Below are positions 1 through 64,000 of a DNA stretch of 64,000 nucleotides, one piece after another; position 1 is the stretch's first letter; the number at the start of each line of letters is the position of its first letter. Source of the DNA: Candidatus Krumholzibacteriota bacterium (GTDB taxonomy: Bacteria > Krumholzibacteriota > Krumholzibacteriia > Krumholzibacteriales > WJIX01); assembly GCA_034520215.1 (NCBI GenBank), contig JAXHNR010000002.1:266060-330059 (forward strand), given 5' to 3'. The notes beneath the pieces are model-generated. The model worked only from the letters and a program-made list of their open reading frames with translations, did no database searches and had not been told where the DNA came from. Position numbers and translations under genes: made by a program.

Positions 1-1050
1 ACAGATTTCGATATTGGAAAAAGACACACAGACGGCCATATCGATATTCCGCGTATGAAAGAGGGCGGGCTCAACGTCCAGATATTCGCGATTCATACAG
101 ACCCCGATTATCCGGAGGAGTTGTGGGAAGAGAAAACGTTCAGGTCTATAGAGATCTTCAAAAGAGCTGTTGAAGCTAACAGCGAAGAGATCAAGACCGC
201 TCTGCGGGGAAGTGATATAGCGAGGGTTGTTGGCGGGGGGAGGATCGCGGCGGTGATCGGTGTTGAGGGTGGACATGTTGTTTCATCACTTGACGCGCTG
301 GAGAGATTGTACGAAGAGGGTGTGCGGTGTTTGACGATAACCTGGAAAAACACCAACACTATAGCGGATTCCTCGGAGGACAGAGAGAGGTGGGGCGGAT
401 TGAGCGGGTTCGGGGGTGAAATTATAGAGAGAATGGATAGACTCGGAATGATAATAGATTGCTCTCACGCTTCCCGCGGCGCTTTTTTTGATGTGCTGGA
501 GCATTCTGCCAATCCGGTTATACTTTCACATTCCTGTATGAGCGCGCTCTGCGATATTCCGAGAAACGCGGACGACAGCCAGCTTTTAGCCCTAGCTGAA
601 AACGGCGGTGTTGTTTGTGTTAATTATTTCCCCGCTTTTTTAGAAGAAAAGAGCCACAGGGATATCATGAAAATATGGAGTGTTTACAGAAATAAAAAGA
701 GTATTCTTTCCCGCCGATACGGGGGAGATCCAGGTAGAGCGAGCAATGAATTGCGTTGGGACGCCATTAGAAAACTGCGGAAACTGACTATGCCCGGGCT
801 TTCTCTGGTCGCTGATCATATCGACCACGCGGCCGGTGTCGCGGGAGTAGATCATGTCGGCATTGGATCTGATTTTGACGGAATTCCCCTTACTCCGTCC
901 GGGCTCGACGACGTTTCCTTCCTGCCTGACCTTAGAGATGAACTCGTAAAAAGGGGTTATTCAGCCGGTGATATTGGAAAGATTATGGGCGGCAATTTGT
1001 TCAGGGTTACAAGCACGGTATGCGGCTCAGCTCGGTCAAAACCGTCATGA
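1..1050 (+). CDS. Membrane dipeptidase (peptidase M19, renal dipeptidase family), 5' truncated by window edge
   Basis: Zinc-dependent hydrolase of dipeptides. The frame is open from base 1, and the first in-frame codons include the family's Asp-x-His motif (DGHID, bases 31-45). The ATG at 55 is therefore internal and the true start lies before the window. Other metal-site signatures follow: GVEGGH, then the two-His region CSHAS...LSHS, and HVGIGSDFDG near the C-terminus. About 349 codons are visible, so only a short N-terminal piece is missing. The gene converges on the transketolase-family gene, with a GC-rich hairpin between them. Family assignment is secure. Substrate and cell location cannot be told because any signal peptide is outside the window. 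Confidence 0.9.
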   Translation, partial: TDFDIGKRHTDGHIDIPRMKEGGLNVQIFAIHTDPDYPEELWEEKTFRSIEIFKRAVEANSEEIKTALRGSDIARVVGGGRIAAVIGVEGGHVVSSLDALERLYEEGVRCLTITWKNTNTIADSSEDRERWGGLSGFGGEIIERMDRLGMIIDCSHASRGAFFDVLEHSANPVILSHSCMSALCDIPRNADDSQLLALAENGGVVCVNYFPAFLEEKSHRDIMKIWSVYRNKKSILSRRYGGDPGRASNELRWDAIRKLRKLTMPGLSLVADHIDHAAGVAGVDHVGIGSDFDGIPLTPSGLDDVSFLPDLRDELVKRGYSAGDIGKIMGGNLFRVTSTVCGSARSKPS

Positions 1051-1088
1051 TCAGTTGAATCAAGATGCTTTCTAACGAGGAAAATGAA

Positions 1089-1119
1089 GCGGCGGGAATA
1101 TTTAAGAGTTTCCCGCCGC
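1089..1119. terminator. GC-rich hairpin between convergent genes
   Basis: A perfect 10-bp stem (GCGGCGGGAA / TTCCCGCCGC) with an 11-nt loop sits between the ends of the dipeptidase and the transketolase-family gene. On the minus strand the stem is followed by TTCATTTT, so it most likely terminates the minus-strand gene. The plus-strand side has no U-run. Confidence 0.6.
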
Positions 1120-1136
1120 CGGTAATCTCAATGGAT

Positions 1137-3500
1137 TTATCTGTTTTTCATCCAGCCGGCATATTCTTTGATTGCTTTCCACTGTCCTTCAGGGTCAAGG
1201 TTGGCTTCTTCAAAGACCTTATCGGCCTTTCCGCTTCCCAGATAATGTCCTTGTTTGAAAGCGTGGATGCTGTGGTTTCTGCCATCACGTGATGTAACCC
1301 AGCGGTATAATGTAGGCAGAGTAAACCCCGTTATACCCATTGCTTCTCCCGCGAGTTTGTCAGGATAAATTTCCGACTGTTCTTTTTCGGAAAGTCTTGA
1401 AAAAAGCTCCGCGCTGCTCACGTAGAAAACATTCATGTTAAGCCCGGCTTCAACTATTCTGGGCAGAACGCCGTTTACAAAGGTGTTCGTGATTCCGCTG
1501 CCCTGGAGAACCAGTGTGCCGTGATAGGGTTCTTTTGAGGGATCCGCTTTTCTCATAGCGTAAACTCCCTTCACCGCGGCTGTGACAGGCGGCAGATTAA
1601 GAGCTTTTCTGTCTATGATTTTCTCCTTCGGGCGTGTCACGAATGGAGCCAGAATAGCCGGGCGTTTCTTAAGGGCGGCGACAACCATGGGATACATTTC
1701 GTTTGGGTCCCAGGGGGTCAGCGTGATCATAACGTCGCGGGGGAAGTTTTCCTGAATTTCCTGCAGGCATTGAGGGTCGGCGTGCGTTGGTCCGTCCTCG
1801 CCGGTTTTCAGCCCGGCGTGCGCGTTTATAATCATAAAGGTGTTATACGGAAGGTCCAAGTAAGCCTTCTTTGCCTGCTGTCCGATTCCATGCAGTCTGG
1901 CCGTTATATGCTCAAGCGATGTAATAAAAGCGCCGTAGGAAGATCCCGCGCCGATCGCCTTACCGTAAGTGGATATTCCGGCCATAAGCCCGCCCATACA
2001 ATCTTCGCAGATTCCGCCCGCGGCTATCAGCCTGGAGTCCGGGTTCGAGATCGAGTTGTAATATCCGTCCGGAAAATGGGCGTTCAGTTTGTTTATGCTG
2101 GTCGAACCCAGCAGATCCGCCGAAGCGCCTATGAAAGCGCCGGATGTCTTCTTGTTAAGATATCCGAGAGTTTCCCCGAGAGCCGCGCGAAGGGTCTGAG
2201 CTGATCCCGGTTCGTAGCTGCACTCGGAAGGGGTTTTGTCATATTTAATTTCATCGGAATAAATAAGGTCGAGATTTACCTTATCATTCCGGCGCTTTCT
2301 GTCAATGCCCGAAAGCCGTTTGTCAGCTTCGGCGAGACGGGTTGAGAAAAATTCCGCTATTTCATTGTTCTCTTCGAGAATATTTCTGAAGACGAGCAAT
2401 GTGTCCCAGAAGTTTTTTTCAATATTCGTCTGAGTCTGTTCCCCCTCGAATTTCGGGAATTTTACTCCAAAGCGTTCTTCGACCGGTTTGAGGACCTCAT
2501 AATAAGCGTCTGAGCAGAAATCATGACCGGCGCCGTGGGATTTTCTTCCCTCTATACCATATTTCCAACCCTTTACAGTGCGGTAGACGATCGCGGTAGG
2601 CTGATCGTTACGGCGTTTTGCGGCCATCTCCAGAGCGGCGTGAATCTGCCTGAAATCCTTGCCGTCTTCCACGGATATAACGTTCCAGTCATGGAGATAA
2701 CAGAACTCCGCGGGCGTCCACTGAACATAATCTCCGGGCACGGAGCCTTCGCGGCAGACTTTATCGGAATCAATCGAAGACTGATTCCAGTCGACATGAA
2801 GAATTGTGTTCCAGAGTTGAGCGCTGGCAGCCGCCGCTAATCCTTCAGAAACGCGGCCCGGGGTCATTCCCCCTTCACCTTCGATAACATGAATAAAGGG
2901 CGAGTCTTTCCCGTAATAGTCCATAGCGCCGAACCCCAGACCGAAACTTGTCGGGATACCGACGCCGGAGGCTCCCGTTGAAAGCTTGACAAAAGGTGTC
3001 ATCGGCGTTGGATGTCCGTCTAAGGGTTTAGCCTTGAATTTATCAAATAACGGCGTTTCCTGAGTAGGATTTCTCCTGAAACCGAGCATATCTTCCATTC
3101 TAAGCTGAAATTTCGGTTTGGGAAGGAGGTCGGGATTGCCGGCTCTTGCCGTTTCATTTCTAAGCGCCCACATGGCGTAGAGCCCCATTGCCTTGTGTCC
3201 CGCAGCGTATGATATAATATCCGCTTCAAGGCATTCAGGGTCGCCTATTCTATAATTCATCATGGAGAAAAGAACACTTTCAACTATTCTTCCGGATGAA
3301 ATACTTCCGCCGGGATGTCCCGACTTGGGGACGAAATTGTATAAAATTCCGCATAGAGTTCGGTATAGTAAATCGTAGTCTTCGAATGCGGCAGACGCGT
3401 CTTCTGAAAAATTTGATGGCGCCGCGTCTGAGCCTATTTCAGCGTAATATCCGCGTCTGGGCCCGAAATTCATTTTCTTGATAGATGAGTCAGCAGCCAA
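1137..3500 (-). CDS. Transketolase-family thiamine-diphosphate enzyme, unusually long
   Basis: ThDP-dependent enzyme built like transketolase. The diphosphate-binding domain has GHPGG at residues 61-65 and the EGEGGMTPGR/N metal-ThDP motif at about 207-230. The pyrimidine-binding domain has GEDGPTHADPQ, close to the transketolase GEDGPTHQP motif. A C-terminal transketolase-like domain follows. At 787 residues it is over 100 longer than typical transketolase (~660), and the context offers no pentose-phosphate partner, so the substrate pair is uncertain. It does not resemble the phosphoketolase N-terminus. The start is TTG at 3500-3498, supported by GGAGGAG a few bases upstream and by a good promoter at 3592-3621. 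It is a single-gene unit, convergent with the dipeptidase. Confidence 0.8.
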   Translation of the reverse strand: MAADSSIKKMNFGPRRGYYAEIGSDAAPSNFSEDASAAFEDYDLLYRTLCGILYNFVPKSGHPGGSISSGRIVESVLFSMMNYRIGDPECLEADIISYAAGHKAMGLYAMWALRNETARAGNPDLLPKPKFQLRMEDMLGFRRNPTQETPLFDKFKAKPLDGHPTPMTPFVKLSTGASGVGIPTSFGLGFGAMDYYGKDSPFIHVIEGEGGMTPGRVSEGLAAAASAQLWNTILHVDWNQSSIDSDKVCREGSVPGDYVQWTPAEFCYLHDWNVISVEDGKDFRQIHAALEMAAKRRNDQPTAIVYRTVKGWKYGIEGRKSHGAGHDFCSDAYYEVLKPVEERFGVKFPKFEGEQTQTNIEKNFWDTLLVFRNILEENNEIAEFFSTRLAEADKRLSGIDRKRRNDKVNLDLIYSDEIKYDKTPSECSYEPGSAQTLRAALGETLGYLNKKTSGAFIGASADLLGSTSINKLNAHFPDGYYNSISNPDSRLIAAGGICEDCMGGLMAGISTYGKAIGAGSSYGAFITSLEHITARLHGIGQQAKKAYLDLPYNTFMIINAHAGLKTGEDGPTHADPQCLQEIQENFPRDVMITLTPWDPNEMYPMVVAALKKRPAILAPFVTRPKEKIIDRKALNLPPVTAAVKGVYAMRKADPSKEPYHGTLVLQGSGITNTFVNGVLPRIVEAGLNMNVFYVSSAELFSRLSEKEQSEIYPDKLAGEAMGITGFTLPTLYRWVTSRDGRNHSIHAFKQGHYLGSGKADKVFEEANLDPEGQWKAIKEYAGWMKNR

Positions 3501-3591
3501 AATACTCCTCCGTTGTTGAAGTTGCGGGTAAATAACTTAATGTGTAAAGGTGTTAACTTGTACCTGTCAAATCTCTTTATCTTGAAACAAT

Positions 3592-3621
3592 AATATAAAT
3601 CATATAAACGGTAATTGTCAA
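3592..3621 (-). promoter_or_regulatory. Sigma-70-type promoter of the transketolase-family gene
   Basis: On the minus strand TTGACA (3621-3616) is followed after 18 bp by TATATT (3597-3592). It lies about 90 bp upstream of the TTG start. A second TTGACA lies closer to the gene but lacks a good -10. Confidence 0.55.
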
Positions 3622-3899
3622 CCGTGATGCGGTGGTTTTGGCTCCAGGGGTTTATCAGCGGGGGTTTGCCCGGCTTGATCTTTACAGTTTGATTTACCGG
3701 AGTAAGATGCTATACTTTCATTTGTCGCGGAAGGAGCAGACGGTCGCTCCGCTTTAAAAGAAGATAAGATCATCAGTTATTAACAGCGGGTTTCCCCTGA
3801 GGAAAGATCGAGGATTGAAAATTCTGGTTAAATCCAAAGCAGATTTTTTATTAACCGTCGACAACTGGGGATCTGTAAAGGGAAGGGATTTGCCGTTTT
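3622..3899. other. Intergenic region between divergent genes
   Basis: I see no gene or repeat here. It separates the transketolase-family promoter from the ADP-ribosylglycohydrolase gene. A weak purine-rich stretch (AAGGGA) sits about 11 bases before the ATG at 3900. Confidence 0.5.
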
Positions 3900-4709
3900 A
3901 TGATAGGAGCGATAGCGGGAGATATAATAGGTTCTGTGTATGAGCACAGCCCGATTAAAACAAAGGATTTTCCCCTGTTCAGCGAGAAATCCCGTTTTAC
4001 AGACGATTCTGTTCTTTCAGTTGCCGTAGCACACGCTATTACGTCAAAATCTTCATATAAGAAGGCTGTCAGGGAGATCGGAAACCGTTACCCTGAAGCC
4101 GGCTACGGAAGCACATTTATACTCTGGCTTTTTTCACTTATTGAAGATTCATACAACAGTTGGGGAAATGGAGCGGCGATGCGTGTTTCGCCGGTGGGCT
4201 TTGCTTTCAAAACAAAAGCGAAGGTTTTAAAGGAAGCGGAGAGAACGGCAGAAATAACGCATAATCACCCTGAAGGTATAAAGGGCGCTTGCGCTACCGC
4301 GCTCGCGGTATTTCTGGCGAAAAATGGAGCGGACAAGGAAGTGATAGAAAGTGAAATCGAGCGGGAGTTCGGTTATGATCTCGATAGAACTGTGATGGAT
4401 ATAAGGCCGGGTTACAGCTGGGAATCATCATGCCAGAAGACAGTGCCCGAGGCTATTGTCTCTTTTCTCGATTCTGTTTCCTACGAAGACGCTGTCAGAA
4501 ACGCCGTGTCTCTTGGAGGAGACAGCGACACGCTGGCCTGTATCGCCGGAGCGATAGCTGAAGCGTATTACAGAGATATACCGAAGGAGATCTTACTGGA
4601 AGTCCGGAATCGCCTGCCCGATGACTTATGGAAAGAATTGAGGCGGTTTTACATAGAATATGGAATAACTGAAATTGCAGGACGGCTCAAGAAAGCAAAC
4701 ACGTTATGA
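3900..4709 (+). CDS. ADP-ribosylglycohydrolase family protein (DraG/ARH-like)
   Basis: Predicted Mg2+-dependent hydrolase that removes ADP-ribose from proteins or small molecules. The N-terminus begins MIGAIAGDIIGS, the usual first strand and helix of the fold. A TDDS metal-binding motif follows at about residues 35-38, then a GNGAAMRVSP segment. The second metal-binding motif, GGDSDTLACIAGAIAEA, is near residues 202-218. At 269 residues it has the normal family length and all recognisable metal ligands. No ADP-ribosyltransferase or dinitrogenase reductase gene lies nearby, so the target is unknown. The Shine-Dalgarno sequence is weak. The next gene starts 82 bp downstream and could be cotranscribed. 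Confidence 0.88.
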   Translation: MIGAIAGDIIGSVYEHSPIKTKDFPLFSEKSRFTDDSVLSVAVAHAITSKSSYKKAVREIGNRYPEAGYGSTFILWLFSLIEDSYNSWGNGAAMRVSPVGFAFKTKAKVLKEAERTAEITHNHPEGIKGACATALAVFLAKNGADKEVIESEIEREFGYDLDRTVMDIRPGYSWESSCQKTVPEAIVSFLDSVSYEDAVRNAVSLGGDSDTLACIAGAIAEAYYRDIPKEILLEVRNRLPDDLWKELRRFYIEYGITEIAGRLKKANTL

Positions 4710-4791
4710 AATATATATCAGCGGCATCAAGCCCTGTTATATTAGAATACAAGTGTTCACCCGGCGGAATTTACCGCCGTAAGATGTTAAT

Positions 4792-5709
4792 ATGGGAATG
4801 ATCATGAAAGATGTCCTCGTAGTACATAACAGCGCGTCCGGAAATCATAAAACGCCTTATTTGAAGAAAGTTCTCGACAGGTATTTCAGCGCTCCCGAGT
4901 TCAATTACAAATTGTATGAAGTGACAGGGGGAGAATTGATTGAGGATGTTGTGCGGGATCACGTAAAAAGGGGTTACGATTTGATTGTCGCCGCCGGCGG
5001 CGACGGAACGATCTCGGCGGTCGCGGGCGGACTTGTGGGCGAGAGAGCGCCTCTGGGAATCATACCTGTCGGCACGGGCAATATGATAGCGAGGGAGCTT
5101 AGGATACCGCTTAACATAAAGCGTTCAGCGGAGGTAATATCCTCGAGACACACTATAAAAACAATAGACGCGATGCGGCTCGGCAACCGGACTTTCATAC
5201 TTACCATAGGGGTGGGTATAAGCTCCCTGGCCGTCAGAGATCTGACCAGGAAAGACAAAAGCCGTTTCGGGCTTCTCGCCTATGTAGGTTCCGCTTTGAA
5301 ACATATTGTCAAGTTCAAGCCGCACGACTTCACCTTGACAGTGGACGGGGAGAGGATGAAAATCAGGTCGCCTGAAGTCTCTGTTTCCAACGGAGGCATA
5401 ATCAGCGACATGATACTTCCGAAAGGACTGGGTATACGGATTGACGACGGGGCCGTCGATGTCTGTTACGTAAAGGCGAATTCAGTTAAAGACTACCCCG
5501 CCCTCATGCTTAATGTTCTCGGCAGAAAACCGACCGGTTCAAGGATATGCTGCCTAAAGGCGCGCAAAAAGATCACAATAGACGCCGAAAAAAAAATAAC
5601 CGTTCAGGCGGACGGCGAAGTGACGGGAGAAACTCCAATTACCGTAGAAGTTATTCCGAGCGCTTTCCGTGTTATCGTCCCGGAGAATGCCGGGAATCAC
5701 AGAGGTTAG
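4792..5709 (+). CDS. Diacylglycerol/lipid kinase family protein (YegS/DgkB-like)
   Basis: Predicted ATP-dependent lipid kinase of the DAGK catalytic family, acting at the membrane in phospholipid or isoprenoid-lipid turnover. The first strand and phosphate loop read VVHNSASG. The hallmark nucleotide motif GGDGTISAVAGG comes next, then PLGIIPVGTGN, the second glycine-rich motif. The C-terminal half forms the expected beta-sandwich, ending with a sequence like the family's 'xxVQADGE' motif. Length (305 residues) is typical. Two in-frame starts compete: ATG 4792 and ATG 4804. The second gives the more usual N-terminus and has GGGA just ahead of it. Substrate specificity cannot be read from sequence. 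Confidence 0.88.
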   Translation: MGMIMKDVLVVHNSASGNHKTPYLKKVLDRYFSAPEFNYKLYEVTGGELIEDVVRDHVKRGYDLIVAAGGDGTISAVAGGLVGERAPLGIIPVGTGNMIARELRIPLNIKRSAEVISSRHTIKTIDAMRLGNRTFILTIGVGISSLAVRDLTRKDKSRFGLLAYVGSALKHIVKFKPHDFTLTVDGERMKIRSPEVSVSNGGIISDMILPKGLGIRIDDGAVDVCYVKANSVKDYPALMLNVLGRKPTGSRICCLKARKKITIDAEKKITVQADGEVTGETPITVEVIPSAFRVIVPENAGNHRG

Positions 5710-5790
5710 CTATATTAATTCAGATTTGATTCTTCTTCCATTTCACGGGGGCTTAGAGCCTTCGAGACCCGGGGCGGCCCTTTTCGAATA

Positions 5791-6091
5791 CCAGGATATT
5801 CCCCAAGAATTAACAATGAATCCACTGAATTGAGTATTAGTTACAGGGAAAAACAACTGGAATAAGTCTATCAACGTTATTTAAGGCGGCTGAATGATAT
5901 TTTCAAAACCCTCCGGAGGGCGAGCGGGCAAGGATTTCTGGCCCGAAGGGGCAGAAAGAGCGAGCTCGAGGCGCAGAGCGTACAATTCCCTCGCCGGGGG
6001 AATTGACCACGATTTTGAAAATATCAATCAGCCGCATACTGTTACAAATCATCGACTACCTTATAGGTTATAAAAATTGGGGAAACTCCAA
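5791..6091. repeat. Structured MITE-like repeat, copy A
   Basis: An approximately 300-bp non-coding element. The left end CCAGGATATTCCCC and the right end GGGGAAACTCCAA form imperfect terminal inverted repeats. The 10 bp TTTTCGAATA occur on both sides (5781-5790 and 6092-6101), as expected for a target-site duplication. The core is bounded by a 23-nt inverted repeat with one mismatch (5886-5908 and 6013-6035). It holds two hairpins, at 5935-5957 and 5983-6005 (CAATTCCC/GGGAATTG). The core is homologous to copies B and C but lies in the opposite orientation relative to the termini. No convincing reading frame is present. Confidence 0.85.
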
Positions 6092-6110
6092 TTTTCGAAT
6101 ACAACTTGAT

Positions 6111-7304
6111 TTATGTGAAAATCAGTGATACCGCTGCAGCGGCTGCAAGACAAATCAAGGTGATGGGAAGAAGCTTCTTATAGAAATATTTAAGGGTGGA
6201 ATCAAAAAATTCAAGTGAAACGGAAACACAGGGATGAATCGGTGATATTATGTATCCCATGAAAACGGACAGGAAGATGCAGCTGAATACGATGTATCCA
6301 ATATGTCCCGCGCCCGTTATGGAAAGATAGATGGGCAGTATAATTGCCACCGGTATTTGAACACGTCCGGTAACAAAACCTAGAAACGCGCCTACAATGA
6401 CGACCAGGAAATGACGGGATGAAACGGCGCCGGCTATAATAGCTGAAATATTTGATGCCACAAAGGTGTTTAGAAAGAGAAACATCCCGATAATAATCAT
6501 GAAATATTTCCAGGGTTTCATTTCCCTTATTACCGGCGCCATCTTTCTCAAAGGGAGTTTGCCGATAATAACCGCGAGGAAAAGGCTGCAGACAACTCCT
6601 ATTACAAGTGGTATTTCCTGCATCAGAGAAGGGAAGAGAGACATCAGGGAAACATGAATAACGGGAGCCGCTATAATAATAACGATGGGACTGAGCATCT
6701 TTCTCGGGTTTATAGTTTTTTCCCCGGGCATGTTTCCTTCGATACCCCGGAGTAGAAAGACCCAGCCGAGAATGATCATAAGAAAAAATGCCGGCAAGAG
6801 AAACACCATCGCTTTATAAAGATTGAGCTGGGCGATCTTGGTTGTGACCAGGAGAGGTCCGAGCGGGTAAATAAGGACCAGCACGTGTCTGAACCAGATA
6901 TTTATCGAGGCGAGCTGTTCATCGGTTATATCATCTCCGGCGCGCCGGACCAGCGGCGCCGACAGCAGGGCTCCGCCGGGCATCGGAAGCATTCCGAAGA
7001 AAGCGGGCCCGGATATCAGGAAGAGTTTTCTTTTCAGTTTCAGATTTGAGACCAGAGAGTTCATCAAACCCGATTTTTCGAGCACCCCCCCTATAAGCGG
7101 AATAGTCCCCACGGAAAAAGCGAGAAGGAGTATTGACGGATCCGTGACGGTTCGCGCGATTTCATTATATATCTCTCTTGCCGAAAGGTTGAAAGCTCCA
7201 AGCACAATTGCTCCGGCTATAAAGCCGAGAGGCAGGTTCTTCCTGGCCACGCCGATCATCACTATCAGAGATAGAATGAATCCCGCCCATATAGTTATAT
7301 TCAT
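6111..7304 (-). CDS. DUF401 family integral membrane protein (putative transporter)
   Basis: A 397-residue, very hydrophobic protein with about 9-11 predicted membrane segments. I assign it to DUF401 (PF04165) from overall composition and segments such as the MLPMPGGALLSAPL loop after the third helix and the IHPCVSVS stretch near the C-terminus. These re-entrant-loop-like motifs recall ion-transporter-superfamily permeases. The function of DUF401 proteins is not established. The ATG at 7304 has AGGATCAGG just upstream. It lies 52 bp downstream of the tandem MinD-like ATPase gene on the same strand and may share its transcript. No substrate can be inferred. Confidence 0.75.
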   Translation of the reverse strand: MNITIWAGFILSLIVMIGVARKNLPLGFIAGAIVLGAFNLSAREIYNEIARTVTDPSILLLAFSVGTIPLIGGVLEKSGLMNSLVSNLKLKRKLFLISGPAFFGMLPMPGGALLSAPLVRRAGDDITDEQLASINIWFRHVLVLIYPLGPLLVTTKIAQLNLYKAMVFLLPAFFLMIILGWVFLLRGIEGNMPGEKTINPRKMLSPIVIIIAAPVIHVSLMSLFPSLMQEIPLVIGVVCSLFLAVIIGKLPLRKMAPVIREMKPWKYFMIIIGMFLFLNTFVASNISAIIAGAVSSRHFLVVIVGAFLGFVTGRVQIPVAIILPIYLSITGAGHIGYIVFSCIFLSVFMGYIISPIHPCVSVSLEFFDSTLKYFYKKLLPITLICLAAAAAVSLIFT

Positions 7305-7356
7305 TGACCTGATCCTTTAGCCCGAATATTCCAGGTAATTTATGAATTAAACCTCT

Positions 7357-9171
7357 TTATTCCCATAATTCTTTTTTGATTTCGCGCCAGATTTCTCTCA
7401 TCGCTTCTCCGGCAGCGCCCATGTCGTATTCAATCACAGTTTTTCCGGCCATCAGGGCGTTGTTTACGTTCCGGTCAAAGGGAATTCTGCCGATTATCCG
7501 CGAGCCCCGCGCTTCCGCTATTTTTTCGATTCTTTCAGCCTGTTCTTCGTTGAGGTCGTGCTTGTTGATTATGATTCTCGCGGGGGTTCTGAAGTGTTCA
7601 GCGAGGTCCAGCACGCGCCCCATATCGTGAACTCCGGAAACAGTGGGTTCTGTGACTATAACAACAAGATCAGTCCCGGAAACAGAAGCTATGACGGGGC
7701 AGCCCGTACCGGGCGGGCCGTCGCCGAGTATGTGTTTCTTCTTTAATTCGCCGGCAAATTCCGCGCTCCGTTTTCTTACTCTGGTAACAAGCCGGCCCGA
7801 GTTTTCCTCAGCAATACCCAGCTTGGCATGCACCATTGGACCGTAGTCCGTGCCAGATACATACCAGCGGCCCGTTATTTTATCTTTCACGGAGATAGCA
7901 TTCTCGGGGCATACCAGCGGACACAAACCGCATCCTTCGCACATCAGTTCATCTATCTCGCAGGTGGCTTCTGTTTTATCGTTTGGAGGGCCGTCTCTTC
8001 GTATTGAATCGAAATGACAGGCTTCGGCGCATATCCCGCACCCTGTGCATTTATCTTTTTCTATTACCGCGCTTATTCCGCCGGTAAAGTCGTGTGCTTC
8101 ATAGACGGTCGGCGACAGGAGAAGATGAAGGTCCGCCGCGTCCACGTCGTTGTCGGCAAGGACCTTATCTTCAATCAAGTGGGCAAGTGAGCCGGCGACA
8201 GTAGTCTTTCCCGTCCCCCCTTTACCGCTGATAATCGTTATCTCCTTGTATTGTTCCGAGGTGCCTTTAGAGAACGGGGCCGGTTCGCCCAGGGCGAGTT
8301 CGAAAACATCTTCTTCTGGAATGGGAGGAGTCGCTGTTTTAAGTTCATCGTAAATTCTAAGAAGGTTCTCGCTGAGCTCCGGGAAGGATTCCACGAGAAT
8401 CTCTCCCTTTGAATAGCCCTCCGCGTATTTACGGTCGAAGGGGATGCGTCCAGCTATCGGGATTCCGGTTTTTTCGGCGTATTCTGTTATTATACTGTCT
8501 TCTCCGTAGGATCTGTTGATGATAATGCCTGTGGGAACCCCGACTTTTAGAGTAAGCCCGACCGCCAGTTTTAGATCGTTGAGGCCGAAGGGGGTAGGTT
8601 CTGTAACGAGCAGAGCGGCGTCCGCTCCTTCAACAGCTTCTACAACCGGGCAGGAAGTGCCCGGAGAGGCGTCGATTATATTAACGGCGTTCGGATCGAT
8701 ATGCTCTTTTACGCCCCGCACTACGTTAGGGGCAAGGGCCTCTCCAACATTCAACAGCCCGTGAGCGAAGTAGAATGGTTTATGCTCCGGCGCTGCCTGT
8801 ACTGTTCCAACAGGGGTCTCTACTTCTGTAAGGGCGTTTTCCGGGCATACGGTTGAACAAACTCCGCATGAATGGCAAAGTTCATTGAAGATCATAACTT
8901 TATCATTTATCACAACAATAGCGTTGTAGTTGCATGCCTCTGCACACTTGCCGCATCCGGTGCATTTGGCCTGATCCCAGACCGGTTTGGGGACCGTGAC
9001 TTTCTCTTCTTCGGTAAAATCAGGTTTAATGAACAGGTGGTCATTTGGTTCTTCCACGTCGCAGTCGAGAAGCCGCACATTTTCCCCCCTGCCGGCCAGC
9101 GCGTATGAGAGGTTTACGGCAAAAGTTGTTTTCCCGGTACCGCCTTTTCCGCTTGCTATTGTGATAATCAT
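7357..9171 (-). CDS. Tandem MinD/Mrp-type P-loop ATPase with inserted 4Fe-4S ferredoxin domains (fused pair)
   Basis: A 604-residue protein made of two homologous halves. Each half is a MinD/NifH-type deviant-Walker ATPase with a two-cluster ferredoxin inserted after the first strands. Half 1 has the P-loop GKGGTGKTT at residues 8-16 and Cys at 70/73/76/80 and 99/102/105/109. Half 2 has the P-loop at 316-324 and Cys at 375/378/381/385 and 411/414/417/421. In the bacteria and archaea I know, the two halves are usually separate neighbouring genes of ~280-300 residues; here they are one polypeptide. The role is probably iron-sulfur cluster or cofactor handling, or redox-coupled ATPase activity, but no target is known. 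The start ATG at 9171 has a strong GGAGGA upstream. Confidence 0.9.
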   Translation of the reverse strand: MIITIASGKGGTGKTTFAVNLSYALAGRGENVRLLDCDVEEPNDHLFIKPDFTEEEKVTVPKPVWDQAKCTGCGKCAEACNYNAIVVINDKVMIFNELCHSCGVCSTVCPENALTEVETPVGTVQAAPEHKPFYFAHGLLNVGEALAPNVVRGVKEHIDPNAVNIIDASPGTSCPVVEAVEGADAALLVTEPTPFGLNDLKLAVGLTLKVGVPTGIIINRSYGEDSIITEYAEKTGIPIAGRIPFDRKYAEGYSKGEILVESFPELSENLLRIYDELKTATPPIPEEDVFELALGEPAPFSKGTSEQYKEITIISGKGGTGKTTVAGSLAHLIEDKVLADNDVDAADLHLLLSPTVYEAHDFTGGISAVIEKDKCTGCGICAEACHFDSIRRDGPPNDKTEATCEIDELMCEGCGLCPLVCPENAISVKDKITGRWYVSGTDYGPMVHAKLGIAEENSGRLVTRVRKRSAEFAGELKKKHILGDGPPGTGCPVIASVSGTDLVVIVTEPTVSGVHDMGRVLDLAEHFRTPARIIINKHDLNEEQAERIEKIAEARGSRIIGRIPFDRNVNNALMAGKTVIEYDMGAAGEAMREIWREIKKELWE

Positions 9172-9295
9172 AGAAGCATTCCTCCATTCCGGAGCTGTAT
9201 TCGAGCAGGATATCTGTAAAATAAAGTTTATTTTCTGTTATTTTCAAACTAAACACTTTTGATTATTAAATTCCAATAAAAAAATATTTTAAGCG

Positions 9296-9313
9296 GGATT
9301 TTGCGCAAAATCC
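9296..9313 (-). terminator. Palindrome, probable terminator of the methyltransferase gene
   Basis: The 18-bp perfect palindrome GGATTTTGCGCAAAATCC lies after the minus-strand methyltransferase and is followed on that strand by CGCTTAAAATATTTTTTT. It can fold as a 7-bp stem with a GCGC loop. It separates this gene from the ATPase gene further down. Confidence 0.45.
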
Positions 9314-9399
9314 GTTTCTTAGGATAAATTTTCCGTCAGATCCTTTATTATTATGTGCTTACTGTCCGACTCGGAAAAGAAGAATTTATCCTTATATCA

Positions 9400-10056
9400 T
9401 CAATCCTCTTTCGAAAAGATAATAACGTCGTTTTCGCAGAAAAGGATCTTAGCCGGCCATCTGGCGGCCAGCCATTCAAATGTCGCCTTTGAAAAGAATG
9501 AGACGTGTGTGAGATCTTTCCTGTAGTGAGAGCTAGCGAACTCATCGGGGCCCGGAGTGAACTTTGTCATTATACCTAATTTTCCTCCGGGCCTGAGGCA
9601 GCGCCACAATCTGCTTAGTTCTTCTCCGGGTCTATGCAGGTGTTCAGCGACCTCTGTCGCCGTGATGAAATCGTACTGTTTCTTCAGAACGGATTGATCG
9701 GGGGAGTAAAAACAGTCGTACACACTCATTGGATGTCCCGCTTGTTCGAACATCAAAGAGAGTGTCGGGCCCGGCCCGGAACCGAAATCCAGCCCTTTCG
9801 CTCCCGGAGTCAGGATATCTCTCATCGGAATAAAGAGGCGGCCTAAAAAACGCCTGTAGTTTTTATCATCCGGCAAGTTCCTGTGAAGGTCGTATCTTGC
9901 CTTTTCATCTTCCGGAGATAAAAATTGCCGTGAAGGCACGAAGACCAGATTACACCTACGGCAGCGGAAGTAATCGCGGGTTTCATCACGATAAAAGTCT
10001 TTTGCTTCAGCCGCGCCGCATAAGGGGCAGATTCTGTCGCCGGTGTTTAATTTCAT
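9400..10056 (-). CDS. Class I SAM-dependent methyltransferase with N-terminal zinc ribbon
   Basis: A 218-residue protein. The N-terminus carries a CPLC...CRRC zinc-ribbon motif. A Rossmann methyltransferase domain follows with the SAM-binding loop LDFGSGPGP, an acidic strand ending in VYDCF, and a motif-IV-like ATEVAEHLHRP segment. The arrangement matches small methyltransferases often associated with sugar or lipid modification, but the substrate is unknown. The open frame extends to 10149, yet the ATG at 10056 is preferred because GGAGT lies 6-7 bases upstream and the zinc ribbon starts directly after it. The gene stands alone, with a palindromic terminator-like sequence downstream. Confidence 0.82.
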   Translation of the reverse strand: MKLNTGDRICPLCGAAEAKDFYRDETRDYFRCRRCNLVFVPSRQFLSPEDEKARYDLHRNLPDDKNYRRFLGRLFIPMRDILTPGAKGLDFGSGPGPTLSLMFEQAGHPMSVYDCFYSPDQSVLKKQYDFITATEVAEHLHRPGEELSRLWRCLRPGGKLGIMTKFTPGPDEFASSHYRKDLTHVSFFSKATFEWLAARWPAKILFCENDVIIFSKED

Positions 10057-10367
10057 GTACGTGACTCCGGTGAAAGCAGAAACGACAACCCTGTATTCAT
10101 TATAAATTCCTCGGGAGAAGTAAAGACCTCCGTTTGTGAAACAATACAAGATATGGGCTTATAATAACACACCGCGCGGCTCGCGGGAAAGCAAAGCGAG
10201 GAAAATTATTATGTTGACACCGCTTCGATTTAACCGTTAAAAGAAAGACACATCTCCGGGTGTTCTAAGGGGGGGAATTCTGACTCTTCCCGGGCGCCCG
10301 GGGGCGTTTATATCTTGAACTGTTTTCCGGCATCAAAGGGGCAAGACCGAGAAGGAGGCGGAGGATC
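10057..10367. other. Intergenic region between divergent genes
   Basis: No gene is supported. The frame continuing upstream of the methyltransferase (to 10149) is judged non-coding because of the better internal start. A polypurine stretch with GGAGG repeats at 10350-10367 serves the downstream acetyltransferase gene. Confidence 0.45.
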
Positions 10368-11180
10368 TTGACATTAATGAATAGCAGCGCGGCGGATCTC
10401 TTCTCGGGGCATTTTCAAGTGGGATTTGAAAAGCCCGAGCTTGAAATGCTCAGGCGCGTAATATCGGAATATTCTAAGATACCCTATGAAAATCTCACTA
10501 AGATCATCAATAAATTTTCCGGGGATGATTTTTCGAGCAGGATGAGAACCCCCGAAAGGCTTATGAAAGAATATATCAGCAGTAATACGGGCGGCACGTG
10601 TTTTTCCCTTACTTTCTGCCTCGGATCGATACTTTCTGACGCCGGATTCCGCTGTTATCCCGTTATGGCGGACATGAAAAAGCCGAACATACATTGCGCT
10701 CTGGTTGTTTGTGTTGGCGACAAGAAGTACGTGGTAGATCCCGGATATCTCCTCGGAGAACCGGTTGAACTAAAAGGATCGGTCGTGAAAATATCAACTC
10801 CCTTCGGATTCGCGGAATTAAGACCCAGGGGTAAAACGGGATATGATCTCTATACAGTTACAGGATCTGAAAGAAAATGGAGATACAGACTCAAGAATAT
10901 TCCGGTTTCCAAGGGGCGGTTTATGGGTTACTGGAAGGATTCTTTTTCTCAGCCGATGATGAATTCCCTTCAGCTTACGAGGCTTTCGGGGAAGGGGCAT
11001 CTATATATCAGGGACCATCATTTGAGATTTAGAAGCGGAAATAAGAAATTGAATGAGAATATAAGGAATAATATGGAGGTCAGGATCGAATCCGAGTTTG
11101 GAATACCGGCGGAAATCACCGCCCGGGCGCGAGAGCATATTGAGAGGATGAGAGAGTCATGGCGAAAGAAGAATCGTTAG
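10368..11180 (+). CDS. Arylamine N-acetyltransferase family protein
   Basis: Predicted cysteine acyltransferase that moves an acyl group from CoA to an amine. The Cys-His-Asp triad of the family is visible: Cys78 in GGTCFSL, His109 in NIHCAL and Asp124 in VVDPGY. The PYENL segment near residue 40 is also typical. At 270 residues the length is normal. The likely start is TTG at 10368 behind GGAGG; the ATG at 10377 is an alternative. The following gene overlaps it by 22 bp, so they form a two-gene unit. The natural acceptor is unknown, and distant homologues in this family also act in amide-forming natural-product pathways. Confidence 0.85.
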   Translation: MTLMNSSAADLFSGHFQVGFEKPELEMLRRVISEYSKIPYENLTKIINKFSGDDFSSRMRTPERLMKEYISSNTGGTCFSLTFCLGSILSDAGFRCYPVMADMKKPNIHCALVVCVGDKKYVVDPGYLLGEPVELKGSVVKISTPFGFAELRPRGKTGYDLYTVTGSERKWRYRLKNIPVSKGRFMGYWKDSFSQPMMNSLQLTRLSGKGHLYIRDHHLRFRSGNKKLNENIRNNMEVRIESEFGIPAEITARAREHIERMRESWRKKNR

Positions 11181-11707
11181 GCAAACGTTATGTGCCCGTG
11201 AAATTCTTCGCGGCCGTGCTTTTCAGCGGGAGGTTTGATCTTGAAAGCAGTTTTTACGGTGAGCTCGAAGATAAACTGGGAAAGGTTGATTGTTCCGGAG
11301 AAGATCATCCCTTTAACTTAACGGATTATTATAATAATGAAATGGGAGGCGGGCTTAAGAGAAGGATTGTTTCTTTCGCCGGACTTGGCCCGGCGGAAGA
11401 CCTTCCGGCCAAAAAGATGATCTCCGCCGGAATTGAAAAACTGTTCGCGGGCGAGAGGGGAAGAAGAGTCAATCTCGATCCGGGTTATATAGATTACTAC
11501 AAGGTGGTCCTCGCTTCATTCAAAGAAGCACCGCAGAAGATATATCTCTCCGGCGGCGTTTTTGCCGATATGGTTCTTCTCTTCCGGGACGGGGTTTTTA
11601 AATCACTTCCGTGGACATTCCCCGATATTGAGTTGGGACTCTATACGGATGATTTCGCCTGGATTCGCGGGAAATACAAAGAAGAACGCAGAAACGCCCG
11701 AAGGTGA
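11159..11707 (+). CDS. DUF4416 family protein
   Basis: A 182-residue protein that I assign to DUF4416 (PF14385) from its overall pattern: VKFFAAVLFS at the start, the LTDYYNNEMG motif near residue 60, and VNLDPGYID in the middle. No catalytic residues or membrane segments are evident, and the family has no known function. It overlaps the acetyltransferase gene by 22 bp in another frame, so translational coupling is likely. The C-terminus is rich in Lys, Arg and Glu. Family assignment is fairly secure; a role cannot be given. Confidence 0.8.
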   Translation: MAKEESLGKRYVPVKFFAAVLFSGRFDLESSFYGELEDKLGKVDCSGEDHPFNLTDYYNNEMGGGLKRRIVSFAGLGPAEDLPAKKMISAGIEKLFAGERGRRVNLDPGYIDYYKVVLASFKEAPQKIYLSGGVFADMVLLFRDGVFKSLPWTFPDIELGLYTDDFAWIRGKYKEERRNARR

Positions 11708-12005
11708 CGTTCGTCTTTTCCGTATCTTTTTGCGTTCTTTTTTCTACTCTGAAATCTGCAACGGGCGCTTCAAAACAAAGAAGCTGATTAATATGTGATC
11801 TGGGTCCGCATCTGACGGTCAGCGAAAGCATCTCGTTGTTAACACGGGGCTTGTAAACTCTTCACGGCGGAGGTTACGCTGAACAATTTTTGATATGGGG
11901 AAAGAGCCGCGCGGGTCAGTATGCTAAAGAGAGGGAAGCTTCTTTAAGTCAGCGGGGGAAGGGCTCATGCGCGTCAATCCATTATGTAAAGTTTCACCCT
12001 TGATA
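11708..12005. other. Intergenic sequence before repeat copy B
   Basis: About 300 bp without a supported gene. I see no clear promoter or terminator. The structured repeat begins at 12006. Confidence 0.5.
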
Positions 12006-12293
12006 TCAGGACATTCCCCGAAAATCAGGGCAATATTTTAGTAATGGCATAACTATCAAGTAATTACCCATAATGATAAGTGGAATTGATATTTAGTTTC
12101 TATCCGGCTATTGGTATTGTCAAAAACGCCGTCTATTTCCCCTGCGAGGAAATAGCGTCTCCCGCTCTTAGGGCTCGCTCTTCCCCATTTCCTTGTGGAA
12201 ATCAAGAATCCATGCCCGCTCGTCTTCCGAGAGGGTTTTGAAATACCAATAGCCGGATATACAAAGAACATGTAAAAATTGGGGAAACTCCAA
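12006..12293 (-). repeat. Structured MITE-like repeat, copy B
   Basis: On the minus strand this 288-bp element is nearly identical to copy C, apart from the H1 hairpin region where it differs most. It begins TTGGAGTTTCCCCAA (12293 downward) and ends GGGGAATGTCCTGA. The core is bounded by a perfect 16-bp inverted repeat (12101-12116 and 12244-12259: TATCCGGCTATTGGTA and its complement). It contains the CTATTTCC/GGAAATAG hairpin. I see no target-site duplication around this copy. An 84-codon open frame crosses it and is mirrored in copy C, but the base changes between copies preserve stems rather than codons. Confidence 0.85.
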
Positions 12294-12408
12294 CATATAA
12301 TTTCTTGCAATTTCGAATAGAAAACAGTATACTCGGTTTCTGCTTTGACTTTTTTTAGGTTATTTTAAAGTTTCTTGGGGTTGACGGTTTAGAATAGGGG
12401 GCAGCAAA

Positions 12409-15400
12409 GTGCTTTTAACACTTGGTATTGATATCGGTACTGTAAGTGTGAAATGGGCGCTTGCCGGGCCTACTGGTATAATAGAAAAATTGGCCGCGAC
12501 AGGCGGTAACGGGCTGGAAAAAATCAGTGAAATTCCCGGAAAAGCGGACACCGCTTTTGCCGTTTCAGAATACAGGAGAGTTGGGGGGAATCCGGTTACC
12601 GCGGTTAAGGAAACTGTCAGAAGGGTCAGCGGAGAAATCGGTTGGGAGAATATTGGAGGTATAGTTCTTACCGGTTCTTCAAGCGGTGTTATCGGGGCAA
12701 AACTCGGCATTCCGGTTGAAAACGAATTCAAGACCGTTTCAAAGGCCGTGTCTGTTCTTTATCCCGATGTTGTTAATATATTCGAAATGGGCGGAGAGAA
12801 TTCCAAATTCATCAAGATTTCAAGAGTAGACGGTGTTACCGGGATAGAGGATTATGAAACAAACGGGGATTGCGCGGCGGGTACGGGGTCTTTCATGGAC
12901 CAGCAGGCAAACAGGTTGCAGTTCGACATCGGCAAAGTAGGCGATGTCGTAATGAAGGCGGAACGTTCCCCGAAAATAGCCGGAAGGTGCAGTGTTTTCG
13001 CTAAATCCGATATGATACACGCCCAGCAGAAGGGGTATAAACCGGACGAGATACTGAAAGGGCTGTCCGAGGCGGTAGCGAGAAATTTCAAGAGCAATAT
13101 CGCGAAGGGAAAAGATGTAACCGGCAAGACGGTTTTCGCGGGAGGCGTCGCGCTTAACGCGGGTGTCGCGAGAGCGGTAAGAGAAGTTTTCAAGCTCGAT
13201 GAAGATGATTTTTTTGTTCCCGACGAGTGTGTTCATCTTGGAGCTATAGGAGCCGCTCTTTTTGGATCAAACGGGACAGGCGGCTCTCTTGACCTTATTC
13301 GCAAGGCCGTCGGACCGGATTCAGAGGAAGAAGACAGTTCGTTCCCTTCCCTGCCGAGGCTTTCTAAGAAAAATGTCAAGTTTATGCGGGATAAAACAGA
13401 AGCTTACTCCTTTGAGGATAATAATGTAATCAACGCTTTTCTGGGCATAGATGTCGGATCTGTAAGTACCAATCTGGCTCTTATAGATACTCGGGGATCG
13501 GTTATAAAGGAGATCTATCTCCGGACAAGGGCCAGGCCTATAGAGGTTGTAGATCAGGGGCTCATGGAAATCAAAAGAGAGCTTGACGGCAGGGTGGAGG
13601 TCCGCGGAGTTGGAACGACGGGGTCAGGAAGAGAACTTATAGGAAAACTTGTCGGGGCTGACACGATCAACGATGAAATAACGGCTCATAAAACGGGGGC
13701 TTCATTTGTGGCCAAGCGCCTTTTGGATACCGAGGTTGATACGATCTTCGAAATAGGCGGGCAGGACTCGAAATTCATATCTATTGAAGATAATGTGGTG
13801 GTTGACTTTACTATGAATGATGCCTGCGCGGCGGGTACGGGGTCATTTCTGGAAGAGCAGGCTGAAAAGCTGGATATTAATATAATCGATGAATTTGCAA
13901 AAAGAGCCTTTTCATCCGGGAATCCTTTGAGAATGGGCGAAAGATGCACAGTATATATGGAAAAAGATGTCACTTCATATTTAAAACGGGGAGCCGAGAA
14001 AAACAACGTTATTGCCGGGCTTGCTTATTCGGTGGTTCAGAACTACCTCAATCGCGTGGTGAGGGGCAGGAAGATTGGAAATTCGATCTTCTTCCAGGGG
14101 GGAACTGCCTATAACGATTCTGTAGCGGCCGCTTTCAGTGAAGTTCTCGGCAAGGAAATAATTGTTCCTCCGCACAACGGGGTGGTCGGAGCTATAGGAG
14201 CCGCGCTGCTGGCCAGAGAGAAGGTTCTGGCGCTTGAATCGGAAACGACCTTCAGGGGTTATGACATAAACGAAATAGACTACAGCATCCGGGAATTTAC
14301 TTGCAAGGGATGCACGAATTACTGCGGAATCCAGGAGTTTGTCGTTGAAGGCGAACGCACGTACTGGGGGGATAAATGCAGCCGTTTTCGCAGACGCGCC
14401 CAGGGTTCAAAGAAGCCTGTTATTCCGGACCTCTTGGCTCTGTATAATGATCTGTTGACGAGAGATGCCGTAAAAACAGTCGGCAGTGAAATCGGCGGAG
14501 ATATTGACTGCAGCTGGGAAGGGGGCGGAAGGGCTCCAAAAATCGGGCTTCCCAGGGCTATGTATTATTATGACAGGTATCCCTTCTGGAGTGCATATCT
14601 CAGGTCGATGGGATTTGAAGTAATAACGAGCGTAGAGACTAACAGGGAAATAGTACACCTGGGGATGAGCTCTAATGTGGCCGACCCGTGCTTTCCGGTT
14701 CAAATCGCTCACGGCCACACAGTTTCTCTCCTTGAGGAAAACCCGGATTCTATTTTAGTACCTAATGTTATCGACTCAGAGACAGATAATCCCCGAACCA
14801 AGTCCTTTCTCTGCCCCTGGGGGCAGACATTGCCGTTTGTTCTCAGAAGCACTCCCGCCTTTAGCGGCAGACGGGGCCTTATTGCCGACCCGACGGTCCA
14901 TTTCCGGGAAGGAGAATCATTTGTAGAAAAGGAGCTTTGGAAGTTTGCTAAACCTTTTAAGGTAAAGCGCAAGAGGCACAGGGAAGCTGTAAAATTGGCA
15001 TTTGCCGCGCAAAAACTGTTTCGCCGCGACCTTCAGCTGGCCGGAAGAGGCGCCCTTGATATTCTCCGCAGGAAAGATGAATTGGGAATTGTCCTGGTGG
15101 GACGGCCCTATAATATTATGGATTCCGAAGCAAATATGGGAGTGCCCGGGAAGATCAGAGATTATTACGGAATAAATGTGATTCCGTTCTCTTTCCTTCC
15201 TCTCGAAGGGATTGATATTTCGGATGTTGGATACAATATGTTCTGGAACTACGGGCGGGCTATTATGCAGGCGGCGCGTTATGTCAACAGCAATGATAAT
15301 CTTCACATGATATATATAACCAACTTCAAATGCGGCCCGGATTCGTACATAAAGTCTTTTGTAAAGCAGATTTCAACAAAGCCTTTTCTCACGCTGCAGT

Positions 15401-15582
15401 TCGACTCGCACGGCAACGACGCGGGCATTATGACGAGGTGCGAGGCTTATCTTGACAGTAAAGGAGTACTTAGATGGTGGGCGGGAAAAGAAAATCTCTC
15501 AAAGACAGAACCGTCTATATCCCGAGAATGTCGTACGGAGGATCAAGAGCCTTCGCGGCGGCGTTCAAATATCTCGGTATAG
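12409..15582 (+). CDS. 2-hydroxyacyl-CoA dehydratase-type activase (two BadF/HgdC ATPase domains + DUF2229)
   Basis: A 1057-residue activator of the CoA-substrate-specific activase family. Two ASKHA ATPase domains lie in tandem. Domain 1 starts LGIDIGTVSVKWA and contains GGENSKF, CAAGTGSFMDQQ and GRCSVFAKSD. Domain 2 (from about residue 345) starts LGIDVGSVSTNLA and contains GGQDSKF, CAAGTGSFLEEQ and GERCTVYMEKD. The conserved Cys residues can ligate the bridging 4Fe-4S cluster. A CKGCTNYC motif near residue 630 is followed by a DUF2229 domain. Such activases use ATP to inject an electron into a dehydratase or reductase partner, a strictly anaerobic chemistry. The start is GTG behind AGGGGG. 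It overlaps the next gene by 109 bp. Confidence 0.9.
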   Translation: MLLTLGIDIGTVSVKWALAGPTGIIEKLAATGGNGLEKISEIPGKADTAFAVSEYRRVGGNPVTAVKETVRRVSGEIGWENIGGIVLTGSSSGVIGAKLGIPVENEFKTVSKAVSVLYPDVVNIFEMGGENSKFIKISRVDGVTGIEDYETNGDCAAGTGSFMDQQANRLQFDIGKVGDVVMKAERSPKIAGRCSVFAKSDMIHAQQKGYKPDEILKGLSEAVARNFKSNIAKGKDVTGKTVFAGGVALNAGVARAVREVFKLDEDDFFVPDECVHLGAIGAALFGSNGTGGSLDLIRKAVGPDSEEEDSSFPSLPRLSKKNVKFMRDKTEAYSFEDNNVINAFLGIDVGSVSTNLALIDTRGSVIKEIYLRTRARPIEVVDQGLMEIKRELDGRVEVRGVGTTGSGRELIGKLVGADTINDEITAHKTGASFVAKRLLDTEVDTIFEIGGQDSKFISIEDNVVVDFTMNDACAAGTGSFLEEQAEKLDINIIDEFAKRAFSSGNPLRMGERCTVYMEKDVTSYLKRGAEKNNVIAGLAYSVVQNYLNRVVRGRKIGNSIFFQGGTAYNDSVAAAFSEVLGKEIIVPPHNGVVGAIGAALLAREKVLALESETTFRGYDINEIDYSIREFTCKGCTNYCGIQEFVVEGERTYWGDKCSRFRRRAQGSKKPVIPDLLALYNDLLTRDAVKTVGSEIGGDIDCSWEGGGRAPKIGLPRAMYYYDRYPFWSAYLRSMGFEVITSVETNREIVHLGMSSNVADPCFPVQIAHGHTVSLLEENPDSILVPNVIDSETDNPRTKSFLCPWGQTLPFVLRSTPAFSGRRGLIADPTVHFREGESFVEKELWKFAKPFKVKRKRHREAVKLAFAAQKLFRRDLQLAGRGALDILRRKDELGIVLVGRPYNIMDSEANMGVPGKIRDYYGINVIPFSFLPLEGIDISDVGYNMFWNYGRAIMQAARYVNSNDNLHMIYITNFKCGPDSYIKSFVKQISTKPFLTLQFDSHGNDAGIMTRCEAYLDSKGVLRWWAGKENLSKTEPSISRECRTEDQEPSRRRSNISV

Positions 15583-16751
15583 ATTCTCAGCCGGTTCCCG
15601 AGGGAGACGAAAGGACACTGGAGCTTGCTTCGAAGCATACGAGGGGGGATGAGTGCCTGCCCGCGAGGGTTACACTCGGCAATTTCCTGAAAATTACCGA
15701 GATGCCGGGTTTTGATCAATCGAAGGCCGCCTTCTTCATGCCGACTTCAGAAGGCCCCTGCCGTCTGGGGCAGTATGCCCCCTTTATGAAATTCGCCCTT
15801 AAGGATATGGGGTACGATGATTTGATGATCCTCTCTCCTTCGAGTAAAGACGGGTACAGGGATCTTGGCGATGTAATGGAATCTTTTGTGAAGCTCGGAT
15901 GGATGGGGATTGTAGGAAGTGACGCCTTAAGAAAGATGCTTCATAAATACCGTCCCTATGAGCAGCAGCCCGAAGTTGTTGACAGAGTCTACAAAGAAGC
16001 CCTGGAGGATTACTGCTCTGTTCTCGAGGACGGGAGTATTCCTCTCAAAGACAAACTCGGAGAGCTTGCCCTTTCTCTGGAAAGGGCGAGGGAAGCCTTC
16101 AGAGCCGTTCCGGCGGATTGGAACAGGGAGGTATTACTAATCGGCGTTATCGGTGAAATATTCTGCCGGCTGAGCACATTCAGCAATCAGGATTTGATTC
16201 GTAAATTGGAGAGGGCGGGAGGCCGGGCCTGGCTCTCTGATATATCGGAATGGGTTTGGTATACCAACGAGGAGGAAAAAGAAAGATTAAAACTTTATAA
16301 CCGCCTCTTCACGCTGGATATGGTAAAGCTGATGATGACGAAGCATATACAGAGCAAGTATGAAAAAAGACTCCTTGCCCCTTTAGAGGAGGAATTTGAG
16401 GGGATTGAAGAGCCGCATGATATAAATGAAATACTTAAACGGAGTGAAAGGTATTTGCCCGCGAGGGGAGCAAAGGGGGAGATGACTCTGAGTGTGGGAA
16501 AGGCAATCTATCTTTATGAGAAGGGGGTTGACGGAATTATTGACATAAGCCCGTTTACGTGCATGAACGGGGTGATCTCAGAGGCGGTTTATCCGGAAGT
16601 AAGCAGAGATCATGATGATATCCCCATACGCACCTTCTATTTTGACGGTACAAGCACCGACCTTGAGAATGACCTGGAAATATTCATCGAGCTTGCCAGA
16701 AATTACAATCGTAGGATGAAAAGATCCCCGGCTGAAAATAAAACAGCGTAA
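15474..16751 (+). CDS. 2-hydroxyacyl-CoA dehydratase component-like protein (HgdB/activase C-terminal type)
   Basis: A 425-residue protein corresponding to the C-terminal part of large single-chain activases and to the HgdB/FldB-like fold. It opens VYIPRMSYGGSRAFAAAF and then has RGDECLPARVTLGN, which holds a conserved Cys for an iron-sulfur cluster. Later come EGPCRLGQYAP and SPFTCMNGVI, each with a further Cys. In several relatives this region is fused to the preceding activase. Here it has its own ATG at 15474 with AAAGGAG eight bases upstream, so it is a genuine separate gene despite a 109-bp overlap in another frame. The pair should act together; substrate unknown. Confidence 0.85.
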   Translation: MVGGKRKSLKDRTVYIPRMSYGGSRAFAAAFKYLGIDSQPVPEGDERTLELASKHTRGDECLPARVTLGNFLKITEMPGFDQSKAAFFMPTSEGPCRLGQYAPFMKFALKDMGYDDLMILSPSSKDGYRDLGDVMESFVKLGWMGIVGSDALRKMLHKYRPYEQQPEVVDRVYKEALEDYCSVLEDGSIPLKDKLGELALSLERAREAFRAVPADWNREVLLIGVIGEIFCRLSTFSNQDLIRKLERAGGRAWLSDISEWVWYTNEEEKERLKLYNRLFTLDMVKLMMTKHIQSKYEKRLLAPLEEEFEGIEEPHDINEILKRSERYLPARGAKGEMTLSVGKAIYLYEKGVDGIIDISPFTCMNGVISEAVYPEVSRDHDDIPIRTFYFDGTSTDLENDLEIFIELARNYNRRMKRSPAENKTA

Positions 16752-16797
16752 CTTCAAGATAAAATTATAGATAGCGTTTAAACTGGAGGTCTTAAAT

Positions 16798-19239
16798 TTG
16801 AGAATGAATAGAGATGTATTTACCGGCAAAAAAGAAGAAGAAAAAAAAGGCTTTCAGCGAACCATATCCATCCGGGCGGCGGCCGGCTTTATGCTGGCGA
16901 TCCTTCTTATTCCTGTCTTTCTGCGGGGACAGCCGGCGGAGAAGCTTACGATTGAAAGAATGTACCGGGACCCGCGTCTTACGGGGGTATCTCCTAGGAG
17001 TTTGAAGTGGGCTCCCGGGGGAGAAGAGTTTGCCTTTATCTGGAATAGCGAAGGGGAGAGGTTTTACGACATTTATATTTATAACGTCCGAAGCGGCAAA
17101 CTCCGCAAAGCGACAGAGGCGGCCGCACTTACAGGGTCTAAAAAAGCGGTTCTTTCAAAGGCCGAAATAGACAGACTCTCAACACTGCGAAGGAAGGGCG
17201 GCGGCATATTTTCCTACCTCTGGTCGCCTGACGGGGAGAGCATCCTTTTCCCTCTGCGCGGTGATCTCTATCTGCTTGATGCCGGTTCGGGGAGTGTAAG
17301 AAGGTTCTTCCGTACTGAAGCCTCCGAGACAGATCCGGCATTCTCCCCTGACGGCGGAAAAATCAGCTTTATAAGGGATAATGATATCTGGATTCTGGAT
17401 ATCGAAAGCTCAGCGACGATTCAGCTTACCGATTCCGGCAGCGAAACTCTCTATAACGGGATGGGTGATTATGTGGATTACGAAGAAGTTGGAGTTGACA
17501 GGGCGTATTGGTGGTCACCCGACGGCTCGAAAATAGCGTATTTTCAGACAGATGTAAGTCCGGTATCGGAGCTTTTAATCCCGGATTACAGGGGGCGGTT
17601 CGTCAAGGTGCGCAAGCAGGCCAGACCGGTTGCCGGCGGAAAGAACGGGCTGAAGAGGCTGGGGGTTATAGATTTAGAAACAGAAGAGACTGTTTGGATA
17701 GATCCGGGGGTCAGGCGGGACGAGTATATACCTCAGGTTCACTGGCATCCGGGCGGAGAAAAACTCCTTTTCCTCAGTGAACCCAGGGACCTCAAAGAAC
17801 TCAATTTCCTTGCGGCCGACCCTGAAGATGGATCGACTGACACGCTTTACACCGTCAGGGACAGCAAGTGGGTAAACATTCATAATACAATTATACGCTG
17901 GGGAGAGGGAGGAGAAGTCTTTTATTTTACCTCGGAGGAGAGTGGGTGGAACCATATCTACCGCCGCGGATGGAATAACGGCGAGGTTGATCAGATAACT
18001 CGCGGTCCCTGGCAGGTTACATCGATTCAGCTTATAGAGGATGACGGGGATATATGGTACACGTCCACTGAAGCGGGGCCGGCGGAGAGGCATCTGTTCA
18101 GACTGGGCAGTGACGGGGAAAAGCGCAAGGTCACTCCCGGTGAGGGTTGGTATTCAGCGAGCGTCTCTGAAGGAGCCGGCAATACAGCTGTCATATATTC
18201 AAATCCCCTTTATCCGCCCGATATCTATATCCTCGAATCGGCAAAGGGTGAAAAGTTCGAGGGGACGGGAGAGGTGGCGGGCGCCGCGAACTCTCAAAAC
18301 GGCGCTTCTGAAATATATTATAAAAGCAAATGGACAGTTCCGGACGGCCTAGAGAGGGTTACAGATTCACCGGCGGATGATCTGGGAGAGATCGATATAG
18401 CGGTCCCCGTATATTTTACCCTCCCTTCCAAGTTTGACGGCAAGCGAATACACGCTCTCGCCGTATTTCCTCCTGAAATTAAAGAGGATGAGATTGAAGG
18501 GCTTATTTCAGGTGATTTTCAGGGTGAGCGGGAGATGAAGTTTCCGGCAATTATCTCCGTCCACGGCGGGGGATATTCTCAGTCAGTTACAAAGGGATGG
18601 CGCTGGCGCTCTCTATTTGACACATATCTCGCGGGCGGGAAGAAATATGTGATACTGGATCTGGATTACAGGGGCAGTTCCGGATATGGAAGGGACTGGC
18701 GGACAGATGTCTATCTTGATATAGGAGGGGCCGATCTTGAGGATGAAATAACCGGACTGAACTTTCTCGAAACACTGCCCGTGGTAGATCCTGACAGGAT
18801 TGGAATATGGGGATGGAGTTACGGCGGGTTTATGACGACGATGGCAATGCTGAAACGCCCCGAAGCGTTTGAAGCGGGCGCCGCGGTAGCGCCAGTGAAT
18901 AAATGGCAGAATTACGACACCCACTATACCGAGGAAAGACTGGGAATGCCCGGGGAACACGAAGAAGCTTACAAAGAAGCGAATCCTCTCAGTTACGCGG
19001 GGGATCTGAAAAACCATCTTCTTATAATCCACGGGATGCGGGATGACAACGTTCATTTTCAGGACACCGTTCAGCTTGTAGACAAGATGATCGATTCGGG
19101 TGTCGATTTTGAAGTTATGTTCTACCCCGGAGGGAGACACGGGATAAGGTCAGACGCCAGCAGGATTCATCTCTTCAGGAAGATAACGCGGCATTTTGAA
19201 AGATATCTCAGGGGCGTTCCCGATGCCGTCTGCCCTTGA
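16798..19239 (+). CDS. S9 family peptidase (dipeptidyl peptidase IV-like)
   Basis: An 813-residue serine peptidase. After a short basic N-terminus, a hydrophobic stretch at about residues 27-42 acts as signal peptide or membrane anchor, placing the enzyme in the periplasm or at the surface. The N-terminal half is a DPP-IV-type beta-propeller, with recurrent 'WSPDG'-like blade motifs. The C-terminal alpha/beta hydrolase domain carries Ser674 in GWSYGG, the Asp749/Asp750 pair in GMRDDNVHF, and His781 in GGRHG. It probably cleaves dipeptides after proline or alanine. The start is TTG at 16798, supported by GGAGG eight bases upstream; ATG 16804 is the alternative. It ends nine bases before the convergent OsmC gene. 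Confidence 0.92.
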   Translation: MRMNRDVFTGKKEEEKKGFQRTISIRAAAGFMLAILLIPVFLRGQPAEKLTIERMYRDPRLTGVSPRSLKWAPGGEEFAFIWNSEGERFYDIYIYNVRSGKLRKATEAAALTGSKKAVLSKAEIDRLSTLRRKGGGIFSYLWSPDGESILFPLRGDLYLLDAGSGSVRRFFRTEASETDPAFSPDGGKISFIRDNDIWILDIESSATIQLTDSGSETLYNGMGDYVDYEEVGVDRAYWWSPDGSKIAYFQTDVSPVSELLIPDYRGRFVKVRKQARPVAGGKNGLKRLGVIDLETEETVWIDPGVRRDEYIPQVHWHPGGEKLLFLSEPRDLKELNFLAADPEDGSTDTLYTVRDSKWVNIHNTIIRWGEGGEVFYFTSEESGWNHIYRRGWNNGEVDQITRGPWQVTSIQLIEDDGDIWYTSTEAGPAERHLFRLGSDGEKRKVTPGEGWYSASVSEGAGNTAVIYSNPLYPPDIYILESAKGEKFEGTGEVAGAANSQNGASEIYYKSKWTVPDGLERVTDSPADDLGEIDIAVPVYFTLPSKFDGKRIHALAVFPPEIKEDEIEGLISGDFQGEREMKFPAIISVHGGGYSQSVTKGWRWRSLFDTYLAGGKKYVILDLDYRGSSGYGRDWRTDVYLDIGGADLEDEITGLNFLETLPVVDPDRIGIWGWSYGGFMTTMAMLKRPEAFEAGAAVAPVNKWQNYDTHYTEERLGMPGEHEEAYKEANPLSYAGDLKNHLLIIHGMRDDNVHFQDTVQLVDKMIDSGVDFEVMFYPGGRHGIRSDASRIHLFRKITRHFERYLRGVPDAVCP

Positions 19240-19248
19240 TTCTTTCTT

Positions 19249-19638
19249 CTAAAGGACGCTGAATTCGAACTCCGGCGGATCGATTATATTTTTCTTCACA
19301 GTGCAGAGCTCCATGGAGTTAAGCGCGGCTTTTTTGTATTTCTCAGGGAAATCATCGGGCAAATCAACGATAATTCTTATCTTTTCGAGTTTGCCGGTTT
19401 CTCCGTTGCTTTCCATCTTCTGAATAACCTTGATATCATCTGTCGCGATATCGCGGCTCTGGCAGAAACGAAGAAGATAGGTCCCCGAACAGGTTGCTAT
19501 CGAGGCCAGAAAGAGATCGAAAGGAGAGGGCGCCGATCCTTCGCCTCCGTCTTCTTCGGGTTGATCACTTTTTATAATAAACCCGTTGTATTCGGCTCTT
19601 ACCTTTTGATTTCCGGGAAAGGTTACTGTGAGATCCAT
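19249..19638 (-). CDS. OsmC family protein
   Basis: A 129-residue protein of the OsmC/Ohr fold. The PSPFDLFLASIATC segment around residues 37-50 carries the first conserved Cys, and LCTVKKNI near residue 112 the second. These are the two Cys positions used by peroxide-reducing members. Length is normal for YhfA-like OsmC proteins. It could reduce organic hydroperoxides, though many such members have unknown function. It is a lone gene, convergent with the S9 peptidase and followed upstream by tRNA-Leu on the same strand. Shine-Dalgarno is weak (GAAAGA). Confidence 0.88.
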   Translation of the reverse strand: MDLTVTFPGNQKVRAEYNGFIIKSDQPEEDGGEGSAPSPFDLFLASIATCSGTYLLRFCQSRDIATDDIKVIQKMESNGETGKLEKIRIIVDLPDDFPEKYKKAALNSMELCTVKKNIIDPPEFEFSVL

Positions 19639-19667
19639 ATCATTCTTTCAGTTTATGACAGAATAAA

Positions 19668-19751
19668 TGCCTGAGGGGGGAGTTGAACCCCCATGGGCGT
19701 AAGCCCACTGCGTCCTGAACGCAGCGTGTCTACCATTTCCACCACTCAGGC
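19668..19751 (-). tRNA. tRNA-Leu (CAG)
   Basis: An 84-nt class II tRNA with acceptor stem GCCTGAG/CTCAGGC, a long variable arm, and anticodon loop TTCAGGA giving CAG. The TTC-containing T-arm is intact. The CCA end is not encoded. Confidence 0.95.
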
Positions 19752-19849
19752 AGAGCAAAACTTATGACTCAGTACGATAATTAAACAGTCCGATTTTGTC
19801 AAGCCGGTTGAGCCGCCCGGCGAGTTTCTGATTATTCGTCCGTTTCAGT

Positions 19850-20035
19850 CTATTTCCTTCTGTTTACTATGGCCATTGTAGCTCCAAGAATGATCGCGAG
19901 CCGGAATGAAGTAGCCCAGTCAACGCTACCGCTGCCGTTGCCGATAAGGTTCCAGAGGAATGTTACAACAACAGCCGCGACCAGTGTGGTAATGAATGTG
20001 ATCACAAAATCCATAAAAAAGCTTTTGACATGCAT
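19850..20035 (-). CDS. Small two-helix membrane protein
   Basis: A 61-residue protein with two predicted membrane segments (about residues 8-30 and 43-57) separated by a short Gly/Ser-rich loop, ending in a basic tail (NRRK). I do not recognise a family. It is credible because a perfect AGGAGG lies seven bases before the ATG at 20035 and the composition is coherent. No operon partner is visible: tRNA-Leu is downstream and pyruvate kinase lies upstream on the same strand, with 377 bp between. A role cannot be given. Confidence 0.65.
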   Translation of the reverse strand: MHVKSFFMDFVITFITTLVAAVVVTFLWNLIGNGSGSVDWATSFRLAIILGATMAIVNRRK

Positions 20036-20305
20036 TCTTCACCTCCTTTCCTTCTTTTAATTTGAGCGCCCTCTCTAAGGGGCGCGCAACTTAGCCTTTA
20101 CGATAGTACGGAGCATATTCTATTTCTATCATTTTCTTCAGTCAAGTGAGTTTTTAGGATATCGCCCGCGGGCGGCATTCTTTATCAATCTCCCCTCACA
20201 CTGTATATCGCGCATAATTTTGATAATGGATAAGCTGCTTCTAATAAGTAACTTTAGTAAACAAAAGTTATGAACAAATTCTTACCAAAAACAAAGGAAA
20301 TTACT

Positions 20306-20434
20306 ATGATTAATGATTCCCGAATCACACTTTTGTCTGCAGGTATTTCCGAGGAAAAAGCAAGGGTGATTTTACAGACGGTGTTCTTACCAACGACGCC
20401 GGGGCCGGCAGATTATAAAGAACCTATTTGGTGA
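20306..20434 (+). CDS. Candidate 42-residue small ORF overlapping the 3' end of pyk
   Basis: ATG at 20306 preceded by AAAGGA with an eight-base gap. The peptide is soluble, with a predicted helix (SEEKARVILQ), and ends EPIW. The last 22 bp overlap the end of the convergent pyruvate kinase gene. I know no homologue, and the evidence is only the ribosome site and plausible composition. It may be chance. The rest of 20036-20305 holds nothing I recognise. Confidence 0.25.
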   Translation: MINDSRITLLSAGISEEKARVILQTVFLPTTPGPADYKEPIW

Positions 20435-21834
20435 AGCCTGATAAAATTTGTTGTACCCCTCGAAAGACGCGGCATTCCCCCTGTAATTACAATTTTATCT
20501 CCCTGTTCAAGAAATGTTTCAGCGACGAGAAATTCATCTGTTTTTCTTAAAAATTCCTCTGTAAGACTCGGGCTGAATTCCATGTAGAAAGGTAAAACTC
20601 CCCACAACAAATTCAGTTTTAAACACACCTCTTTGCTGTCAGAAATTGCAACTACAGGTACGCTTGGCTTTGCTTTTGAAAGAAGTCCCGCCGTAAAACC
20701 CGACCTGGTAAACGCGACAATGGCATTAATTCCCACCTCGCCAAGCATTCTTATCGTTGCGCTTACGATGGTTTGAGAGTCTATATTGCGGGGATCACCG
20801 TTTCTTGACTCATATACGTTGTATTTGCACAGGTTGCTCTTTTCAACGTTTTCGGCGATGGATTTCATGATCTTCACCGCTCCAACCGGATAATTCCCGA
20901 CGGCGGTTTCCCCTGACAGCATGACCGCGTCAGTTCCGTCTATTATCGCGTTTGCAACATCACTTGCCTCAGCCCTGGTTGGAATAGGATCATGGATCAT
21001 GGATTCCAGCATTTGCGTAGCAGTAATAACCGCTTTTTTATAGGAATTTGCTTCTTTGATAAGATGTTTTTGAATGATTGGAACACGTTCCGGGGATATT
21101 TCAATCCCAAGATCACCTCTTGCCACCATGATACTGTCTGAAACCAGCATTATTTCAGTCAGGTTCTCAACAGCTTGAGGCTTTTCAATTTTTGCTATGA
21201 TGGGAATATTCCCGCCGGCTTTGTGCACATACTCTTTGGCTTTTTCAATATCCTTTGCGCTTCTGACAAAAGACAGCGCGAGAAAATCTATTTTGTTCTC
21301 AACAGCGAATTTAATATATTCTATATCCTTTTCGGTTACTGAAGGAAAGCTGGTTGTAGCTCCCGGGATATTCAGCCCTTTTCTTGAAGTTAAAATCCCG
21401 CCGTTAATAACCAGTGCTTCTATTTTTTTCGGGTCAGTAACTTTTAATTCAATTTTCCCGTCATCCAGCAGGATTGTGGAGCCCGCTGCCAATTTCTGTG
21501 TAATTTCTTCGTAATTGACGGGTATAACTCCCGGTTCTGTTTGTTCAGCACAGGGTTTTAAGATTACTTTTTCCCCTTCTATCAGATTCATCGGTTCAGT
21601 TAAATTTCCTATCCTTATCTTAGGACCTTGAAGATCAAGTATTATAGGGATAAACAAGTTTAATTCCTCTGAGATTTGCCTTATGTTTTGAATGTTTATC
21701 AAGTGTTCCCGCTGATTACCGTGAGAGGAATTGATTCTGAATACCCTGACGCCGGAGTTTATAAGTTCTGTAATTTTCCCCGCGCTGCCGGGTCCGATTG
21801 TTGCTATTATTTTTGTGCGAAGGAAGTTTTTCAA
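20413..21834 (-). CDS. pyk: Pyruvate kinase
   Basis: Glycolytic enzyme converting phosphoenolpyruvate and ADP to pyruvate and ATP. The N-terminus LRTKIIATIGP is diagnostic. The catalytic barrel includes RINSSHG, LDLQGPKIRIG, the active-site segment IIAKIEKPQAVEN with its lysine, and MVARGDLGIE. The ATQMLESM and PTRAEASDVANAI motifs and the C-terminal allosteric domain follow. The frame is open to a TTG at 21876, but that codon overlaps the -10 of a promoter at 21876-21905. Transcription should begin after it, so I place the start at TTG 21834, giving 473 residues, the usual length. The Shine-Dalgarno of this start is weak, so the exact start remains a little uncertain. Confidence 0.92.
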   Translation of the reverse strand: MKNFLRTKIIATIGPGSAGKITELINSGVRVFRINSSHGNQREHLINIQNIRQISEELNLFIPIILDLQGPKIRIGNLTEPMNLIEGEKVILKPCAEQTEPGVIPVNYEEITQKLAAGSTILLDDGKIELKVTDPKKIEALVINGGILTSRKGLNIPGATTSFPSVTEKDIEYIKFAVENKIDFLALSFVRSAKDIEKAKEYVHKAGGNIPIIAKIEKPQAVENLTEIMLVSDSIMVARGDLGIEISPERVPIIQKHLIKEANSYKKAVITATQMLESMIHDPIPTRAEASDVANAIIDGTDAVMLSGETAVGNYPVGAVKIMKSIAENVEKSNLCKYNVYESRNGDPRNIDSQTIVSATIRMLGEVGINAIVAFTRSGFTAGLLSKAKPSVPVVAISDSKEVCLKLNLLWGVLPFYMEFSPSLTEEFLRKTDEFLVAETFLEQGDKIVITGGMPRLSRGTTNFIRLHQIGSL

Positions 21835-21875
21835 ATTAATATCCCGTTTCTTATAATAGTTCTGTTCACAATTCA

Positions 21876-21905
21876 ATTATGACAAAAGAGAACTAAAACT
21901 GTCAA
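21876..21905 (-). promoter_or_regulatory. Sigma-70-type promoter of pyk
   Basis: On the minus strand TTGACA (21905-21900) is followed after 18 bp by CATAAT (21881-21876). Transcription would begin near 21869, leaving a leader of about 35 nt before the TTG at 21834. It abuts structured repeat copy C, whose target duplication begins at 21910. Confidence 0.6.
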
Positions 21906-21917
21906 CGAAGTTAATAC

Positions 21918-22206
21918 GTGGAGTTTCCCCAATTTTTTACATTCCTTTGTATATCCGGCTATTGGTACCTAAAAAACCCTCTCGGAAGACGAGCGGGCAT
22001 GGTTTTCCCATTTCCTTTAGGGAAATGGGAAAGAGCGAGTCCTAAGAGCGGGAGACGCTATTTCCTCGCAGGGGAAATAGACGGCGTTTTTGACAATACC
22101 AATAGCCGGATAGAAACTAAATATCAATTCCACTTATCATTATGGGTAATTACTTGATAGTTATGCCATTACTAAAGTATTGCCCTGATTTCGAGGAATG
22201 CCCTGA
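21918..22206 (+). repeat. Structured MITE-like repeat, copy C
   Basis: A 289-bp element flanked by a perfect 8-bp direct repeat, GTTAATAC (21910-21917 and 22207-22214), a clear target-site duplication. The left end is GTGGAGTTTCCCC, and the right end, read inward, is TCAGGGCATTCCTC. The core is closed by a perfect 16-bp inverted repeat (21952-21967 and 22097-22112). Inside are a perfect 12-bp hairpin at 22004-22032 and a second hairpin at 22058-22080. 'GAGCG' occurs three times between them. A 79-codon open frame crosses the element but appears fortuitous. It inserted just upstream of the pyk promoter. Confidence 0.88.
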
Positions 22207-22343
22207 GTTAATACCTCGGCAGTCGGTCTCCTTTCTTAATCAATAATATCCCCGCAATTTAATTTTCCGCCTCTAAACGGTTTATAGAAATTTTATTATT
22301 CTATTTTTAGCGAACGCGAAATTGTGGACTCCTGATAAACCAC

Positions 22344-22667
22344 TTGCACCAACAGGGAGGGGCTATTAAAACCGGTATCCGTATTCTCAAAATCCTGACC
22401 AATATTATCCTGCCTCTGGCGGCAGGTGTGCCGGCCGTCTATCTCTTCTGGTTTGTTCCCGCCTACTTCCGGCGGCCTTTCTGCGAGCGGGAAGTTTTGA
22501 TCGTTTATAACGCCTCAATAATGGCCATTCCGGCCCTGTTGACCGTTGCGGTTTCGAGGCCTTTCGATGAGCTGTCCGGACGCCGGGACAATATCTTCCG
22601 CTGCCGTTCAATTGAACCTCTCTTGTTTTATTTGATACCCGGAAAAATTATGTTAATCTTCATTTAG
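22344..22667 (+). CDS. Hypothetical small membrane protein (uncertain)
   Basis: An open frame of up to 107 codons with two or three hydrophobic stretches: about residues 15-40, 54-67 and the C-terminal 20. No family is recognised. Initiation is a problem. The TTG at 22344 has no ribosome site, while a good GGGAGGGG is followed by ATT, a very rare start. It could be a genuine membrane peptide, a decayed gene or chance. The flanks 22215-22343 and 22668-22798 hold nothing I can name. Confidence 0.35.
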   Translation: MHQQGGAIKTGIRILKILTNIILPLAAGVPAVYLFWFVPAYFRRPFCEREVLIVYNASIMAIPALLTVAVSRPFDELSGRRDNIFRCRSIEPLLFYLIPGKIMLIFI

Positions 22668-22798
22668 CAGGTTGATAAGCGGGGAAGCTCCACCTTTATA
22701 AAGCTTTGACATGATGATATCTACCCGATATTATAGCTTTGTGTGTATGGTGAAAATGGAATATTTTTTATGTAGAATAGCTTTGGAGAGTTGTAATT

Positions 22799-23170
22799 GT
22801 GAAAAGAGTGGCAATTTTAGGCGCGAGCAATAAAAAAACGAGATACTCGAGAATGGCGCAGGAGCTTCTGACCGAGAAGGGGTATGAAGTAGTTCCAATT
22901 TCCAGGGGCGGAGATGATATTCTGGGGGTCAAGAGCTATCAGAGGGTCGGGGAAATTCCCGGGAAGATAGACACATTGACCGTATATCTCAGCCCGAAGC
23001 ATCTTGCCGAACATGTAGATGATATAGTCCGATCTGATATCCGGAGGGTTATATTCAATCCCGGAACGGAGAATGAACCCTTGCGGAAAAAGATCGAGGA
23101 GAGCGGAAAGTTCGTTCTCGAGGCGTGCAGCATTGTCCTGCTCAAGACGGGGCAGTTCGATAAATCCTGA
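22799..23170 (+). CDS. CoA-binding domain protein (YccU-like)
   Basis: A 123-residue Rossmann-type protein of the CoA_binding_2 family (PF13380). It starts RVAILGASNKKTRYS, the nucleotide-binding loop. The DTLTVYLSPKH segment and the C-terminal FNPGTENEPL...EACSIVLL with its conserved Cys match the family. Such small proteins bind CoA or related nucleotides but have no firmly known role. The start is GTG at 22799 with GGAGAG nine bases upstream. It converges with typA, and about 75 bp separate the two genes. Confidence 0.85.
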   Translation: MKRVAILGASNKKTRYSRMAQELLTEKGYEVVPISRGGDDILGVKSYQRVGEIPGKIDTLTVYLSPKHLAEHVDDIVRSDIRRVIFNPGTENEPLRKKIEESGKFVLEACSIVLLKTGQFDKS

Positions 23171-23246
23171 CAGCTGTTCAACTAATAACGGTATATATCC
23201 CGGCTGCGGCCGGCTCAATTTACTCTATCCTGTAAGAGTGTTCTCT

Positions 23247-25088
23247 TTACGCCGGGTTGGCGGGGGGACTCGGCCTGGAATTCCTTCTGAGGCCGGCGGA
23301 GAGTAACGTTTTCTTCAGCCTAATCGATTTCGGCGTTATCTCGACCATCTCGTCATCGTGGATGAAGCTGAGCGCTTTTTCTATCGTTAACGGTTTAACA
23401 GGGGTTAAAGTTACGGCATCGTCCTTTCCGGCCGCTCTCATATTTGACAGCTTTTTCTCTTTTGTTGGATTAACAGTAATGTCGTTATAACGGTTGTGCT
23501 CTCCTATTATCATTCCCTCGTATCCGGGGTCGCCGGGCCTTACGAAAAGCCTGCCCCGTGCTTCAAGGTTGCTGAGCGCGTAAGCTACGGCTTTGCCGGG
23601 TCTGTCGGCGACGATCGATCCCGTGAAACGGGTATTAAAATCACCCCTGTACTGCTCGAACCCCGTGAAATAGGAATTCATTACACCTGTTCCCTTAGTG
23701 TCAGTCAGAAAATCATCCCGGTATCCTATAAGCGCTCTTGAAGGCAGAGAGAATTCGGTTCTGACGCGGCCGCCGCTTCCGTGAATAAGGTTCGTCATCC
23801 TGGCTTTGCGCCGCCCGAGCTTCTCGGTGACAGCGCCGAGGAATTCTTCTTCACAATCGACTGTGAGGTGTTCGATCGGCTCGAGCTTATTTCCGTCTTT
23901 ATATTTGTATATTACACGCGGGCGTCCCACGCAGAACTCATATCCTTCCCTCCTCATCGTCTCGATCAGTATTGCCATTTGGAACTCTCCGCGCCCCTTG
24001 ACGATGAAAGCGTCACGCTCCGGGTTTTCCTCCATCTGAATTGCCACGTTCATAAGAGTTTCCTTATGGAGGCGCTCGCGTATCTTCGAGGATTGGACGA
24101 AACGGCCCTCCCGGCCGCTGAACGGGGAATTGTTGATTGTAAATCGCATCGAGATAGTCGGTTCGTCGACAGTGATCCGCCTGAGCGCCTTGGGGTGTTC
24201 GCTGGTGCAGATAGTATCGCCGATTTTTACTCCGTCGATTCCGGCGAGAACGGCGATATCACCGGCGGCGACAGATTCAGCCGGCCTGCATGTCATCCCT
24301 TCGTATTTTTGAAGTTTTGTTACCTTGAGCGGAATACGCCCGCCCTCCTTGTTTATACATACGAGCAAATCGTTCGAGCTGACTTTGCCGTTGATGACCT
24401 TTCCCACGGCGAGCCTGCCGAGGTAATCGGAGTAACCGAGATCGGACGCGAGCATCTGGAAGGGTTCTTCGGGATCGTAAGCGGGAGGCGGTATTTCATC
24501 GATGATAATATTCAGCAGCTGATGAAGGTTGTCTGTTTTATCTTCCAGTCTCCTTTTGGCTATTCCGTCCTGACCTGTCGCGTAGAGAACGGGGAAATCG
24601 ATTTGATCGTCGTCCGCGCCGAGGTCTATGAACAGATCGTAGATTTCGTTCAGGATCTTAGCAGGCCGAGCGTCCTTCCGGTCGATCTTGTTTATTACCA
24701 CGATGATCTTGAGGTTCGCTTCAAGGGTCTTTTTCAGCACGAAACGAGTCTGCGGCAGAGGTCCTTCGGACGCGTCAACAAGCAGAATAGCGCCGTCGGC
24801 CATCGAAAGGGCCCTCTCAACTTCAGCCCCGAAATCGGCATGGCCGGGGGTGTCGATAATATTTATCTTCACGTTTTTCCAGGTTACCGAACAGTTCTTA
24901 GCGGCTATCGTGATGCCCCGCTCGCGCTCGAGGTCCATATTATCCATTATCCGTTCATCCACAATCTGTCCGTCGCGGATCAGCCCGCTCTGTCTGAACA
25001 TAGAGTCCACGAGAGTGGTTTTGCCGTGGTCCACGTGCGCGATTATGGCAATATTCCTTATATTTTTATTCTCAGCGGTTATGTTCAT
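23247..25088 (-). CDS. typA: Ribosome-associated GTPase TypA/BipA
   Basis: Translational GTPase of the EF-G/LepA group that binds the 70S ribosome and assists large-subunit assembly and stress growth. The G1 motif AHVDHGKTT lies at residues 17-25, switch I RERGITI follows, G3 is DTPGHADFG, and G4 is NKIDR near residue 135. A domain II barrel, domain III, an EF-G-V-like domain and the BipA-specific C-terminal domain (SRALIGYRDDFLTDTKGTG and the MRAAGKDDAV stretch) complete the protein. The length of 613 is standard. A promoter is visible at 25155-25182. A long open frame exists on the opposite strand but is a coding shadow. Confidence 0.97.
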   Translation of the reverse strand: MNITAENKNIRNIAIIAHVDHGKTTLVDSMFRQSGLIRDGQIVDERIMDNMDLERERGITIAAKNCSVTWKNVKINIIDTPGHADFGAEVERALSMADGAILLVDASEGPLPQTRFVLKKTLEANLKIIVVINKIDRKDARPAKILNEIYDLFIDLGADDDQIDFPVLYATGQDGIAKRRLEDKTDNLHQLLNIIIDEIPPPAYDPEEPFQMLASDLGYSDYLGRLAVGKVINGKVSSNDLLVCINKEGGRIPLKVTKLQKYEGMTCRPAESVAAGDIAVLAGIDGVKIGDTICTSEHPKALRRITVDEPTISMRFTINNSPFSGREGRFVQSSKIRERLHKETLMNVAIQMEENPERDAFIVKGRGEFQMAILIETMRREGYEFCVGRPRVIYKYKDGNKLEPIEHLTVDCEEEFLGAVTEKLGRRKARMTNLIHGSGGRVRTEFSLPSRALIGYRDDFLTDTKGTGVMNSYFTGFEQYRGDFNTRFTGSIVADRPGKAVAYALSNLEARGRLFVRPGDPGYEGMIIGEHNRYNDITVNPTKEKKLSNMRAAGKDDAVTLTPVKPLTIEKALSFIHDDEMVEITPKSIRLKKTLLSAGLRRNSRPSPPANPA

Positions 25089-25154
25089 ATAAAAAAACTC
25101 CGAACATCATAATTTCCAGGGGGCATCAGCGCCCGGCAAGCAAAAGCTTTCCGA

Positions 25155-25182
25155 AAGATAAGCTGTTGAAGGTTATTGTCAA
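25155..25182 (-). promoter_or_regulatory. Probable typA promoter
   Basis: On the minus strand TTGACA (25182-25177) and TATCTT (25160-25155) are separated by 16 bp, about 65 bp upstream of the typA ATG. Confidence 0.45.
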
Positions 25183-25491
25183 CAGAGAATAGAGATATTA
25201 AAGGAGTTTTTATGCTATTCTCATAATCAGAGAGCGGCAGAATTTTTGTTAATGCGGGACCAAGTCGCGGCAAGTCAGGGCGAAACACCTTAAATTCTGT
25301 AATACCGCGGGCGGGGGGATTTGCCGGCGGGAAGTTTCTCCGTGCCTGAGGGGAAGACGGAAAGATATCTTTGAGACTACCCGCGTGTTCCCTTTTAACT
25401 TGAAAAGCGGGCCTTCCTCTGCTAATTTTCCCTTAAGCTAGTTTGTTGCGTTGATCTTTCTAGTTTTAATATTTTAAGGGACATTTATATT
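25183..25491. other. Intergenic region between typA and smpB
   Basis: No gene is supported. I looked for tmRNA because smpB follows and did not recognise one. An AAGGG about eleven bases before the smpB GTG is the only useful signal. Confidence 0.4.
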
Positions 25492-25950
25492 GTGAAGGTA
25501 GTTTGCTCTAACAGGAAAGCTAAGAAGAATTATCATATAGTAGAGAGGATGGAAGCGGGGGTTTCTCTTCTTGGAACCGAAGTTAAGTCTCTCCGCGACG
25601 GGACCGCGCATCTGCAGGACGCTTACGCTTCTGTGGAAAACGGAGAGCTCTTTATGTATAACTCCCACATCAGCCCCTACAAAGAAGGAAACCAGTTTAA
25701 CCATGAGCCCAAAAGGGTCCGTAAACTCCTTATGCACAAACGCGAAATAGAGCGTATTTTCGGCAAGATCCAGCAAAAAGGGTTTACACTTATTCCCTTG
25801 AGTTTCTATTTTAATGATGACGGAAAGGTTAAAGTCGAGCTCGGTCTCGGAAAGGGAAAAAGGGCCTATGATAAAAGGCGTGAAATTGCTGAACGGGACG
25901 CCAACAGGGAGATGAGGCGTGAATTTAAAGATAAACAGCGGAAGCTGTAA
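25492..25950 (+). CDS. smpB: SsrA-binding protein SmpB
   Basis: RNA-binding protein that delivers tmRNA to stalled ribosomes in trans-translation. The N-terminus VCSNRKAKKNYHI and the GVSLLGTEVKSLRDG segment (about residues 23-37) are diagnostic. The basic C-terminal tail KGKRAYDKRREIAERD enters the decoding centre in known SmpB. The length of 152 is normal. The start is GTG. It heads a co-directional run of genes through to the ABC transporter, and the next gene overlaps its end by 32 bp. Confidence 0.97.
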   Translation: MKVVCSNRKAKKNYHIVERMEAGVSLLGTEVKSLRDGTAHLQDAYASVENGELFMYNSHISPYKEGNQFNHEPKRVRKLLMHKREIERIFGKIQQKGFTLIPLSFYFNDDGKVKVELGLGKGKRAYDKRREIAERDANREMRREFKDKQRKL

Positions 25951-27547
25951 ATATAGTTCTTTTGCCGGAAAGAATATCCTGCGGGGGATTTTCCTTGTCG
26001 CGGCTTTATTGGCCGCGGTCAATGTTTGTCACTCAACCGGGGTCCCGGCAAAGGAAGACGAGGGAAAAACGCTGGGAGTGGTCTTCGCCGACGGAAGGCG
26101 GACGGAAGACATCACACTCTCAAAGGTTGAAAGTGAGAGTGAAGAGCTATATATCTCCGCGTATGACCTCGCCCGTATCTTCAAGGCGACAAAATACTGG
26201 AAGCCGGGGCGGAAGAGACTCGTAGTCAGGATCGGGGCAGAGAAATATATCTTTACACTCGATACCCGTGTAGTGACAGCGGATGATAAATCTTTTCTCC
26301 TGCGCGTGCCTGTGAGGTACCGCGGCGGTTTTGTTATGATACCCCTCGAGTTCATCAGGGATCATCTGGCAAAATCCAGAACGGGCAAGATAGAGTTCGA
26401 TGAGAAGAGATTTGTACTTACAATAGGAGACCCGAGTTATAACGTGAAGGAGATCGCCTTCGAAGAGAGCGATGAAGGAACAAGGGCGGTCCTTACACTC
26501 AAAGACGAGCTTCTCTATCACGTGGATAACGAAACACCGGGGCTTCTCAGACTGAAAATATACGGCGGCAGGATGAATACTCTGAAGATATCCGCCACCG
26601 AGTGTAAAGGACTCTTCAAGCGGGTAAGAGCAGAGCAGACCGAGTATGACGCTTATCTCTTTTTTGAGGTTCAGCAGAGCGCGAGACGCTTCCGCGTGGA
26701 ATTTCTGGGGCCCGCCGGGGAAGATTCCGAAGACAGAAAACTTGTTATCTTCTTAGAAAAGGGTGAACTGCCCGAAATACCGGATGCTGATTTCGCCAGC
26801 AAAAAAATGGTTGAGATTTTAAGAGAAAAGACGGCGGAACAGATAAATGTGGAGGTCAAAAGGGTTGTGATCGATCCGGGGCACGGGGGAGATGACGCGG
26901 GAAGGGTAAGCGACTCCGGAATCGAGGAAAAGCTGGTAAATCTCGAAATATCCAGGATGCTAAAGCGAATGCTTATTGAAAGACTCGGGGTCGAGGTTGT
27001 TCTGACCAGGAGAACCGACAAGATAGTTCCCCTCGACAGAAGGGGTGAAATAGCAAACGTACAGAAGGGGGATCTTTTTATAAGCATACACTGTAACGGT
27101 TGGTTCAGCGAGGATGCCGGAGGGTTCGAAACATTTTTTCTCTCACCGGCCCGTAACTACGAGGAAAGCCGCCAGGCGGAACAGGAGAACTCTTCGATAA
27201 GATTCGAAGGATCTGATCTTGACTCTGAAAAGCTCGAAGAGCTTGATTTTATTCTCTGGGATATGGTTCAGAATGAATTTATAAATGAAAGCAGCGATTT
27301 GGCGGAAATTATCCAGAAATCCCTGGGTGAGAGATTAAATATCAGAAACAGAGGCGTGCGGCAGGCGGGGCTCAGGGTGCTAAGGGGGGTAAAAATGCCG
27401 GCGGTACTTGTTGAAATCGCTTTTCTCTCGAATCCGCGGGAGGAAAAGCTGCTTATGGATAATAAGTTCAGAAGAGTTGTTTGCGAGGGGATTGTTGAAG
27501 CCGTGAGAGATTTCAGCGCTAACGGCCTTGGCGCCCAAGCCCCTTAG
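25919..27547 (+). CDS. N-acetylmuramoyl-L-alanine amidase (Amidase_3) with N-terminal stalk/AMIN-type region
   Basis: Zinc peptidoglycan amidase. A short N-terminus and a hydrophobic signal sequence (about residues 21-38) export it. Next comes a region resembling copper-amine-oxidase N-terminal/AMIN modules, ending in a Glu/Lys-rich linker. The Amidase_3 domain starts at about residue 315: VVIDPGHGG gives the first zinc His, the Glu in LVNLE the second ligand, and SIHCN the third. The catalytic Glu is in VLVEIAFLSN. It would cut the amide between muramic acid and stem peptide during cell separation or remodelling. The start is probably GTG 25919, overlapping smpB by 32 bp; a later start is possible. 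Gene order couples it to GerMN and murI. Confidence 0.9.
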   Translation: MNLKINSGSCKYSSFAGKNILRGIFLVAALLAAVNVCHSTGVPAKEDEGKTLGVVFADGRRTEDITLSKVESESEELYISAYDLARIFKATKYWKPGRKRLVVRIGAEKYIFTLDTRVVTADDKSFLLRVPVRYRGGFVMIPLEFIRDHLAKSRTGKIEFDEKRFVLTIGDPSYNVKEIAFEESDEGTRAVLTLKDELLYHVDNETPGLLRLKIYGGRMNTLKISATECKGLFKRVRAEQTEYDAYLFFEVQQSARRFRVEFLGPAGEDSEDRKLVIFLEKGELPEIPDADFASKKMVEILREKTAEQINVEVKRVVIDPGHGGDDAGRVSDSGIEEKLVNLEISRMLKRMLIERLGVEVVLTRRTDKIVPLDRRGEIANVQKGDLFISIHCNGWFSEDAGGFETFFLSPARNYEESRQAEQENSSIRFEGSDLDSEKLEELDFILWDMVQNEFINESSDLAEIIQKSLGERLNIRNRGVRQAGLRVLRGVKMPAVLVEIAFLSNPREEKLLMDNKFRRVVCEGIVEAVRDFSANGLGAQAP

Positions 27548-27606
27548 GAAAAGGAGCCGGGGGCGGTTTTCAGTGGATTATGTTTATAAACGATAAGGTG
27601 TGAAAA

Positions 27607-28167
27607 ATGAAAGAGGAAAATATAGGACGAAAGATCATGTTTGTTCTAATCGCCCTTTTTGTGATAATCGCGGCAGTGATATTTGTAAGCCGCTGGAGGA
27701 GCAGGGAAGTGAAGAGGCCCGGAACGGTAAGGGAAGTGCCCGGCGAAATAAGAACGGTCACCCTGTTTTTCGGTAACAGCACGGCGGACGGTCTCGTTTC
27801 GGAAACCAGAGACATTACAAGCGAGGGCGGGTTTGAAAATGAGGTAAAGCAGGTGATAGAAGCCCTTTTAGAGGGACCTGAAAAAGGGGGGCGTGTTTCA
27901 GCGATACCCCGCGGAACCAAGATAGAGAGAGTCTTTCGTGTTGAGGATAAGAAGACGGTTTATCTTGATTTCAGCAGGGATCTAATTTCAAACCACGAGG
28001 GGGGCAGCGCCGGGGAATATTATACGATAAAGATGATCCTTAAAACTATCGGTGTGAATTTTCCGCAGGTGGCAAGGGTACAGTTTCTGGTCGGCGGTTA
28101 TCCCGTTGATACTATCGCCGGACATTACAAGGTGGACAGTCCTTTGAGCGTTAGAGAATGGCGGTAG
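27607..28167 (+). CDS. GerMN domain-containing membrane-anchored protein
   Basis: A 186-residue protein. It has one membrane anchor at residues 10-29, followed by a basic stop (SRWRSRE). A GerMN domain (PF10646) spans about residues 48-175. Supporting segments are VTLFFGN, VIEALLEGPEKGG, IPRGTKIERVF and VYLDFSRDL. GerMN domains occur in spore-germination and envelope lipoproteins, often beside amidases, and are thought to bind cell wall or assist amidases. Position directly after the amidase supports an envelope role. The domain does not imply sporulation here. Confidence 0.85.
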   Translation: MKEENIGRKIMFVLIALFVIIAAVIFVSRWRSREVKRPGTVREVPGEIRTVTLFFGNSTADGLVSETRDITSEGGFENEVKQVIEALLEGPEKGGRVSAIPRGTKIERVFRVEDKKTVYLDFSRDLISNHEGGSAGEYYTIKMILKTIGVNFPQVARVQFLVGGYPVDTIAGHYKVDSPLSVREWR

Positions 28168-28214
28168 AACAGAGCCGGCAATCATTTATTACTCCCGGCA
28201 TTTATTAAAGAAAA

Positions 28215-29030
28215 GTGAGCTTGATGGAAGATAACAGGAGTAAGGGAATAGGGGTGTTCGATTCGGGGATCGGGGGTCTTACGGTTGTGCGTGAACTGAT
28301 CAGGAGGCTTCCGGGCGAGGGAATCGTTTATTTCGGCGACAGCGCCCGTGTCCCTTACGGGACAAAGAGCCCGGAAACTGTCCTTGGATTTGCCAGAGAA
28401 AACCTCAAGTTCCTGAAATCCAGAAATATAAAGTTGATAGTAGTGGCCTGCAATACTGTCTCGGCCGTGGCGCTCCCCGTTCTGAAGTCCGAAGAGGATA
28501 TGCCTGTAACAGGGGTGCTGCTGCCGGGGGCGCTTGGGGCGTCTAAAGCTACAAAAAGCGCCAGGGTGGCTGTTATCGGAACTACTGCGACGATTCGTTC
28601 CGGCGCTTACCGGAAAGCCCTTCAGGCGATAAATCCGGATTTGGAAATATTCAGCAAGGCCTGCCCCCTGTTTGTCTCTCTTGCCGAGGAGGGCTGGCTG
28701 GACAATGATGTAACAAGGCTTGTTGCCGAAAAATACCTTAAAGAGGTGATTGATTTCGGTCCCGACACGGTTGTGCTCGGATGTACCCACTACCCTCTGC
28801 TCAAAGGGGTGATTTCAAAGGTGATGGGGCCCGGCGTCAGGCTTGTTGATTCCGCGAATGAATGCGCGGTTGAGGTTGAAAAGATTCTTATCGGCAATGA
28901 TTTGAAGAAAAGAGCGGGAAGCGGCGGGGAGATTAAAGTATTCATGAGTGATGTGCCGTATAAGTTCAGAGAGATCGGCGAAAGGTTTCTGGGAAGGTCT
29001 CTCGGCGAGGTTACAAAGATTCAGGTTTAA
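28215..29030 (+). CDS. murI: Glutamate racemase
   Basis: Cofactor-independent racemase making D-glutamate for peptidoglycan. The N-terminus GVFDSGIGGLTV is diagnostic, followed by YFGDSARVPYG. The first catalytic cysteine is in VVACNTVSA (about residue 78), the second in LGCTHYPLL (about residue 189). Length is typical. The start is either GTG 28215 or ATG 28224, and neither has a strong ribosome site. Its place after amidase and GerMN genes builds a small cell-wall cluster. Confidence 0.95.
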   Translation: MSLMEDNRSKGIGVFDSGIGGLTVVRELIRRLPGEGIVYFGDSARVPYGTKSPETVLGFARENLKFLKSRNIKLIVVACNTVSAVALPVLKSEEDMPVTGVLLPGALGASKATKSARVAVIGTTATIRSGAYRKALQAINPDLEIFSKACPLFVSLAEEGWLDNDVTRLVAEKYLKEVIDFGPDTVVLGCTHYPLLKGVISKVMGPGVRLVDSANECAVEVEKILIGNDLKKRAGSGGEIKVFMSDVPYKFREIGERFLGRSLGEVTKIQV

Positions 29031-29050
29031 CAGGGGGGAAAGAGGGTCAA

Positions 29051-29764
29051 ATGCCAAGGAATGACGGAAGAACGAGAAGAGATCAGCTGAGGACCATAAA
29101 AATCAAGAGAAACTATATAAAAAGCGCTGAAAATTCAGTGCTTTTCGAAATGGGAAACACGAGGGTGATATGCGTTGCTTCGATTGAGGAGAAGGTTCCG
29201 CCTTTTCTCCGCGGCGCCGGGCAGGGATGGATTACGGCTGAATACTCGATGCTTCCCCGGTCCAGTCCCGTGAGGATAGTGCGGGAATCGAGGAGGGGGC
29301 GTCTTAAGGGGAGAACTCAGGAGATCCAGCGTTTGATCGGAAGATCTCTCAGGGCCGCGGTGGACCTTGAAAAGATTGGCCCCAGAACAATAACCGTTGA
29401 TTGTGACGTGATCGAAGCGGACGGCGGAACGCGGACCGCCTCTATAAACGGGAGTTTTATAGCCCTCGCGGGTGTGCTGAAAAAGCTCAAACTCGCAAAT
29501 GAGGCAATAAAGTTCTTTATAGGCGCCGTAAGCGTTGGGATTGTGGGGGGCAGTGTATATCTCGACATCGATTATTCCGAGGATGTAAAAGCCGAAGTGG
29601 ATATGAATATCGTGATGAATGAAGAAGGTGATTTTATTGAAGTTCAGGGAACGGCCGAGGAGAGGGCGTTTACCTCACGCCAGCTGTCTTCTCTCGCAAA
29701 ATCCGCCGGCAGGGGTATCGCAAAAATAATTGAAAGGGAGAAAAGGTGTCTGAAGTGGACCTGA
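29051..29764 (+). CDS. rph: Ribonuclease PH
   Basis: Phosphorolytic exoribonuclease trimming tRNA 3' ends. It begins RNDGR, then has the GAGQGWITAEYSMLPRSS region and the RGRLKGRTQEIQRLIGRSLR motif that contains phosphate-binding arginines. DCDVIEADGGTRTASI is the catalytic Asp-rich segment. At 237 residues it is complete. It starts at ATG 29051, about 20 bp after murI. The next gene overlaps by 19 bp; rph next to rdgB is a common bacterial arrangement. This matters here because three of the five tRNAs in the window lack an encoded CCA. Confidence 0.96.
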   Translation: MPRNDGRTRRDQLRTIKIKRNYIKSAENSVLFEMGNTRVICVASIEEKVPPFLRGAGQGWITAEYSMLPRSSPVRIVRESRRGRLKGRTQEIQRLIGRSLRAAVDLEKIGPRTITVDCDVIEADGGTRTASINGSFIALAGVLKKLKLANEAIKFFIGAVSVGIVGGSVYLDIDYSEDVKAEVDMNIVMNEEGDFIEVQGTAEERAFTSRQLSSLAKSAGRGIAKIIEREKRCLKWT

Positions 29765-30486
29765 AACTTGTTCTGGCAACGGGCAACAGGGGAAAGATTT
29801 CAGAGATAAAGGGGATCCTCTCGGACCTTGATATTGAGATCTTAAGCGCAGAGGACTTTGAGAGCTTTCCCGATCCGGAAGAAACCGGGGAGACCTTTCT
29901 GGAAAACGCCCTGATAAAGGCCGGGGCGGCTTACCGGAAGACACAGGTAATGGCTCTGGCGGATGATTCGGGTATAGAAGTGGATTATCTCGGGGGCGGG
30001 CCGGGGGTCAGGTCGGCCAGATACGGGGGAGAAGGCTTAGATGACAGCGAAAGATATATAAAGCTGCTTGACGAATTAAAGGGTGTTCCGGAATCGAAAA
30101 GGGGAGCGAGGTTCAGATGTGTTATGGCACTTTATCCCTTGCCGAAAACCGTCTCCGGCTGTGAAGACAATGAAATTTCAGAGTATCTTCTGTCACACAT
30201 CAAGGAGATTGAAGAGGACGGACCGGAAGACCCGCTCCGGGGCGGACGGGATCGGTCGCCCGGAGCGTTTGTAACAGAGGGCTTTCTGTATGGAAGAATA
30301 TCTGACAAGCCGGCCGGAGAGAATGGGTTTGGATACGACCCTGTCTTCTACATTCCCCAAGAGGGGAGGACCGCGGCGCAGATGAGCCGGAAGGAGAAGA
30401 ACAGGATCAGCCACCGCTACAGAGCACTTGTGGAGATGAAGAGCCTTTTGGCGAGTTATTTTGGTCTTAAAAAGAGAGATGTTTAA
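29746..30486 (+). CDS. rdgB: XTP/dITP pyrophosphatase (RdgB/HAM1), with an insertion
   Basis: House-cleaning nucleotidase that removes deaminated purine triphosphates. It has LVLATGNRGKISEIKG at the start, ETFLENALIKA with metal-binding acids, LADDSGIEVDYLGGGPGVRSARY, and GENGFGYDPVF...NRISHRYRAL at the end. At 246 residues it is some 45 longer than usual (~200). The extra acidic segment lies between RCVMALYPLP and GAFVTEG, at roughly residues 125-175, where E. coli RdgB has only a short strand connection. The core motifs are intact, so activity is likely. The start is GTG 29746, overlapping rph by 19 bp. Confidence 0.92.
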   Translation: MSEVDLKLVLATGNRGKISEIKGILSDLDIEILSAEDFESFPDPEETGETFLENALIKAGAAYRKTQVMALADDSGIEVDYLGGGPGVRSARYGGEGLDDSERYIKLLDELKGVPESKRGARFRCVMALYPLPKTVSGCEDNEISEYLLSHIKEIEEDGPEDPLRGGRDRSPGAFVTEGFLYGRISDKPAGENGFGYDPVFYIPQEGRTAAQMSRKEKNRISHRYRALVEMKSLLASYFGLKKRDV

Positions 30487-30578
30487 TTGTTCTCTTTCAT
30501 TAAATAGAGAAATCAGAGGGAGTTCGCGTTCTGCCCGGCAGGGGTGACGGTGAATCAATCTGACAGGGAGGATTAGGA

Positions 30579-31505
30579 TTGCTTGAACTCGAAAATGTTA
30601 TAAAGACATACGATGAATTAAGGGCTGTGGATGATCTTTCAGTCAGCATCGAGCCGGGCGGCATCTACGGCCTTCTCGGTCCCAACGGGGCCGGCAAATC
30701 AACAACTATCAGGATGATTATGGGAATAATTTATCCGGATGAAGGCAGAATAAGGATCTTTGATAAACCGTTCAGCGAGAAGATGAAAGAAAGAATAGGC
30801 TACCTTCCCGAGGAACGCGGGTTATACAGGAGGATGAAGGTTCTCGACCATCTTGTCTTTCTCGGCGAGATAAAAGGGATAAGCGCAGATGTCGCCAGAA
30901 AGAGGGCCGCGGAGTGGCTTGAAAGGGTCGATTTGAGCGAGTGGGCTGACAAGAACGTTGACGCGCTCTCTAAGGGGATGCAGCAGAAGATCCAATTTGT
31001 ATCTACAGTTCTTCACGATCCCGAACTTGTTATCTTAGACGAACCCTTTGCCGGGCTCGATCCGATTAACACCCAGTTTTTGAAAGATATTGTGATTGAT
31101 ATGAAGAATCAGGGAAAAACGGTGATTTTATCCACGCATCTTATGGATCAGGTTGAAAAGCTGTGCGAGAAAATCTGCCTTATAAACAAGGGAAAAAAGG
31201 TGCTCGAAGGCGATCTTTCCGGCATCAAACTGGATTATAGCAAGAATGTTATATCGCTGAAATTCTCAGGAGATATCAAAGTTCTCGAAAACCATCCGGA
31301 AGTAGAAGAGGTAAGAAGCTTCGGCCAGGATCTTTCCGTGACCGTAAAAGAGGGGACCGACCCCGAGAGGATTCTCCGGGCGGCCCTTGATAACGGAAAG
31401 GTGGACAGATACGAAGTGGGTGAGATGTCCCTTCACGACATATTTATTACCAAAGTAAAGGAAGAAGGAGGTGAGGTGGGAAATGAAACTCTTAAAAATA
31501 GCTAA
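30579..31505 (+). CDS. ABC transporter ATP-binding protein (NatA/CcmA type)
   Basis: Cytoplasmic ATPase subunit of an ABC-2-type exporter. Walker A is GPNGAGKST near residue 35. The signature is the variant SKGMQQK in place of LSGGQ, as in NatA-like ATPases with DUF4162 tails. Walker B is LVILDEPFAGLDP, and the H-loop is LSTH. The last ~90 residues form the extra C-terminal domain typical of this subfamily. The start is TTG 30579 behind GGGAGG. The permease gene overlaps its end by 23 bp, so the two form a transporter. Substrate unknown; NatAB relatives export sodium or drugs. Confidence 0.93.
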   Translation: MLELENVIKTYDELRAVDDLSVSIEPGGIYGLLGPNGAGKSTTIRMIMGIIYPDEGRIRIFDKPFSEKMKERIGYLPEERGLYRRMKVLDHLVFLGEIKGISADVARKRAAEWLERVDLSEWADKNVDALSKGMQQKIQFVSTVLHDPELVILDEPFAGLDPINTQFLKDIVIDMKNQGKTVILSTHLMDQVEKLCEKICLINKGKKVLEGDLSGIKLDYSKNVISLKFSGDIKVLENHPEVEEVRSFGQDLSVTVKEGTDPERILRAALDNGKVDRYEVGEMSLHDIFITKVKEEGGEVGNETLKNS

Positions 31506-32748
31506 GAGGGAATATCTGCAGAGGGTAAAGAGAAAGAGTTTTCTAATAGGTACTATTCTCGGGCCTGTATTAATGGGCGTAATGATTCTCGCGCCGGCTC
31601 TTATTTTAAACCGCGGAGGCCAGAGGCAGACAAGGCTGGAGATAGTCGACATGACGGGCGGTTCTATCTACGGTGAATTGAAGGAGAGTCTCTCCGACAC
31701 CCTCGATGACGGCAGGATGATGTTTGACATTTCACCTCTGGAGGTAAGCGGGCGGGATGAATTCGAAGAGATCAAAGGTGAACTCAACCGGCGGGTCGGC
31801 GAGGGTATTATAGACGGATATCTTGTTATCCCCTCAGACATCACGACTGAAGGGAAAGCGGTTTTTTACGGAAAAAGGGTTGGGGATATCAAATCCATAG
31901 GGCGGATAAAGAGCGAATTGACTCACAGCGTCGTAAGCAGGCGCCTCTCTTCCGAGGGGATGGATTACTCTGTGGTGAAGGATCTGATAGAAAAGGTGGA
32001 TCTGAAAACCATTCAGGTAGAAAAGGGCGAGGAGAAGGAAAGCGATTTTGATTTTCTCTATTTCTCCAGTTTTATTTTTATAATGATGCTCTACATGACT
32101 ATTCTTATGTGGGGGATTGCCGTTGAGCGCAGTATCATAGAGGAGAAGAACAACAGGATCATAGAAGTGCTCCTCTCTTCGGTAAAACCCTTCGACCTTC
32201 TGGGCGGAAAGATCCTGGGCGTAGGTTCGGTGGGATTGACTCAGTACGCTATCTGGGGTGTCTTTGCGGGGGCTCTCTCCGCCTACGGCCTTTCGATGGG
32301 GGGTACTATAGCCAAATTCAGCGCGTTCTCTCCTGTGACCATAGTTTTCTTTATTGTCTACTACCTTCTGGGTTTTCTTTTCTATTCAACGATGTTCGCC
32401 GGAATAGGAGCTATATGCAACACCGACAGGGAAGCGCAGCAGCTGCAGACGCCGGTGGTTATGGCGCTTGCCTTTACTATAATAGTTCCGATGATTATTA
32501 TTCAGAATCCCGACGGGACTTTCGCCACCGTGGTATCGATGATACCCTTCTTCACTCCTATTGTGATGTTCATGCGCATTAACATTCTGACACCTCCCGC
32601 GTGGCAGATAGCCTTGAGTATTCTTATCATGCTCGGGAGCATATACATCGCGGGGCAGGTCGCGGCTAAGATATTCCGGATAGGCATTCTTATGTACGGC
32701 AAGCGCCCCGACGCGAGGGAAATCCTCAAATGGATAAGAAGAGCTTAG
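31483..32748 (+). CDS. ABC-2 type transporter permease (NatB type)
   Basis: Membrane partner of the preceding ATPase. An N-terminal amphipathic segment KIAKREYLQRVKRK is followed by the first membrane helix (about residues 21-43). A large ~160-residue extracytoplasmic domain comes next. Five or six C-terminal helices follow, including the motif EEKNNRIIEVLLSSVKPFDLLGGKI typical of NatB/YhaP proteins. I place the start at ATG 31483, because the in-frame GTG at 31471 is directly on the AAGGAGG and cannot use it as a ribosome site. It is the last gene of the co-directional run and converges with an outer-membrane protein gene. Confidence 0.9.
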   Translation: MKLLKIAKREYLQRVKRKSFLIGTILGPVLMGVMILAPALILNRGGQRQTRLEIVDMTGGSIYGELKESLSDTLDDGRMMFDISPLEVSGRDEFEEIKGELNRRVGEGIIDGYLVIPSDITTEGKAVFYGKRVGDIKSIGRIKSELTHSVVSRRLSSEGMDYSVVKDLIEKVDLKTIQVEKGEEKESDFDFLYFSSFIFIMMLYMTILMWGIAVERSIIEEKNNRIIEVLLSSVKPFDLLGGKILGVGSVGLTQYAIWGVFAGALSAYGLSMGGTIAKFSAFSPVTIVFFIVYYLLGFLFYSTMFAGIGAICNTDREAQQLQTPVVMALAFTIIVPMIIIQNPDGTFATVVSMIPFFTPIVMFMRINILTPPAWQIALSILIMLGSIYIAGQVAAKIFRIGILMYGKRPDAREILKWIRRA

Positions 32749-32808
32749 GCCGCGAGGAATGATAGGGCGGAATTGATTTTTCAAGCGGTCTTTTAAATAA
32801 GGGGTAAG

Positions 32809-33390
32809 CTAGAATCCGATTTTGCAGTAAGCTACTCTCACGGAGAGATAACTCAGCATATCTCCTCCGTCCGGGACTTTGAAGAAATTATATTCAAGTT
32901 CAAATCCGACTCCCGTGGTGAGCAGAAACCAGTAATCAAGCCCCACGGAGATAGAACCGCCGCCGCAATTTGCCGCGGATTTAATGCCTCCTACTTCTTC
33001 TCCGCCGAGCTGGTTCTGGGTTCTGAAGACACCCGCGCCGAGCGAGCCGTAGCCTTGAAGCATTCTGGAGAAAGTGTGGTAGTATTTCGCTCTAATCTGA
33101 AGGGGAATGACGCCGAGCTGCTTATTAAAACCGTTTGAGTATCTCTGGAAGGATATTATGTCGTAGCCGGCTCTGAATCCCAAACACAGCTTGTCCGTGA
33201 ACATCTTTCCGGCAAAGATATCTGCCCCTAAAAACCCGGAATCGGCATCGTCGATAAACGGCTGATTGAACGAACCGCCGATATGAACTACGCCCTTACC
33301 GGCGTTTGCCTGGCCTAACGCGGGGCTGGCTATAATCATTATAAAAGCAACTGTAATTCCTGTTATTGAAAGAACGTTAGTAATCTTCAC
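32809..33390 (-). CDS. Outer-membrane beta-barrel protein with signal peptide
   Basis: A 193-residue protein with a clear signal peptide (residues 1-26, cleavage after SPALGQA). A series of alternating amphipathic strands follows (e.g. GVVHIGGSF, LCLGFRAGYDI, GYGSLGAGVF, VGFELEYNFF), ending in an aromatic residue (CKIGF), as outer-membrane barrels do. It most resembles small 8-stranded OmpW/OmpX-like barrels, but no specific family can be claimed. A promoter with TTGACG-17-TATATG sits upstream. It is a single-gene unit divergent from a glycosyltransferase. Confidence 0.72.
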   Translation of the reverse strand: MKITNVLSITGITVAFIMIIASPALGQANAGKGVVHIGGSFNQPFIDDADSGFLGADIFAGKMFTDKLCLGFRAGYDIISFQRYSNGFNKQLGVIPLQIRAKYYHTFSRMLQGYGSLGAGVFRTQNQLGGEEVGGIKSAANCGGGSISVGLDYWFLLTTGVGFELEYNFFKVPDGGDMLSYLSVRVAYCKIGF

Positions 33391-33434
33391 CGGAGGCCTC
33401 CGATCATAGCTGAAATATCATTCGCACTATTTTT

Positions 33435-33463
33435 CATATAATACAAAACTGCTCTCCCGTCAA
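33435..33463 (-). promoter_or_regulatory. Probable promoter of the outer-membrane protein gene
   Basis: On the minus strand TTGACG (33463-33458) and TATATG (33440-33435) are separated by 17 bp. They lie about 45 bp before the ATG at 33390, with GGAGG near the start. Confidence 0.45.
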
Positions 33464-33598
33464 GCTGTTTTGGGGTTCTGGAAAGCAGTTGAATCCTTAT
33501 AATTCGTTGAATAATATTGAGATTTCGGCTATTTTTCTTAAAAGAGTGAAAAAGTTTGTTTTCGGCGATATATTCTTTCTCGAAGAAGGGGAGATATA

Positions 33599-34843
33599 TT
33601 GAGAATTCTTATGGCGCAGAAGTTTCATTTCTACCGAGGCGGCGACTCTACATATATGTTCAACCTGACGAAGCTGCATCGCGACAGGGGACATAAGGTC
33701 GCTCATTTTTCCATGAGTCATCCTGAGAATATAGAATCTGAATACTCCGGCTATTTTGCATCCGAGATTGATTTTCCGCAGCTTCTTGAAGATTTTTCTC
33801 CCCGTTCTGCCGCCAAGGTGATCACAAAGAGTATATACAACAGGGAAGCAGCCCGGAATATAACAGAGCTCATTGAGAGTTTTAAACCGGACATAGCCCA
33901 TTTTCATAACATTCACGATCATCTTTCAACATCTATCGTCAAACCCTTTTACAGCAGGGGGATCCCTATCGTATGGACACTTCATGATTACAGGCTGATC
34001 TGTCCGAATTCAACGTTCCTCAGCAAAGGCGAAATCTGCGAGCGATGTCTTCCCGGCAGGTTTTATAATGTTCTTCTGCGCCGATGTAAGAAGGGCAGCC
34101 TGCCGGCGAGTCTGGTGGCGATGCTGTCTGCCTATTTTGGCCGCCTTACCCGTGTCAAAAACCGCGTAAGTCATTTTATTACGCCGAGCTTGTTTCTAAA
34201 GGGGAAGCTGGTAAGCGCCGGTTTCGATGAGGGCAGGATAACGGCTGTTCCGAATTTCGTTGATCTCTCCTCTTTCGCTTCAGACCCCGAAGAGGAAGAT
34301 TATTTTATTTATTCGGGAAGATTAAGTTTCGAAAAGGGAATAGACATTCTGATAGAGGCGGCGGCGAAGCTTCAGAGCGGCAGGCTGCTGATAGTGGGCG
34401 GGGGGCCTGAAGAAGAGAGGCTGAAGGGGTTGGCCGCGCGCCTTGGCGCCGATAATGTTGAATTCACAGGACACAAGTCAAAGGATGAATTAAGGCATAT
34501 ACTCTCACGGGCGCAGTTCGCGGTACTCCCTTCGCGCTGGTATGAGAACCTTCCCTTTTCCATAATAGAGGCCTTCGCGGTGGGCAAGGCCGTAGTCGCA
34601 TCTGATATCGGCGGAATTCCCGAAATGGTCAAAGACGGTGTAAACGGATATCTTTTTCCCCCCGGAGACTCCGGCATCCTGGCCGCCAGGTTGGAAAAGC
34701 TCATCTCCAGCCCGGCCCTGAGGCGCGAACTCGGACAGCGCGGAAGAGAAAAGGCGGAGAAGGTTTATAACTCAAAGTCGCACTATGAAAAGATAACGGA
34801 GATTTATAATAAGGTGCTTAAGGACAAGGGGATTGATATATAA
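33599..34843 (+). CDS. Glycosyltransferase family 4 protein
   Basis: A 414-residue GT-B-fold enzyme that would transfer sugar from a nucleotide donor in envelope polysaccharide or glycolipid synthesis. The N-terminal domain reads RILMAQKFHFYRGGDSTYMFNL and includes the acceptor-side HFHNIHDH stretch. An inserted region holds four Cys (GEICERCLPGRFYNVLLRRCKKG, split over two clusters), seen in some capsular GT4 enzymes. The C-terminal domain has GRLSFEKGIDILIEA, the PFSIIEAFAVGKAVVAS donor-binding motif, and GVNGYLFPPGD. The start is TTG 33599 with GGGGAG six bases upstream. It stands alone between divergent and tRNA genes, so the product is unknown. Confidence 0.9.
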   Translation: MRILMAQKFHFYRGGDSTYMFNLTKLHRDRGHKVAHFSMSHPENIESEYSGYFASEIDFPQLLEDFSPRSAAKVITKSIYNREAARNITELIESFKPDIAHFHNIHDHLSTSIVKPFYSRGIPIVWTLHDYRLICPNSTFLSKGEICERCLPGRFYNVLLRRCKKGSLPASLVAMLSAYFGRLTRVKNRVSHFITPSLFLKGKLVSAGFDEGRITAVPNFVDLSSFASDPEEEDYFIYSGRLSFEKGIDILIEAAAKLQSGRLLIVGGGPEEERLKGLAARLGADNVEFTGHKSKDELRHILSRAQFAVLPSRWYENLPFSIIEAFAVGKAVVASDIGGIPEMVKDGVNGYLFPPGDSGILAARLEKLISSPALRRELGQRGREKAEKVYNSKSHYEKITEIYNKVLKDKGIDI

Positions 34844-34919
34844 ATTCTTTTTCTTGACTTTATACCACTCCATTAACTTACTTTTATGAGTATATAAGCG
34901 GTTTACCGGAAATTTATGG

Positions 34920-34997
34920 CGGGGTGTGGCGCAGTTCGGTTAGCGCGCCTGCTTTGGGAGCAGGAAGTCGTAGGTTCAAATCCTATCACCCCGACCA
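34920..34997 (+). tRNA. tRNA-Pro (TGG)
   Basis: Acceptor CGGGGTG/CACCCCG, anticodon loop TTTGGGA giving TGG, intact T-arm with TTCAAAT. The CCA end is encoded. Confidence 0.95.
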
Positions 34998-35164
34998 TTT
35001 AATTTTTATTATGACAAGGCGTCAGCGCTTATTTCTTCTTTTGCGGGGAAACTCTAAACCGATATCTCAACGCCGCCGGCATTTTTTCGTGAACGTTTTC
35101 TGTTGTTTCGTGTTCTTATTATGACAGCCGTATTATGATGCAGTAATAGAATCAAGGAGGGAAC

Positions 35165-36295
35165 ATGAGACGATTCATATGGAGTTGTGCGGCGATATGC
35201 GCGCTATTCGTGCTTGTCGCAGCAACGGCGCCGCGATCCCAGACGCAGCAGGTGCCGAAGCTCACCGAGCGGGGACTCAGCAAGGCTTCCTATGTCGCTC
35301 TCGCCAAAAAATGGCAAGAGCATATTGACAGGTACGGGGAGACCGCTGAGGCGCTGGTCAATCTCGGAATGGCCTACCATTACAGCGGAGAGATAGAGGC
35401 GGCCGTGCGGGCGGCGGAACGGGCGGTCGAGCTGGAGCCTGAGAATCCGAAGGCGCTCGCTTTCGCCGGGAAGATTCTGGGGGTAGAGGGGGAGCGAACG
35501 GATGAGGCGGAGAAGCTTCTCGTAAAATGCAGGGAAATCGCCCCCGATTACGAGGACGCGTTGACTTCATTGGTATCGATTTACCTGCGGAGGGGGGAGC
35601 TAAAGCGGGCGGACGAAATATTCAAGACGATCTTCGATAGAAGAATGATACGCCGGCCGCTTCAGGATTATGCCTATAACATGCTGGTGGGGTTGCCGCG
35701 AGGGGCCGTTCTGATCACCAACGGGGATAATGACACCTTTCCGCCTATAGCTCTTCAGGCGGGAATGGGGTTCAGAGACGACGTCGTGGTCATCAACCGC
35801 CACCTCTTGGAAATAGAGCCGTTCGCCGAGGCGTTGTTCGAACGCAATCCGGCGATACGACCCGACCGCGTGCCGGACGAGGGGGACGGAAAAATCCGCG
35901 CCCGGAAGTTACTCGAGCAGATCGTAGAAGAGGAGAAGGCGCCGGTCTATTTTGCGGTTTCGGTTCCGCTCGGTCAACTCGGATTCGAGCTCGAACATGA
36001 GATAGAAGGGATCAATATGCGGGCTGCCGGAGAGGGGCTGGGCGCGGCTGAGGCGGCGGATCTGATTCTCGAACGGTACCGGCTGGATTCCGCGACCGAT
36101 TGGAACTTCGCGTGGGATCTTTATCCAAGCATAGCGCAGCTTTTCCGGAACTGCGTTGTTGCCATGATTAAGCATTCACAGCTCGACGGGGTGGAGGCGG
36201 AGACGAGAGACCGTCTTCTCGAGCGCGCCCTTCAAATCGCGGAGTTTCACGATATGACTGGAGAAATCGGCTACATAGGAAAGCTTTTGAAATAG
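35165..36295 (+). CDS. Secreted TPR protein with a DUF2723-like C-terminal module
   Basis: A 376-residue protein with a signal peptide (residues 1-22) and two or three tetratricopeptide repeats at about residues 58-165 (ALVNLGMAYHYSGEIEAAVRAAERAVELEPEN is one unit, described here in parts). The following segment, GAVLITNGDNDTFPP then DDVVVINRHLL, closely resembles the soluble C-terminal module of DUF2723 membrane glycosyltransferases, but the membrane part is absent. It may be a substrate-recognition or scaffold protein in the periplasm. The ATG has AAGGAGG four bases upstream. The sigma-factor gene overlaps its stop codon, so the two are coupled. Base composition is more GC-rich than the neighbourhood. 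Confidence 0.75.
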   Translation: MRRFIWSCAAICALFVLVAATAPRSQTQQVPKLTERGLSKASYVALAKKWQEHIDRYGETAEALVNLGMAYHYSGEIEAAVRAAERAVELEPENPKALAFAGKILGVEGERTDEAEKLLVKCREIAPDYEDALTSLVSIYLRRGELKRADEIFKTIFDRRMIRRPLQDYAYNMLVGLPRGAVLITNGDNDTFPPIALQAGMGFRDDVVVINRHLLEIEPFAEALFERNPAIRPDRVPDEGDGKIRARKLLEQIVEEEKAPVYFAVSVPLGQLGFELEHEIEGINMRAAGEGLGAAEAADLILERYRLDSATDWNFAWDLYPSIAQLFRNCVVAMIKHSQLDGVEAETRDRLLERALQIAEFHDMTGEIGYIGKLLK

Positions 36296-36864
36296 TGAGA
36301 AGTGAAGAACGAAAGCGGATGAGCGATGCCGGCCTGGTCATCCTGGCGAGAAAGGGAGACGCCGGCGCGTTCGAGAAGCTCTACGACCGCCACGCGGAGG
36401 GGGTTGCTCGCGCTCTCGCCTCCTACGCGGGACCGGACCGGGAAGCGGTTTGTGATCTGACGCAGGAGGTTTTCTGCCGGGTCATAGCTTCCCTTTCATC
36501 CTACAGGCCTCTGCGGCCGTTTGCCCACTGGCTCTATACTATCGCGCTTAACGTCGGGCGTAATTACGTTCGCGCACGTTCAAGAGAGATCCCTGTCGAT
36601 CCCGGCGATCTCGAGGGCGCGGCCGCCACGGCGAACCCGCCTTGCGATTTCTCCAGGGAGGCGCTCGCTGTAAGGCTGGTGAGGCTAGTCTCTCACCTCC
36701 CCGAGCATATGCGCGAGGTGGTATCTCTCAGGATCGGCGGCGGACTTCCGTACGGTGAGATAGCGGAGATGCTCGGTATACCGGAGGGTACGGCGAGAAG
36801 CCGCATGCACTACGCGGTGAAGGTGCTGCGTGAGAAGGTGGGGGCACGGAGAGCGAGCCGTTAG
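36295..36864 (+). CDS. ECF-type RNA polymerase sigma factor
   Basis: A sigma-70 family factor of about 181-189 residues. Region 2 begins AFEKLYDRHAEGVARAL and includes CDLTQEVFCRV, the core-binding and -10 recognition helices. Region 4 contains LPEHMREVVSLRIGGGLPYGEIAEMLGIPEGTARSRMHYAVKVLRE, a helix-turn-helix read here in pieces. The linker is poorly conserved, as usual. The frame opens at GTG 36295, overlapping the TPR stop by one base; ATG 36319 (MSDAGLV) gives a more typical N-terminus. Together with the next one-helix protein it looks like a sigma/anti-sigma pair, and the TPR protein may be its target or sensor. Confidence 0.9.
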   Translation: MRSEERKRMSDAGLVILARKGDAGAFEKLYDRHAEGVARALASYAGPDREAVCDLTQEVFCRVIASLSSYRPLRPFAHWLYTIALNVGRNYVRARSREIPVDPGDLEGAAATANPPCDFSREALAVRLVRLVSHLPEHMREVVSLRIGGGLPYGEIAEMLGIPEGTARSRMHYAVKVLREKVGARRASR

Positions 36865-36952
36865 ACGCGGTAAGAAATGAGGCCTGTCACTGGCAATTTC
36901 CCGCCGCGGGCTTTCCGACACCGCTCAAGACGATACGCAAAGGAGATAAGAA

Positions 36953-37309
36953 GTGAAAAAAGATTTTGATATCGAAGAAGAACTGAAAAACTACCGAATC
37001 GATCTTGGCCGAAATGTAAAGCGATCGGTGATGAAACGCTACGCGCAAAAGTACGGCCGCAGGTCATCGCCGTCCTGGCTGACGGCATTCCGGCCAAGGC
37101 CGATTCCGGTCTATCTGGGAGCTCTGCTCATCGCGGCGGCGATCGTTGCCTCGTTCTTCGCCGGGCGGGCGTCGTTGCCGCGGCGATCATCTATGACAGA
37201 ACCGGTTCTCCTTGAAGAGCAGAGAACGAATTTATCACGAGAGCCCTCAAGTGATACGCCTGCCGAGAGGGCTCTGCAATGGGAACCGGCTTCCAGAGAT
37301 TTCTTCTGA
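36953..37309 (+). CDS. Single-pass membrane protein, possible anti-sigma factor
   Basis: A 118-residue protein with a charged cytoplasmic N-terminal half (residues 1-45), one membrane helix (about 53-70) and an acidic, Ser/Pro-rich outer tail. It has no zinc-binding HxxxCxxC motif, so it is not a typical ZAS anti-sigma. Position directly after the ECF sigma gene and the topology make an anti-sigma role plausible. The start is GTG 36953 with AAAGGAG seven bases upstream. No family is recognised; the assignment is by context only. Confidence 0.55.
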   Translation: MKKDFDIEEELKNYRIDLGRNVKRSVMKRYAQKYGRRSSPSWLTAFRPRPIPVYLGALLIAAAIVASFFAGRASLPRRSSMTEPVLLEEQRTNLSREPSSDTPAERALQWEPASRDFF

Positions 37310-37515
37310 GCGGCTCGCGGATAACCTGCCGAACGGTATAATGCAGTGATTATGCGCCATAATTAATCGGTTGCGTAATTACGGACTCATTTGATAATAT
37401 TTAATTACGGCAATCTGAAGACAAATAATTTGGAATTATTCGAGGTATACAGCGGTTATTTGATTATGCGGGGCTGTATGCTATGTAGCAGCCGGCCATA
37501 TATAGAGGAGGAGCG

Positions 37516-38070
37516 ATGAAAGTACTTAGGCAGATCGGCTCGTTGATATTCGTAGTTGGTTTGTTCGTTGTTATATTTGTCGGCGTACCCTGGTATGTGC
37601 TTATCGCGGAAGATCCAGCTGTGCCGCTGTGGCTGCAAATTGCGATTTTCGGTCTTCTGGGAGGCATTCTTGTTGTTCTTGTGACATTGGCTTTCGAAAA
37701 GAGGACACGGAGGGCATTCGCGGAAGAACCGGTATCTCCTGAGCCCGACCGCGAGGTACTGCTGATAAACACTGATACACCCCCCGGCCGTGAGATCACA
37801 GAGGTTTTGGGTATTGTCCAGGGCCACACGGTATTTGCTATCTGGCTGGGCAGAGATTTGTCCGCCTTGGTCAGACTCATTCTTGGTGGAGAATTGACCG
37901 AATACACAGAGATGATGGGGAAGGCGCGAAAATCCGCTACCAGCCGGATGAAGGTGAAGGCTGCCGGAATGGGGGCGGATGCCGTAATCAACGTTCGCTA
38001 TATGACCACGAGTGTTGTAGGAAGCGCTGCCGAGCTCTTGGTGTACGGAACAGCTGTCAAGCTCAGTTAA
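37516..38070 (+). CDS. YbjQ/UPF0145-like protein with N-terminal membrane helices
   Basis: A 184-residue protein. Two membrane helices at residues 5-28 and 40-61 are followed by a cytoplasmic YbjQ-type domain. The domain is seen from VLLINTDTPPGREITEVLGIVQG through AAGMGADAVINVRY to VYGTAVKLS (segments cited separately). YbjQ domains form pentamers and have been called heavy-metal-binding, but their role is not proven. Fusion to membrane helices is a known variant. The ATG has GGAGGAG just upstream. It is a lone gene. Confidence 0.82.
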   Translation: MKVLRQIGSLIFVVGLFVVIFVGVPWYVLIAEDPAVPLWLQIAIFGLLGGILVVLVTLAFEKRTRRAFAEEPVSPEPDREVLLINTDTPPGREITEVLGIVQGHTVFAIWLGRDLSALVRLILGGELTEYTEMMGKARKSATSRMKVKAAGMGADAVINVRYMTTSVVGSAAELLVYGTAVKLS

Positions 38071-38195
38071 CTCCCGGGAGACCTTAAAGCCGCTTGCAGC
38101 AGGTCCTGGATGTTACAGCAGCTGCGGGGCATAAGCCGCGTCAGACAGGTGACAGAAAATGAAGCTGAAGGTTAGACTTACGCTCGAGGTTACCC

Positions 38196-38516
38196 GTGAA
38201 AATAACTAAATGGGTTTTAATTTCCGGCGGAGTTATTGTCTTTGGAGCTGCCGTTGCCGTGTTTATCGGGCGGAAGCTCGAATCCTCAAAGGTGAAACAG
38301 ATAGAAGCAGACCTTCTTAAGAGCGCGCCTGAGTCAACCGGCAGGGCAGTCGATTTAGATTCCTTTGCCAAGCTTCCGCCTCCCGTGGAGCGTTATTTCA
38401 AATACGTATTGACCGCCGGGCAGAAGTTCATTCGCAAGGCGGCCTGCCGCCAATACGGAACATTACGAACGAGTATCAAGACAGAAAGCTGGTCTTCATA
38501 TGGAGCTGATTCTTAA
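38196..38516 (+). pseudogene. Truncated DUF6544-like gene
   Basis: A 106-codon frame with an N-terminal membrane helix and a segment LPPPVERYFKYVL...GTLRT that resembles the start of DUF6544 proteins. Full-length members are roughly 250-300 residues. After WSSYGADS the frame stops, and no continuing homology is seen before the next gene at 38590, so the 3' two-thirds is missing. It may be a remnant left by deletion. The family call is tentative. Confidence 0.5.
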
Positions 38517-38589
38517 CTGACTGACACTATGGGAGCCGGATGAAACCTTTACCCCTTACCCTAATTCTAAGCTTGAGCGGGCCCGGGAA

Positions 38590-40452
38590 TCAGCCTTTCA
38601 TGACCTCTTCGAGCCATATATCCAGTGATATAAAAACGAATATGTCTGCCCAGGTGATGCTGGGGTCGCCTTGAAGAAACTCCTCCCAGAGGCCTCTAAG
38701 CTTCCGGTCATTGAAGATACCCTTTTTCCTGATCCGTTCAGGCTCAAAGGCTGTTTCAGCCTCCTGCGGCGGGTCGGATCGCAGCCAGTCGCTGAACGGC
38801 ACAATGAAAGCCGATTTGTCCCTTTCGAAATCGTGATATCTTTCAGCCAGCTTATGTTCCAGATGCCGGTATCGACCACCGGTCCTCTTCAGCCTGTGCG
38901 GAATACTGAATCCGAATTCAACCATTCTTCTGTCCATAAAGGGCATCAAAAGTTCTACTTTGTTTATACGCGCGATCCCGTTGCATTTACCAAGCACCTT
39001 GTTCCCTTCAAAATTCTTCAGGCGGGAGTAGAGGAGGGTGTCGGTCAGATTATCCGCGTTAGACTCGGCGTAATCGCGCAGGTATTTATCCCTGACCGGG
39101 GGGAATTTTTCCTCGCTGGACAAGAAGAGGCGGTGAACCCGGGGTTCCTGCAACCTGGATCCCAGCCAGCTCCAAATTCCCCTTCGCAGGTCAGAGTATC
39201 CGCTAAGCAGCCCGGCTTGAGGAATAACGCCGCTGAGCAGACTGCCCACCTTTCCCTGAAGCTTGAGAAGATTTTCATGAAAAGGTTTTCGAGGGTCTAA
39301 AGATCCGAAAAGATTGTGAAGCTTTTCGAAATATCTGTACGCCGGCGGAATGCCGAATACCAGTTCTCCTCCGAAACCGGCCAGAACTCCCCGCACTCCG
39401 TCCCTCCCGGCCGCGAGGGTACCAAGGTAGATATGCCAGGCGCCTGCCGCCGGAGTAGGATATGATTTGATCAGGTCTGTCAGGTGACTGTGAAAAGTTG
39501 ATTCGTCCAGGTATATATCAGTATGGCGGGTTCCGAAATACCGGGAGGCTTTCTCGACATACTCGTTGTCCGTAGCCCCCGTTTTGACTGATATCGAATA
39601 TGTCAGCAGCGGTTTGTCGGTGACCTTCTTAAGGGCGCTCAACAGCAGCATGGAATCGACGCCGCCGCTGAGCAGAAGACCGATTCGATCAAAGTTCCGC
39701 GTGTATTCTTCCAGCAGGCTGGCAAGGAGCTTATCGGCTCTGTCTACCGCCTCTCTTTCACTCATCGGCTTTTTACTGATCGGAATGTGGTAGTATCGTT
39801 TCTTTCTCCACTCTGCCTTTTTTATGATAAGCGCTTCTCCGGCCCCCAGAGCCCTTATCGCCTCAAAAGGCGTGTCTTCATCGGTAAAGGCCTTGTCGCA
39901 GATAAAATAGTTTATCGCCCGGCGGTCGTAGGAGGTCGGCACAATTCCAGAATAGACCAGGGGCTTTATGCTCGAGGCCACCGCCCGAATCCGCCCGTCT
40001 GAAAGGGCGTAGAAGAGCGGAAGGAATCCGGCCTGATCCCTGAATGCCAGGAGCTGTTCTTGTTTGCCGTCCCAAATTATTATGCTGAAGTGTCCCTGAA
40101 GCCGGTCGATGAAATCAAAACCATAACGAAGATAAAGCCGGGCTGCCAGTTCCGCGAAGCCGGGGTTCGGATTCCCGCCCTCTTTTAAGGACTCGGAGGC
40201 GAGCTTCGTGTGATTTGTGATCCTGCCGGTAAAGGCTACGGCCAGCTCCGTGCTGGAATAGCGGAAGAAGCCGTTATTGTTTTCACTTTTCGTAGAGGCT
40301 ATGCCAAACCGGCGGGAAGGGTCTATGAAACGGAGTTCTTCCCCCGTCGCGGACACCGGGGAACCCCCGGCCATAGCTTTAATAATCTTCTTTATATCTC
40401 CGGAAGAATCAAGGGAAACAGCGCATATCGTGGGTTGGTCATTATTCGTCAT
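38590..40452 (-). CDS. Asparagine synthetase-like protein lacking the N-terminal Cys nucleophile
   Basis: A 620-residue protein with the two-domain plan of AsnB. An N-terminal Ntn-type glutaminase-like domain (about 1-215) is followed by an ATP-PPi synthetase domain with the PP-loop SGGVDS at 262-267. The N-terminus is MTNNDQPTICAVS: no Cys follows the start Met, and Cys10 cannot act as the terminal nucleophile. Glutamine hydrolysis is therefore unlikely, and the enzyme should use ammonia or another amine, or form an amide on a peptide or small molecule, as lasso-cyclase and beta-lactam-synthetase relatives do. It is monocistronic, behind a promoter at 40866-40894 and a ~400-nt leader. AGGA precedes the ATG. 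Confidence 0.85.
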   Translation of the reverse strand: MTNNDQPTICAVSLDSSGDIKKIIKAMAGGSPVSATGEELRFIDPSRRFGIASTKSENNNGFFRYSSTELAVAFTGRITNHTKLASESLKEGGNPNPGFAELAARLYLRYGFDFIDRLQGHFSIIIWDGKQEQLLAFRDQAGFLPLFYALSDGRIRAVASSIKPLVYSGIVPTSYDRRAINYFICDKAFTDEDTPFEAIRALGAGEALIIKKAEWRKKRYYHIPISKKPMSEREAVDRADKLLASLLEEYTRNFDRIGLLLSGGVDSMLLLSALKKVTDKPLLTYSISVKTGATDNEYVEKASRYFGTRHTDIYLDESTFHSHLTDLIKSYPTPAAGAWHIYLGTLAAGRDGVRGVLAGFGGELVFGIPPAYRYFEKLHNLFGSLDPRKPFHENLLKLQGKVGSLLSGVIPQAGLLSGYSDLRRGIWSWLGSRLQEPRVHRLFLSSEEKFPPVRDKYLRDYAESNADNLTDTLLYSRLKNFEGNKVLGKCNGIARINKVELLMPFMDRRMVEFGFSIPHRLKRTGGRYRHLEHKLAERYHDFERDKSAFIVPFSDWLRSDPPQEAETAFEPERIRKKGIFNDRKLRGLWEEFLQGDPSITWADIFVFISLDIWLEEVMKG

Positions 40453-40860
40453 AGGTTTTCCTGTTCATAATTATGCCCGAAGGAGCAGTCTTACGATCAT
40501 CTTTTCAGCCGTTCCGTCAGCCTGCTCTTTGTGGCCGGATAGAGGATTATGTAATAATCATTTGTAAAATTCGTAAGTAAGAGTTAACAGTTTCACGAAA
40601 CTTCTTAAAGTCTCGTTACCTAATGAACAGTTATAGATTTTCTTAAAGTTTTGCTACTTCCTCGCGGTAGTCTTAGTTTGTGGTGATCTAAGATTTGGCG
40701 AATCCGGAGGGCTCACGGTATTTCGCAAGGGGCAGGCATTATTTCTTTCACCGCCCCCGGACAGCACTTCCTGTTTCCTTTCCTCGGTTATGTTCAGTTC
40801 CGCGAAGTTGAAGTACTATAGCTCCTTTACAATTTCTTCCCTCACCACTCCTGCCAGTCC
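40453..40860 (-). other. Long leader of the asparagine-synthetase-like gene, with an interrupted small frame
   Basis: About 400 nt lie between the predicted transcription start (~40859) and the gene. A frame runs from GTG 40845 to TAG 40654 (63 codons) but contains a TAG at 40818-40816, after nine codons. Its translation includes 'EERKQEVLSGGG' and then a Pro/Ser/Asn-rich tail, so it superficially looks like a leader peptide with a GG site. The internal stop, the weak ribosome site and the lack of homologues make this speculative. No known riboswitch is recognised. Confidence 0.3.
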
Positions 40861-40865
40861 CTTTT

Positions 40866-40894
40866 ATTATAAGAGATTGGATTTTTCCCGTCAA
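40866..40894 (-). promoter_or_regulatory. Consensus-like promoter of the asparagine-synthetase-like gene
   Basis: On the minus strand TTGACG (40894-40889) is followed after exactly 17 bp by TATAAT (40871-40866). This is 11 of 12 consensus bases at optimal spacing. Confidence 0.7.
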
Positions 40895-41039
40895 CTTGAG
40901 AAGCGCTGACAAAAGTCTTTTAAGCCTCATTTATACTTTGCTTCATCGCAATCATCCTGATTTCAGTCGTGGAAAGATTTCCTTGAAGCAAGCTCTTAAA
41001 GCAAAATTAATTTCGGCGCGGGGATAAGGTTGAATCAGA

Positions 41040-44000
41040 CTACACCTTTCCCTTATCATCCAGCACCTCTCTGACCTTGCCGGCAAGCTGGTCCGGGGTG
41101 AACGGCTTCCGCAGGAAGACGATATTCGATTTGGGGACACCCCGGGGAGCTATAGCGTCGTCCGTGTATCCCGACATGAAAAGAACCTTTATATCCGGGT
41201 TGAGAGAAAGGATTTTACCGGCAAGCTCCTTTCCGTCCATCTCCGGCATTACTACATCGGTTAATACCAGCTGAAGGGAATCTCTGTTTTCCCGGAATAT
41301 TTTCAGGGCTTTTTCAGGGCTGAGCGCCTTAAGGATCTTATAACCCCTGCTTTCCAGCATTTGGCAAATCGTTGACAGTACTCTCCTGTCATCCTCGACA
41401 ACCAATATTGCTTCAGTGCCTGAATAATCCCCGCTCTTCTGCTTCTCATCCCGCTTCGGTTTAACCGGTTCGTTCACAACGGGCAGATAAATATTAAAAG
41501 TGGTCCCTGATCCCTGTTCGCTATCTACAGAGATGGCCCCTCCGCTCTGATTTACAATTCCATGAACCGTTGACAGTCCAAGCCCCGTCCCCTTGGCCAT
41601 CCCCCTGGTTGTAAAGAACGGTTCAAAAATCTGTTCTCTGGTCTGCTCATCCATACCAAAACCCGTATCGCTGATCGAGACCTCAACATACCGGCCGGGT
41701 TCGATTGAAGTGTGATCCGGGAGAGATTCTTCATTCAATTCTACTTTTCCGGTCGTGACCGTTAAACGCCCCCCCTCAGGCATCGCTTCACGGGCATTTA
41801 CCACGATATTTACGATGACCTGCTCCATCTGTCCGGGATCCGCCTTTACATTTGGAAGATTATCGTCCAGTTCGGTTATCAGTTCAATATCTTCACCTAT
41901 TAACCGGGTGAGCATATTCTTCAGATTCGCAATGACATTATTCAGATTGATCACTTCAGGTTCGAGGATCTGACGCCGGCTGAAAGCGAGCAGTTGACTG
42001 GTCAATTCCGCGGCGCGTTTTCCCGCCTCGCTGATCTCTCTGGCCCCCTGCCTGGACGTTTCTGAGAGTTTGTCATTATTTAGCAGCAGATCGGCATGGC
42101 CGTTTATTACTGTCAATAGATTATTAAAATCGTGAGCCACACCCCCCGCAAGCTGTCCAATCGATTCCATCTTCCTGGCCCGGTTAAGCTCTTCGAGCAT
42201 TTTTTCCTGTTCTTTTTCCCTGTTTATCTTCTCTGTTATATCCTGACCGAACTCAACCAGCGCGGTTACCTCTTTATTTTCATCTAAGACGGGATAGCCC
42301 CGAACGAAGAAGTGCCTGCCGTCCGGAGTATTCTGAACGGCCTTATGGGGAGTTTTAGTATCGCGGGCTTTTAACACGGGACAATCATTACAGGGCTGAT
42401 TTCTATTGTGCCATATCTCATAGCAATGCCTTCCCTCAAGCGCTTCCGGGGTTTCTCCAACTGATTCAGCAGAAACACGGTTTGCCCATATCACTCTTAG
42501 ATTTGTATCGTAATAAACCACCATCTCAGCGGACGCGTTCAAAATAACTTTCTTCTGGAGTTCGCTCTCCTTAAGCTTTTCCTCCGCGTTCTTGCGGCTT
42601 GATATATCGGATATAAACCCTTCGATGATTTCCGGTTTACCCTCATCGCTCCGGATAAGTTTCCCCTTTTCCCATACCCACTTTACCTTCCGTTCTCTTG
42701 TGATAATTCTGTACTGCAGTTCAAAATGCTTCCCTTTTTCCAGAGCTTCATCGACAGCTTCCCGGACCATCATCCTGTCCTCGGGATGGATAATCTCCTC
42801 GTACGAGATAAGGCTGTTTTTAAGGATCTCTTCCGGTTCATATCCGGTCAGTTCGAGGCATCCGTCACTTACGAATTCCATTGTCCATCCGGGGGTGTTT
42901 CTGCAGCGGTACGCCATCCCCTGAAGATTGCCTATCAATGTAGAGAGCTTTCTTTCACTCTCCCGAAGCGCCGATTCTGTTTTCTTCCGGGAAGTTATAT
43001 TGTTAATTATACAGATCGTGTTCTTATAGGAATCCCCTTCGGGATTTATCCCTGAAGAATTTACAATTACATCTATTACGCCTCCGTCTTTACGGACTAT
43101 TCTGTATTCTTCGTCGTATGAATATCCCGTTTTCTGGATTTCAGCTAAAGAATCTTTCGCTCTTTCCACATCATCGGGATGAATTATTTCTAACATCGGA
43201 TTTCCGATTATCTCATCTTTCCGGTACCCGAGGAGGTTTTCAATCTGATCGTTGCAGTTCACTATAATACCGCTGCTGTCCAAGGATATTATTAAATTAG
43301 CGGCGGTCGAGAATATTTTCCGGTAACTTTCCCTGCTGTCGACCAGGTCCTGCTCTGTCCTCTTAAGATCTGTGACATCCTGAACTGTACCGAAGAGCCC
43401 GGAAACATTCCCATCTTCATCTCTTTTTGCCATTCCGATCATATTTATCCATCTTATCTCTCCGCCGGGCCTGATGGCTCTTGCTACCAGATTAAATGGA
43501 GTTCCCTCATCTGCGGCCGCCGTTAAAGCTTTTTTAAGAGCAGGCCAGTCTTCAGAATGGATATACTTTTCATGCTCGGCAAAGGTTGGTTCTCCTTTAT
43601 CCGGATTTAACCCTAAGATCCTGAATATCTCCCCGGACCAGTTCATGGCGTCAAAACCGGGGTTGAGTTCCCAGTGCCCAATACGGGCAACTTTCTGGGC
43701 TTCTTCATGAAGACGCTCTCTTCTGGTAAGCTCCTCTTCTATCTGCTTTCTCCTTACAGCTACCCCCAGGCTGTTGCCAATATTCTCAAAGAATTCGACC
43801 AACTCGGCGGTGAACCTGTTTTTCCGCCGGTCGTTCAGCTGGAGCAGTCCTATCGTCTCTTTTCCGACCCGGATCGGGATAAGAGCGACAGATTCATACC
43901 CCTCCCTTGCGCAGCGGTTTCTTGTCCTGCCCTGTCTGTCCTCCCCGGTTGTTCCGGAAAGAAGTTCGGTCGTGCTGTTCGTCCAGAAACTCCCTCGATC

Positions 44001-45626
44001 AGTGAAAAATTCCTGCGACGGGTCAGTCCGTCCGCGGATAACAGTGCCGCACATGCACTCGAGAATGGCATTTCCCTCGGAATCCCTTTCAATTTCACCA
44101 TCCGGACCGATAGAGCAGAGACGCCTTTCTTTCTTGACGAATTCATTGGAGAAACCGTTTGTCACGTAGTAGGGATAATCCTCACCCTCTATCAAACGGA
44201 TGCCGACAGCGTCAAAATCGGTTTTTATCAGATCAAGGATATCGTTAATCAGATCCTTCCACTGATTAGCGCGGTTAAGTGTTCTTAGAATATCTGAATG
44301 AAGTTTTCGCCTCTCCTCGGAAATTATCTTCTCGGTGATATCGATCCCTTCCGCGAACAACTTAAATATATTTCCTTTCTCATCCTTTGTCGGCCTCAAT
44401 GAGAAATCGATGAATACAATTTCGCCGTTCTTTCCGATATGCTTCGCCTCGAACCTGTCGGAAATCCCTCTGCCCGCCTTTTCGATACTTTCTTTAAGTC
44501 TTTTCTGCAGCTTTTCCGAATGGTTCCACCAGGGTGTTTCCCAGAAATAGCGCCCCTCTATCTCTGAAAAGGTTTTACCGATAAAATCAAGGGCTGAATT
44601 GTTCGCGCTCAGAAGTTTGCCGTCAATATCAAGGATGCCCATGAATATCTCGGGGGCTTCATAGAGGGCCTGAATCTGATAATCCTTTTCGAGTAGCAGT
44701 CTTTCCGTTTTTTTCCGTTCTGTTACATCTATTATAGAGGTCAGAAACGCTGTGGCTTCATCATATTCAATTGGTTTGACAAAGAGACTCGCCCAGTATA
44801 TTTCGCCGTTTTCCCTCTTAAGCTGAGCTTCAAAGTTGTCAGCTTCACCTTCCCGGTCGATTGTTTCCAATAATCTCTTCCGGTCCGCCGGGTTGACATA
44901 AGTGTCAATTACATTTGTTTTCGAAAAGTTCCGGGGTGTGTAACCTGTGATTTCGGTCATACGCTCATTGATATACAGCATATTTCCCGAAGGATCAGAA
45001 ATACCTATGCCCACCGAGGCGTTTTCAAAGAACATTCTGTGTTTATTTTCTGATTCTAGAATGTCTCTATGGATATCTCTCAGACTCTTGGCTGAGAGAT
45101 ATGAGAACAGCGCGAGAATAAAAAATCCCATAACGGCAGCGATGCTCGGCAGTATCTGTGGATCGGCAAGCAGCCCGATGGAAATAATTGCTGCTGAGCA
45201 GACAGCCGCGGCGACAAAACTTGCCCGGGGGCTCAGAATAAAGCTTGCCGCGAGGATAGGTATGGCAAAAAGTAACAGACCTCTTCCGCCTACAACCTCC
45301 CGGGGTAGATCCGATACAGATGCAATTACGATTATGAGCAGCAATAAAAGTGTGCCGGCAAGATAAACTGAAAAATATCTGTTTATAAAATAAATAACCC
45401 CGGCTCCTGTCAGATAAGATGAAATGGCAAAAATGAGAAGTTTTATCTCCCGCTCTCCCCCCACTTTGCCGAGAGAAAGCGCGACAAGAAGTGTTGCCAG
45501 AACTAAAACAGCGCCTGCCGCAATGGTCAGAAGCAGAATATTAATGAGTTTTCTGCGGCGGGATTCCTCAGGGTTAAGCCCCGAAACTTCGGTACTTTTT
45601 AAAAATGTTCTAAGCACATTTTTCAT
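41040..45626 (-). CDS. Hybrid sensor histidine kinase with membrane domain, six PAS domains, GAF and receiver
   Basis: A 1528-residue inner-membrane sensor. Order: about seven membrane helices (residues ~28-190); PAS1 and PAS2 (~205-440); a GAF domain (~450-640) of the Cys-rich type, with ECMCG, GSFWTNS and RTRNRC segments; PAS3-PAS6 (~650-1140), PAS6 with a CNDCPV motif; HisKA with phospho-acceptor His in GGVAHDFNNLL; HATPase with NVKADPGQMEQV, DTGFGMD and KGTGLGLS boxes; and a C-terminal receiver with VVEDD, phospho-Asp in LTDVVMPEMDG and conserved Lys. The frame is open to TTG 45689, but a promoter lies inside that extension, so ATG 45626 is the start. No separate response regulator is adjacent. 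The signal is unknown. Confidence 0.92.
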   Translation of the reverse strand: MKNVLRTFLKSTEVSGLNPEESRRRKLINILLLTIAAGAVLVLATLLVALSLGKVGGEREIKLLIFAISSYLTGAGVIYFINRYFSVYLAGTLLLLLIIVIASVSDLPREVVGGRGLLLFAIPILAASFILSPRASFVAAAVCSAAIISIGLLADPQILPSIAAVMGFFILALFSYLSAKSLRDIHRDILESENKHRMFFENASVGIGISDPSGNMLYINERMTEITGYTPRNFSKTNVIDTYVNPADRKRLLETIDREGEADNFEAQLKRENGEIYWASLFVKPIEYDEATAFLTSIIDVTERKKTERLLLEKDYQIQALYEAPEIFMGILDIDGKLLSANNSALDFIGKTFSEIEGRYFWETPWWNHSEKLQKRLKESIEKAGRGISDRFEAKHIGKNGEIVFIDFSLRPTKDEKGNIFKLFAEGIDITEKIISEERRKLHSDILRTLNRANQWKDLINDILDLIKTDFDAVGIRLIEGEDYPYYVTNGFSNEFVKKERRLCSIGPDGEIERDSEGNAILECMCGTVIRGRTDPSQEFFTDRGSFWTNSTTELLSGTTGEDRQGRTRNRCAREGYESVALIPIRVGKETIGLLQLNDRRKNRFTAELVEFFENIGNSLGVAVRRKQIEEELTRRERLHEEAQKVARIGHWELNPGFDAMNWSGEIFRILGLNPDKGEPTFAEHEKYIHSEDWPALKKALTAAADEGTPFNLVARAIRPGGEIRWINMIGMAKRDEDGNVSGLFGTVQDVTDLKRTEQDLVDSRESYRKIFSTAANLIISLDSSGIIVNCNDQIENLLGYRKDEIIGNPMLEIIHPDDVERAKDSLAEIQKTGYSYDEEYRIVRKDGGVIDVIVNSSGINPEGDSYKNTICIINNITSRKKTESALRESERKLSTLIGNLQGMAYRCRNTPGWTMEFVSDGCLELTGYEPEEILKNSLISYEEIIHPEDRMMVREAVDEALEKGKHFELQYRIITRERKVKWVWEKGKLIRSDEGKPEIIEGFISDISSRKNAEEKLKESELQKKVILNASAEMVVYYDTNLRVIWANRVSAESVGETPEALEGRHCYEIWHNRNQPCNDCPVLKARDTKTPHKAVQNTPDGRHFFVRGYPVLDENKEVTALVEFGQDITEKINREKEQEKMLEELNRARKMESIGQLAGGVAHDFNNLLTVINGHADLLLNNDKLSETSRQGAREISEAGKRAAELTSQLLAFSRRQILEPEVINLNNVIANLKNMLTRLIGEDIELITELDDNLPNVKADPGQMEQVIVNIVVNAREAMPEGGRLTVTTGKVELNEESLPDHTSIEPGRYVEVSISDTGFGMDEQTREQIFEPFFTTRGMAKGTGLGLSTVHGIVNQSGGAISVDSEQGSGTTFNIYLPVVNEPVKPKRDEKQKSGDYSGTEAILVVEDDRRVLSTICQMLESRGYKILKALSPEKALKIFRENRDSLQLVLTDVVMPEMDGKELAGKILSLNPDIKVLFMSGYTDDAIAPRGVPKSNIVFLRKPFTPDQLAGKVREVLDDKGKV

Positions 45627-45654
45627 AGAAGGCCCTTTATAAACTGACCCGTTT

Positions 45655-45683
45655 ATTCTAGTTCGAAAATGCACTTCTGTCAA
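45655..45683 (-). promoter_or_regulatory. Promoter of the hybrid sensor kinase gene
   Basis: On the minus strand TTGACA (45683-45678), 17 bp, TAGAAT (45660-45655). Transcription would begin near 45648, about 22 nt before the ATG at 45626. Its position rules out the longer reading frame. Confidence 0.7.
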
Positions 45684-45770
45684 TGTCAATCGGCTGCATT
45701 ATCGGGGGATAATAAGAGATATCATGCGGCTCTTCCTATTTCCAGCCGCAGAATGGAAAAACCCCAACCC

Positions 45771-47264
45771 TCAGGATGTGGTAGAAATCGTCCCTATTAC
45801 TTTTCTGAAGTGAAACCCGTAGGCGGCCATGGTGAGTACCGTCGGAAATGTCCTGGGGTAGCGGAATATACCGAGCATTAGAAGTTTCCAGAAGTACCAT
45901 CTTCCCCGGGTGGCGACGCCCAACTTCCAAAGTAACCTGGAGAAGGAGGGGATGTTGGAGAAGCTGAATTGGTTTTTTCCCTTTAGAACGGGCTTGTATT
46001 CGCTGAGGAAGGTTTTGATCCTCTCATAGTATTTCTTGTCCGAGTATAGCCAGCCCATAAGGTTTTTGTAACCGTCGGTCAGTGTATGATAGTTCATTTT
46101 GGGAATGATGTTGGTAGAGCCGTCGGTGTTGTCGCCGGTGACCGAGTGCTTCCTGACCAGCCGTCCCTCTTTGCGGAGGCGGGTAAAAAGACGGCTTCCG
46201 GGAGGGGCGTTTAGTATTCCCACCATTGCCGCCACTATACCGCTCTTCTGAATGAAGCTGGCCTGATCCTCGAATATGGAGGGGGGGTCGCTGTCAAAAC
46301 CGACTATGAAACCGGCAGTTACAATGAGACCGTTTCTCTGAAGTGTCTTTACCGATTCTATCATGTCGCGCTTGAGGTTCTGTCTCTTGTCGCATTCCGA
46401 GAGGCTTTCGCTGTTGGGGGTCTCAATTCCGACGAAGACCTCGTCGAATCCGGCATCGACCATCATGCTCATAAGTTCCGGGTCGTCGGAGAGGTCGATA
46501 GAGGCTTCCGCTAGAAAATTAAACGGGTAATCGTGTTTTTTGGACCATTCTATAATCGCGGGAAGTACATCGTTCTTGAGTTTTTCTCTTTTTCCGATGA
46601 AGTTGTCGTCAACCACAAACACGGAGCCCTTCCATCCGTGAAGGCGGAGGCTCTCCAGTTCCTCTAAAAACTGCTGTGTGTTTTTGGTCCTTACCTTTCG
46701 GCCGTTCAGAGTGCTGATACTGCAGAATTCGCAGTTAAAGGGGCAGCCCCTGGAGTATTGAATATTCATGGTGTGGTATCTCTTCATGTTCAGAAGGTCC
46801 CATTTGGGAACAAACGTGGTGTTGATGTCGGGGAATTCCGGGTCCGCGTAGATCTTTTTGAGCTCTCCGTTTTTCAGGTCGCGGATGAATTCCGGCATGA
46901 TATCCTCCGTTTCCTTCAGCACGAAGTGGTCTATTTCGGGAAAAAGCTCGTGTTCGAAGGTGACCATGGGCCCTCCCGCTATTACCTTGGTCTGCATACT
47001 ATTACAGCGCGCGGCAACCTCTCTGAAAGATTTCTTCTGAACATCCATGCCTGACAGGAAAACGTAGTCCGCCCATTTGAGGTCTGAGTCTTTCAGGGTA
47101 TCGATATTAAGGTCCACCAGCCTGGAGTTAAAGTCATCCGGAAGCATCGAGGCTATTGTAAGAAGGCCGAGTGGAGGGGAAGCTGATTTTTTTAAGAATT
47201 TAAGAGCGTATTTAAAACTAAAAAGCGTCGCCGGGATTTCCGGACTTACAAGAAGGATATTCAT
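45771..47264 (-). CDS. B12-binding radical SAM protein (DUF4070 type)
   Basis: A 497-residue protein. A cobalamin-binding-like Rossmann domain occupies residues ~1-135 (NILLVSPE...PPLGLLTIASML, VIAGGP). The radical SAM barrel holds the CPFNCEFC cluster motif with Cys174, Cys178 and Cys181, which ligate the 4Fe-4S cluster that cleaves SAM. The C-terminal ~150 residues match DUF4070, found in methylases and lipid-modifying enzymes such as the hopanoid HpnP group. The DxHxxG cobalamin motif is not obvious, so B12 binding may be base-off or lost. Function: radical methylation or rearrangement of an unknown, possibly lipid, substrate. It has a perfect consensus promoter at 47319-47347. Confidence 0.88.
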   Translation of the reverse strand: MNILLVSPEIPATLFSFKYALKFLKKSASPPLGLLTIASMLPDDFNSRLVDLNIDTLKDSDLKWADYVFLSGMDVQKKSFREVAARCNSMQTKVIAGGPMVTFEHELFPEIDHFVLKETEDIMPEFIRDLKNGELKKIYADPEFPDINTTFVPKWDLLNMKRYHTMNIQYSRGCPFNCEFCSISTLNGRKVRTKNTQQFLEELESLRLHGWKGSVFVVDDNFIGKREKLKNDVLPAIIEWSKKHDYPFNFLAEASIDLSDDPELMSMMVDAGFDEVFVGIETPNSESLSECDKRQNLKRDMIESVKTLQRNGLIVTAGFIVGFDSDPPSIFEDQASFIQKSGIVAAMVGILNAPPGSRLFTRLRKEGRLVRKHSVTGDNTDGSTNIIPKMNYHTLTDGYKNLMGWLYSDKKYYERIKTFLSEYKPVLKGKNQFSFSNIPSFSRLLWKLGVATRGRWYFWKLLMLGIFRYPRTFPTVLTMAAYGFHFRKVIGTISTTS

Positions 47265-47318
47265 TTCGGAAGATTTCCTTTCAAATATTAAGAGAGGTAA
47301 ATTACATCGCTTAAAAGA

Positions 47319-47347
47319 ATTATAGTTGTGAAGGGCGTTTTTGTCAA
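47319..47347 (-). promoter_or_regulatory. Perfect consensus sigma-70 promoter of the radical SAM gene
   Basis: On the minus strand TTGACA (47347-47342), 17 bp, TATAAT (47324-47319). All 12 bases match and the spacing is ideal, about 55 bp upstream of the ATG at 47264. Confidence 0.8.
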
Positions 47348-47586
47348 TGAGTATATAAAATAAATAATATTAACAGGTTATCATGAACAAGCATCTTAGT
47401 TATTCGCGCACCTTTTTCTCAGCGCGCAGATGGCAACCCGCTCCGGTTAAAACGCGGCTCGATGCCCGGGGCACTCAGGCGTTTACGGCGAACACGCCTA
47501 CTCTTAAAAATTAACTTGAATAAACGGCACCCCGTGCGCCGGAAAGCGCCCGCGTTTTAAGAGTTATATTCAATGCTGCCCCTGGC
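47348..47586. other. Intergenic region downstream of the beta-propeller gene
   Basis: No gene is supported. Several short GC-rich inverted repeats (for example AGGCGT/ACGCCT around 47480) could aid termination of the cobalamin-regulated operon, but none is followed by a U-run. Confidence 0.35.
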
Positions 47587-49017
47587 TTACCGGAGCAGAA
47601 TCATCTTCTTTGCGGCCGTAAACCCCCTGCTTTCAAGTCTTACGAAGTAGAATCCTGAAGCGAGGTTTCTTGACCTGCCGTCTTTGCCGTCCCATACCAC
47701 TCTATGCGAGCCGGCGGTAAATTCTCTGTCAGCGATAGTGGCGGTTTTTCTTCCCGCGGCGTCAAAGACAGAGATATTCACTTTACACCCTTTTTTGATT
47801 GAAAAGGGTATTGTCGTTATCGGGTTGAAGGGGTTCGGGTAGTTCTGCTCAAGTACGGCTATGGGTACAGCTTCCGTGTCTGTCTGGACGCCTCCGCTGA
47901 AGCAGATATCGAAGGGGGGAAGCCCGGTGCTTATTGTTCCGCCGGAGACGGAGCTTCCGTCGTAAGCGCTGTAGATCCTTATCCCGGGGTCTGTGCTCGT
48001 CTGGTCGGCCAGGAATATCTCTCCGCCGGGAGAAATTTCGATATCGTTTATAACGTAGTCGCCTGGGGAATATATCGCGGAGAGTTTCTCTCCGGTAGAG
48101 GGATCGAAGCTTATAAAAACGGTGTTGAAGCTCGAATCTGTGATGATAGCATAACCAAGATCGGCAGAGAATATTTCAACGTCGTTGATATCACCTTCAG
48201 CGTTTGATTCGGTCAACATGGGGCTTTCCGCCTGGAGCGTTTCGGGGTTTATCACTTCTACGGCGCCGTCGTTTGTTCCCCAGGAGCCGGGGCAGGCAAC
48301 GTATAATCTGTCCGTATATGGATTATACTGAATGTTGGAGAACGGGTTTTCGCTTCCCAGCTCTATAGCCTGTTTGCCCGGCTGGCCGGGGTCGGTATCC
48401 AAGAGTGTGTCCGCCTGACAGTCTACAACCGCTATGAGGCTTCCTCCTGCGGGAAGCCAGTAGTTGTTTCTGTCCAGTCTCTGAATACTTACAAACAGAA
48501 GGCTGCCCTTTATTATCATTTTGTCCATCTCGCACAGGCCGTCGCTGTCTGCAAGCGCCGATAGATCGACACTGCCGGTATGAGCGCCTGTAGATGGATC
48601 TACGATCCAGAGAGTATTGCTGTCATATCTTGTCACATACGCCTTTGTCTCGGACATAAAGGCTATATCCTGAGGGTTGGATTCATTGCCGACTGAGAAT
48701 TGCCGAAGGGTCTCAAAGCCGGAGGCGGGGTCTAGAACCTGAATATTATCTGCGCCCCCTTTGTTTACGACATAGACAAGTCCGCCAAACCATCTCGAAA
48801 CAGCGTCGCTGTGGATGGAAGCTACATCGATCTCTGTTGTATAATTTCCGTCGAGACGGATAACAGAAGATGATCCCGTAGAATAATCCGTTGTCGTAAT
48901 AAATGCGAATTCACCAGCTTCCGCGTTTAAGGAGAGCATAAGAAAGGTGAATATAACGGCCGCCGCCGCGCTTATTGATTTTATTGACACATTTGATTTA
49001 TTGTCCTTCATCGTCAT
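47587..49017 (-). CDS. Secreted YncE-like beta-propeller protein with C-terminal FlgD/T9SS-type sorting domain
   Basis: A 476-residue protein. The signal peptide spans residues ~14-34 (ending SLNAEA). Repeated blades such as WFGGLVYVVNKGG, ETKAYVTRYDSNTLWIVDP and YNPYTDRLYVACPG make a YncE/NHL-like propeller over residues ~35-375. The C-terminal ~85 residues start LEQNYPNPFNPITTI and end KKMILLR, the FlgD-like sorting module common in FCB bacteria. Its gene overlaps the upstream TonB receptor gene by 20 bp and therefore lies under the cobalamin riboswitch. By analogy with Bacteroides BtuG, a propeller paired with BtuB, it may be a surface B12-binding protein. That role is inferred from context only. 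Confidence 0.82.
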   Translation of the reverse strand: MTMKDNKSNVSIKSISAAAAVIFTFLMLSLNAEAGEFAFITTTDYSTGSSSVIRLDGNYTTEIDVASIHSDAVSRWFGGLVYVVNKGGADNIQVLDPASGFETLRQFSVGNESNPQDIAFMSETKAYVTRYDSNTLWIVDPSTGAHTGSVDLSALADSDGLCEMDKMIIKGSLLFVSIQRLDRNNYWLPAGGSLIAVVDCQADTLLDTDPGQPGKQAIELGSENPFSNIQYNPYTDRLYVACPGSWGTNDGAVEVINPETLQAESPMLTESNAEGDINDVEIFSADLGYAIITDSSFNTVFISFDPSTGEKLSAIYSPGDYVINDIEISPGGEIFLADQTSTDPGIRIYSAYDGSSVSGGTISTGLPPFDICFSGGVQTDTEAVPIAVLEQNYPNPFNPITTIPFSIKKGCKVNISVFDAAGRKTATIADREFTAGSHRVVWDGKDGRSRNLASGFYFVRLESRGFTAAKKMILLR

Positions 49018-51106
49018 TTCCTCTCTTTGTATTAAATTTTATTGTCATATAGAAACTTCTTCCCGGAAGCGGAAATCCGCTTATGTCGCGTATCTGATTG
49101 TTCGTGAGATTTCTGCCCTCTAAGGTGATCGAAAACCTCTCTCCTAAGGGTTTGGTTTCCAGAGAGATGCTGTGGATTTCTCTTTCCGGCACCCTGTCCA
49201 TATTCGCCCTGTCTAAGTAGTTCGAGCCGATATAGTGCAGTTTCCAGGCGAGATTGCATCTTCTTGCGGAAAGGGTTACCGTAAAGGAGGCCTCGTGAGC
49301 CGGCGTGGAAGCCAGCTCGTTTCCGTTGTAGTAGGGGATGGGGCTTGTGTTCTTTCCGTCTATATATGTGTAGTTTCCCGAAAGACCGATAAGAGAAGAT
49401 AGGCGAAGGGAACCTGAGACTTCACATCCCTTTATCCGCGCTGATCCTATATTCTCAGGCTTAACCGTCCTCTGTGAATTCGGGAAGAAGAGTATAAGGT
49501 TTGTGATCTCGTTGTCGAAATAAAGCATTTCAAGGTAGAGATCTTTAAGAGACATGAACCTGTCTTTTGAGAGAACGGCTCCTATATCACGGTTAAGTCC
49601 CTTTTCGGGCTTCAGATTTCCGTCTCCTGTCACACTCCCGGTGTTGCCGAAGAGTTCAAAGAAGGTCGGCGTTCTGTAATGCCTGCCGATATTTCCCTTA
49701 ATTGTAAAGCTTTTAGCTAGATGCAGTTTGAATCCCGCGCGAGGAGATTGATATTCATTTTCAATCTCACCCTGCGGTGTTGGAGGCATCCAGGGGAAGG
49801 GAGCCTCATCGTAGAACTCACTCTGGCTCCAGAGATACTTCGTGCCGGCCGAGAGAACCGCCCTGTCCTTAAAGAGAGACAGATTTCCCGAAATTGCCGC
49901 TGTGAGGTTTTTTCTCAGTCTGTCCGGGCCTTCTCTGAGATCAGGCAGAAAGTCCTTAGGTGTAAAGCGTTCCTTTCTGCCTTCAAGGAAGAGGTCCGCC
50001 GACAGGGGGAGGGATGAGAAAAAGAAGCTTCCCTTCATGTTGCCGCCGTATGATAAGATTCTGTTGTCAGTTTTCTGTTTTACAAGACTTATATCACCGA
50101 GCGGGTCGTCGAATAGCTCCGCTGTCCAGGAGTGAAACGCCGTGAATTCGCTCCGAAGGCGTCTAGAGAATAGCGGCTCGGGCTTCATCCTGAGATAGGT
50201 TATTCTGCGTCTTCTCTTTATCCTGGCCTTTGAAGACTGATTGGCTCCAGTGCCGGGCACACCCCCCTCCCTCTCGAAGCTGTCGAAATTAAGGGAGACC
50301 CTTTCGAGCTCAGGTATCTCTATGTCCGCTCTGAGAGATAAGTTCCACCTGCTGAAATCGCTGTTTAATCTCGTGGCGACCCTGTCATCGGAGATATTTA
50401 AAGGAGTCGCGTTGTCGTCTAAGAATGTAAAATTGCCTTCGCTTTCCGCGTAACCTCCGAAGCAGTTCAGCGTTAAAGGGCCCGCGGCGGAGCTCATCCT
50501 TAGCGCGCCCTTTCGGGTTCCGAACGATCCTGCGGTAACGCTCGAGGAGATATCCACGGGCGCAGGGGCTGAGCGACCCTCCGCGTTCGAGCTCACCGCT
50601 GTCACAAAATTTATCGCGCCGCCTATAGAAGAACTTCCGAATGAGATGGGACTGAACCCCCGGTACACCTCTATCCTGTCTATATTGCCGATCGCAATGT
50701 CTGAGAGGTTTGAAACCCCGGTGCAGGGATCGCTCAGCGGCACGCCGTCTAAGTAAACCTGCACGTGAGATGAGGATGACCCCCTGATAGAGGCAGTGGC
50801 AAAGCTTCCCAGCCCCCCGTATTGCTTTACTCTGATTCCAGTCGCGTTGGACAGAAGGCGGGAGGCGTCCTGCGAAGGGGTCCTTGTGCCGTCCGCGTCT
50901 ATAATGCCTACGAAGCCCGAGTGCCGGAAGAGTTCGCCGCCCGTTTCAGGAGATTCCGCTTCGACTATAATCTCGGGAAGAAGAAACACGGTGTCCGGCA
51001 CTGCATGCCGCTTATCTGACGCTTCGGCACAGCCGGCCGGCGCAAATGGCGCTAACGCCGGAGTCAGTAAAGTAATTTGCAGAATAATTAAAACGAACTT
51101 CCTCAT
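48998..51106 (-). CDS. btuB: TonB-dependent outer-membrane receptor, probably for cobalamin (BtuB-like)
   Basis: A 702-residue outer-membrane transporter. A signal peptide (about 1-28) is followed by a TonB-box-like stretch and the plug domain, with GIRVKQYGGLGSFATASIRGS, VQVYLDGVPL and DRIEVYRG motifs (about residues 85-160). The 22-strand barrel fills the rest and ends with the C-terminal TonB-dependent receptor signature. Specificity for B12 or cobinamide is inferred from the cobalamin riboswitch directly upstream, not from barrel residues. The ATG at 51106 has GGAG close upstream, about 25 nt after the riboswitch. Translationally coupled to the propeller gene. Confidence 0.9.
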   Translation of the reverse strand: MRKFVLIILQITLLTPALAPFAPAGCAEASDKRHAVPDTVFLLPEIIVEAESPETGGELFRHSGFVGIIDADGTRTPSQDASRLLSNATGIRVKQYGGLGSFATASIRGSSSSHVQVYLDGVPLSDPCTGVSNLSDIAIGNIDRIEVYRGFSPISFGSSSIGGAINFVTAVSSNAEGRSAPAPVDISSSVTAGSFGTRKGALRMSSAAGPLTLNCFGGYAESEGNFTFLDDNATPLNISDDRVATRLNSDFSRWNLSLRADIEIPELERVSLNFDSFEREGGVPGTGANQSSKARIKRRRRITYLRMKPEPLFSRRLRSEFTAFHSWTAELFDDPLGDISLVKQKTDNRILSYGGNMKGSFFFSSLPLSADLFLEGRKERFTPKDFLPDLREGPDRLRKNLTAAISGNLSLFKDRAVLSAGTKYLWSQSEFYDEAPFPWMPPTPQGEIENEYQSPRAGFKLHLAKSFTIKGNIGRHYRTPTFFELFGNTGSVTGDGNLKPEKGLNRDIGAVLSKDRFMSLKDLYLEMLYFDNEITNLILFFPNSQRTVKPENIGSARIKGCEVSGSLRLSSLIGLSGNYTYIDGKNTSPIPYYNGNELASTPAHEASFTVTLSARRCNLAWKLHYIGSNYLDRANMDRVPEREIHSISLETKPLGERFSITLEGRNLTNNQIRDISGFPLPGRSFYMTIKFNTKRGNDDEGQ

Positions 51107-51129
51107 TCTCCTACTCCTCGAAGAGGCTA

Positions 51130-51312
51130 AGGAAAGCTGTTTTCGGGCAGGTCTCCTGACTCATAGCTCCAGCGCTTATATGTCTTCCTTCCCGGCGATT
51201 AAGGCCAGTGGATTCAGGCATAAAGCATCGCTAATCACAGTGGCGGGTCCGTGGGAGAATTTCACTCCCTTCCCCATTAAGTCCTGAAGGGACACCCGAA
51301 GATACTTTCAGA
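51130..51312 (-). promoter_or_regulatory. Cobalamin riboswitch
   Basis: On the minus strand the leader contains the B12 box AGTCAGGAGACCTGCC (51161-51146), preceded by the conserved GCCACTG and the flanking core segments, e.g. GGGAAGG...GTGAAATTC near 51255-51280. The 5' part (CTTCGGGTGTCCC) pairs with CGGG beside the B12 box to close the structure. It ends ~25-40 nt before the receptor start, a spacing that suits control of ribosome access. Adenosylcobalamin should repress the operon. Confidence 0.93.
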
Positions 51313-51530
51313 TAGAATTCTATCGCGCCGAATAAAATCAGTCAAGGGATATTTGAAAAGGCCGTTCTGAAGGGAGAAAATCCGGCGGCTTCAAGGAATT
51401 TAATGTTTGAATTATATCCCTTAAGCGGATAAGATTGAAGAAACAGGTGTGATAACGGTATTCGGCGCGGCTGAAATGTTTGAGAATGAAAAGAGAGGAT
51501 GCGGGCAAGAAGCTGTGCTGTTTTTAAACC

Positions 51531-51549
51531 AAACTGGGGAAATCCCCAA
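51531..51549. repeat. Solo palindrome resembling the repeat-family terminus
   Basis: AAACTGGGGAAATCCCCAA resembles the terminal sequence AAACTGGGGAATGTCCAA found at 55281-55298 and the ends of the structured repeats. It sits just before the ribosome site of the DUF4282 gene. No second end is visible, so it may be a remnant or a chance hairpin. Confidence 0.35.
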
Positions 51550-51563
51550 AAAAGGAGAAAGAA

Positions 51564-51881
51564 ATGAATGAGAACAAGGGGTTTTTCGGATCTCTCTTTG
51601 ATCTGTCATTTTCTGAATTTGTAACTACAAAGATAATTAAATTTTTGTTTATTATCGCTGTAATTGCTTCAGCGATAGGAGCGATAGCGGTTATTGCAGG
51701 CGGATTTGCCAAGTCGATTGCTCTGGGGATTCTAATGCTCGTGTTGTCGCCTGTTATTTTCTTGATCTATGTCATAATCGCGAGGATATATCTTGAGATT
51801 GTGATAGTCATTTTCCGAATAGCTGAAAACACGGGAATGCTCGTCAAACGGGACGAGAATAAGCAGGATTTTGATAATTAG
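51564..51881 (+). CDS. DUF4282 family membrane protein
   Basis: A 105-residue protein with two long membrane helices (about residues 23-48 and 53-75). The order GFFGSLFDLSFSEFVTTKIIK, helix, short turn, VIFLIYVIIARIYLEIVIVIFRIAENT (quoted in part) is characteristic of DUF4282 (PF14110). The tail is charged. The family has no known function. The ATG has AAAGGAG seven bases upstream. A palindrome like the mobile-repeat terminus precedes it. Single-gene unit. Confidence 0.82.
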   Translation: MNENKGFFGSLFDLSFSEFVTTKIIKFLFIIAVIASAIGAIAVIAGGFAKSIALGILMLVLSPVIFLIYVIIARIYLEIVIVIFRIAENTGMLVKRDENKQDFDN

Positions 51882-51988
51882 AAGAAATTATAATCGATTG
51901 TAAAAAATACCTTCTTTAGGTATAGTGTCAGTTACTTAAGAAGACACGAAAATTTACCGAGAGATCTCTCTTGAAAGGAGATCCCGCT

Positions 51989-52333
51989 ATGACGATATGT
52001 GCTCCGGTAGAAGAGGACAGAGGTTTAGACAGTATTCCCTGCCGCCAATTCGGATCGGCTGCTTTCTTTGTTATTCATGATGTGGATAAGGGAACTACCG
52101 ATGTTATTGAAAATGAATCGGACGGCCAGAGCCCCGGAGTCAACAGATACGTGAATATCTTAAGCCGCGAATCTGTTGACGCTGTCTTTGTGGGGGACAT
52201 GGAAGATGAGCTTCTAGCCGCTTTCAACAGCAAGGGGATAAAGGTCTACCGGTCGATGCCGGGAACTTTGCGAGGTAATATTGAAGTTCTAAAGAGGGGC
52301 GACCTCGAAGAGATAAAGCCCGAAATCGACTGA
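51989..52333 (+). CDS. Dinitrogenase iron-molybdenum cofactor-type protein (NifX/NifB-C-terminal family)
   Basis: A 114-residue protein of the RNase-H-like FeMo-co-binding family (PF02579). It starts TICAPVEEDRGLDSIPCRQFGSAAFFVI (segment read in parts) and contains a VDAVFVGDM stretch and a KGIKVYRSMPGT region typical of the fold. Outside nitrogen fixers these small proteins may carry iron-sulfur clusters; no nif gene is near. The frame opens at 51971, but ATG 51989 is the start because AAAGGAG lies eight bases before it. It is followed ten bases later by a flavin-dependent protein gene and may be cotranscribed. Confidence 0.83.
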   Translation: MTICAPVEEDRGLDSIPCRQFGSAAFFVIHDVDKGTTDVIENESDGQSPGVNRYVNILSRESVDAVFVGDMEDELLAAFNSKGIKVYRSMPGTLRGNIEVLKRGDLEEIKPEID

Positions 52334-52342
52334 GACAGCCGC

Positions 52343-52804
52343 TTGTTCGAAGCGAAAAGAGAAATTATCAACAGGGAAGAGATAGATAAAATTATCCGCT
52401 CCTCGCGCGTCTGCAGGCTCGCCGTGGCAACTGATAACATACCGTATATCGTTCCGCTGTCATTTGGTTATGACGGAGAGTTCCTCTACTTTCATACCGG
52501 CAAAAAGGGAAAGAAGATTGACTGTTTCAAGCGCGGCCCGGCTGTCTGTTTTGAGTTCGACCATGATGTCGCCCTCGCAGGCGACAGAAAAGATCCCTGC
52601 AAATGGACATTTACCTATAAAAGTGTTATAGGGTTCGGCCGTGTCAGTGAATTGACTCTGAAAGAGGATAAAAGATACGCCCTCAATCAGATAATGCTTC
52701 AATACTCCGGCAGGAAATGGGAGTTCGAAGATGCCCGTATCGCGGCCGTAAGGATATGGAAGGTCTCAATTGATTCAGTAACGGGCAGAGATAAGAGCAG
52801 ATAA
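52343..52804 (+). CDS. Pyridoxamine 5'-phosphate oxidase-like FMN-binding protein (NimA-type)
   Basis: A 153-residue split-barrel flavoprotein. It has REEIDKIIRSSRVCRLAVATDNIPYIVPLSFGYDGEFLYFHTG (seen as consecutive strands), then KIDCFKRGPAVCFEFD and a SVIGFGRVSEL strand, all typical of NimA/PPOX-family proteins. These bind FMN or heme and reduce nitro groups or flavins; the substrate is unknown. The start is TTG 52343, with no strong ribosome site, so coupling to the previous gene nine bases upstream is likely. Confidence 0.85.
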   Translation: MFEAKREIINREEIDKIIRSSRVCRLAVATDNIPYIVPLSFGYDGEFLYFHTGKKGKKIDCFKRGPAVCFEFDHDVALAGDRKDPCKWTFTYKSVIGFGRVSELTLKEDKRYALNQIMLQYSGRKWEFEDARIAAVRIWKVSIDSVTGRDKSR

Positions 52805-52826
52805 CCGCTTCCGGTAAACCTTTACA

Positions 52827-53126
52827 TTACGAGATATCCTCTGCCAGCTTAAGAAACCTCTTATAAGGTATCGCCATAAGGCTTTCAGACTGAAAAGCGC
52901 CGTTAGAGAGACTTATCATGGAAACCTTAGCGGCCGTCTCTTCGTCAGGGGCCTGATAGATATCCATAAAATCGTATTTTCCAAGAAGAGCGTAGTGCGA
53001 GATAAACTTTACCTCAGGGCATTTCTTTTTTACCTGTTCAAGCCACTCCCGCCCCTGCTTCTTGCGGTTCTTCATCTCCGTGCTCTGCTCGGCCGAAAAC
53101 TTGGTAAGAAGTATATAAGTCTGCAT
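52827..53126 (-). CDS. GYD domain-containing protein
   Basis: A 99-residue ferredoxin-like-fold protein (PF08734). It begins QTYILLTKFSAEQ and carries the name-giving motif as LLGKYDFMDIYQAPDEETA around residues 47-65. The GYD family is small, soluble and of unknown function. The start ATG 53126 is supported by AGGAGG seven bases upstream. It converges with the NimA-type gene and stands alone. Confidence 0.85.
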   Translation of the reverse strand: MQTYILLTKFSAEQSTEMKNRKKQGREWLEQVKKKCPEVKFISHYALLGKYDFMDIYQAPDEETAAKVSMISLSNGAFQSESLMAIPYKRFLKLAEDIS

Positions 53127-53450
53127 ATCCCGCCTCCTTTTTCTGTTTAAGAAACCCTGCTAGGATTCTATCAGGAGTCAGCTTAAAATGCAACAGGAAC
53201 AAAGGGCAGATCTTTCCTGCGTGTTCTTTCATACAGCAGAAGGGAATTCGGCATCTTTTTCCAGGCCCCGGCGCCGCCTCCCGTCAGATTTTAAAGAGTT
53301 ATATGCGAAAGTGATATTGACGCGCCTTGCCGGCGGCGTTATATTAATTGCCGTGCGGATTATTGACAATTGAGCGGACTAAGAGGATCTATGCGTTCAA
53401 ATTTGTCACATGAGGGCGCCGGCCTGGGGCGGCGCCAACGCATGTTCGAT
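53127..53450. other. Intergenic region upstream of the tRNA pair
   Basis: No protein gene is supported. TTGACA occurs near 53363 ahead of tRNA-Arg without a convincing -10. A short GC-rich inverted repeat (GGCGCC, 53414-53436) lies just before the tRNA. Confidence 0.4.
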
Positions 53451-53524
<74 letters not shown>

Positions 53525-53603
53525 TTTTAAAAGTTAACAGCCGCCGAAGCAGAATCTTTTTTCTTGAAGGATAATCCTTCGGCGGATAATATAACTATTG
53601 TGT

Positions 53604-53680
53604 GGTGGGCGTAGCTCAGTTGGTAGAGCCCTGGATTGTGGATCCAGTTGCCACGGGTTCAAATCCCGTCGTCCACCCCA
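53604..53680 (+). tRNA. tRNA-His (GTG)
   Basis: Acceptor GTGGGCG/CGTCCAC with an additional genomic G at position -1 (53604) opposite discriminator C, the tRNA-His identity pair. Anticodon loop TTGTGGA gives GTG. CCA is encoded (53678-53680). Confidence 0.95.
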
Positions 53681-53769
53681 TTTTTCGTTCTTATTTTACA
53701 ATCCTGATCTAACTTTTCCATAAACGCTATAGCTGTTCGCCGGTTGAAGTAAGACGGGCGGTTTTTTTC

Positions 53770-53797
53770 TTGACCTATTTACATATATCATTACAAT
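53770..53797 (+). promoter_or_regulatory. Probable ssb promoter
   Basis: TTGACC (53770-53775), 16 bp, TACAAT (53792-53797). The ssb ATG is about 75 bp downstream. Confidence 0.5.
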
Positions 53798-53872
53798 GGA
53801 GGCGAGCCTTTCGGGAGGTAGCTGACGCGGATAGAGGGGCAGGTTCAATTTTTTCACACAGGAGGTGTGGTG

Positions 53873-54316
53873 ATGAGCAGCGGAGTAAACAAAGTTATAC
53901 TTGTTGGAAATCTCGGGGGAGACCCCGAAGTTAGAAGCACCGGAAGCGGCACGCCGGTAGCTAATTTTACGATCGCGACAAACGAAAGTTTTAAAACCAG
54001 AGACGGCGAGCGCAATGAGCGGACCGAGTGGCACAGGATAGTAACCTTCGGAAAGCTCGCGGAAATTTGCGGCCAGTATCTGAAAAAGGGCAAACAGGTT
54101 TATATAGAGGGAAGGATTCAGACCAGACAGTGGGAAGACCGCTCGGGAAACAAGCGGTATACCACCGAAGTTGTCTGTAACCAGATGGTAATGCTCGGAA
54201 GGGCGGGAGACGCTCCCTATTCTCCGCCGGAAGATGACAGTTCCGGCCAGAGCTCAGGGGAAGAAGCGGAATCTGTCCCTTCAGCGGCAGACGACGATGA
54301 CGATCTTCCCTTTTAG
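53873..54316 (+). CDS. ssb: Single-stranded DNA-binding protein
   Basis: OB-fold protein coating single-stranded DNA in replication and repair. [17 protein letters not shown] opens the fold, followed by [37 protein letters not shown], read as successive strands. The C-terminal tail is Ser/Glu/Asp-rich and ends DDDDDLPF, the acidic tip that recruits partner proteins. The ATG at 53873 is preferred over GTG 53867 because AGGAGG sits seven bases before it. It yields 147 residues, a normal length. A strong terminator follows. Confidence 0.96.
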
Positions 54317-54393
54317 GAAGCAGCAATCCCGCGCCGCGGATCTATGTGATTGTTAGAGCGGCGTGATAAATTTGAAGATCCCGAAAAGGTTTT

Positions 54394-54432
54394 ACCGGGT
54401 GTGATAAGAAGATAATCACATCCGGTTTTTTT
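54394..54432 (+). terminator. Rho-independent terminator after ssb
   Basis: A 12-bp stem (ACCGGGTGTGAT / ATCACATCCGGT, one G-T pair) with a 9-nt loop is followed by seven T. Confidence 0.85.
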
Positions 54433-54550
54433 ACATATCAGAAGAGCAGGCGATATATTACAGAAGATTTACCCTCTTACCGGGGGTTTTTGCTTGCATA
54501 ATAAAGATGCGGGGCTTACATTAAAGACCTGAAAAAAGATACTTATTTCT

Positions 54551-54623
<73 letters not shown>

Positions 54624-54931
54624 TTTTTTTATGTCTTTGATTATTTATAAGTTACAGGATTTGTTAGAAAAAGTGAGAACCGGTCACGCACCCTGCAGGT
54701 ACCACATAGGTACCAGTGGGGGTTTTTTAATTCTATCAATGTGAGGCCTTTCGTGAATGATTAAGTACAATTAAAACTCCAAACAATTCTCCAATTTGTG
54801 TTTATTGATATTTCTGCACATTGAATTCTCTTTGTTTCAGTAAAATTAGTATGAGGCAACAACCCTATTTCAGTTAAAAATAGGGAGTCAATGCGACCGG
54901 GAAAAATAATTAACGCTGATCATTAACCAGG
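54624..54931. other. AT-rich junction after tRNA-Lys
   Basis: No gene is supported. A GGTACC pair (54697-54713) and a T-run follow the tRNA. The change in base composition starts here. I see no integrase gene or second att copy. Confidence 0.45.
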
Positions 54932-55248
54932 ATGGTTGAAAAATATAGAGTAAAAGTTCCCAAGTTGACCGAATGGGCTGAAAGAAACCTTCCGGAAGGA
55001 TTTACAGTTTTCGAGTTACCGGAAAGACATCGAATAAGACTTCGGACAACGAACAGCCTGGAAAGACTAAATGAAGAAATAAAGAGAAGAACTAGAGTAG
55101 CCAGATTGTTCCCCAACGAAGCATCTCTTATTCGGCTTGTCTGTGCTGTTGTATCAGAAATCAGTGATGAATAGGAAGCTGGGAAAAGTTATTTAAACAT
55201 GGAAAGCGAATGGCCTGTTAAAAGAATTTACATAAAAGGTATTGCATG
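54932..55248 (+). pseudogene. IS256-family (mutator-type) transposase, C-terminal remnant
   Basis: The segment RLRTTNSLERLNEEIKRRTRV then LFPNEASLIRLVCAVVSEISDEWEAGKSYL (quoted in parts) is the C-terminal signature of IS256-family transposases, including the region of the third catalytic acid. Only about 105 of ~400 residues remain; the 5' part with the first two catalytic Asp is missing. In addition TGG (Trp of the usual 'DEW') has become TAG at 55172-55174, and homology continues after it to 55248. The gene is dead. A terminal-repeat-like sequence lies 33 bp further on. Confidence 0.85.
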
Positions 55249-55280
55249 ATTAACAATAGGTTAGAATATATTAGACCTAA

Positions 55281-55298
55281 AAACTGGGGAATGTCCAA
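55281..55298 (+). repeat. IS256-relic terminal repeat resembling the structured-repeat ends
   Basis: AAACTGGGGAATGTCCAA; its complement TTGGACATTCCCCAGTTT compares with repeat ends TTGGAGTTTCCCCAATTT and TCAGGACATTCCCCGAAA. It lies where the right end of the transposon should be. Confidence 0.5.
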
Positions 55299-55708
55299 AT
55301 TATTGTGGAGTTAATAAATCCAAAAATGACTATGGTTTAGTGATACGATTGTTTTTGAATGATTTGTTCTGGAAAATTAAGGGTTTTAGAGTCAATTATT
55401 GATTTGCATATTAATTTATTATAAATTTGATTTGTTATAATACGTTGATTGATTTATTATCAATAAAAATAAAGTGACATTTATAATATAGGTGAAATGA
55501 GTTTGCTGATTATCTATAATTGACTAGGCCAACAATATATAATAAACTGTGAAGAGAAATGCCGGCCCATAGAGCATGAAGAAACTGGCTTTATGACGTT
55601 ACTGAACTTGACGAATGTATGAAGAAAGGGGAAAGTCTCCCAAAACAAGCTAAGAGAATGTATACTGGGGATGATGATTAATTTTATGATCGCAATAGGA
55701 ACGAATTA
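55299..55708. other. AT-rich region before the AAA ATPase gene
   Basis: Very AT-rich with many TATAAT-like words, so the promoter of the ATPase-protease pair is probably here but cannot be singled out. Around 55577-55681 one frame reads RNWLYDVTELDECMKKGE..., like the end of a protein, but it is cut off by TGA just upstream; perhaps a gene relic. Confidence 0.4.
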
Positions 55709-56680
55709 ATGGCTAGATCAGATATATTAATTTCGTTAATTCAGTCTGCTAATCGTGGCGATATGGTATCGTTTCGAAAGGCAGTAGAGATATTGATTGC
55801 AGAGGAAAGATCTAAGAAACACGATATTTTAGCAGACAGACTAGCAAATTCTCTTAAAAACGGAAGCAATAATGGTGTCTCAATCCAATCCAAGGGTGAA
55901 GCAAGAGACCTATTATTTGAATCCATTGCGGATAGAACATTTGATGGTCTCTTATTAGATAATGAGATTAAATCTATATGTAATGAGCTGATTGAAGAAC
56001 AGCATAGAGCGGACTTACTAAGAAGTCATGGTTTAGAACCGCGTAATCGTATTTTGCTTGCGGGTTCACCAGGAAATGGTAAAACTAGCTTGGCAGAAGC
56101 AATTGCCACACATTTAATGTATCCGCTCTATATCATTCGTTATGAAAACCTCATTGGCAGTTATTTGGGCGAAACTGCATCGCGACTTCAAAAAGTATTT
56201 GAGTATGTTAAAACAAGAAATTGTGTTTTGTTTTTTGACGAATTTGATACCATTGGAAAAGAACGTGGAGATACGAAAGAAACTGGAGAAATCAAAAGGG
56301 TAGTCAGTTCACTGCTATTGCAGATGGACAGATTACCTACATATGTGGTTATTATTACTGCTAGTAATCATCCTGAATTATTAGATCGAGCAGTTTGGCG
56401 AAGATTTCAAATTCGATTGGAATTAAAACGTCCGAAAAATATTCAAATTGAATCTTTTATTGACAATATCGCAAAAAAGAGTAAATGTAATTTTAATTAT
56501 AGTTATAAAACTTTATCAAATAAGTTAAAAGGAAAAAGCTATTCGGAAATTGAGGAATTTTGTGTCGAGATAATTCGTAAAGCTGTATTACAACATAAAC
56601 AGGATGATGCAAAAGCCATAGTTTCAAAGTCCTTGAAACAATGGCAAATAAAATACTCTGGAAAAAATGTAGGTGTATAA
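55709..56680 (+). CDS. ietA: AAA+ ATPase of an IetAS-like ATPase-protease pair
   Basis: A 323-residue ATPase. The N-terminal ~110 residues are helical and unrecognised. The AAA core has Walker A GSPGNGKT at 119-126, the pore-loop-like YENLIGSYLGETASRL, Walker B LFFDEFD at 174-180, a sensor-1 TASN and arginine-finger region DRAVWRRFQ. The gene ends three bases before a subtilisin-like protease gene. This gene order and these families match IetA-IetS, first described as an Agrobacterium plasmid-stability pair and later reported as anti-phage. A role as antitoxin or regulator of the protease is inferred. Codon and base use are AT-rich, unlike the left part of the window. Confidence 0.85.
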   Translation: MARSDILISLIQSANRGDMVSFRKAVEILIAEERSKKHDILADRLANSLKNGSNNGVSIQSKGEARDLLFESIADRTFDGLLLDNEIKSICNELIEEQHRADLLRSHGLEPRNRILLAGSPGNGKTSLAEAIATHLMYPLYIIRYENLIGSYLGETASRLQKVFEYVKTRNCVLFFDEFDTIGKERGDTKETGEIKRVVSSLLLQMDRLPTYVVIITASNHPELLDRAVWRRFQIRLELKRPKNIQIESFIDNIAKKSKCNFNYSYKTLSNKLKGKSYSEIEEFCVEIIRKAVLQHKQDDAKAIVSKSLKQWQIKYSGKNVGV

Positions 56681-56683
56681 ATA

Positions 56684-59410
56684 ATGGCGGACAAACCGCT
56701 TCTTTTCTTCCCTAATCCAGCTACTGCCGATAGAATGAAAAAGGCAACAGGTAGGGGCGCACCTAATTATCATTTTCCAGATGTTAACAGGCAAAAAGAC
56801 CGTTTGACCCCCCAATTCCAGGCGATGAACCAATCTTTCATTACAGACTCTTCTATTGGTATAGAGCCGGAAGCAGTTCTTGTATTGGAAGTAGTCGGAG
56901 AGATTAAAGATTTTACTCGAGCAGTCAGAGCAATTGATGGATTGGAGTGGTTGGCCGAGATAGATATTGAAACTATTGATCCTGATGATGATTTTTTTGT
57001 GTCTCCTAAAATTAGGAAACGACTTCTGTATCATAAAATAGATTCACTAAATACTAATCAATCATCTCAAATATGGAATCTTCTTAAAGATAATTCTTTC
57101 ATTGATAAATTTGGTTATAGAACCGAAAAACCCCTCGATGAATTCATTTCCCTAATTCCTGATGTGTTCAATGATGTGAAGAATCAAATAATAGAAGTAT
57201 TGAAAAGTGCTACGGTTCCATCTGAGTGTTTTTCTGGGCGATTATTTCTTAGTATGAGCAACCAACATGCTATGAACGATATACTGTCTAAATGGAATCA
57301 ATGGGATTCTGAGAGGAAGCTACCAAGAGGATATCAGAAGTGGTCAGAAATATTTTCATTCTTGAAGGTTCTTAGACGCTGGGATGTATCAGATAGATTA
57401 AGAGAAACTCGAGTCTTGGAATATTGGCGTGAAAACCTCGATTTTTATCAATCTCAGAACCTGCTGTTCCCTTTTGAAGTTGAACTTTGGTATAGAGAGG
57501 ATAGGGCAAAACGCGGCGCTGCATTAGACCATATTCGAGAATTGGTCCAAGCTGAAAATGGACAAATCATAAAAACGTGCACTATTGAGGAAATCCGGTT
57601 TTGCGCTGTAAAAGCTATGCTACCGCATGCAAAAATCAAAGGAGTACTAGAATCTCAGTATGTGGCCTTATTCCGAAGTAATGATGTAATGTTCTTCCAT
57701 CCTACTGGGCAATGTGCCGTAGATATTTTGCCCGATGGAGAAGTTGGAGAATTTACTCCTGGAGAAGTATCAGGTGACCCATTGGTGGGGATCTTAGATG
57801 GAGCGCCTTTTACAAACCATAAGTTGTTGGACAATCGCCTCATTCTAGATGATCCAGATGATTTCAGTAGCATGTATCAAGCAAGTGAGAGAAGACATGG
57901 TACTGCAATGGCATCGCTTATATGTCACGGCGAGTTAGATGAAAACAGCATATCGTTGAATACGCCAATTTACATCAGGCCTATAATGATACCAAATCAA
58001 AATGATCTCAATAGAAATGAGTATATTCCAGAGAACGAATTTTTCGAAGACCTAATCGAAAGAGCTGTACGTCGTATATTTGAAAATTCTGAAGGGGAAG
58101 ATCCTATTGCCCCTACAATTAAGATTATTAATATCTCTATAGGAGACCCCGCCAAGGTCTTCTTTCACCGCCTAAGTTCTGTGTCCAAATTATTGGATTG
58201 GCTGTCCTACAAATATAGTGTTCTCTTTTGTGTAAGTGCTGGAAATGTTACTGATGATATTGAGTTAGGTCTTTCGGAAGATCAGTTTTTATCTCTATCA
58301 CAAGAAGAGCAAGCTACTACCACATTGAAATTCATTCATAGTAATTCTCGGAATTATAGGATAATTGCTCCGGGAGAATCCATAAATGCAATCACTGTTG
58401 GAGCAATACATAATGATTATTCAACTATTGCTGGATTGGGCAATAGAGTAGATATATTGCCTGATATTAACTTGCCATCTCCTATTTCACCGTTTGGTTT
58501 TGGTTACCGTTCGTCAATAAAACCTGAAATTTACATATCTGCTGGTAGGCAGCTCTATGACTATCACCAAAATAATTCTTATGGAATTAGTAGATCTCCT
58601 TTGGCTCCTGGGCAAAAAGTTGCAGCAGCACCTGTTGCTGCTGGAGATACAACTCGTGCTACTTATTCATGCGGTACAAGTAATGCAGCTGCACTTGCGA
58701 CACGATTTGGTGCGATGGTAGTAGAGTCAATCTACGAGTTAGCTGATCAAACTCGGGTAAATATACCAGATGAAAATATTTCTCCTCTAGTAAAGGCTTT
58801 GCTTATACATAGCGCGTCCTGGGGTAAGAGCAAAGATGTAATGGACCTGTACATGAGTGGCGGATTAAATAGGAAATCTTTAACGAAATATCTTGGATAT
58901 GGGATACCCTTATTGCAAAGAGTTTTAGAATGTACGAATCAAAGGGCAACTGCTATAGGATACGGCCAAATTGGCAAAGATGAACGACATGAGTTTAAAT
59001 TACCGCTTCCTCCAAGCCTGAATGGTTCAAGTGAAGGCAGGAGATTAACCATTTCTTTGGCTTGGATGAGCCCTGTCAGTTTTACAAACCGAAACTACCG
59101 TAAAGCAAATCTAACATTTGATCCTCCTAAAGCAGGTATTGCAGATGATAGAAGCGAAGCAGATTGGCAAAAAGTAAAGAAAGGTACCGCACAGCACGAG
59201 GTATTGATAGGAAGCAATGTTGCCTCTTTTGTAGACGGGGATACGATTTTAATACCTGTGGAATGCCGTGAAGACGCGGGGAGCTTAGATGAATCAGTCT
59301 ACTATGGATTAGCAGTAACTTTGGAAGTAAAAGAAGATATTGATATTCCAATTTACGACGAAATTAAGGAAAGAATAGAGGTCCCGATTGCAATTCAAAA
59401 CGACCAATGA
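56684..59410 (+). CDS. ietS: Subtilisin-like serine protease of an IetAS-like pair
   Basis: A 908-residue S8 peptidase without a signal peptide, so cytoplasmic. The first ~360 residues are an unrecognised N-terminal domain. The catalytic triad is complete: Asp372 in VGILDGAPF, His405 in RRHGTAMAS, Ser666 in CGTSNAAAL; Asn521 in SAGN supplies the oxyanion. The C-terminal ~190 residues form a beta-rich domain. The start is ATG three bases after the ATPase stop. Such protease-ATPase pairs act as defence or addiction modules, with the protease thought to be the effector; its target is unknown. Transfer is suggested by composition and by the island setting. Confidence 0.87.
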   Translation: MADKPLLFFPNPATADRMKKATGRGAPNYHFPDVNRQKDRLTPQFQAMNQSFITDSSIGIEPEAVLVLEVVGEIKDFTRAVRAIDGLEWLAEIDIETIDPDDDFFVSPKIRKRLLYHKIDSLNTNQSSQIWNLLKDNSFIDKFGYRTEKPLDEFISLIPDVFNDVKNQIIEVLKSATVPSECFSGRLFLSMSNQHAMNDILSKWNQWDSERKLPRGYQKWSEIFSFLKVLRRWDVSDRLRETRVLEYWRENLDFYQSQNLLFPFEVELWYREDRAKRGAALDHIRELVQAENGQIIKTCTIEEIRFCAVKAMLPHAKIKGVLESQYVALFRSNDVMFFHPTGQCAVDILPDGEVGEFTPGEVSGDPLVGILDGAPFTNHKLLDNRLILDDPDDFSSMYQASERRHGTAMASLICHGELDENSISLNTPIYIRPIMIPNQNDLNRNEYIPENEFFEDLIERAVRRIFENSEGEDPIAPTIKIINISIGDPAKVFFHRLSSVSKLLDWLSYKYSVLFCVSAGNVTDDIELGLSEDQFLSLSQEEQATTTLKFIHSNSRNYRIIAPGESINAITVGAIHNDYSTIAGLGNRVDILPDINLPSPISPFGFGYRSSIKPEIYISAGRQLYDYHQNNSYGISRSPLAPGQKVAAAPVAAGDTTRATYSCGTSNAAALATRFGAMVVESIYELADQTRVNIPDENISPLVKALLIHSASWGKSKDVMDLYMSGGLNRKSLTKYLGYGIPLLQRVLECTNQRATAIGYGQIGKDERHEFKLPLPPSLNGSSEGRRLTISLAWMSPVSFTNRNYRKANLTFDPPKAGIADDRSEADWQKVKKGTAQHEVLIGSNVASFVDGDTILIPVECREDAGSLDESVYYGLAVTLEVKEDIDIPIYDEIKERIEVPIAIQNDQ

Positions 59411-60227
59411 GTATATCGTTGTATAACAACTCCAAACATTTTGTGCCAGATTTGTGCCAAATTGGATGAAAAACAAGCTGAAATAGACACAAACAAATAA
59501 AACCAAATAAAATTGGAATTTTGTGAGAATCGTTATCCTAGCAATTCCCTTTTCTGCTCATTCAACAGGCACATAATACTTCTTTCACCCATAATACTGT
59601 CAACGCGGTTTATACCTCAGTGGCTAATCTCATTTATACATCAACAACATTCATCAATGTTTATATCTACTCGGTGATTGGTCGAAGAGTGATTCCGCTT
59701 GTAGGCGAAAGTTTTCCATTTGGTTAAAACCGAGTGACATGTAATGAGCAAGATGAGAAGGGGAAAGAAGTTTTAAAAGGTGTCTATTTTATGCATGTTA
59801 AGAGCCAGGGAGGTGTGATTACTCGCAAAATGGTGCTTCTGAGATGAAGCTGTAGAGAGTCTAACTGTTTGCATACAAGCGAAACGCGACAGCCTGAATA
59901 TTATAGTCTCAACATTCGCATCATCCCACAGCTCCTATTAATTCCAAAAAAACAGAATTCAATAAGTGCGGATCCCAGCACACCCCCAAGCAACGCGCCC
60001 CGACCCAATCGAGAACAGGGGGAACCCCATGCTGGTGTGTAGGTAAGATGGCTGGTTCTGTACTGAAATATTTTTATTTGGGGAACATGAAACTATGATG
60101 TGGGAGATCGTGTTTTTGTAGAATTAGAGTTAGCATTGAATATGTATGGGATTAAGAAATCTTTTTAAATTACATTAAAATAAAATATTATTTGGTAAAT
60201 CATGTGTTTGACATAAGGATTCTATTA
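59411..60227. other. 817-bp AT-rich gap between the protease and Nmad3 remnant
   Basis: No gene is recognised. A tandem word TTTGTGCCAGATTTGTGCC occurs at about 59440-59458. Around 59960-60040 lies a GC-rich patch unlike its surroundings. Short frames here look random. It may hold decayed island genes. Confidence 0.4.
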
Positions 60228-60851
60228 ATGTCAGCCTATTTCTATTGTCAGAGGTGGTCCGGGTTGATCGGACACGCTCAATCCCATCTAGAATAGAACC
60301 ATGTCGGTCTTGGTGATATCTTCTTGTTTTTCGGCTGGTTTCGTAAGACACAAAACACTGGAGAGATGCTTTCTTATGAACGCGTGTCAAAACACCTTCA
60401 TGTATTATTTGGTTGGTTACAGATCGGAGCAATCTATAAACCTTCAGTGGATAAAGAAAGTTTACCGAAATGGGCATGCTCACATTCCCACGTTGAAAGC
60501 GCGGAGGATCGGCGTGAGAATAATACTCTCTATGTTGCAACCGAGTATATTGATCTGCCTGGATTTCCGAAAGATATTCCAGGGCGAGGAGTTTTCCCAC
60601 AGTTCAAACCTGTTTTATATCTTACTGCGCCTGAGTCAAAAAAACGTAGTCTTTGGCGGTTGCCTGCTTGGTTTTATCCTGGTGATGAAAAGCCTCCGCT
60701 CACCTATCATTCCAATTTAAATAGATGGCATTCCAAGGAGAGCAATGTTATGCTGGAAACCGTTGCCCGTGGACAAGAGTTTGTTCTTGATTGCGATTAT
60801 TATCCTGAAATAATTAGCTGGCTGAAGAAAATTTTTTCATGTGCGATCTAA
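60228..60851 (+). pseudogene. Nmad3-type (nucleotide modification associated domain 3) gene, 5' truncated with an in-frame stop
   Basis: The 175-codon frame from 60324 carries HLHVLFGWLQIGAI, then PKWACSHSH, NNTLYVATEY, LPGFPKDIPGRGVF, WRLPAWFYPG and RGQEFVLDCDYYP, in the order I expect for the C-terminal two-thirds of Nmad3 proteins. The same frame continues upstream as GHAQSHLE, TAG (60294-60296), NHVGLGDIFLFFGWF, which matches the middle of the family, so the stop interrupts a former gene. The usual N-terminus (ILSRKGFDS-like) is absent. Nmad3 proteins are predicted to make modified nucleotides. The gene lies 22 bp before hsdM and may have been part of that defence cluster. Confidence 0.7.
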
Positions 60852-60873
60852 CTAAAGGGGAATGCTCTAAAAT

Positions 60874-62598
60874 ATGCCCGAAAAACTAACACTCCAACAG
60901 CTTGAATCATACCTCTGGGGTGCTGCGGATATCCTGCGGGGCAATATGGACGCCTCGGAATACAAGGAGTATATCTTCGGCACGTTGTTCCTTCGAAGAT
61001 TATCAGACGCATTCGAGGAAACGCAGGAGAAAATCATTGCTCATTATTTGAAGGAGGGTTATTCGGAATCAGAAGCTGAAAAGCTTGCAAACGACATGGA
61101 TGAATATACAGATGCGTTCTATATCCCTGAACGGGCTCGCTGGAATCACCTCAAGAACCTAAAACACGACATCGGCTCTGAACTCAACAAGGCAACCGAA
61201 GGCATCGAGGAATATAATCCATCTCTGGAAGGCGTGCTTGTATCTATCGACTTCAATATCAAGGACAAGTTGCCGGACAACAAACTCCAGAATCTTTTGA
61301 GTCATTTCAGTAAATACAGACTCAGAAAGGATGATTTCGAACATCCCGATTTTCTTGGAGCAGCGTACGAGTATCTGATCAAGATGTTCGCGGATAGCGC
61401 TGGTAAGAAGGCAGGTGAATTCTACACCCCGAATCAGGTTGTTCGTCTATTAACCAAATTGCTAAAACCTCAGGAGGGGATGAGAATTTATGATCCCACT
61501 TGTGGGAGCGGCGGCATGCTGATTCAGTCGAAGCGTTATATCCGTGAGCACGGAGGGAATGATGCCAACATTTCGCTGTATGGCCAGGAGATGAACCTGA
61601 ATACCTGGGCGATCTGCAAGATGAATATGTTTCTTCATGGAGTGATGAACGCCGAAATTGCTAAAGGTGACACTATTCGAGATCCGAAGCATTTAAAAGA
61701 TGGCGAGTTGGTGACTTTTGACCGGGTAATCGCAAATCCTCCGTTCTCGCTAAAAAACTGGGGGAATGATTTCGCAGAGAATGATCCGTTTGGGCGAATG
61801 CGGTATGGGGTTCCTCCCAAAAGTCATGGAGATTTGGCTTTTGTACAACACATGATCGCAAGCCTGAATGCTGAAGGGATGTTGGGGGTTGTTATGCCGC
61901 ATGGAGTACTGTTTCGCGGCAACCGGGAAAAGGAGATACGCAAAGGGATTTTGCAGGATGACATACTTGAAGCAGTAGTTGGCTTACCAAAGGCTCTGTT
62001 TTATGGAGCTGGTATCCCTGCGTTGCTCCTCATTATCAACAAAAAAAAGCCAAAAGAGCGAAAGGGCAAAGTGCTCTTTATCAATAGCGAACTGGAATAT
62101 GAGGAAGGGAAAAACCAGAACAGGCTGCGCGAAAAGGATATTGAACATATTGTAAGAGTATTCGATGAATATATAGATGAGAAACGTTATTCCCGTGTAG
62201 TTGAAATCTCTGAGATAGAAGAAAACGACTGGAATCTTAACATCAGGCGATATGCTGACACCACACCTCCGCCAGAACAGTATGATGTGCATGCAATCTT
62301 GAATGGTGGAATTCCAGTATCTGAAGTGGAAGACGAATATATTCAGGAAACTCTAAAAGGATACGATGTTAGCGAAGTGTTTTCTGGTCCCGTTGATGGT
62401 TATTACCACTTCAAAGATGATAACGAGAAGCGGGAGGATATTGCTAAGCATCTGACTACTGAAGATCGTGTCATAATCGGCCAGTTTGAACATTGGTGGG
62501 ATAAATACAAGGTATCGCTTAAGGATATAGAGCGTGAATACGCAGAAGCTGATGAAACAATGAAGGGGTTTCTAAAAGAGTTGGGGTATTATGAGTAG
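60874..62598 (+). CDS. hsdM: Type I restriction-modification system methyltransferase subunit
   Basis: Adenine-N6 DNA methyltransferase subunit. The helical HsdM N-terminal domain (residues ~8-160) begins [14 protein letters not shown]. The catalytic domain starts [14 protein letters not shown]. It holds the SAM loop [11 protein letters not shown] (about residue 208), the catalytic NPPF (about residue 288) and then [11 protein letters not shown]. The C-terminal part is a helical region contacting HsdS. At 574 residues it is slightly longer than average. hsdS overlaps it by 8 bp. It should protect host DNA with HsdS (M2S) and cleave with HsdR. Confidence 0.96.
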
Positions 62599-63871
62599 TA
62601 TAACGCCGGATGGTTGGCGAAAAGCGAAATTGGGTGCAAATGTTAAAGTACAAGGTGGTTACGCATTTAAAAGTGAGAACTTTATGGAACAAGGGATTCC
62701 TATTATAAGAATATCCAATATCAAAGATGGATTAATCGATCTATCTGATGTGGTTCATTACATGGATTGCAATATTCCTAATGAATTTGTTGTTCGGAAT
62801 GGTGATGTTTTAGTTGCTATGTCTGGGGCAACGACGGGAAAAACGGGTAAATATAGGATAAAAAACAGAGCTTTTTTAAATCAACGAGTTGGTTTGTTTC
62901 GGATTTTAGCTAATGGCAATATGGATAAGATTTTCCTTTATTATGTTACGGCAAGAAATGAGTTCACTAGAAATTTATTAATAAATGCTATTGGTGGGGC
63001 TCAACCTAATGTGAGCGGAAAACAGATTGAAGAAATAAATATACTCATCCCTCCTCTCTCCGAGCAACGCAAAATCGCATCGATATTATCATCTGTAGAT
63101 AGTTGCATTGAGACAACAGAGGCGATGATCGCAAAGCTTCAGAATTTGAAAAAGGCGCTTATGCAGGAATTGCTAACAAAAGGTCTCCCACCAAAAGTCG
63201 CAGCAAAATATGGAATCAAAAAGGGCGGAAAGTTCAAAGACTCGTCACTTGGGAAGATTCCGGAGGAGTGGGAGGTTGCTAAGTTAGAAAATGTGTGTGT
63301 GCGTGTTACTGATGGAACTCATGATACCCCGAAACCGTCAAAATATGGGTTCCATCTTGTTACCTCAAAAAACCTTAGGGATGGACGCATAGAGATTAAG
63401 AATTCTTACATGATCAGTAATCATGATTATCATGAAGTTAACAAGAGAAGTAAAGTTGACGCTGGTGATGTTCTATTTGGAATGATAGGGACTGTGGGTA
63501 ATCCTGTTGTTGTAGAAGAGCGTGATCTACCATTTGCAATCAAGAACGTAGGACTTTTTAAAACAAACGGAGATTTTGTGCTTTCTCAGTGGCTTTTTTA
63601 CTATTTGTCTTCACCATCATTCTTGAAATCTCTTGATACCCAGCTTTCGGGCAGTAGTCAGAGATTTGTTGGGTTGGGATTCCTTAGGGAGTTACGTGTA
63701 CCAAAAACTCGGCGAAAAGAAATGAATATTATTGTACAGTTGCTTAACTCCATTCAGTATAAAATAAGCAATGTGAAAAAATGCTGTAAAAAACTCCAAG
63801 ATCTCAAAAAAGCCCTTATGCAAGACCTTCTAACCGGCAAAGTTCGAGTAAAAGTTGATGATGTGGCATGA
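62591..63871 (+). CDS. hsdS: Type I restriction-modification system specificity subunit
   Basis: A 426-residue two-domain DNA-recognition subunit. TRD1 (about 1-155) starts [21 protein letters not shown]. The central conserved helix is [42 protein letters not shown] (two parts). TRD2 follows from [20 protein letters not shown]. The C-terminal helix repeats [19 protein letters not shown]. The two near-identical helix ends are the family's spacer coiled coil. Each TRD reads one half of a bipartite target that cannot be predicted here. It overlaps hsdM by 8 bp and hsdR by 4 bp (ATGA). Confidence 0.95.
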
Positions 63872-64000
63872 ATGACGAGTATACAAAAGTAGAAAAACCA
63901 GCAATAGATCAATTATTGACCTTTGGCTATACCTATGTTCGGGGCGAAGAACTCGCGCCAGATTCGCCTGCAAAGGAGCGCTCAAGCTGGCGAGATGTTG
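63868..64000 (+). CDS. hsdR: Type I restriction endonuclease subunit, N-terminal fragment (cut by window end)
   Basis: ATG at 63868 overlaps the hsdS stop as ATGA. The visible 44 codons ([20 protein letters not shown]...) match the N-terminus of HsdR, with the EKPAIDQL motif followed by GYTYVRGEEL. The rest, with nuclease and helicase domains, is outside the window. Order hsdM-hsdS-hsdR is standard. Confidence 0.85.
   Translation, partial: MNDEYTKVEKPAIDQLLTFGYTYVRGEELAPDSPAKERSSWRDV

Follow-up and report, generated by a model that had tools for sequence, protein, structure and literature searches.

A BtuB-like receptor and a probable BtuG-like propeller with a type IX secretion tail under a cobalamin riboswitch in Krumholzibacteriota

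The systems closest to the pair described here, giving the best profile and fold matches of both partners, are BtuB1G1, BtuB2G2 and BtuB3G3 of Bacteroides thetaiotaomicron (PDB 8blw, 8bmx, 8p97, 8p98), in which a TonB-dependent receptor under a cobalamin riboswitch adjoins an acidic, seven-bladed surface β-propeller. In BtuG2, the lipid anchor provides a hinge and the attraction of B12 is electrostatic (PMC10404256). BtuG has been reported from Bacteroidetes only (PMC6143338), and lipoprotein-capped TonB receptors have been said to seem exclusive to this group and suited to competition in the gut (PMC10404256). The Bacteroides xenosiderophore pair XusA-XusB (PDB 9gbc, 9hqk) likewise places a propeller lid on a TonB receptor, but its ligand is a siderophore, its lid a lipoprotein, and it has no cobalamin riboswitch. 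Escherichia coli BtuB is a B12 receptor under a cobalamin riboswitch that works alone, without a propeller. Surface capture of B12 by products of riboswitch operons is also known for the lipoproteins BtuH, BtuJ (DUF4465) and BtuK; BtuH and BtuJ, however, are not propellers, and BtuK1, which is one, matches the fold of the protein studied here much more weakly than BtuG does (Foldseek rank 33).

A comparable locus was found in a 64-kb stretch of a Candidatus Krumholzibacteriota genome (the window, whose coordinates are used throughout), where a riboswitch, a receptor gene and a propeller gene follow one another on the minus strand, as do all features given below. The aptamer (RF00174, 51129-51314; 102 bits, gathering score 31.5, E 2.1e-24) is the only copy in the 2.6 Mb genome and lies 22 nt ahead of the start codon of a BtuB-like TonB-dependent receptor of 702 residues (48998-51106). 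The 3′ end of the receptor gene overlaps by 20 nt the gene of a secreted, BtuG-like propeller of 476 residues with a T9SS tail (47587-49017), so that the arrangement in the original prediction, a cobalamin riboswitch ahead of a TonB receptor whose gene overlaps that of a secreted propeller, is confirmed. The locus shares with BtuBG the riboswitch and a receptor adjoining an acidic seven-bladed propeller, here with a predicted surface location. It differs in that the propeller carries its T9SS tail at the C-terminus, whereas BtuG has an N-terminal lipid with its export signal, and in that the pairs occur in other phyla, with the receptor gene first and usually one pair per genome.

The receptor contains a Plug domain (residues 74-164, 62.9 bits) and a barrel domain (residues 248-667, 116 bits), and its closest PDB sequence is BtuB1 (3.8e-31), with XusA second and BtuB3, BtuB2 and then E. 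coli BtuB also matched. In the predicted structure (pLDDT 83.4) the best Foldseek matches are XusA, BtuB1, BtuB3 and BtuB2, and all six of the top ranks are propeller-capped receptors. With a Plug, a 22-strand barrel and BtuB as nearest solved relative, the protein can be classed as a BtuB; its score against the curated NCBI model for the proteobacterial type (TIGR01779), 103.6 bits, lies under the cut-off of 599.7, and it is thus not an E. coli-type BtuB. The rank of XusA, first in fold and second in sequence, together with the fact that XusB is also a propeller lid, could mean that the pair imports another ligand, for example a metal chelate, while B12 merely regulates its expression. We regard this as very improbable, given that BtuB1 is the closest receptor sequence and E. 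coli BtuB is matched too, that XusB falls far below BtuG in propeller fold score, and that the genome's sole cobalamin riboswitch precedes one of its only three Plug proteins. The cell moreover encodes the B12-dependent ribonucleotide reductase NrdJ, and CobS was not found in its genome. The host is likely a B12 auxotroph, a conclusion short of proof since it rests on the absence of one gene from a genome that is 97% complete.

The propeller begins with a predicted Sec signal peptide (residues 1-34, 48916-49017), recognized by inspection and similar in relatives, followed by the seven-bladed domain (residues 35-385, 47863-48915). Pfam and NCBIfam gave no significant match in this domain, their only significant matches falling in the tail, and PF16819 (DUF5074), which scores 74.7 bits on BtuG2, recognized none of 22 family members at E <= 1 and two distant members weakly (0.008-0.009). 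A profile built from 22 propellers nevertheless retrieved BtuG alone from 177,635 PDB sequences, with nine matches at E <= 0.01 (1.2e-9 to 1.7e-8). Structure prediction of the propeller, proposed with the original prediction, pointed the same way: the AlphaFold2 model has seven blades (pLDDT 92.7, pTM 0.91), its Foldseek ranks 1-15 are all BtuG1, BtuG2 or BtuG3 (BtuG E 4e-16), and it superimposes on BtuG structures over the whole chain with TM scores of 0.73-0.81. Next came the archaeal YVTN propeller 1l0q (8e-13), XusB (2.8e-10) and E. coli YncE (1.3e-9). The earlier label 'YncE-like' is imprecise, since YncE, although also a β-propeller, is missed by the sequence profile and BtuG is nearer by both profile and fold.

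Internal repeats inflate the similarity between propellers, and the protein shares only about 16% identity with BtuG. HMMER moreover pairs family blade 5 with BtuG blade 1 in addition to blade 2 with blade 2. An unrelated YncE/YVTN propeller recruited beside BtuB, resembling BtuG through the common fold only, would fit these observations. We consider such convergence unlikely, because no other propeller reaches E 0.01 with the profile though many are present in the PDB, because HHalign of 81 family members against BtuG2 is colinear end to end without circular shift (probability 97.2, E 1e-10), and because the receptors are related to each other as well. Profile and model comparisons thus favour distant homology to BtuG over an unrelated propeller of the YncE kind, and binding of B12 is predicted. 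The domain has a net charge of about -37, against -15 for BtuG2 in the region compared. In the HHalign alignment, no family position clearly corresponds one to one to Trp194, Trp272 or Tyr316 of the BtuG2 pocket, and conserved NP, GD and GLPP motifs sit in loops preceding the inner strands. A DLSxxADxDG stretch is highly conserved among the named loci, in part as an artefact, because the same motif served as the search pattern for them. Receptor and propeller trees correlate at 0.87 (0 of 999 permutations as high), a value that includes shared species history and is therefore weak evidence for contact between the two proteins.

The C-terminal domain (residues 393-476, 47590-47841) has a FlgD-like Ig fold with the motif NYPNPFNP, and residues 393-473 match TIGR04183 (32.3 bits, cut-off 23) and PF18962 (29.2 bits, cut-off 27). 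The T9SS machinery is present in the genome, with SprA (497 bits, summed) and PorU (579 bits) above cut-off, so that the propeller, having a tail above the curated cut-off in a genome with the machinery, is a predicted T9SS type A cargo. By eye, its signal peptide is of the Sec type and it has no lipobox cysteine. The original description of the protein as carrying a sorting tail instead of a lipid consequently holds for the window, but fails as a distinction for the family as a whole, since lipoprotein forms are found in several other phyla; a lipobox was seen in 18 of 77 classed relatives from other phyla. Propellers in those phyla occur as T9SS cargo, as lipoproteins or as dockerin-like fusions, and the anchor has therefore been swapped repeatedly. 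In one relative (L143), a C-terminal extension read by eye as DUF4465 was dropped when Pfam and PDB searches lent it no support.

A survey of neighbours in related genomes, also suggested originally, found the order riboswitch-receptor-propeller intact in 40 of 58. Four further pairs lack a visible riboswitch, three of them being cut by contig ends. In six genomes of the same order the propeller is absent and a riboswitch or receptor fragment lies elsewhere; the three of these that were inspected all have an E. coli-type BtuB, driven by the riboswitch in place of the pair, and the propeller and its receptor type have thus been lost together. Beyond these relatives, about ten other phyla carry the pair, a lower bound given the motif-based search. 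A receptor gene is present at 77 of the 80 named loci, immediately upstream of the propeller in 76; riboswitch positions in these genomes were matched by coordinates with contig names unchecked, and doubtful loci were rescanned directly. Several loci lie in B12 transport or synthesis operons, with btuF, btuD and btuC (L121), with a BtuF-type binding protein, ExbD and, by inspection, ExbB and TonB-like genes (L106), with cbiB and cbiA (L114), with cobU and cobS (L136), or with cobN (L139). Propellers beside receptors that have no riboswitch, named in the original prediction as evidence against it, are confined to the most distant family members (loci of Binatota/UBP10-type and Spirochaetota, about 30% identity); one genome has receptor-less propellers.

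These neighbourhoods bear on whether the receptor alone serves B12 import, the propeller being displayed by the T9SS for some other purpose such as adhesion, receptor folding or protection. The genome is rich in T9SS tails, with many tail-only matches, propellers are a common fold, and the BtuG2 binding-site residues are not kept letter for letter. A propeller that does not bind cobamide is nonetheless quite unlikely, as BtuG is singled out among all propellers by profile and fold, and as the protein is strictly paired with this receptor type, disappears with it, and sits in B12 operons of other phyla under different anchors. The profile, the fold, the receptor type, the riboswitch linkage in 40 relatives, the B12 operons elsewhere and the co-loss together support the original proposal of a BtuG-like pair. 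We put at roughly 80% the probability that the two genes form a B12 (cobamide) uptake unit whose propeller is a BtuG-like partner and remote BtuG homologue, its core kept across phyla while anchors were exchanged.

The two-gene uptake unit suggests a model in which B12 scarcity would let the riboswitch permit expression of the BtuB-like transporter and the propeller. The propeller would be exported by Sec and cross the outer membrane by the T9SS via its C-terminal tail, which is probably cut by PorU, with the propeller retained at the surface. There, the strongly acidic protein may capture cobamide and pass it to the receptor as BtuG does in Bacteroides, most likely by capping the barrel, with import presumably TonB-driven. 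The T9SS tail, lipid and dockerin-like repeats would have been exchanged several times as means of surface attachment while propeller and receptor stayed together. A bolder version, which we hold as tentative and rather doubtful, is that capped B12 receptors are old and spread over many phyla, the propeller being a portable module with a freely exchanged anchor that in T9SS lineages may even be released to scavenge cobamide in diffusible or LPS-linked form, not as a hinged lid.

The loci contradict the restriction of BtuG-type pairs to Bacteroidetes. Pair-bearing lineages include inhabitants of sediment, groundwater and marine habitats, and the capped-receptor design is therefore probably not of gut-life origin. 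The loci further provide a test of the lid mechanism set up by nature: T9SS-anchored and dockerin-fused propellers should fail if the lipid hinge is indispensable, and their working would call for a revised hinge model. In terms of B12 ecology, the loci identify a group of uncultured phyla as B12 scavengers.

The receptor and propeller genes are flanked by signals that are consensus matches only, a promoter-like TTGACT-17-TAGAAT just upstream of the riboswitch (51317-51345; 10/12 matches) and a terminator-like hairpin 3′ of the propeller gene (47525-47541), in a region where hairpins are no more numerous than in shuffles. The whole leader folds no more stably than shuffles (z -0.04), and an expression platform is therefore not claimed. 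The plasmid records compared gave no match. The propeller has an alternative start codon, the ATG at 49011, which is more favourably spaced from a Shine-Dalgarno sequence (AGAGGA, followed by 7 nt); starting there, the protein would have 474 residues and the overlap with the receptor gene would be 14 nt.

The locus lies on the minus strand, where a promoter-like site, a complete cobalamin riboswitch (RF00174, 51129-51314, 102 bits), the gene for a 702-residue BtuB-like TonB-dependent receptor (48998-51106), the gene for a 476-residue propeller protein (47587-49017) and a terminator-like hairpin follow one another in that order. No other cobalamin riboswitch occurs in the 2.6 Mb genome, and just three of its proteins have a Plug domain, the receptor among them. 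The start of the propeller ORF overlaps the end of the receptor ORF. The propeller protein opens with a Sec signal peptide that lacks a lipobox, followed by a propeller domain; its C-terminal T9SS type A sorting domain scores above curated cut-offs. For the T9SS, the genome has genes for the translocon SprA and the sortase PorU; it also encodes the B12-dependent NrdJ, and no CobS was found in it. The original observation of a cobalamin riboswitch ahead of a TonB receptor, whose gene overlaps that of a secreted propeller that carries a sorting module and is not a lipoprotein, was borne out. The next same-strand gene downstream (45771-47264), with a perfect TTGACA-17-TATAAT promoter match ahead of it (47347-47319), encodes a radical SAM protein with a B12-binding domain (PF02310, 36.6 bits; DUF4070), a probable B12 user adjoining a B12 importer. 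On the plus strand, an AAA ATPase gene is directly followed by a subtilisin-like protease gene with HGT and SGTSNAA motifs (55709-59410), a kind of pair known from some defence islands; a transposase-like fragment (54932-55174) sits just ahead of it.

The propeller is probably a remote homologue of BtuG, the surface lid of the Bacteroides B12 receptors, and a similar function is predicted. The earlier label 'YncE-like' is imprecise: on its own, the propeller sequence weakly matched Bacteroides YncE-family proteins in the PDB (E ~0.01), which are the BtuG structures, and E. coli YncE, like XusB (the Bacteroides xenosiderophore propeller) and an archaeal YVTN propeller, ranks well behind BtuG1-3 by fold. 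With a profile built from 22 relatives, all nine sequences at E <= 0.01 in the whole PDB were BtuG (1.2e-9 to 1.7e-8), and the wider family aligned colinearly with BtuG2 from end to end (HHalign, probability 97.2, E 1e-10; BtuG2 sequence checked against PDB chains). The structure prediction of the propeller called for originally gave a confident AlphaFold2 model (pLDDT 92.7, pTM 0.91), whose 15 best matches among 350,542 PDB chains were all structures of BtuG1-3, in most cases determined with cobalamin. Identity to BtuG is just ~16%, and PF16819, the Pfam family containing BtuG, recognises none of 22 propeller family members in a Pfam search, which may be why BLAST-based searches had earlier turned up no relatives beyond Bacteroidetes. 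Since PF16819 is unmatched and the lipoprotein nature that defines BtuG is absent, we refer to a BtuG-like sister family rather than to BtuG. The propeller domain is also very acidic, with a net charge of -37 compared with -15 for BtuG2, computed alike; B12 is attracted to BtuG2 electrostatically (PMC10404256).

The receptor's top PDB sequence was B. thetaiotaomicron BtuB1 (3.8e-31), followed by XusA, BtuB3, BtuB2 and E. coli BtuB, and the top six chains for its model (pLDDT 83.4) were all XusA, BtuB1, BtuB3 or BtuB2, propeller-capped receptors without exception. Its score against the proteobacterial BtuB model is far under the cut-off, and it is therefore of the Bacteroides rather than the E. 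coli kind. Among 58 genomes from this class or from nearer relatives, riboswitch, receptor and propeller occur in that order on one strand in 40; in another four, receptor and propeller were seen but no riboswitch, three of these stopping at a contig edge and one being a rearranged assembly. The propeller is absent from six genomes of the same order. In the three examined in detail (G010, G014 and G018), a riboswitch precedes a solo receptor, which in G018 is of the E. coli type (E 5.7e-46), so that the propeller tracks the receptor type and not the riboswitch alone. The solo receptor adjoins a phosphate-transport cluster in G014 and G018. Two family propellers with T9SS tails in G044 (contig C18, 3-1109 and 3763-5175) lie inside a cluster of proteins with such tails, and neither a receptor nor a riboswitch is close by. 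In G019 and G005, second cobalamin riboswitches precede what by inspection appears to be an anaerobic ribonucleotide reductase gene, a B12-independent alternative to NrdJ.

When B12 is low, expression of receptor and propeller would be opened, and the T9SS would place the propeller outside the cell, where it may capture cobamide and, acting as a lid, hand it to the receptor. The two termini of a propeller sit side by side, so a C-terminal anchor in place of an N-terminal one need not alter how the lid would be seated. T9SS type A tails are normally cleaved off, and a freed, soluble or LPS-linked cobamide scavenger is thus possible.

BtuG has been declared exclusive to Bacteroidetes (PMC6143338), capped TonB receptors have been said to seem confined to that phylum (PMC10404256), and targeted searches of an open-access full-text library found no report of BtuG in the phyla named here. 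Scanned with the propeller profile, species genomes yielded 80 loci, labelled by their submitters as Krumholzibacteriota, Latescibacterota, Eisenbacteria, Handelsmanbacteria, Effluviviaceae, Gemmatimonadota, Deltaproteobacteria (placed in Myxococcota by NCBI), Binatota, Nitrospirota, Thermodesulfobacteriota and Spirochaetota. A receptor gene is present at 77 and lies directly upstream of the propeller at 76. Propellers paired with riboswitch-free receptors, named originally as evidence against a B12 role, were mostly not seen: a cobalamin riboswitch precedes the receptor at most loci, the exceptions being loci on truncated contigs and those most distant in the family. Some of the operons also carry btuF, placed after the riboswitch and before the receptor, with btuD and btuC after the propeller (L121), cbiB and cbiA (L114), cobU and cobS (L136), cobN (L139), or genes for ExbD and a BtuF-type binding protein, alongside genes that on inspection resemble those of ExbB and TonB (L106). 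The L106 run, from Thermodesulfobacteriota, reads riboswitch, BtuF-like gene, more transport genes, propeller, receptor and ExbB/ExbD/TonB-like genes, the propeller thus standing ahead of the receptor.

By anchor, the propellers that were classed fall into those with a T9SS tail (47), a lipobox (18), N- or C-terminal dockerin-like repeats (11) and another extension (1). The counts are approximate, since lipoboxes and dockerin-like repeats were assigned by eye and Pfam backed the assignments in part. The tree implies at least six anchor changes; its strongly supported branches require two or more each for T9SS tail, lipobox and dockerin-like repeats. One member from a Deltaproteobacteria MAG (L143, 5878-7764) combines a lipobox with a 230-residue C-terminal extension that has no Pfam or PDB match. 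Three distant propeller-receptor loci without a riboswitch, from Binatota/UBP10-type MAGs (L145, L146 and L148), lie near a selenocysteine tRNA gene (67-69 bits). At the Nitrospirota locus L114, a second propeller of the ordinary YVTN/YncE type (11288-12454) follows the cobalamin genes, with a riboswitch match just ahead of it by coordinates (11079-11202).
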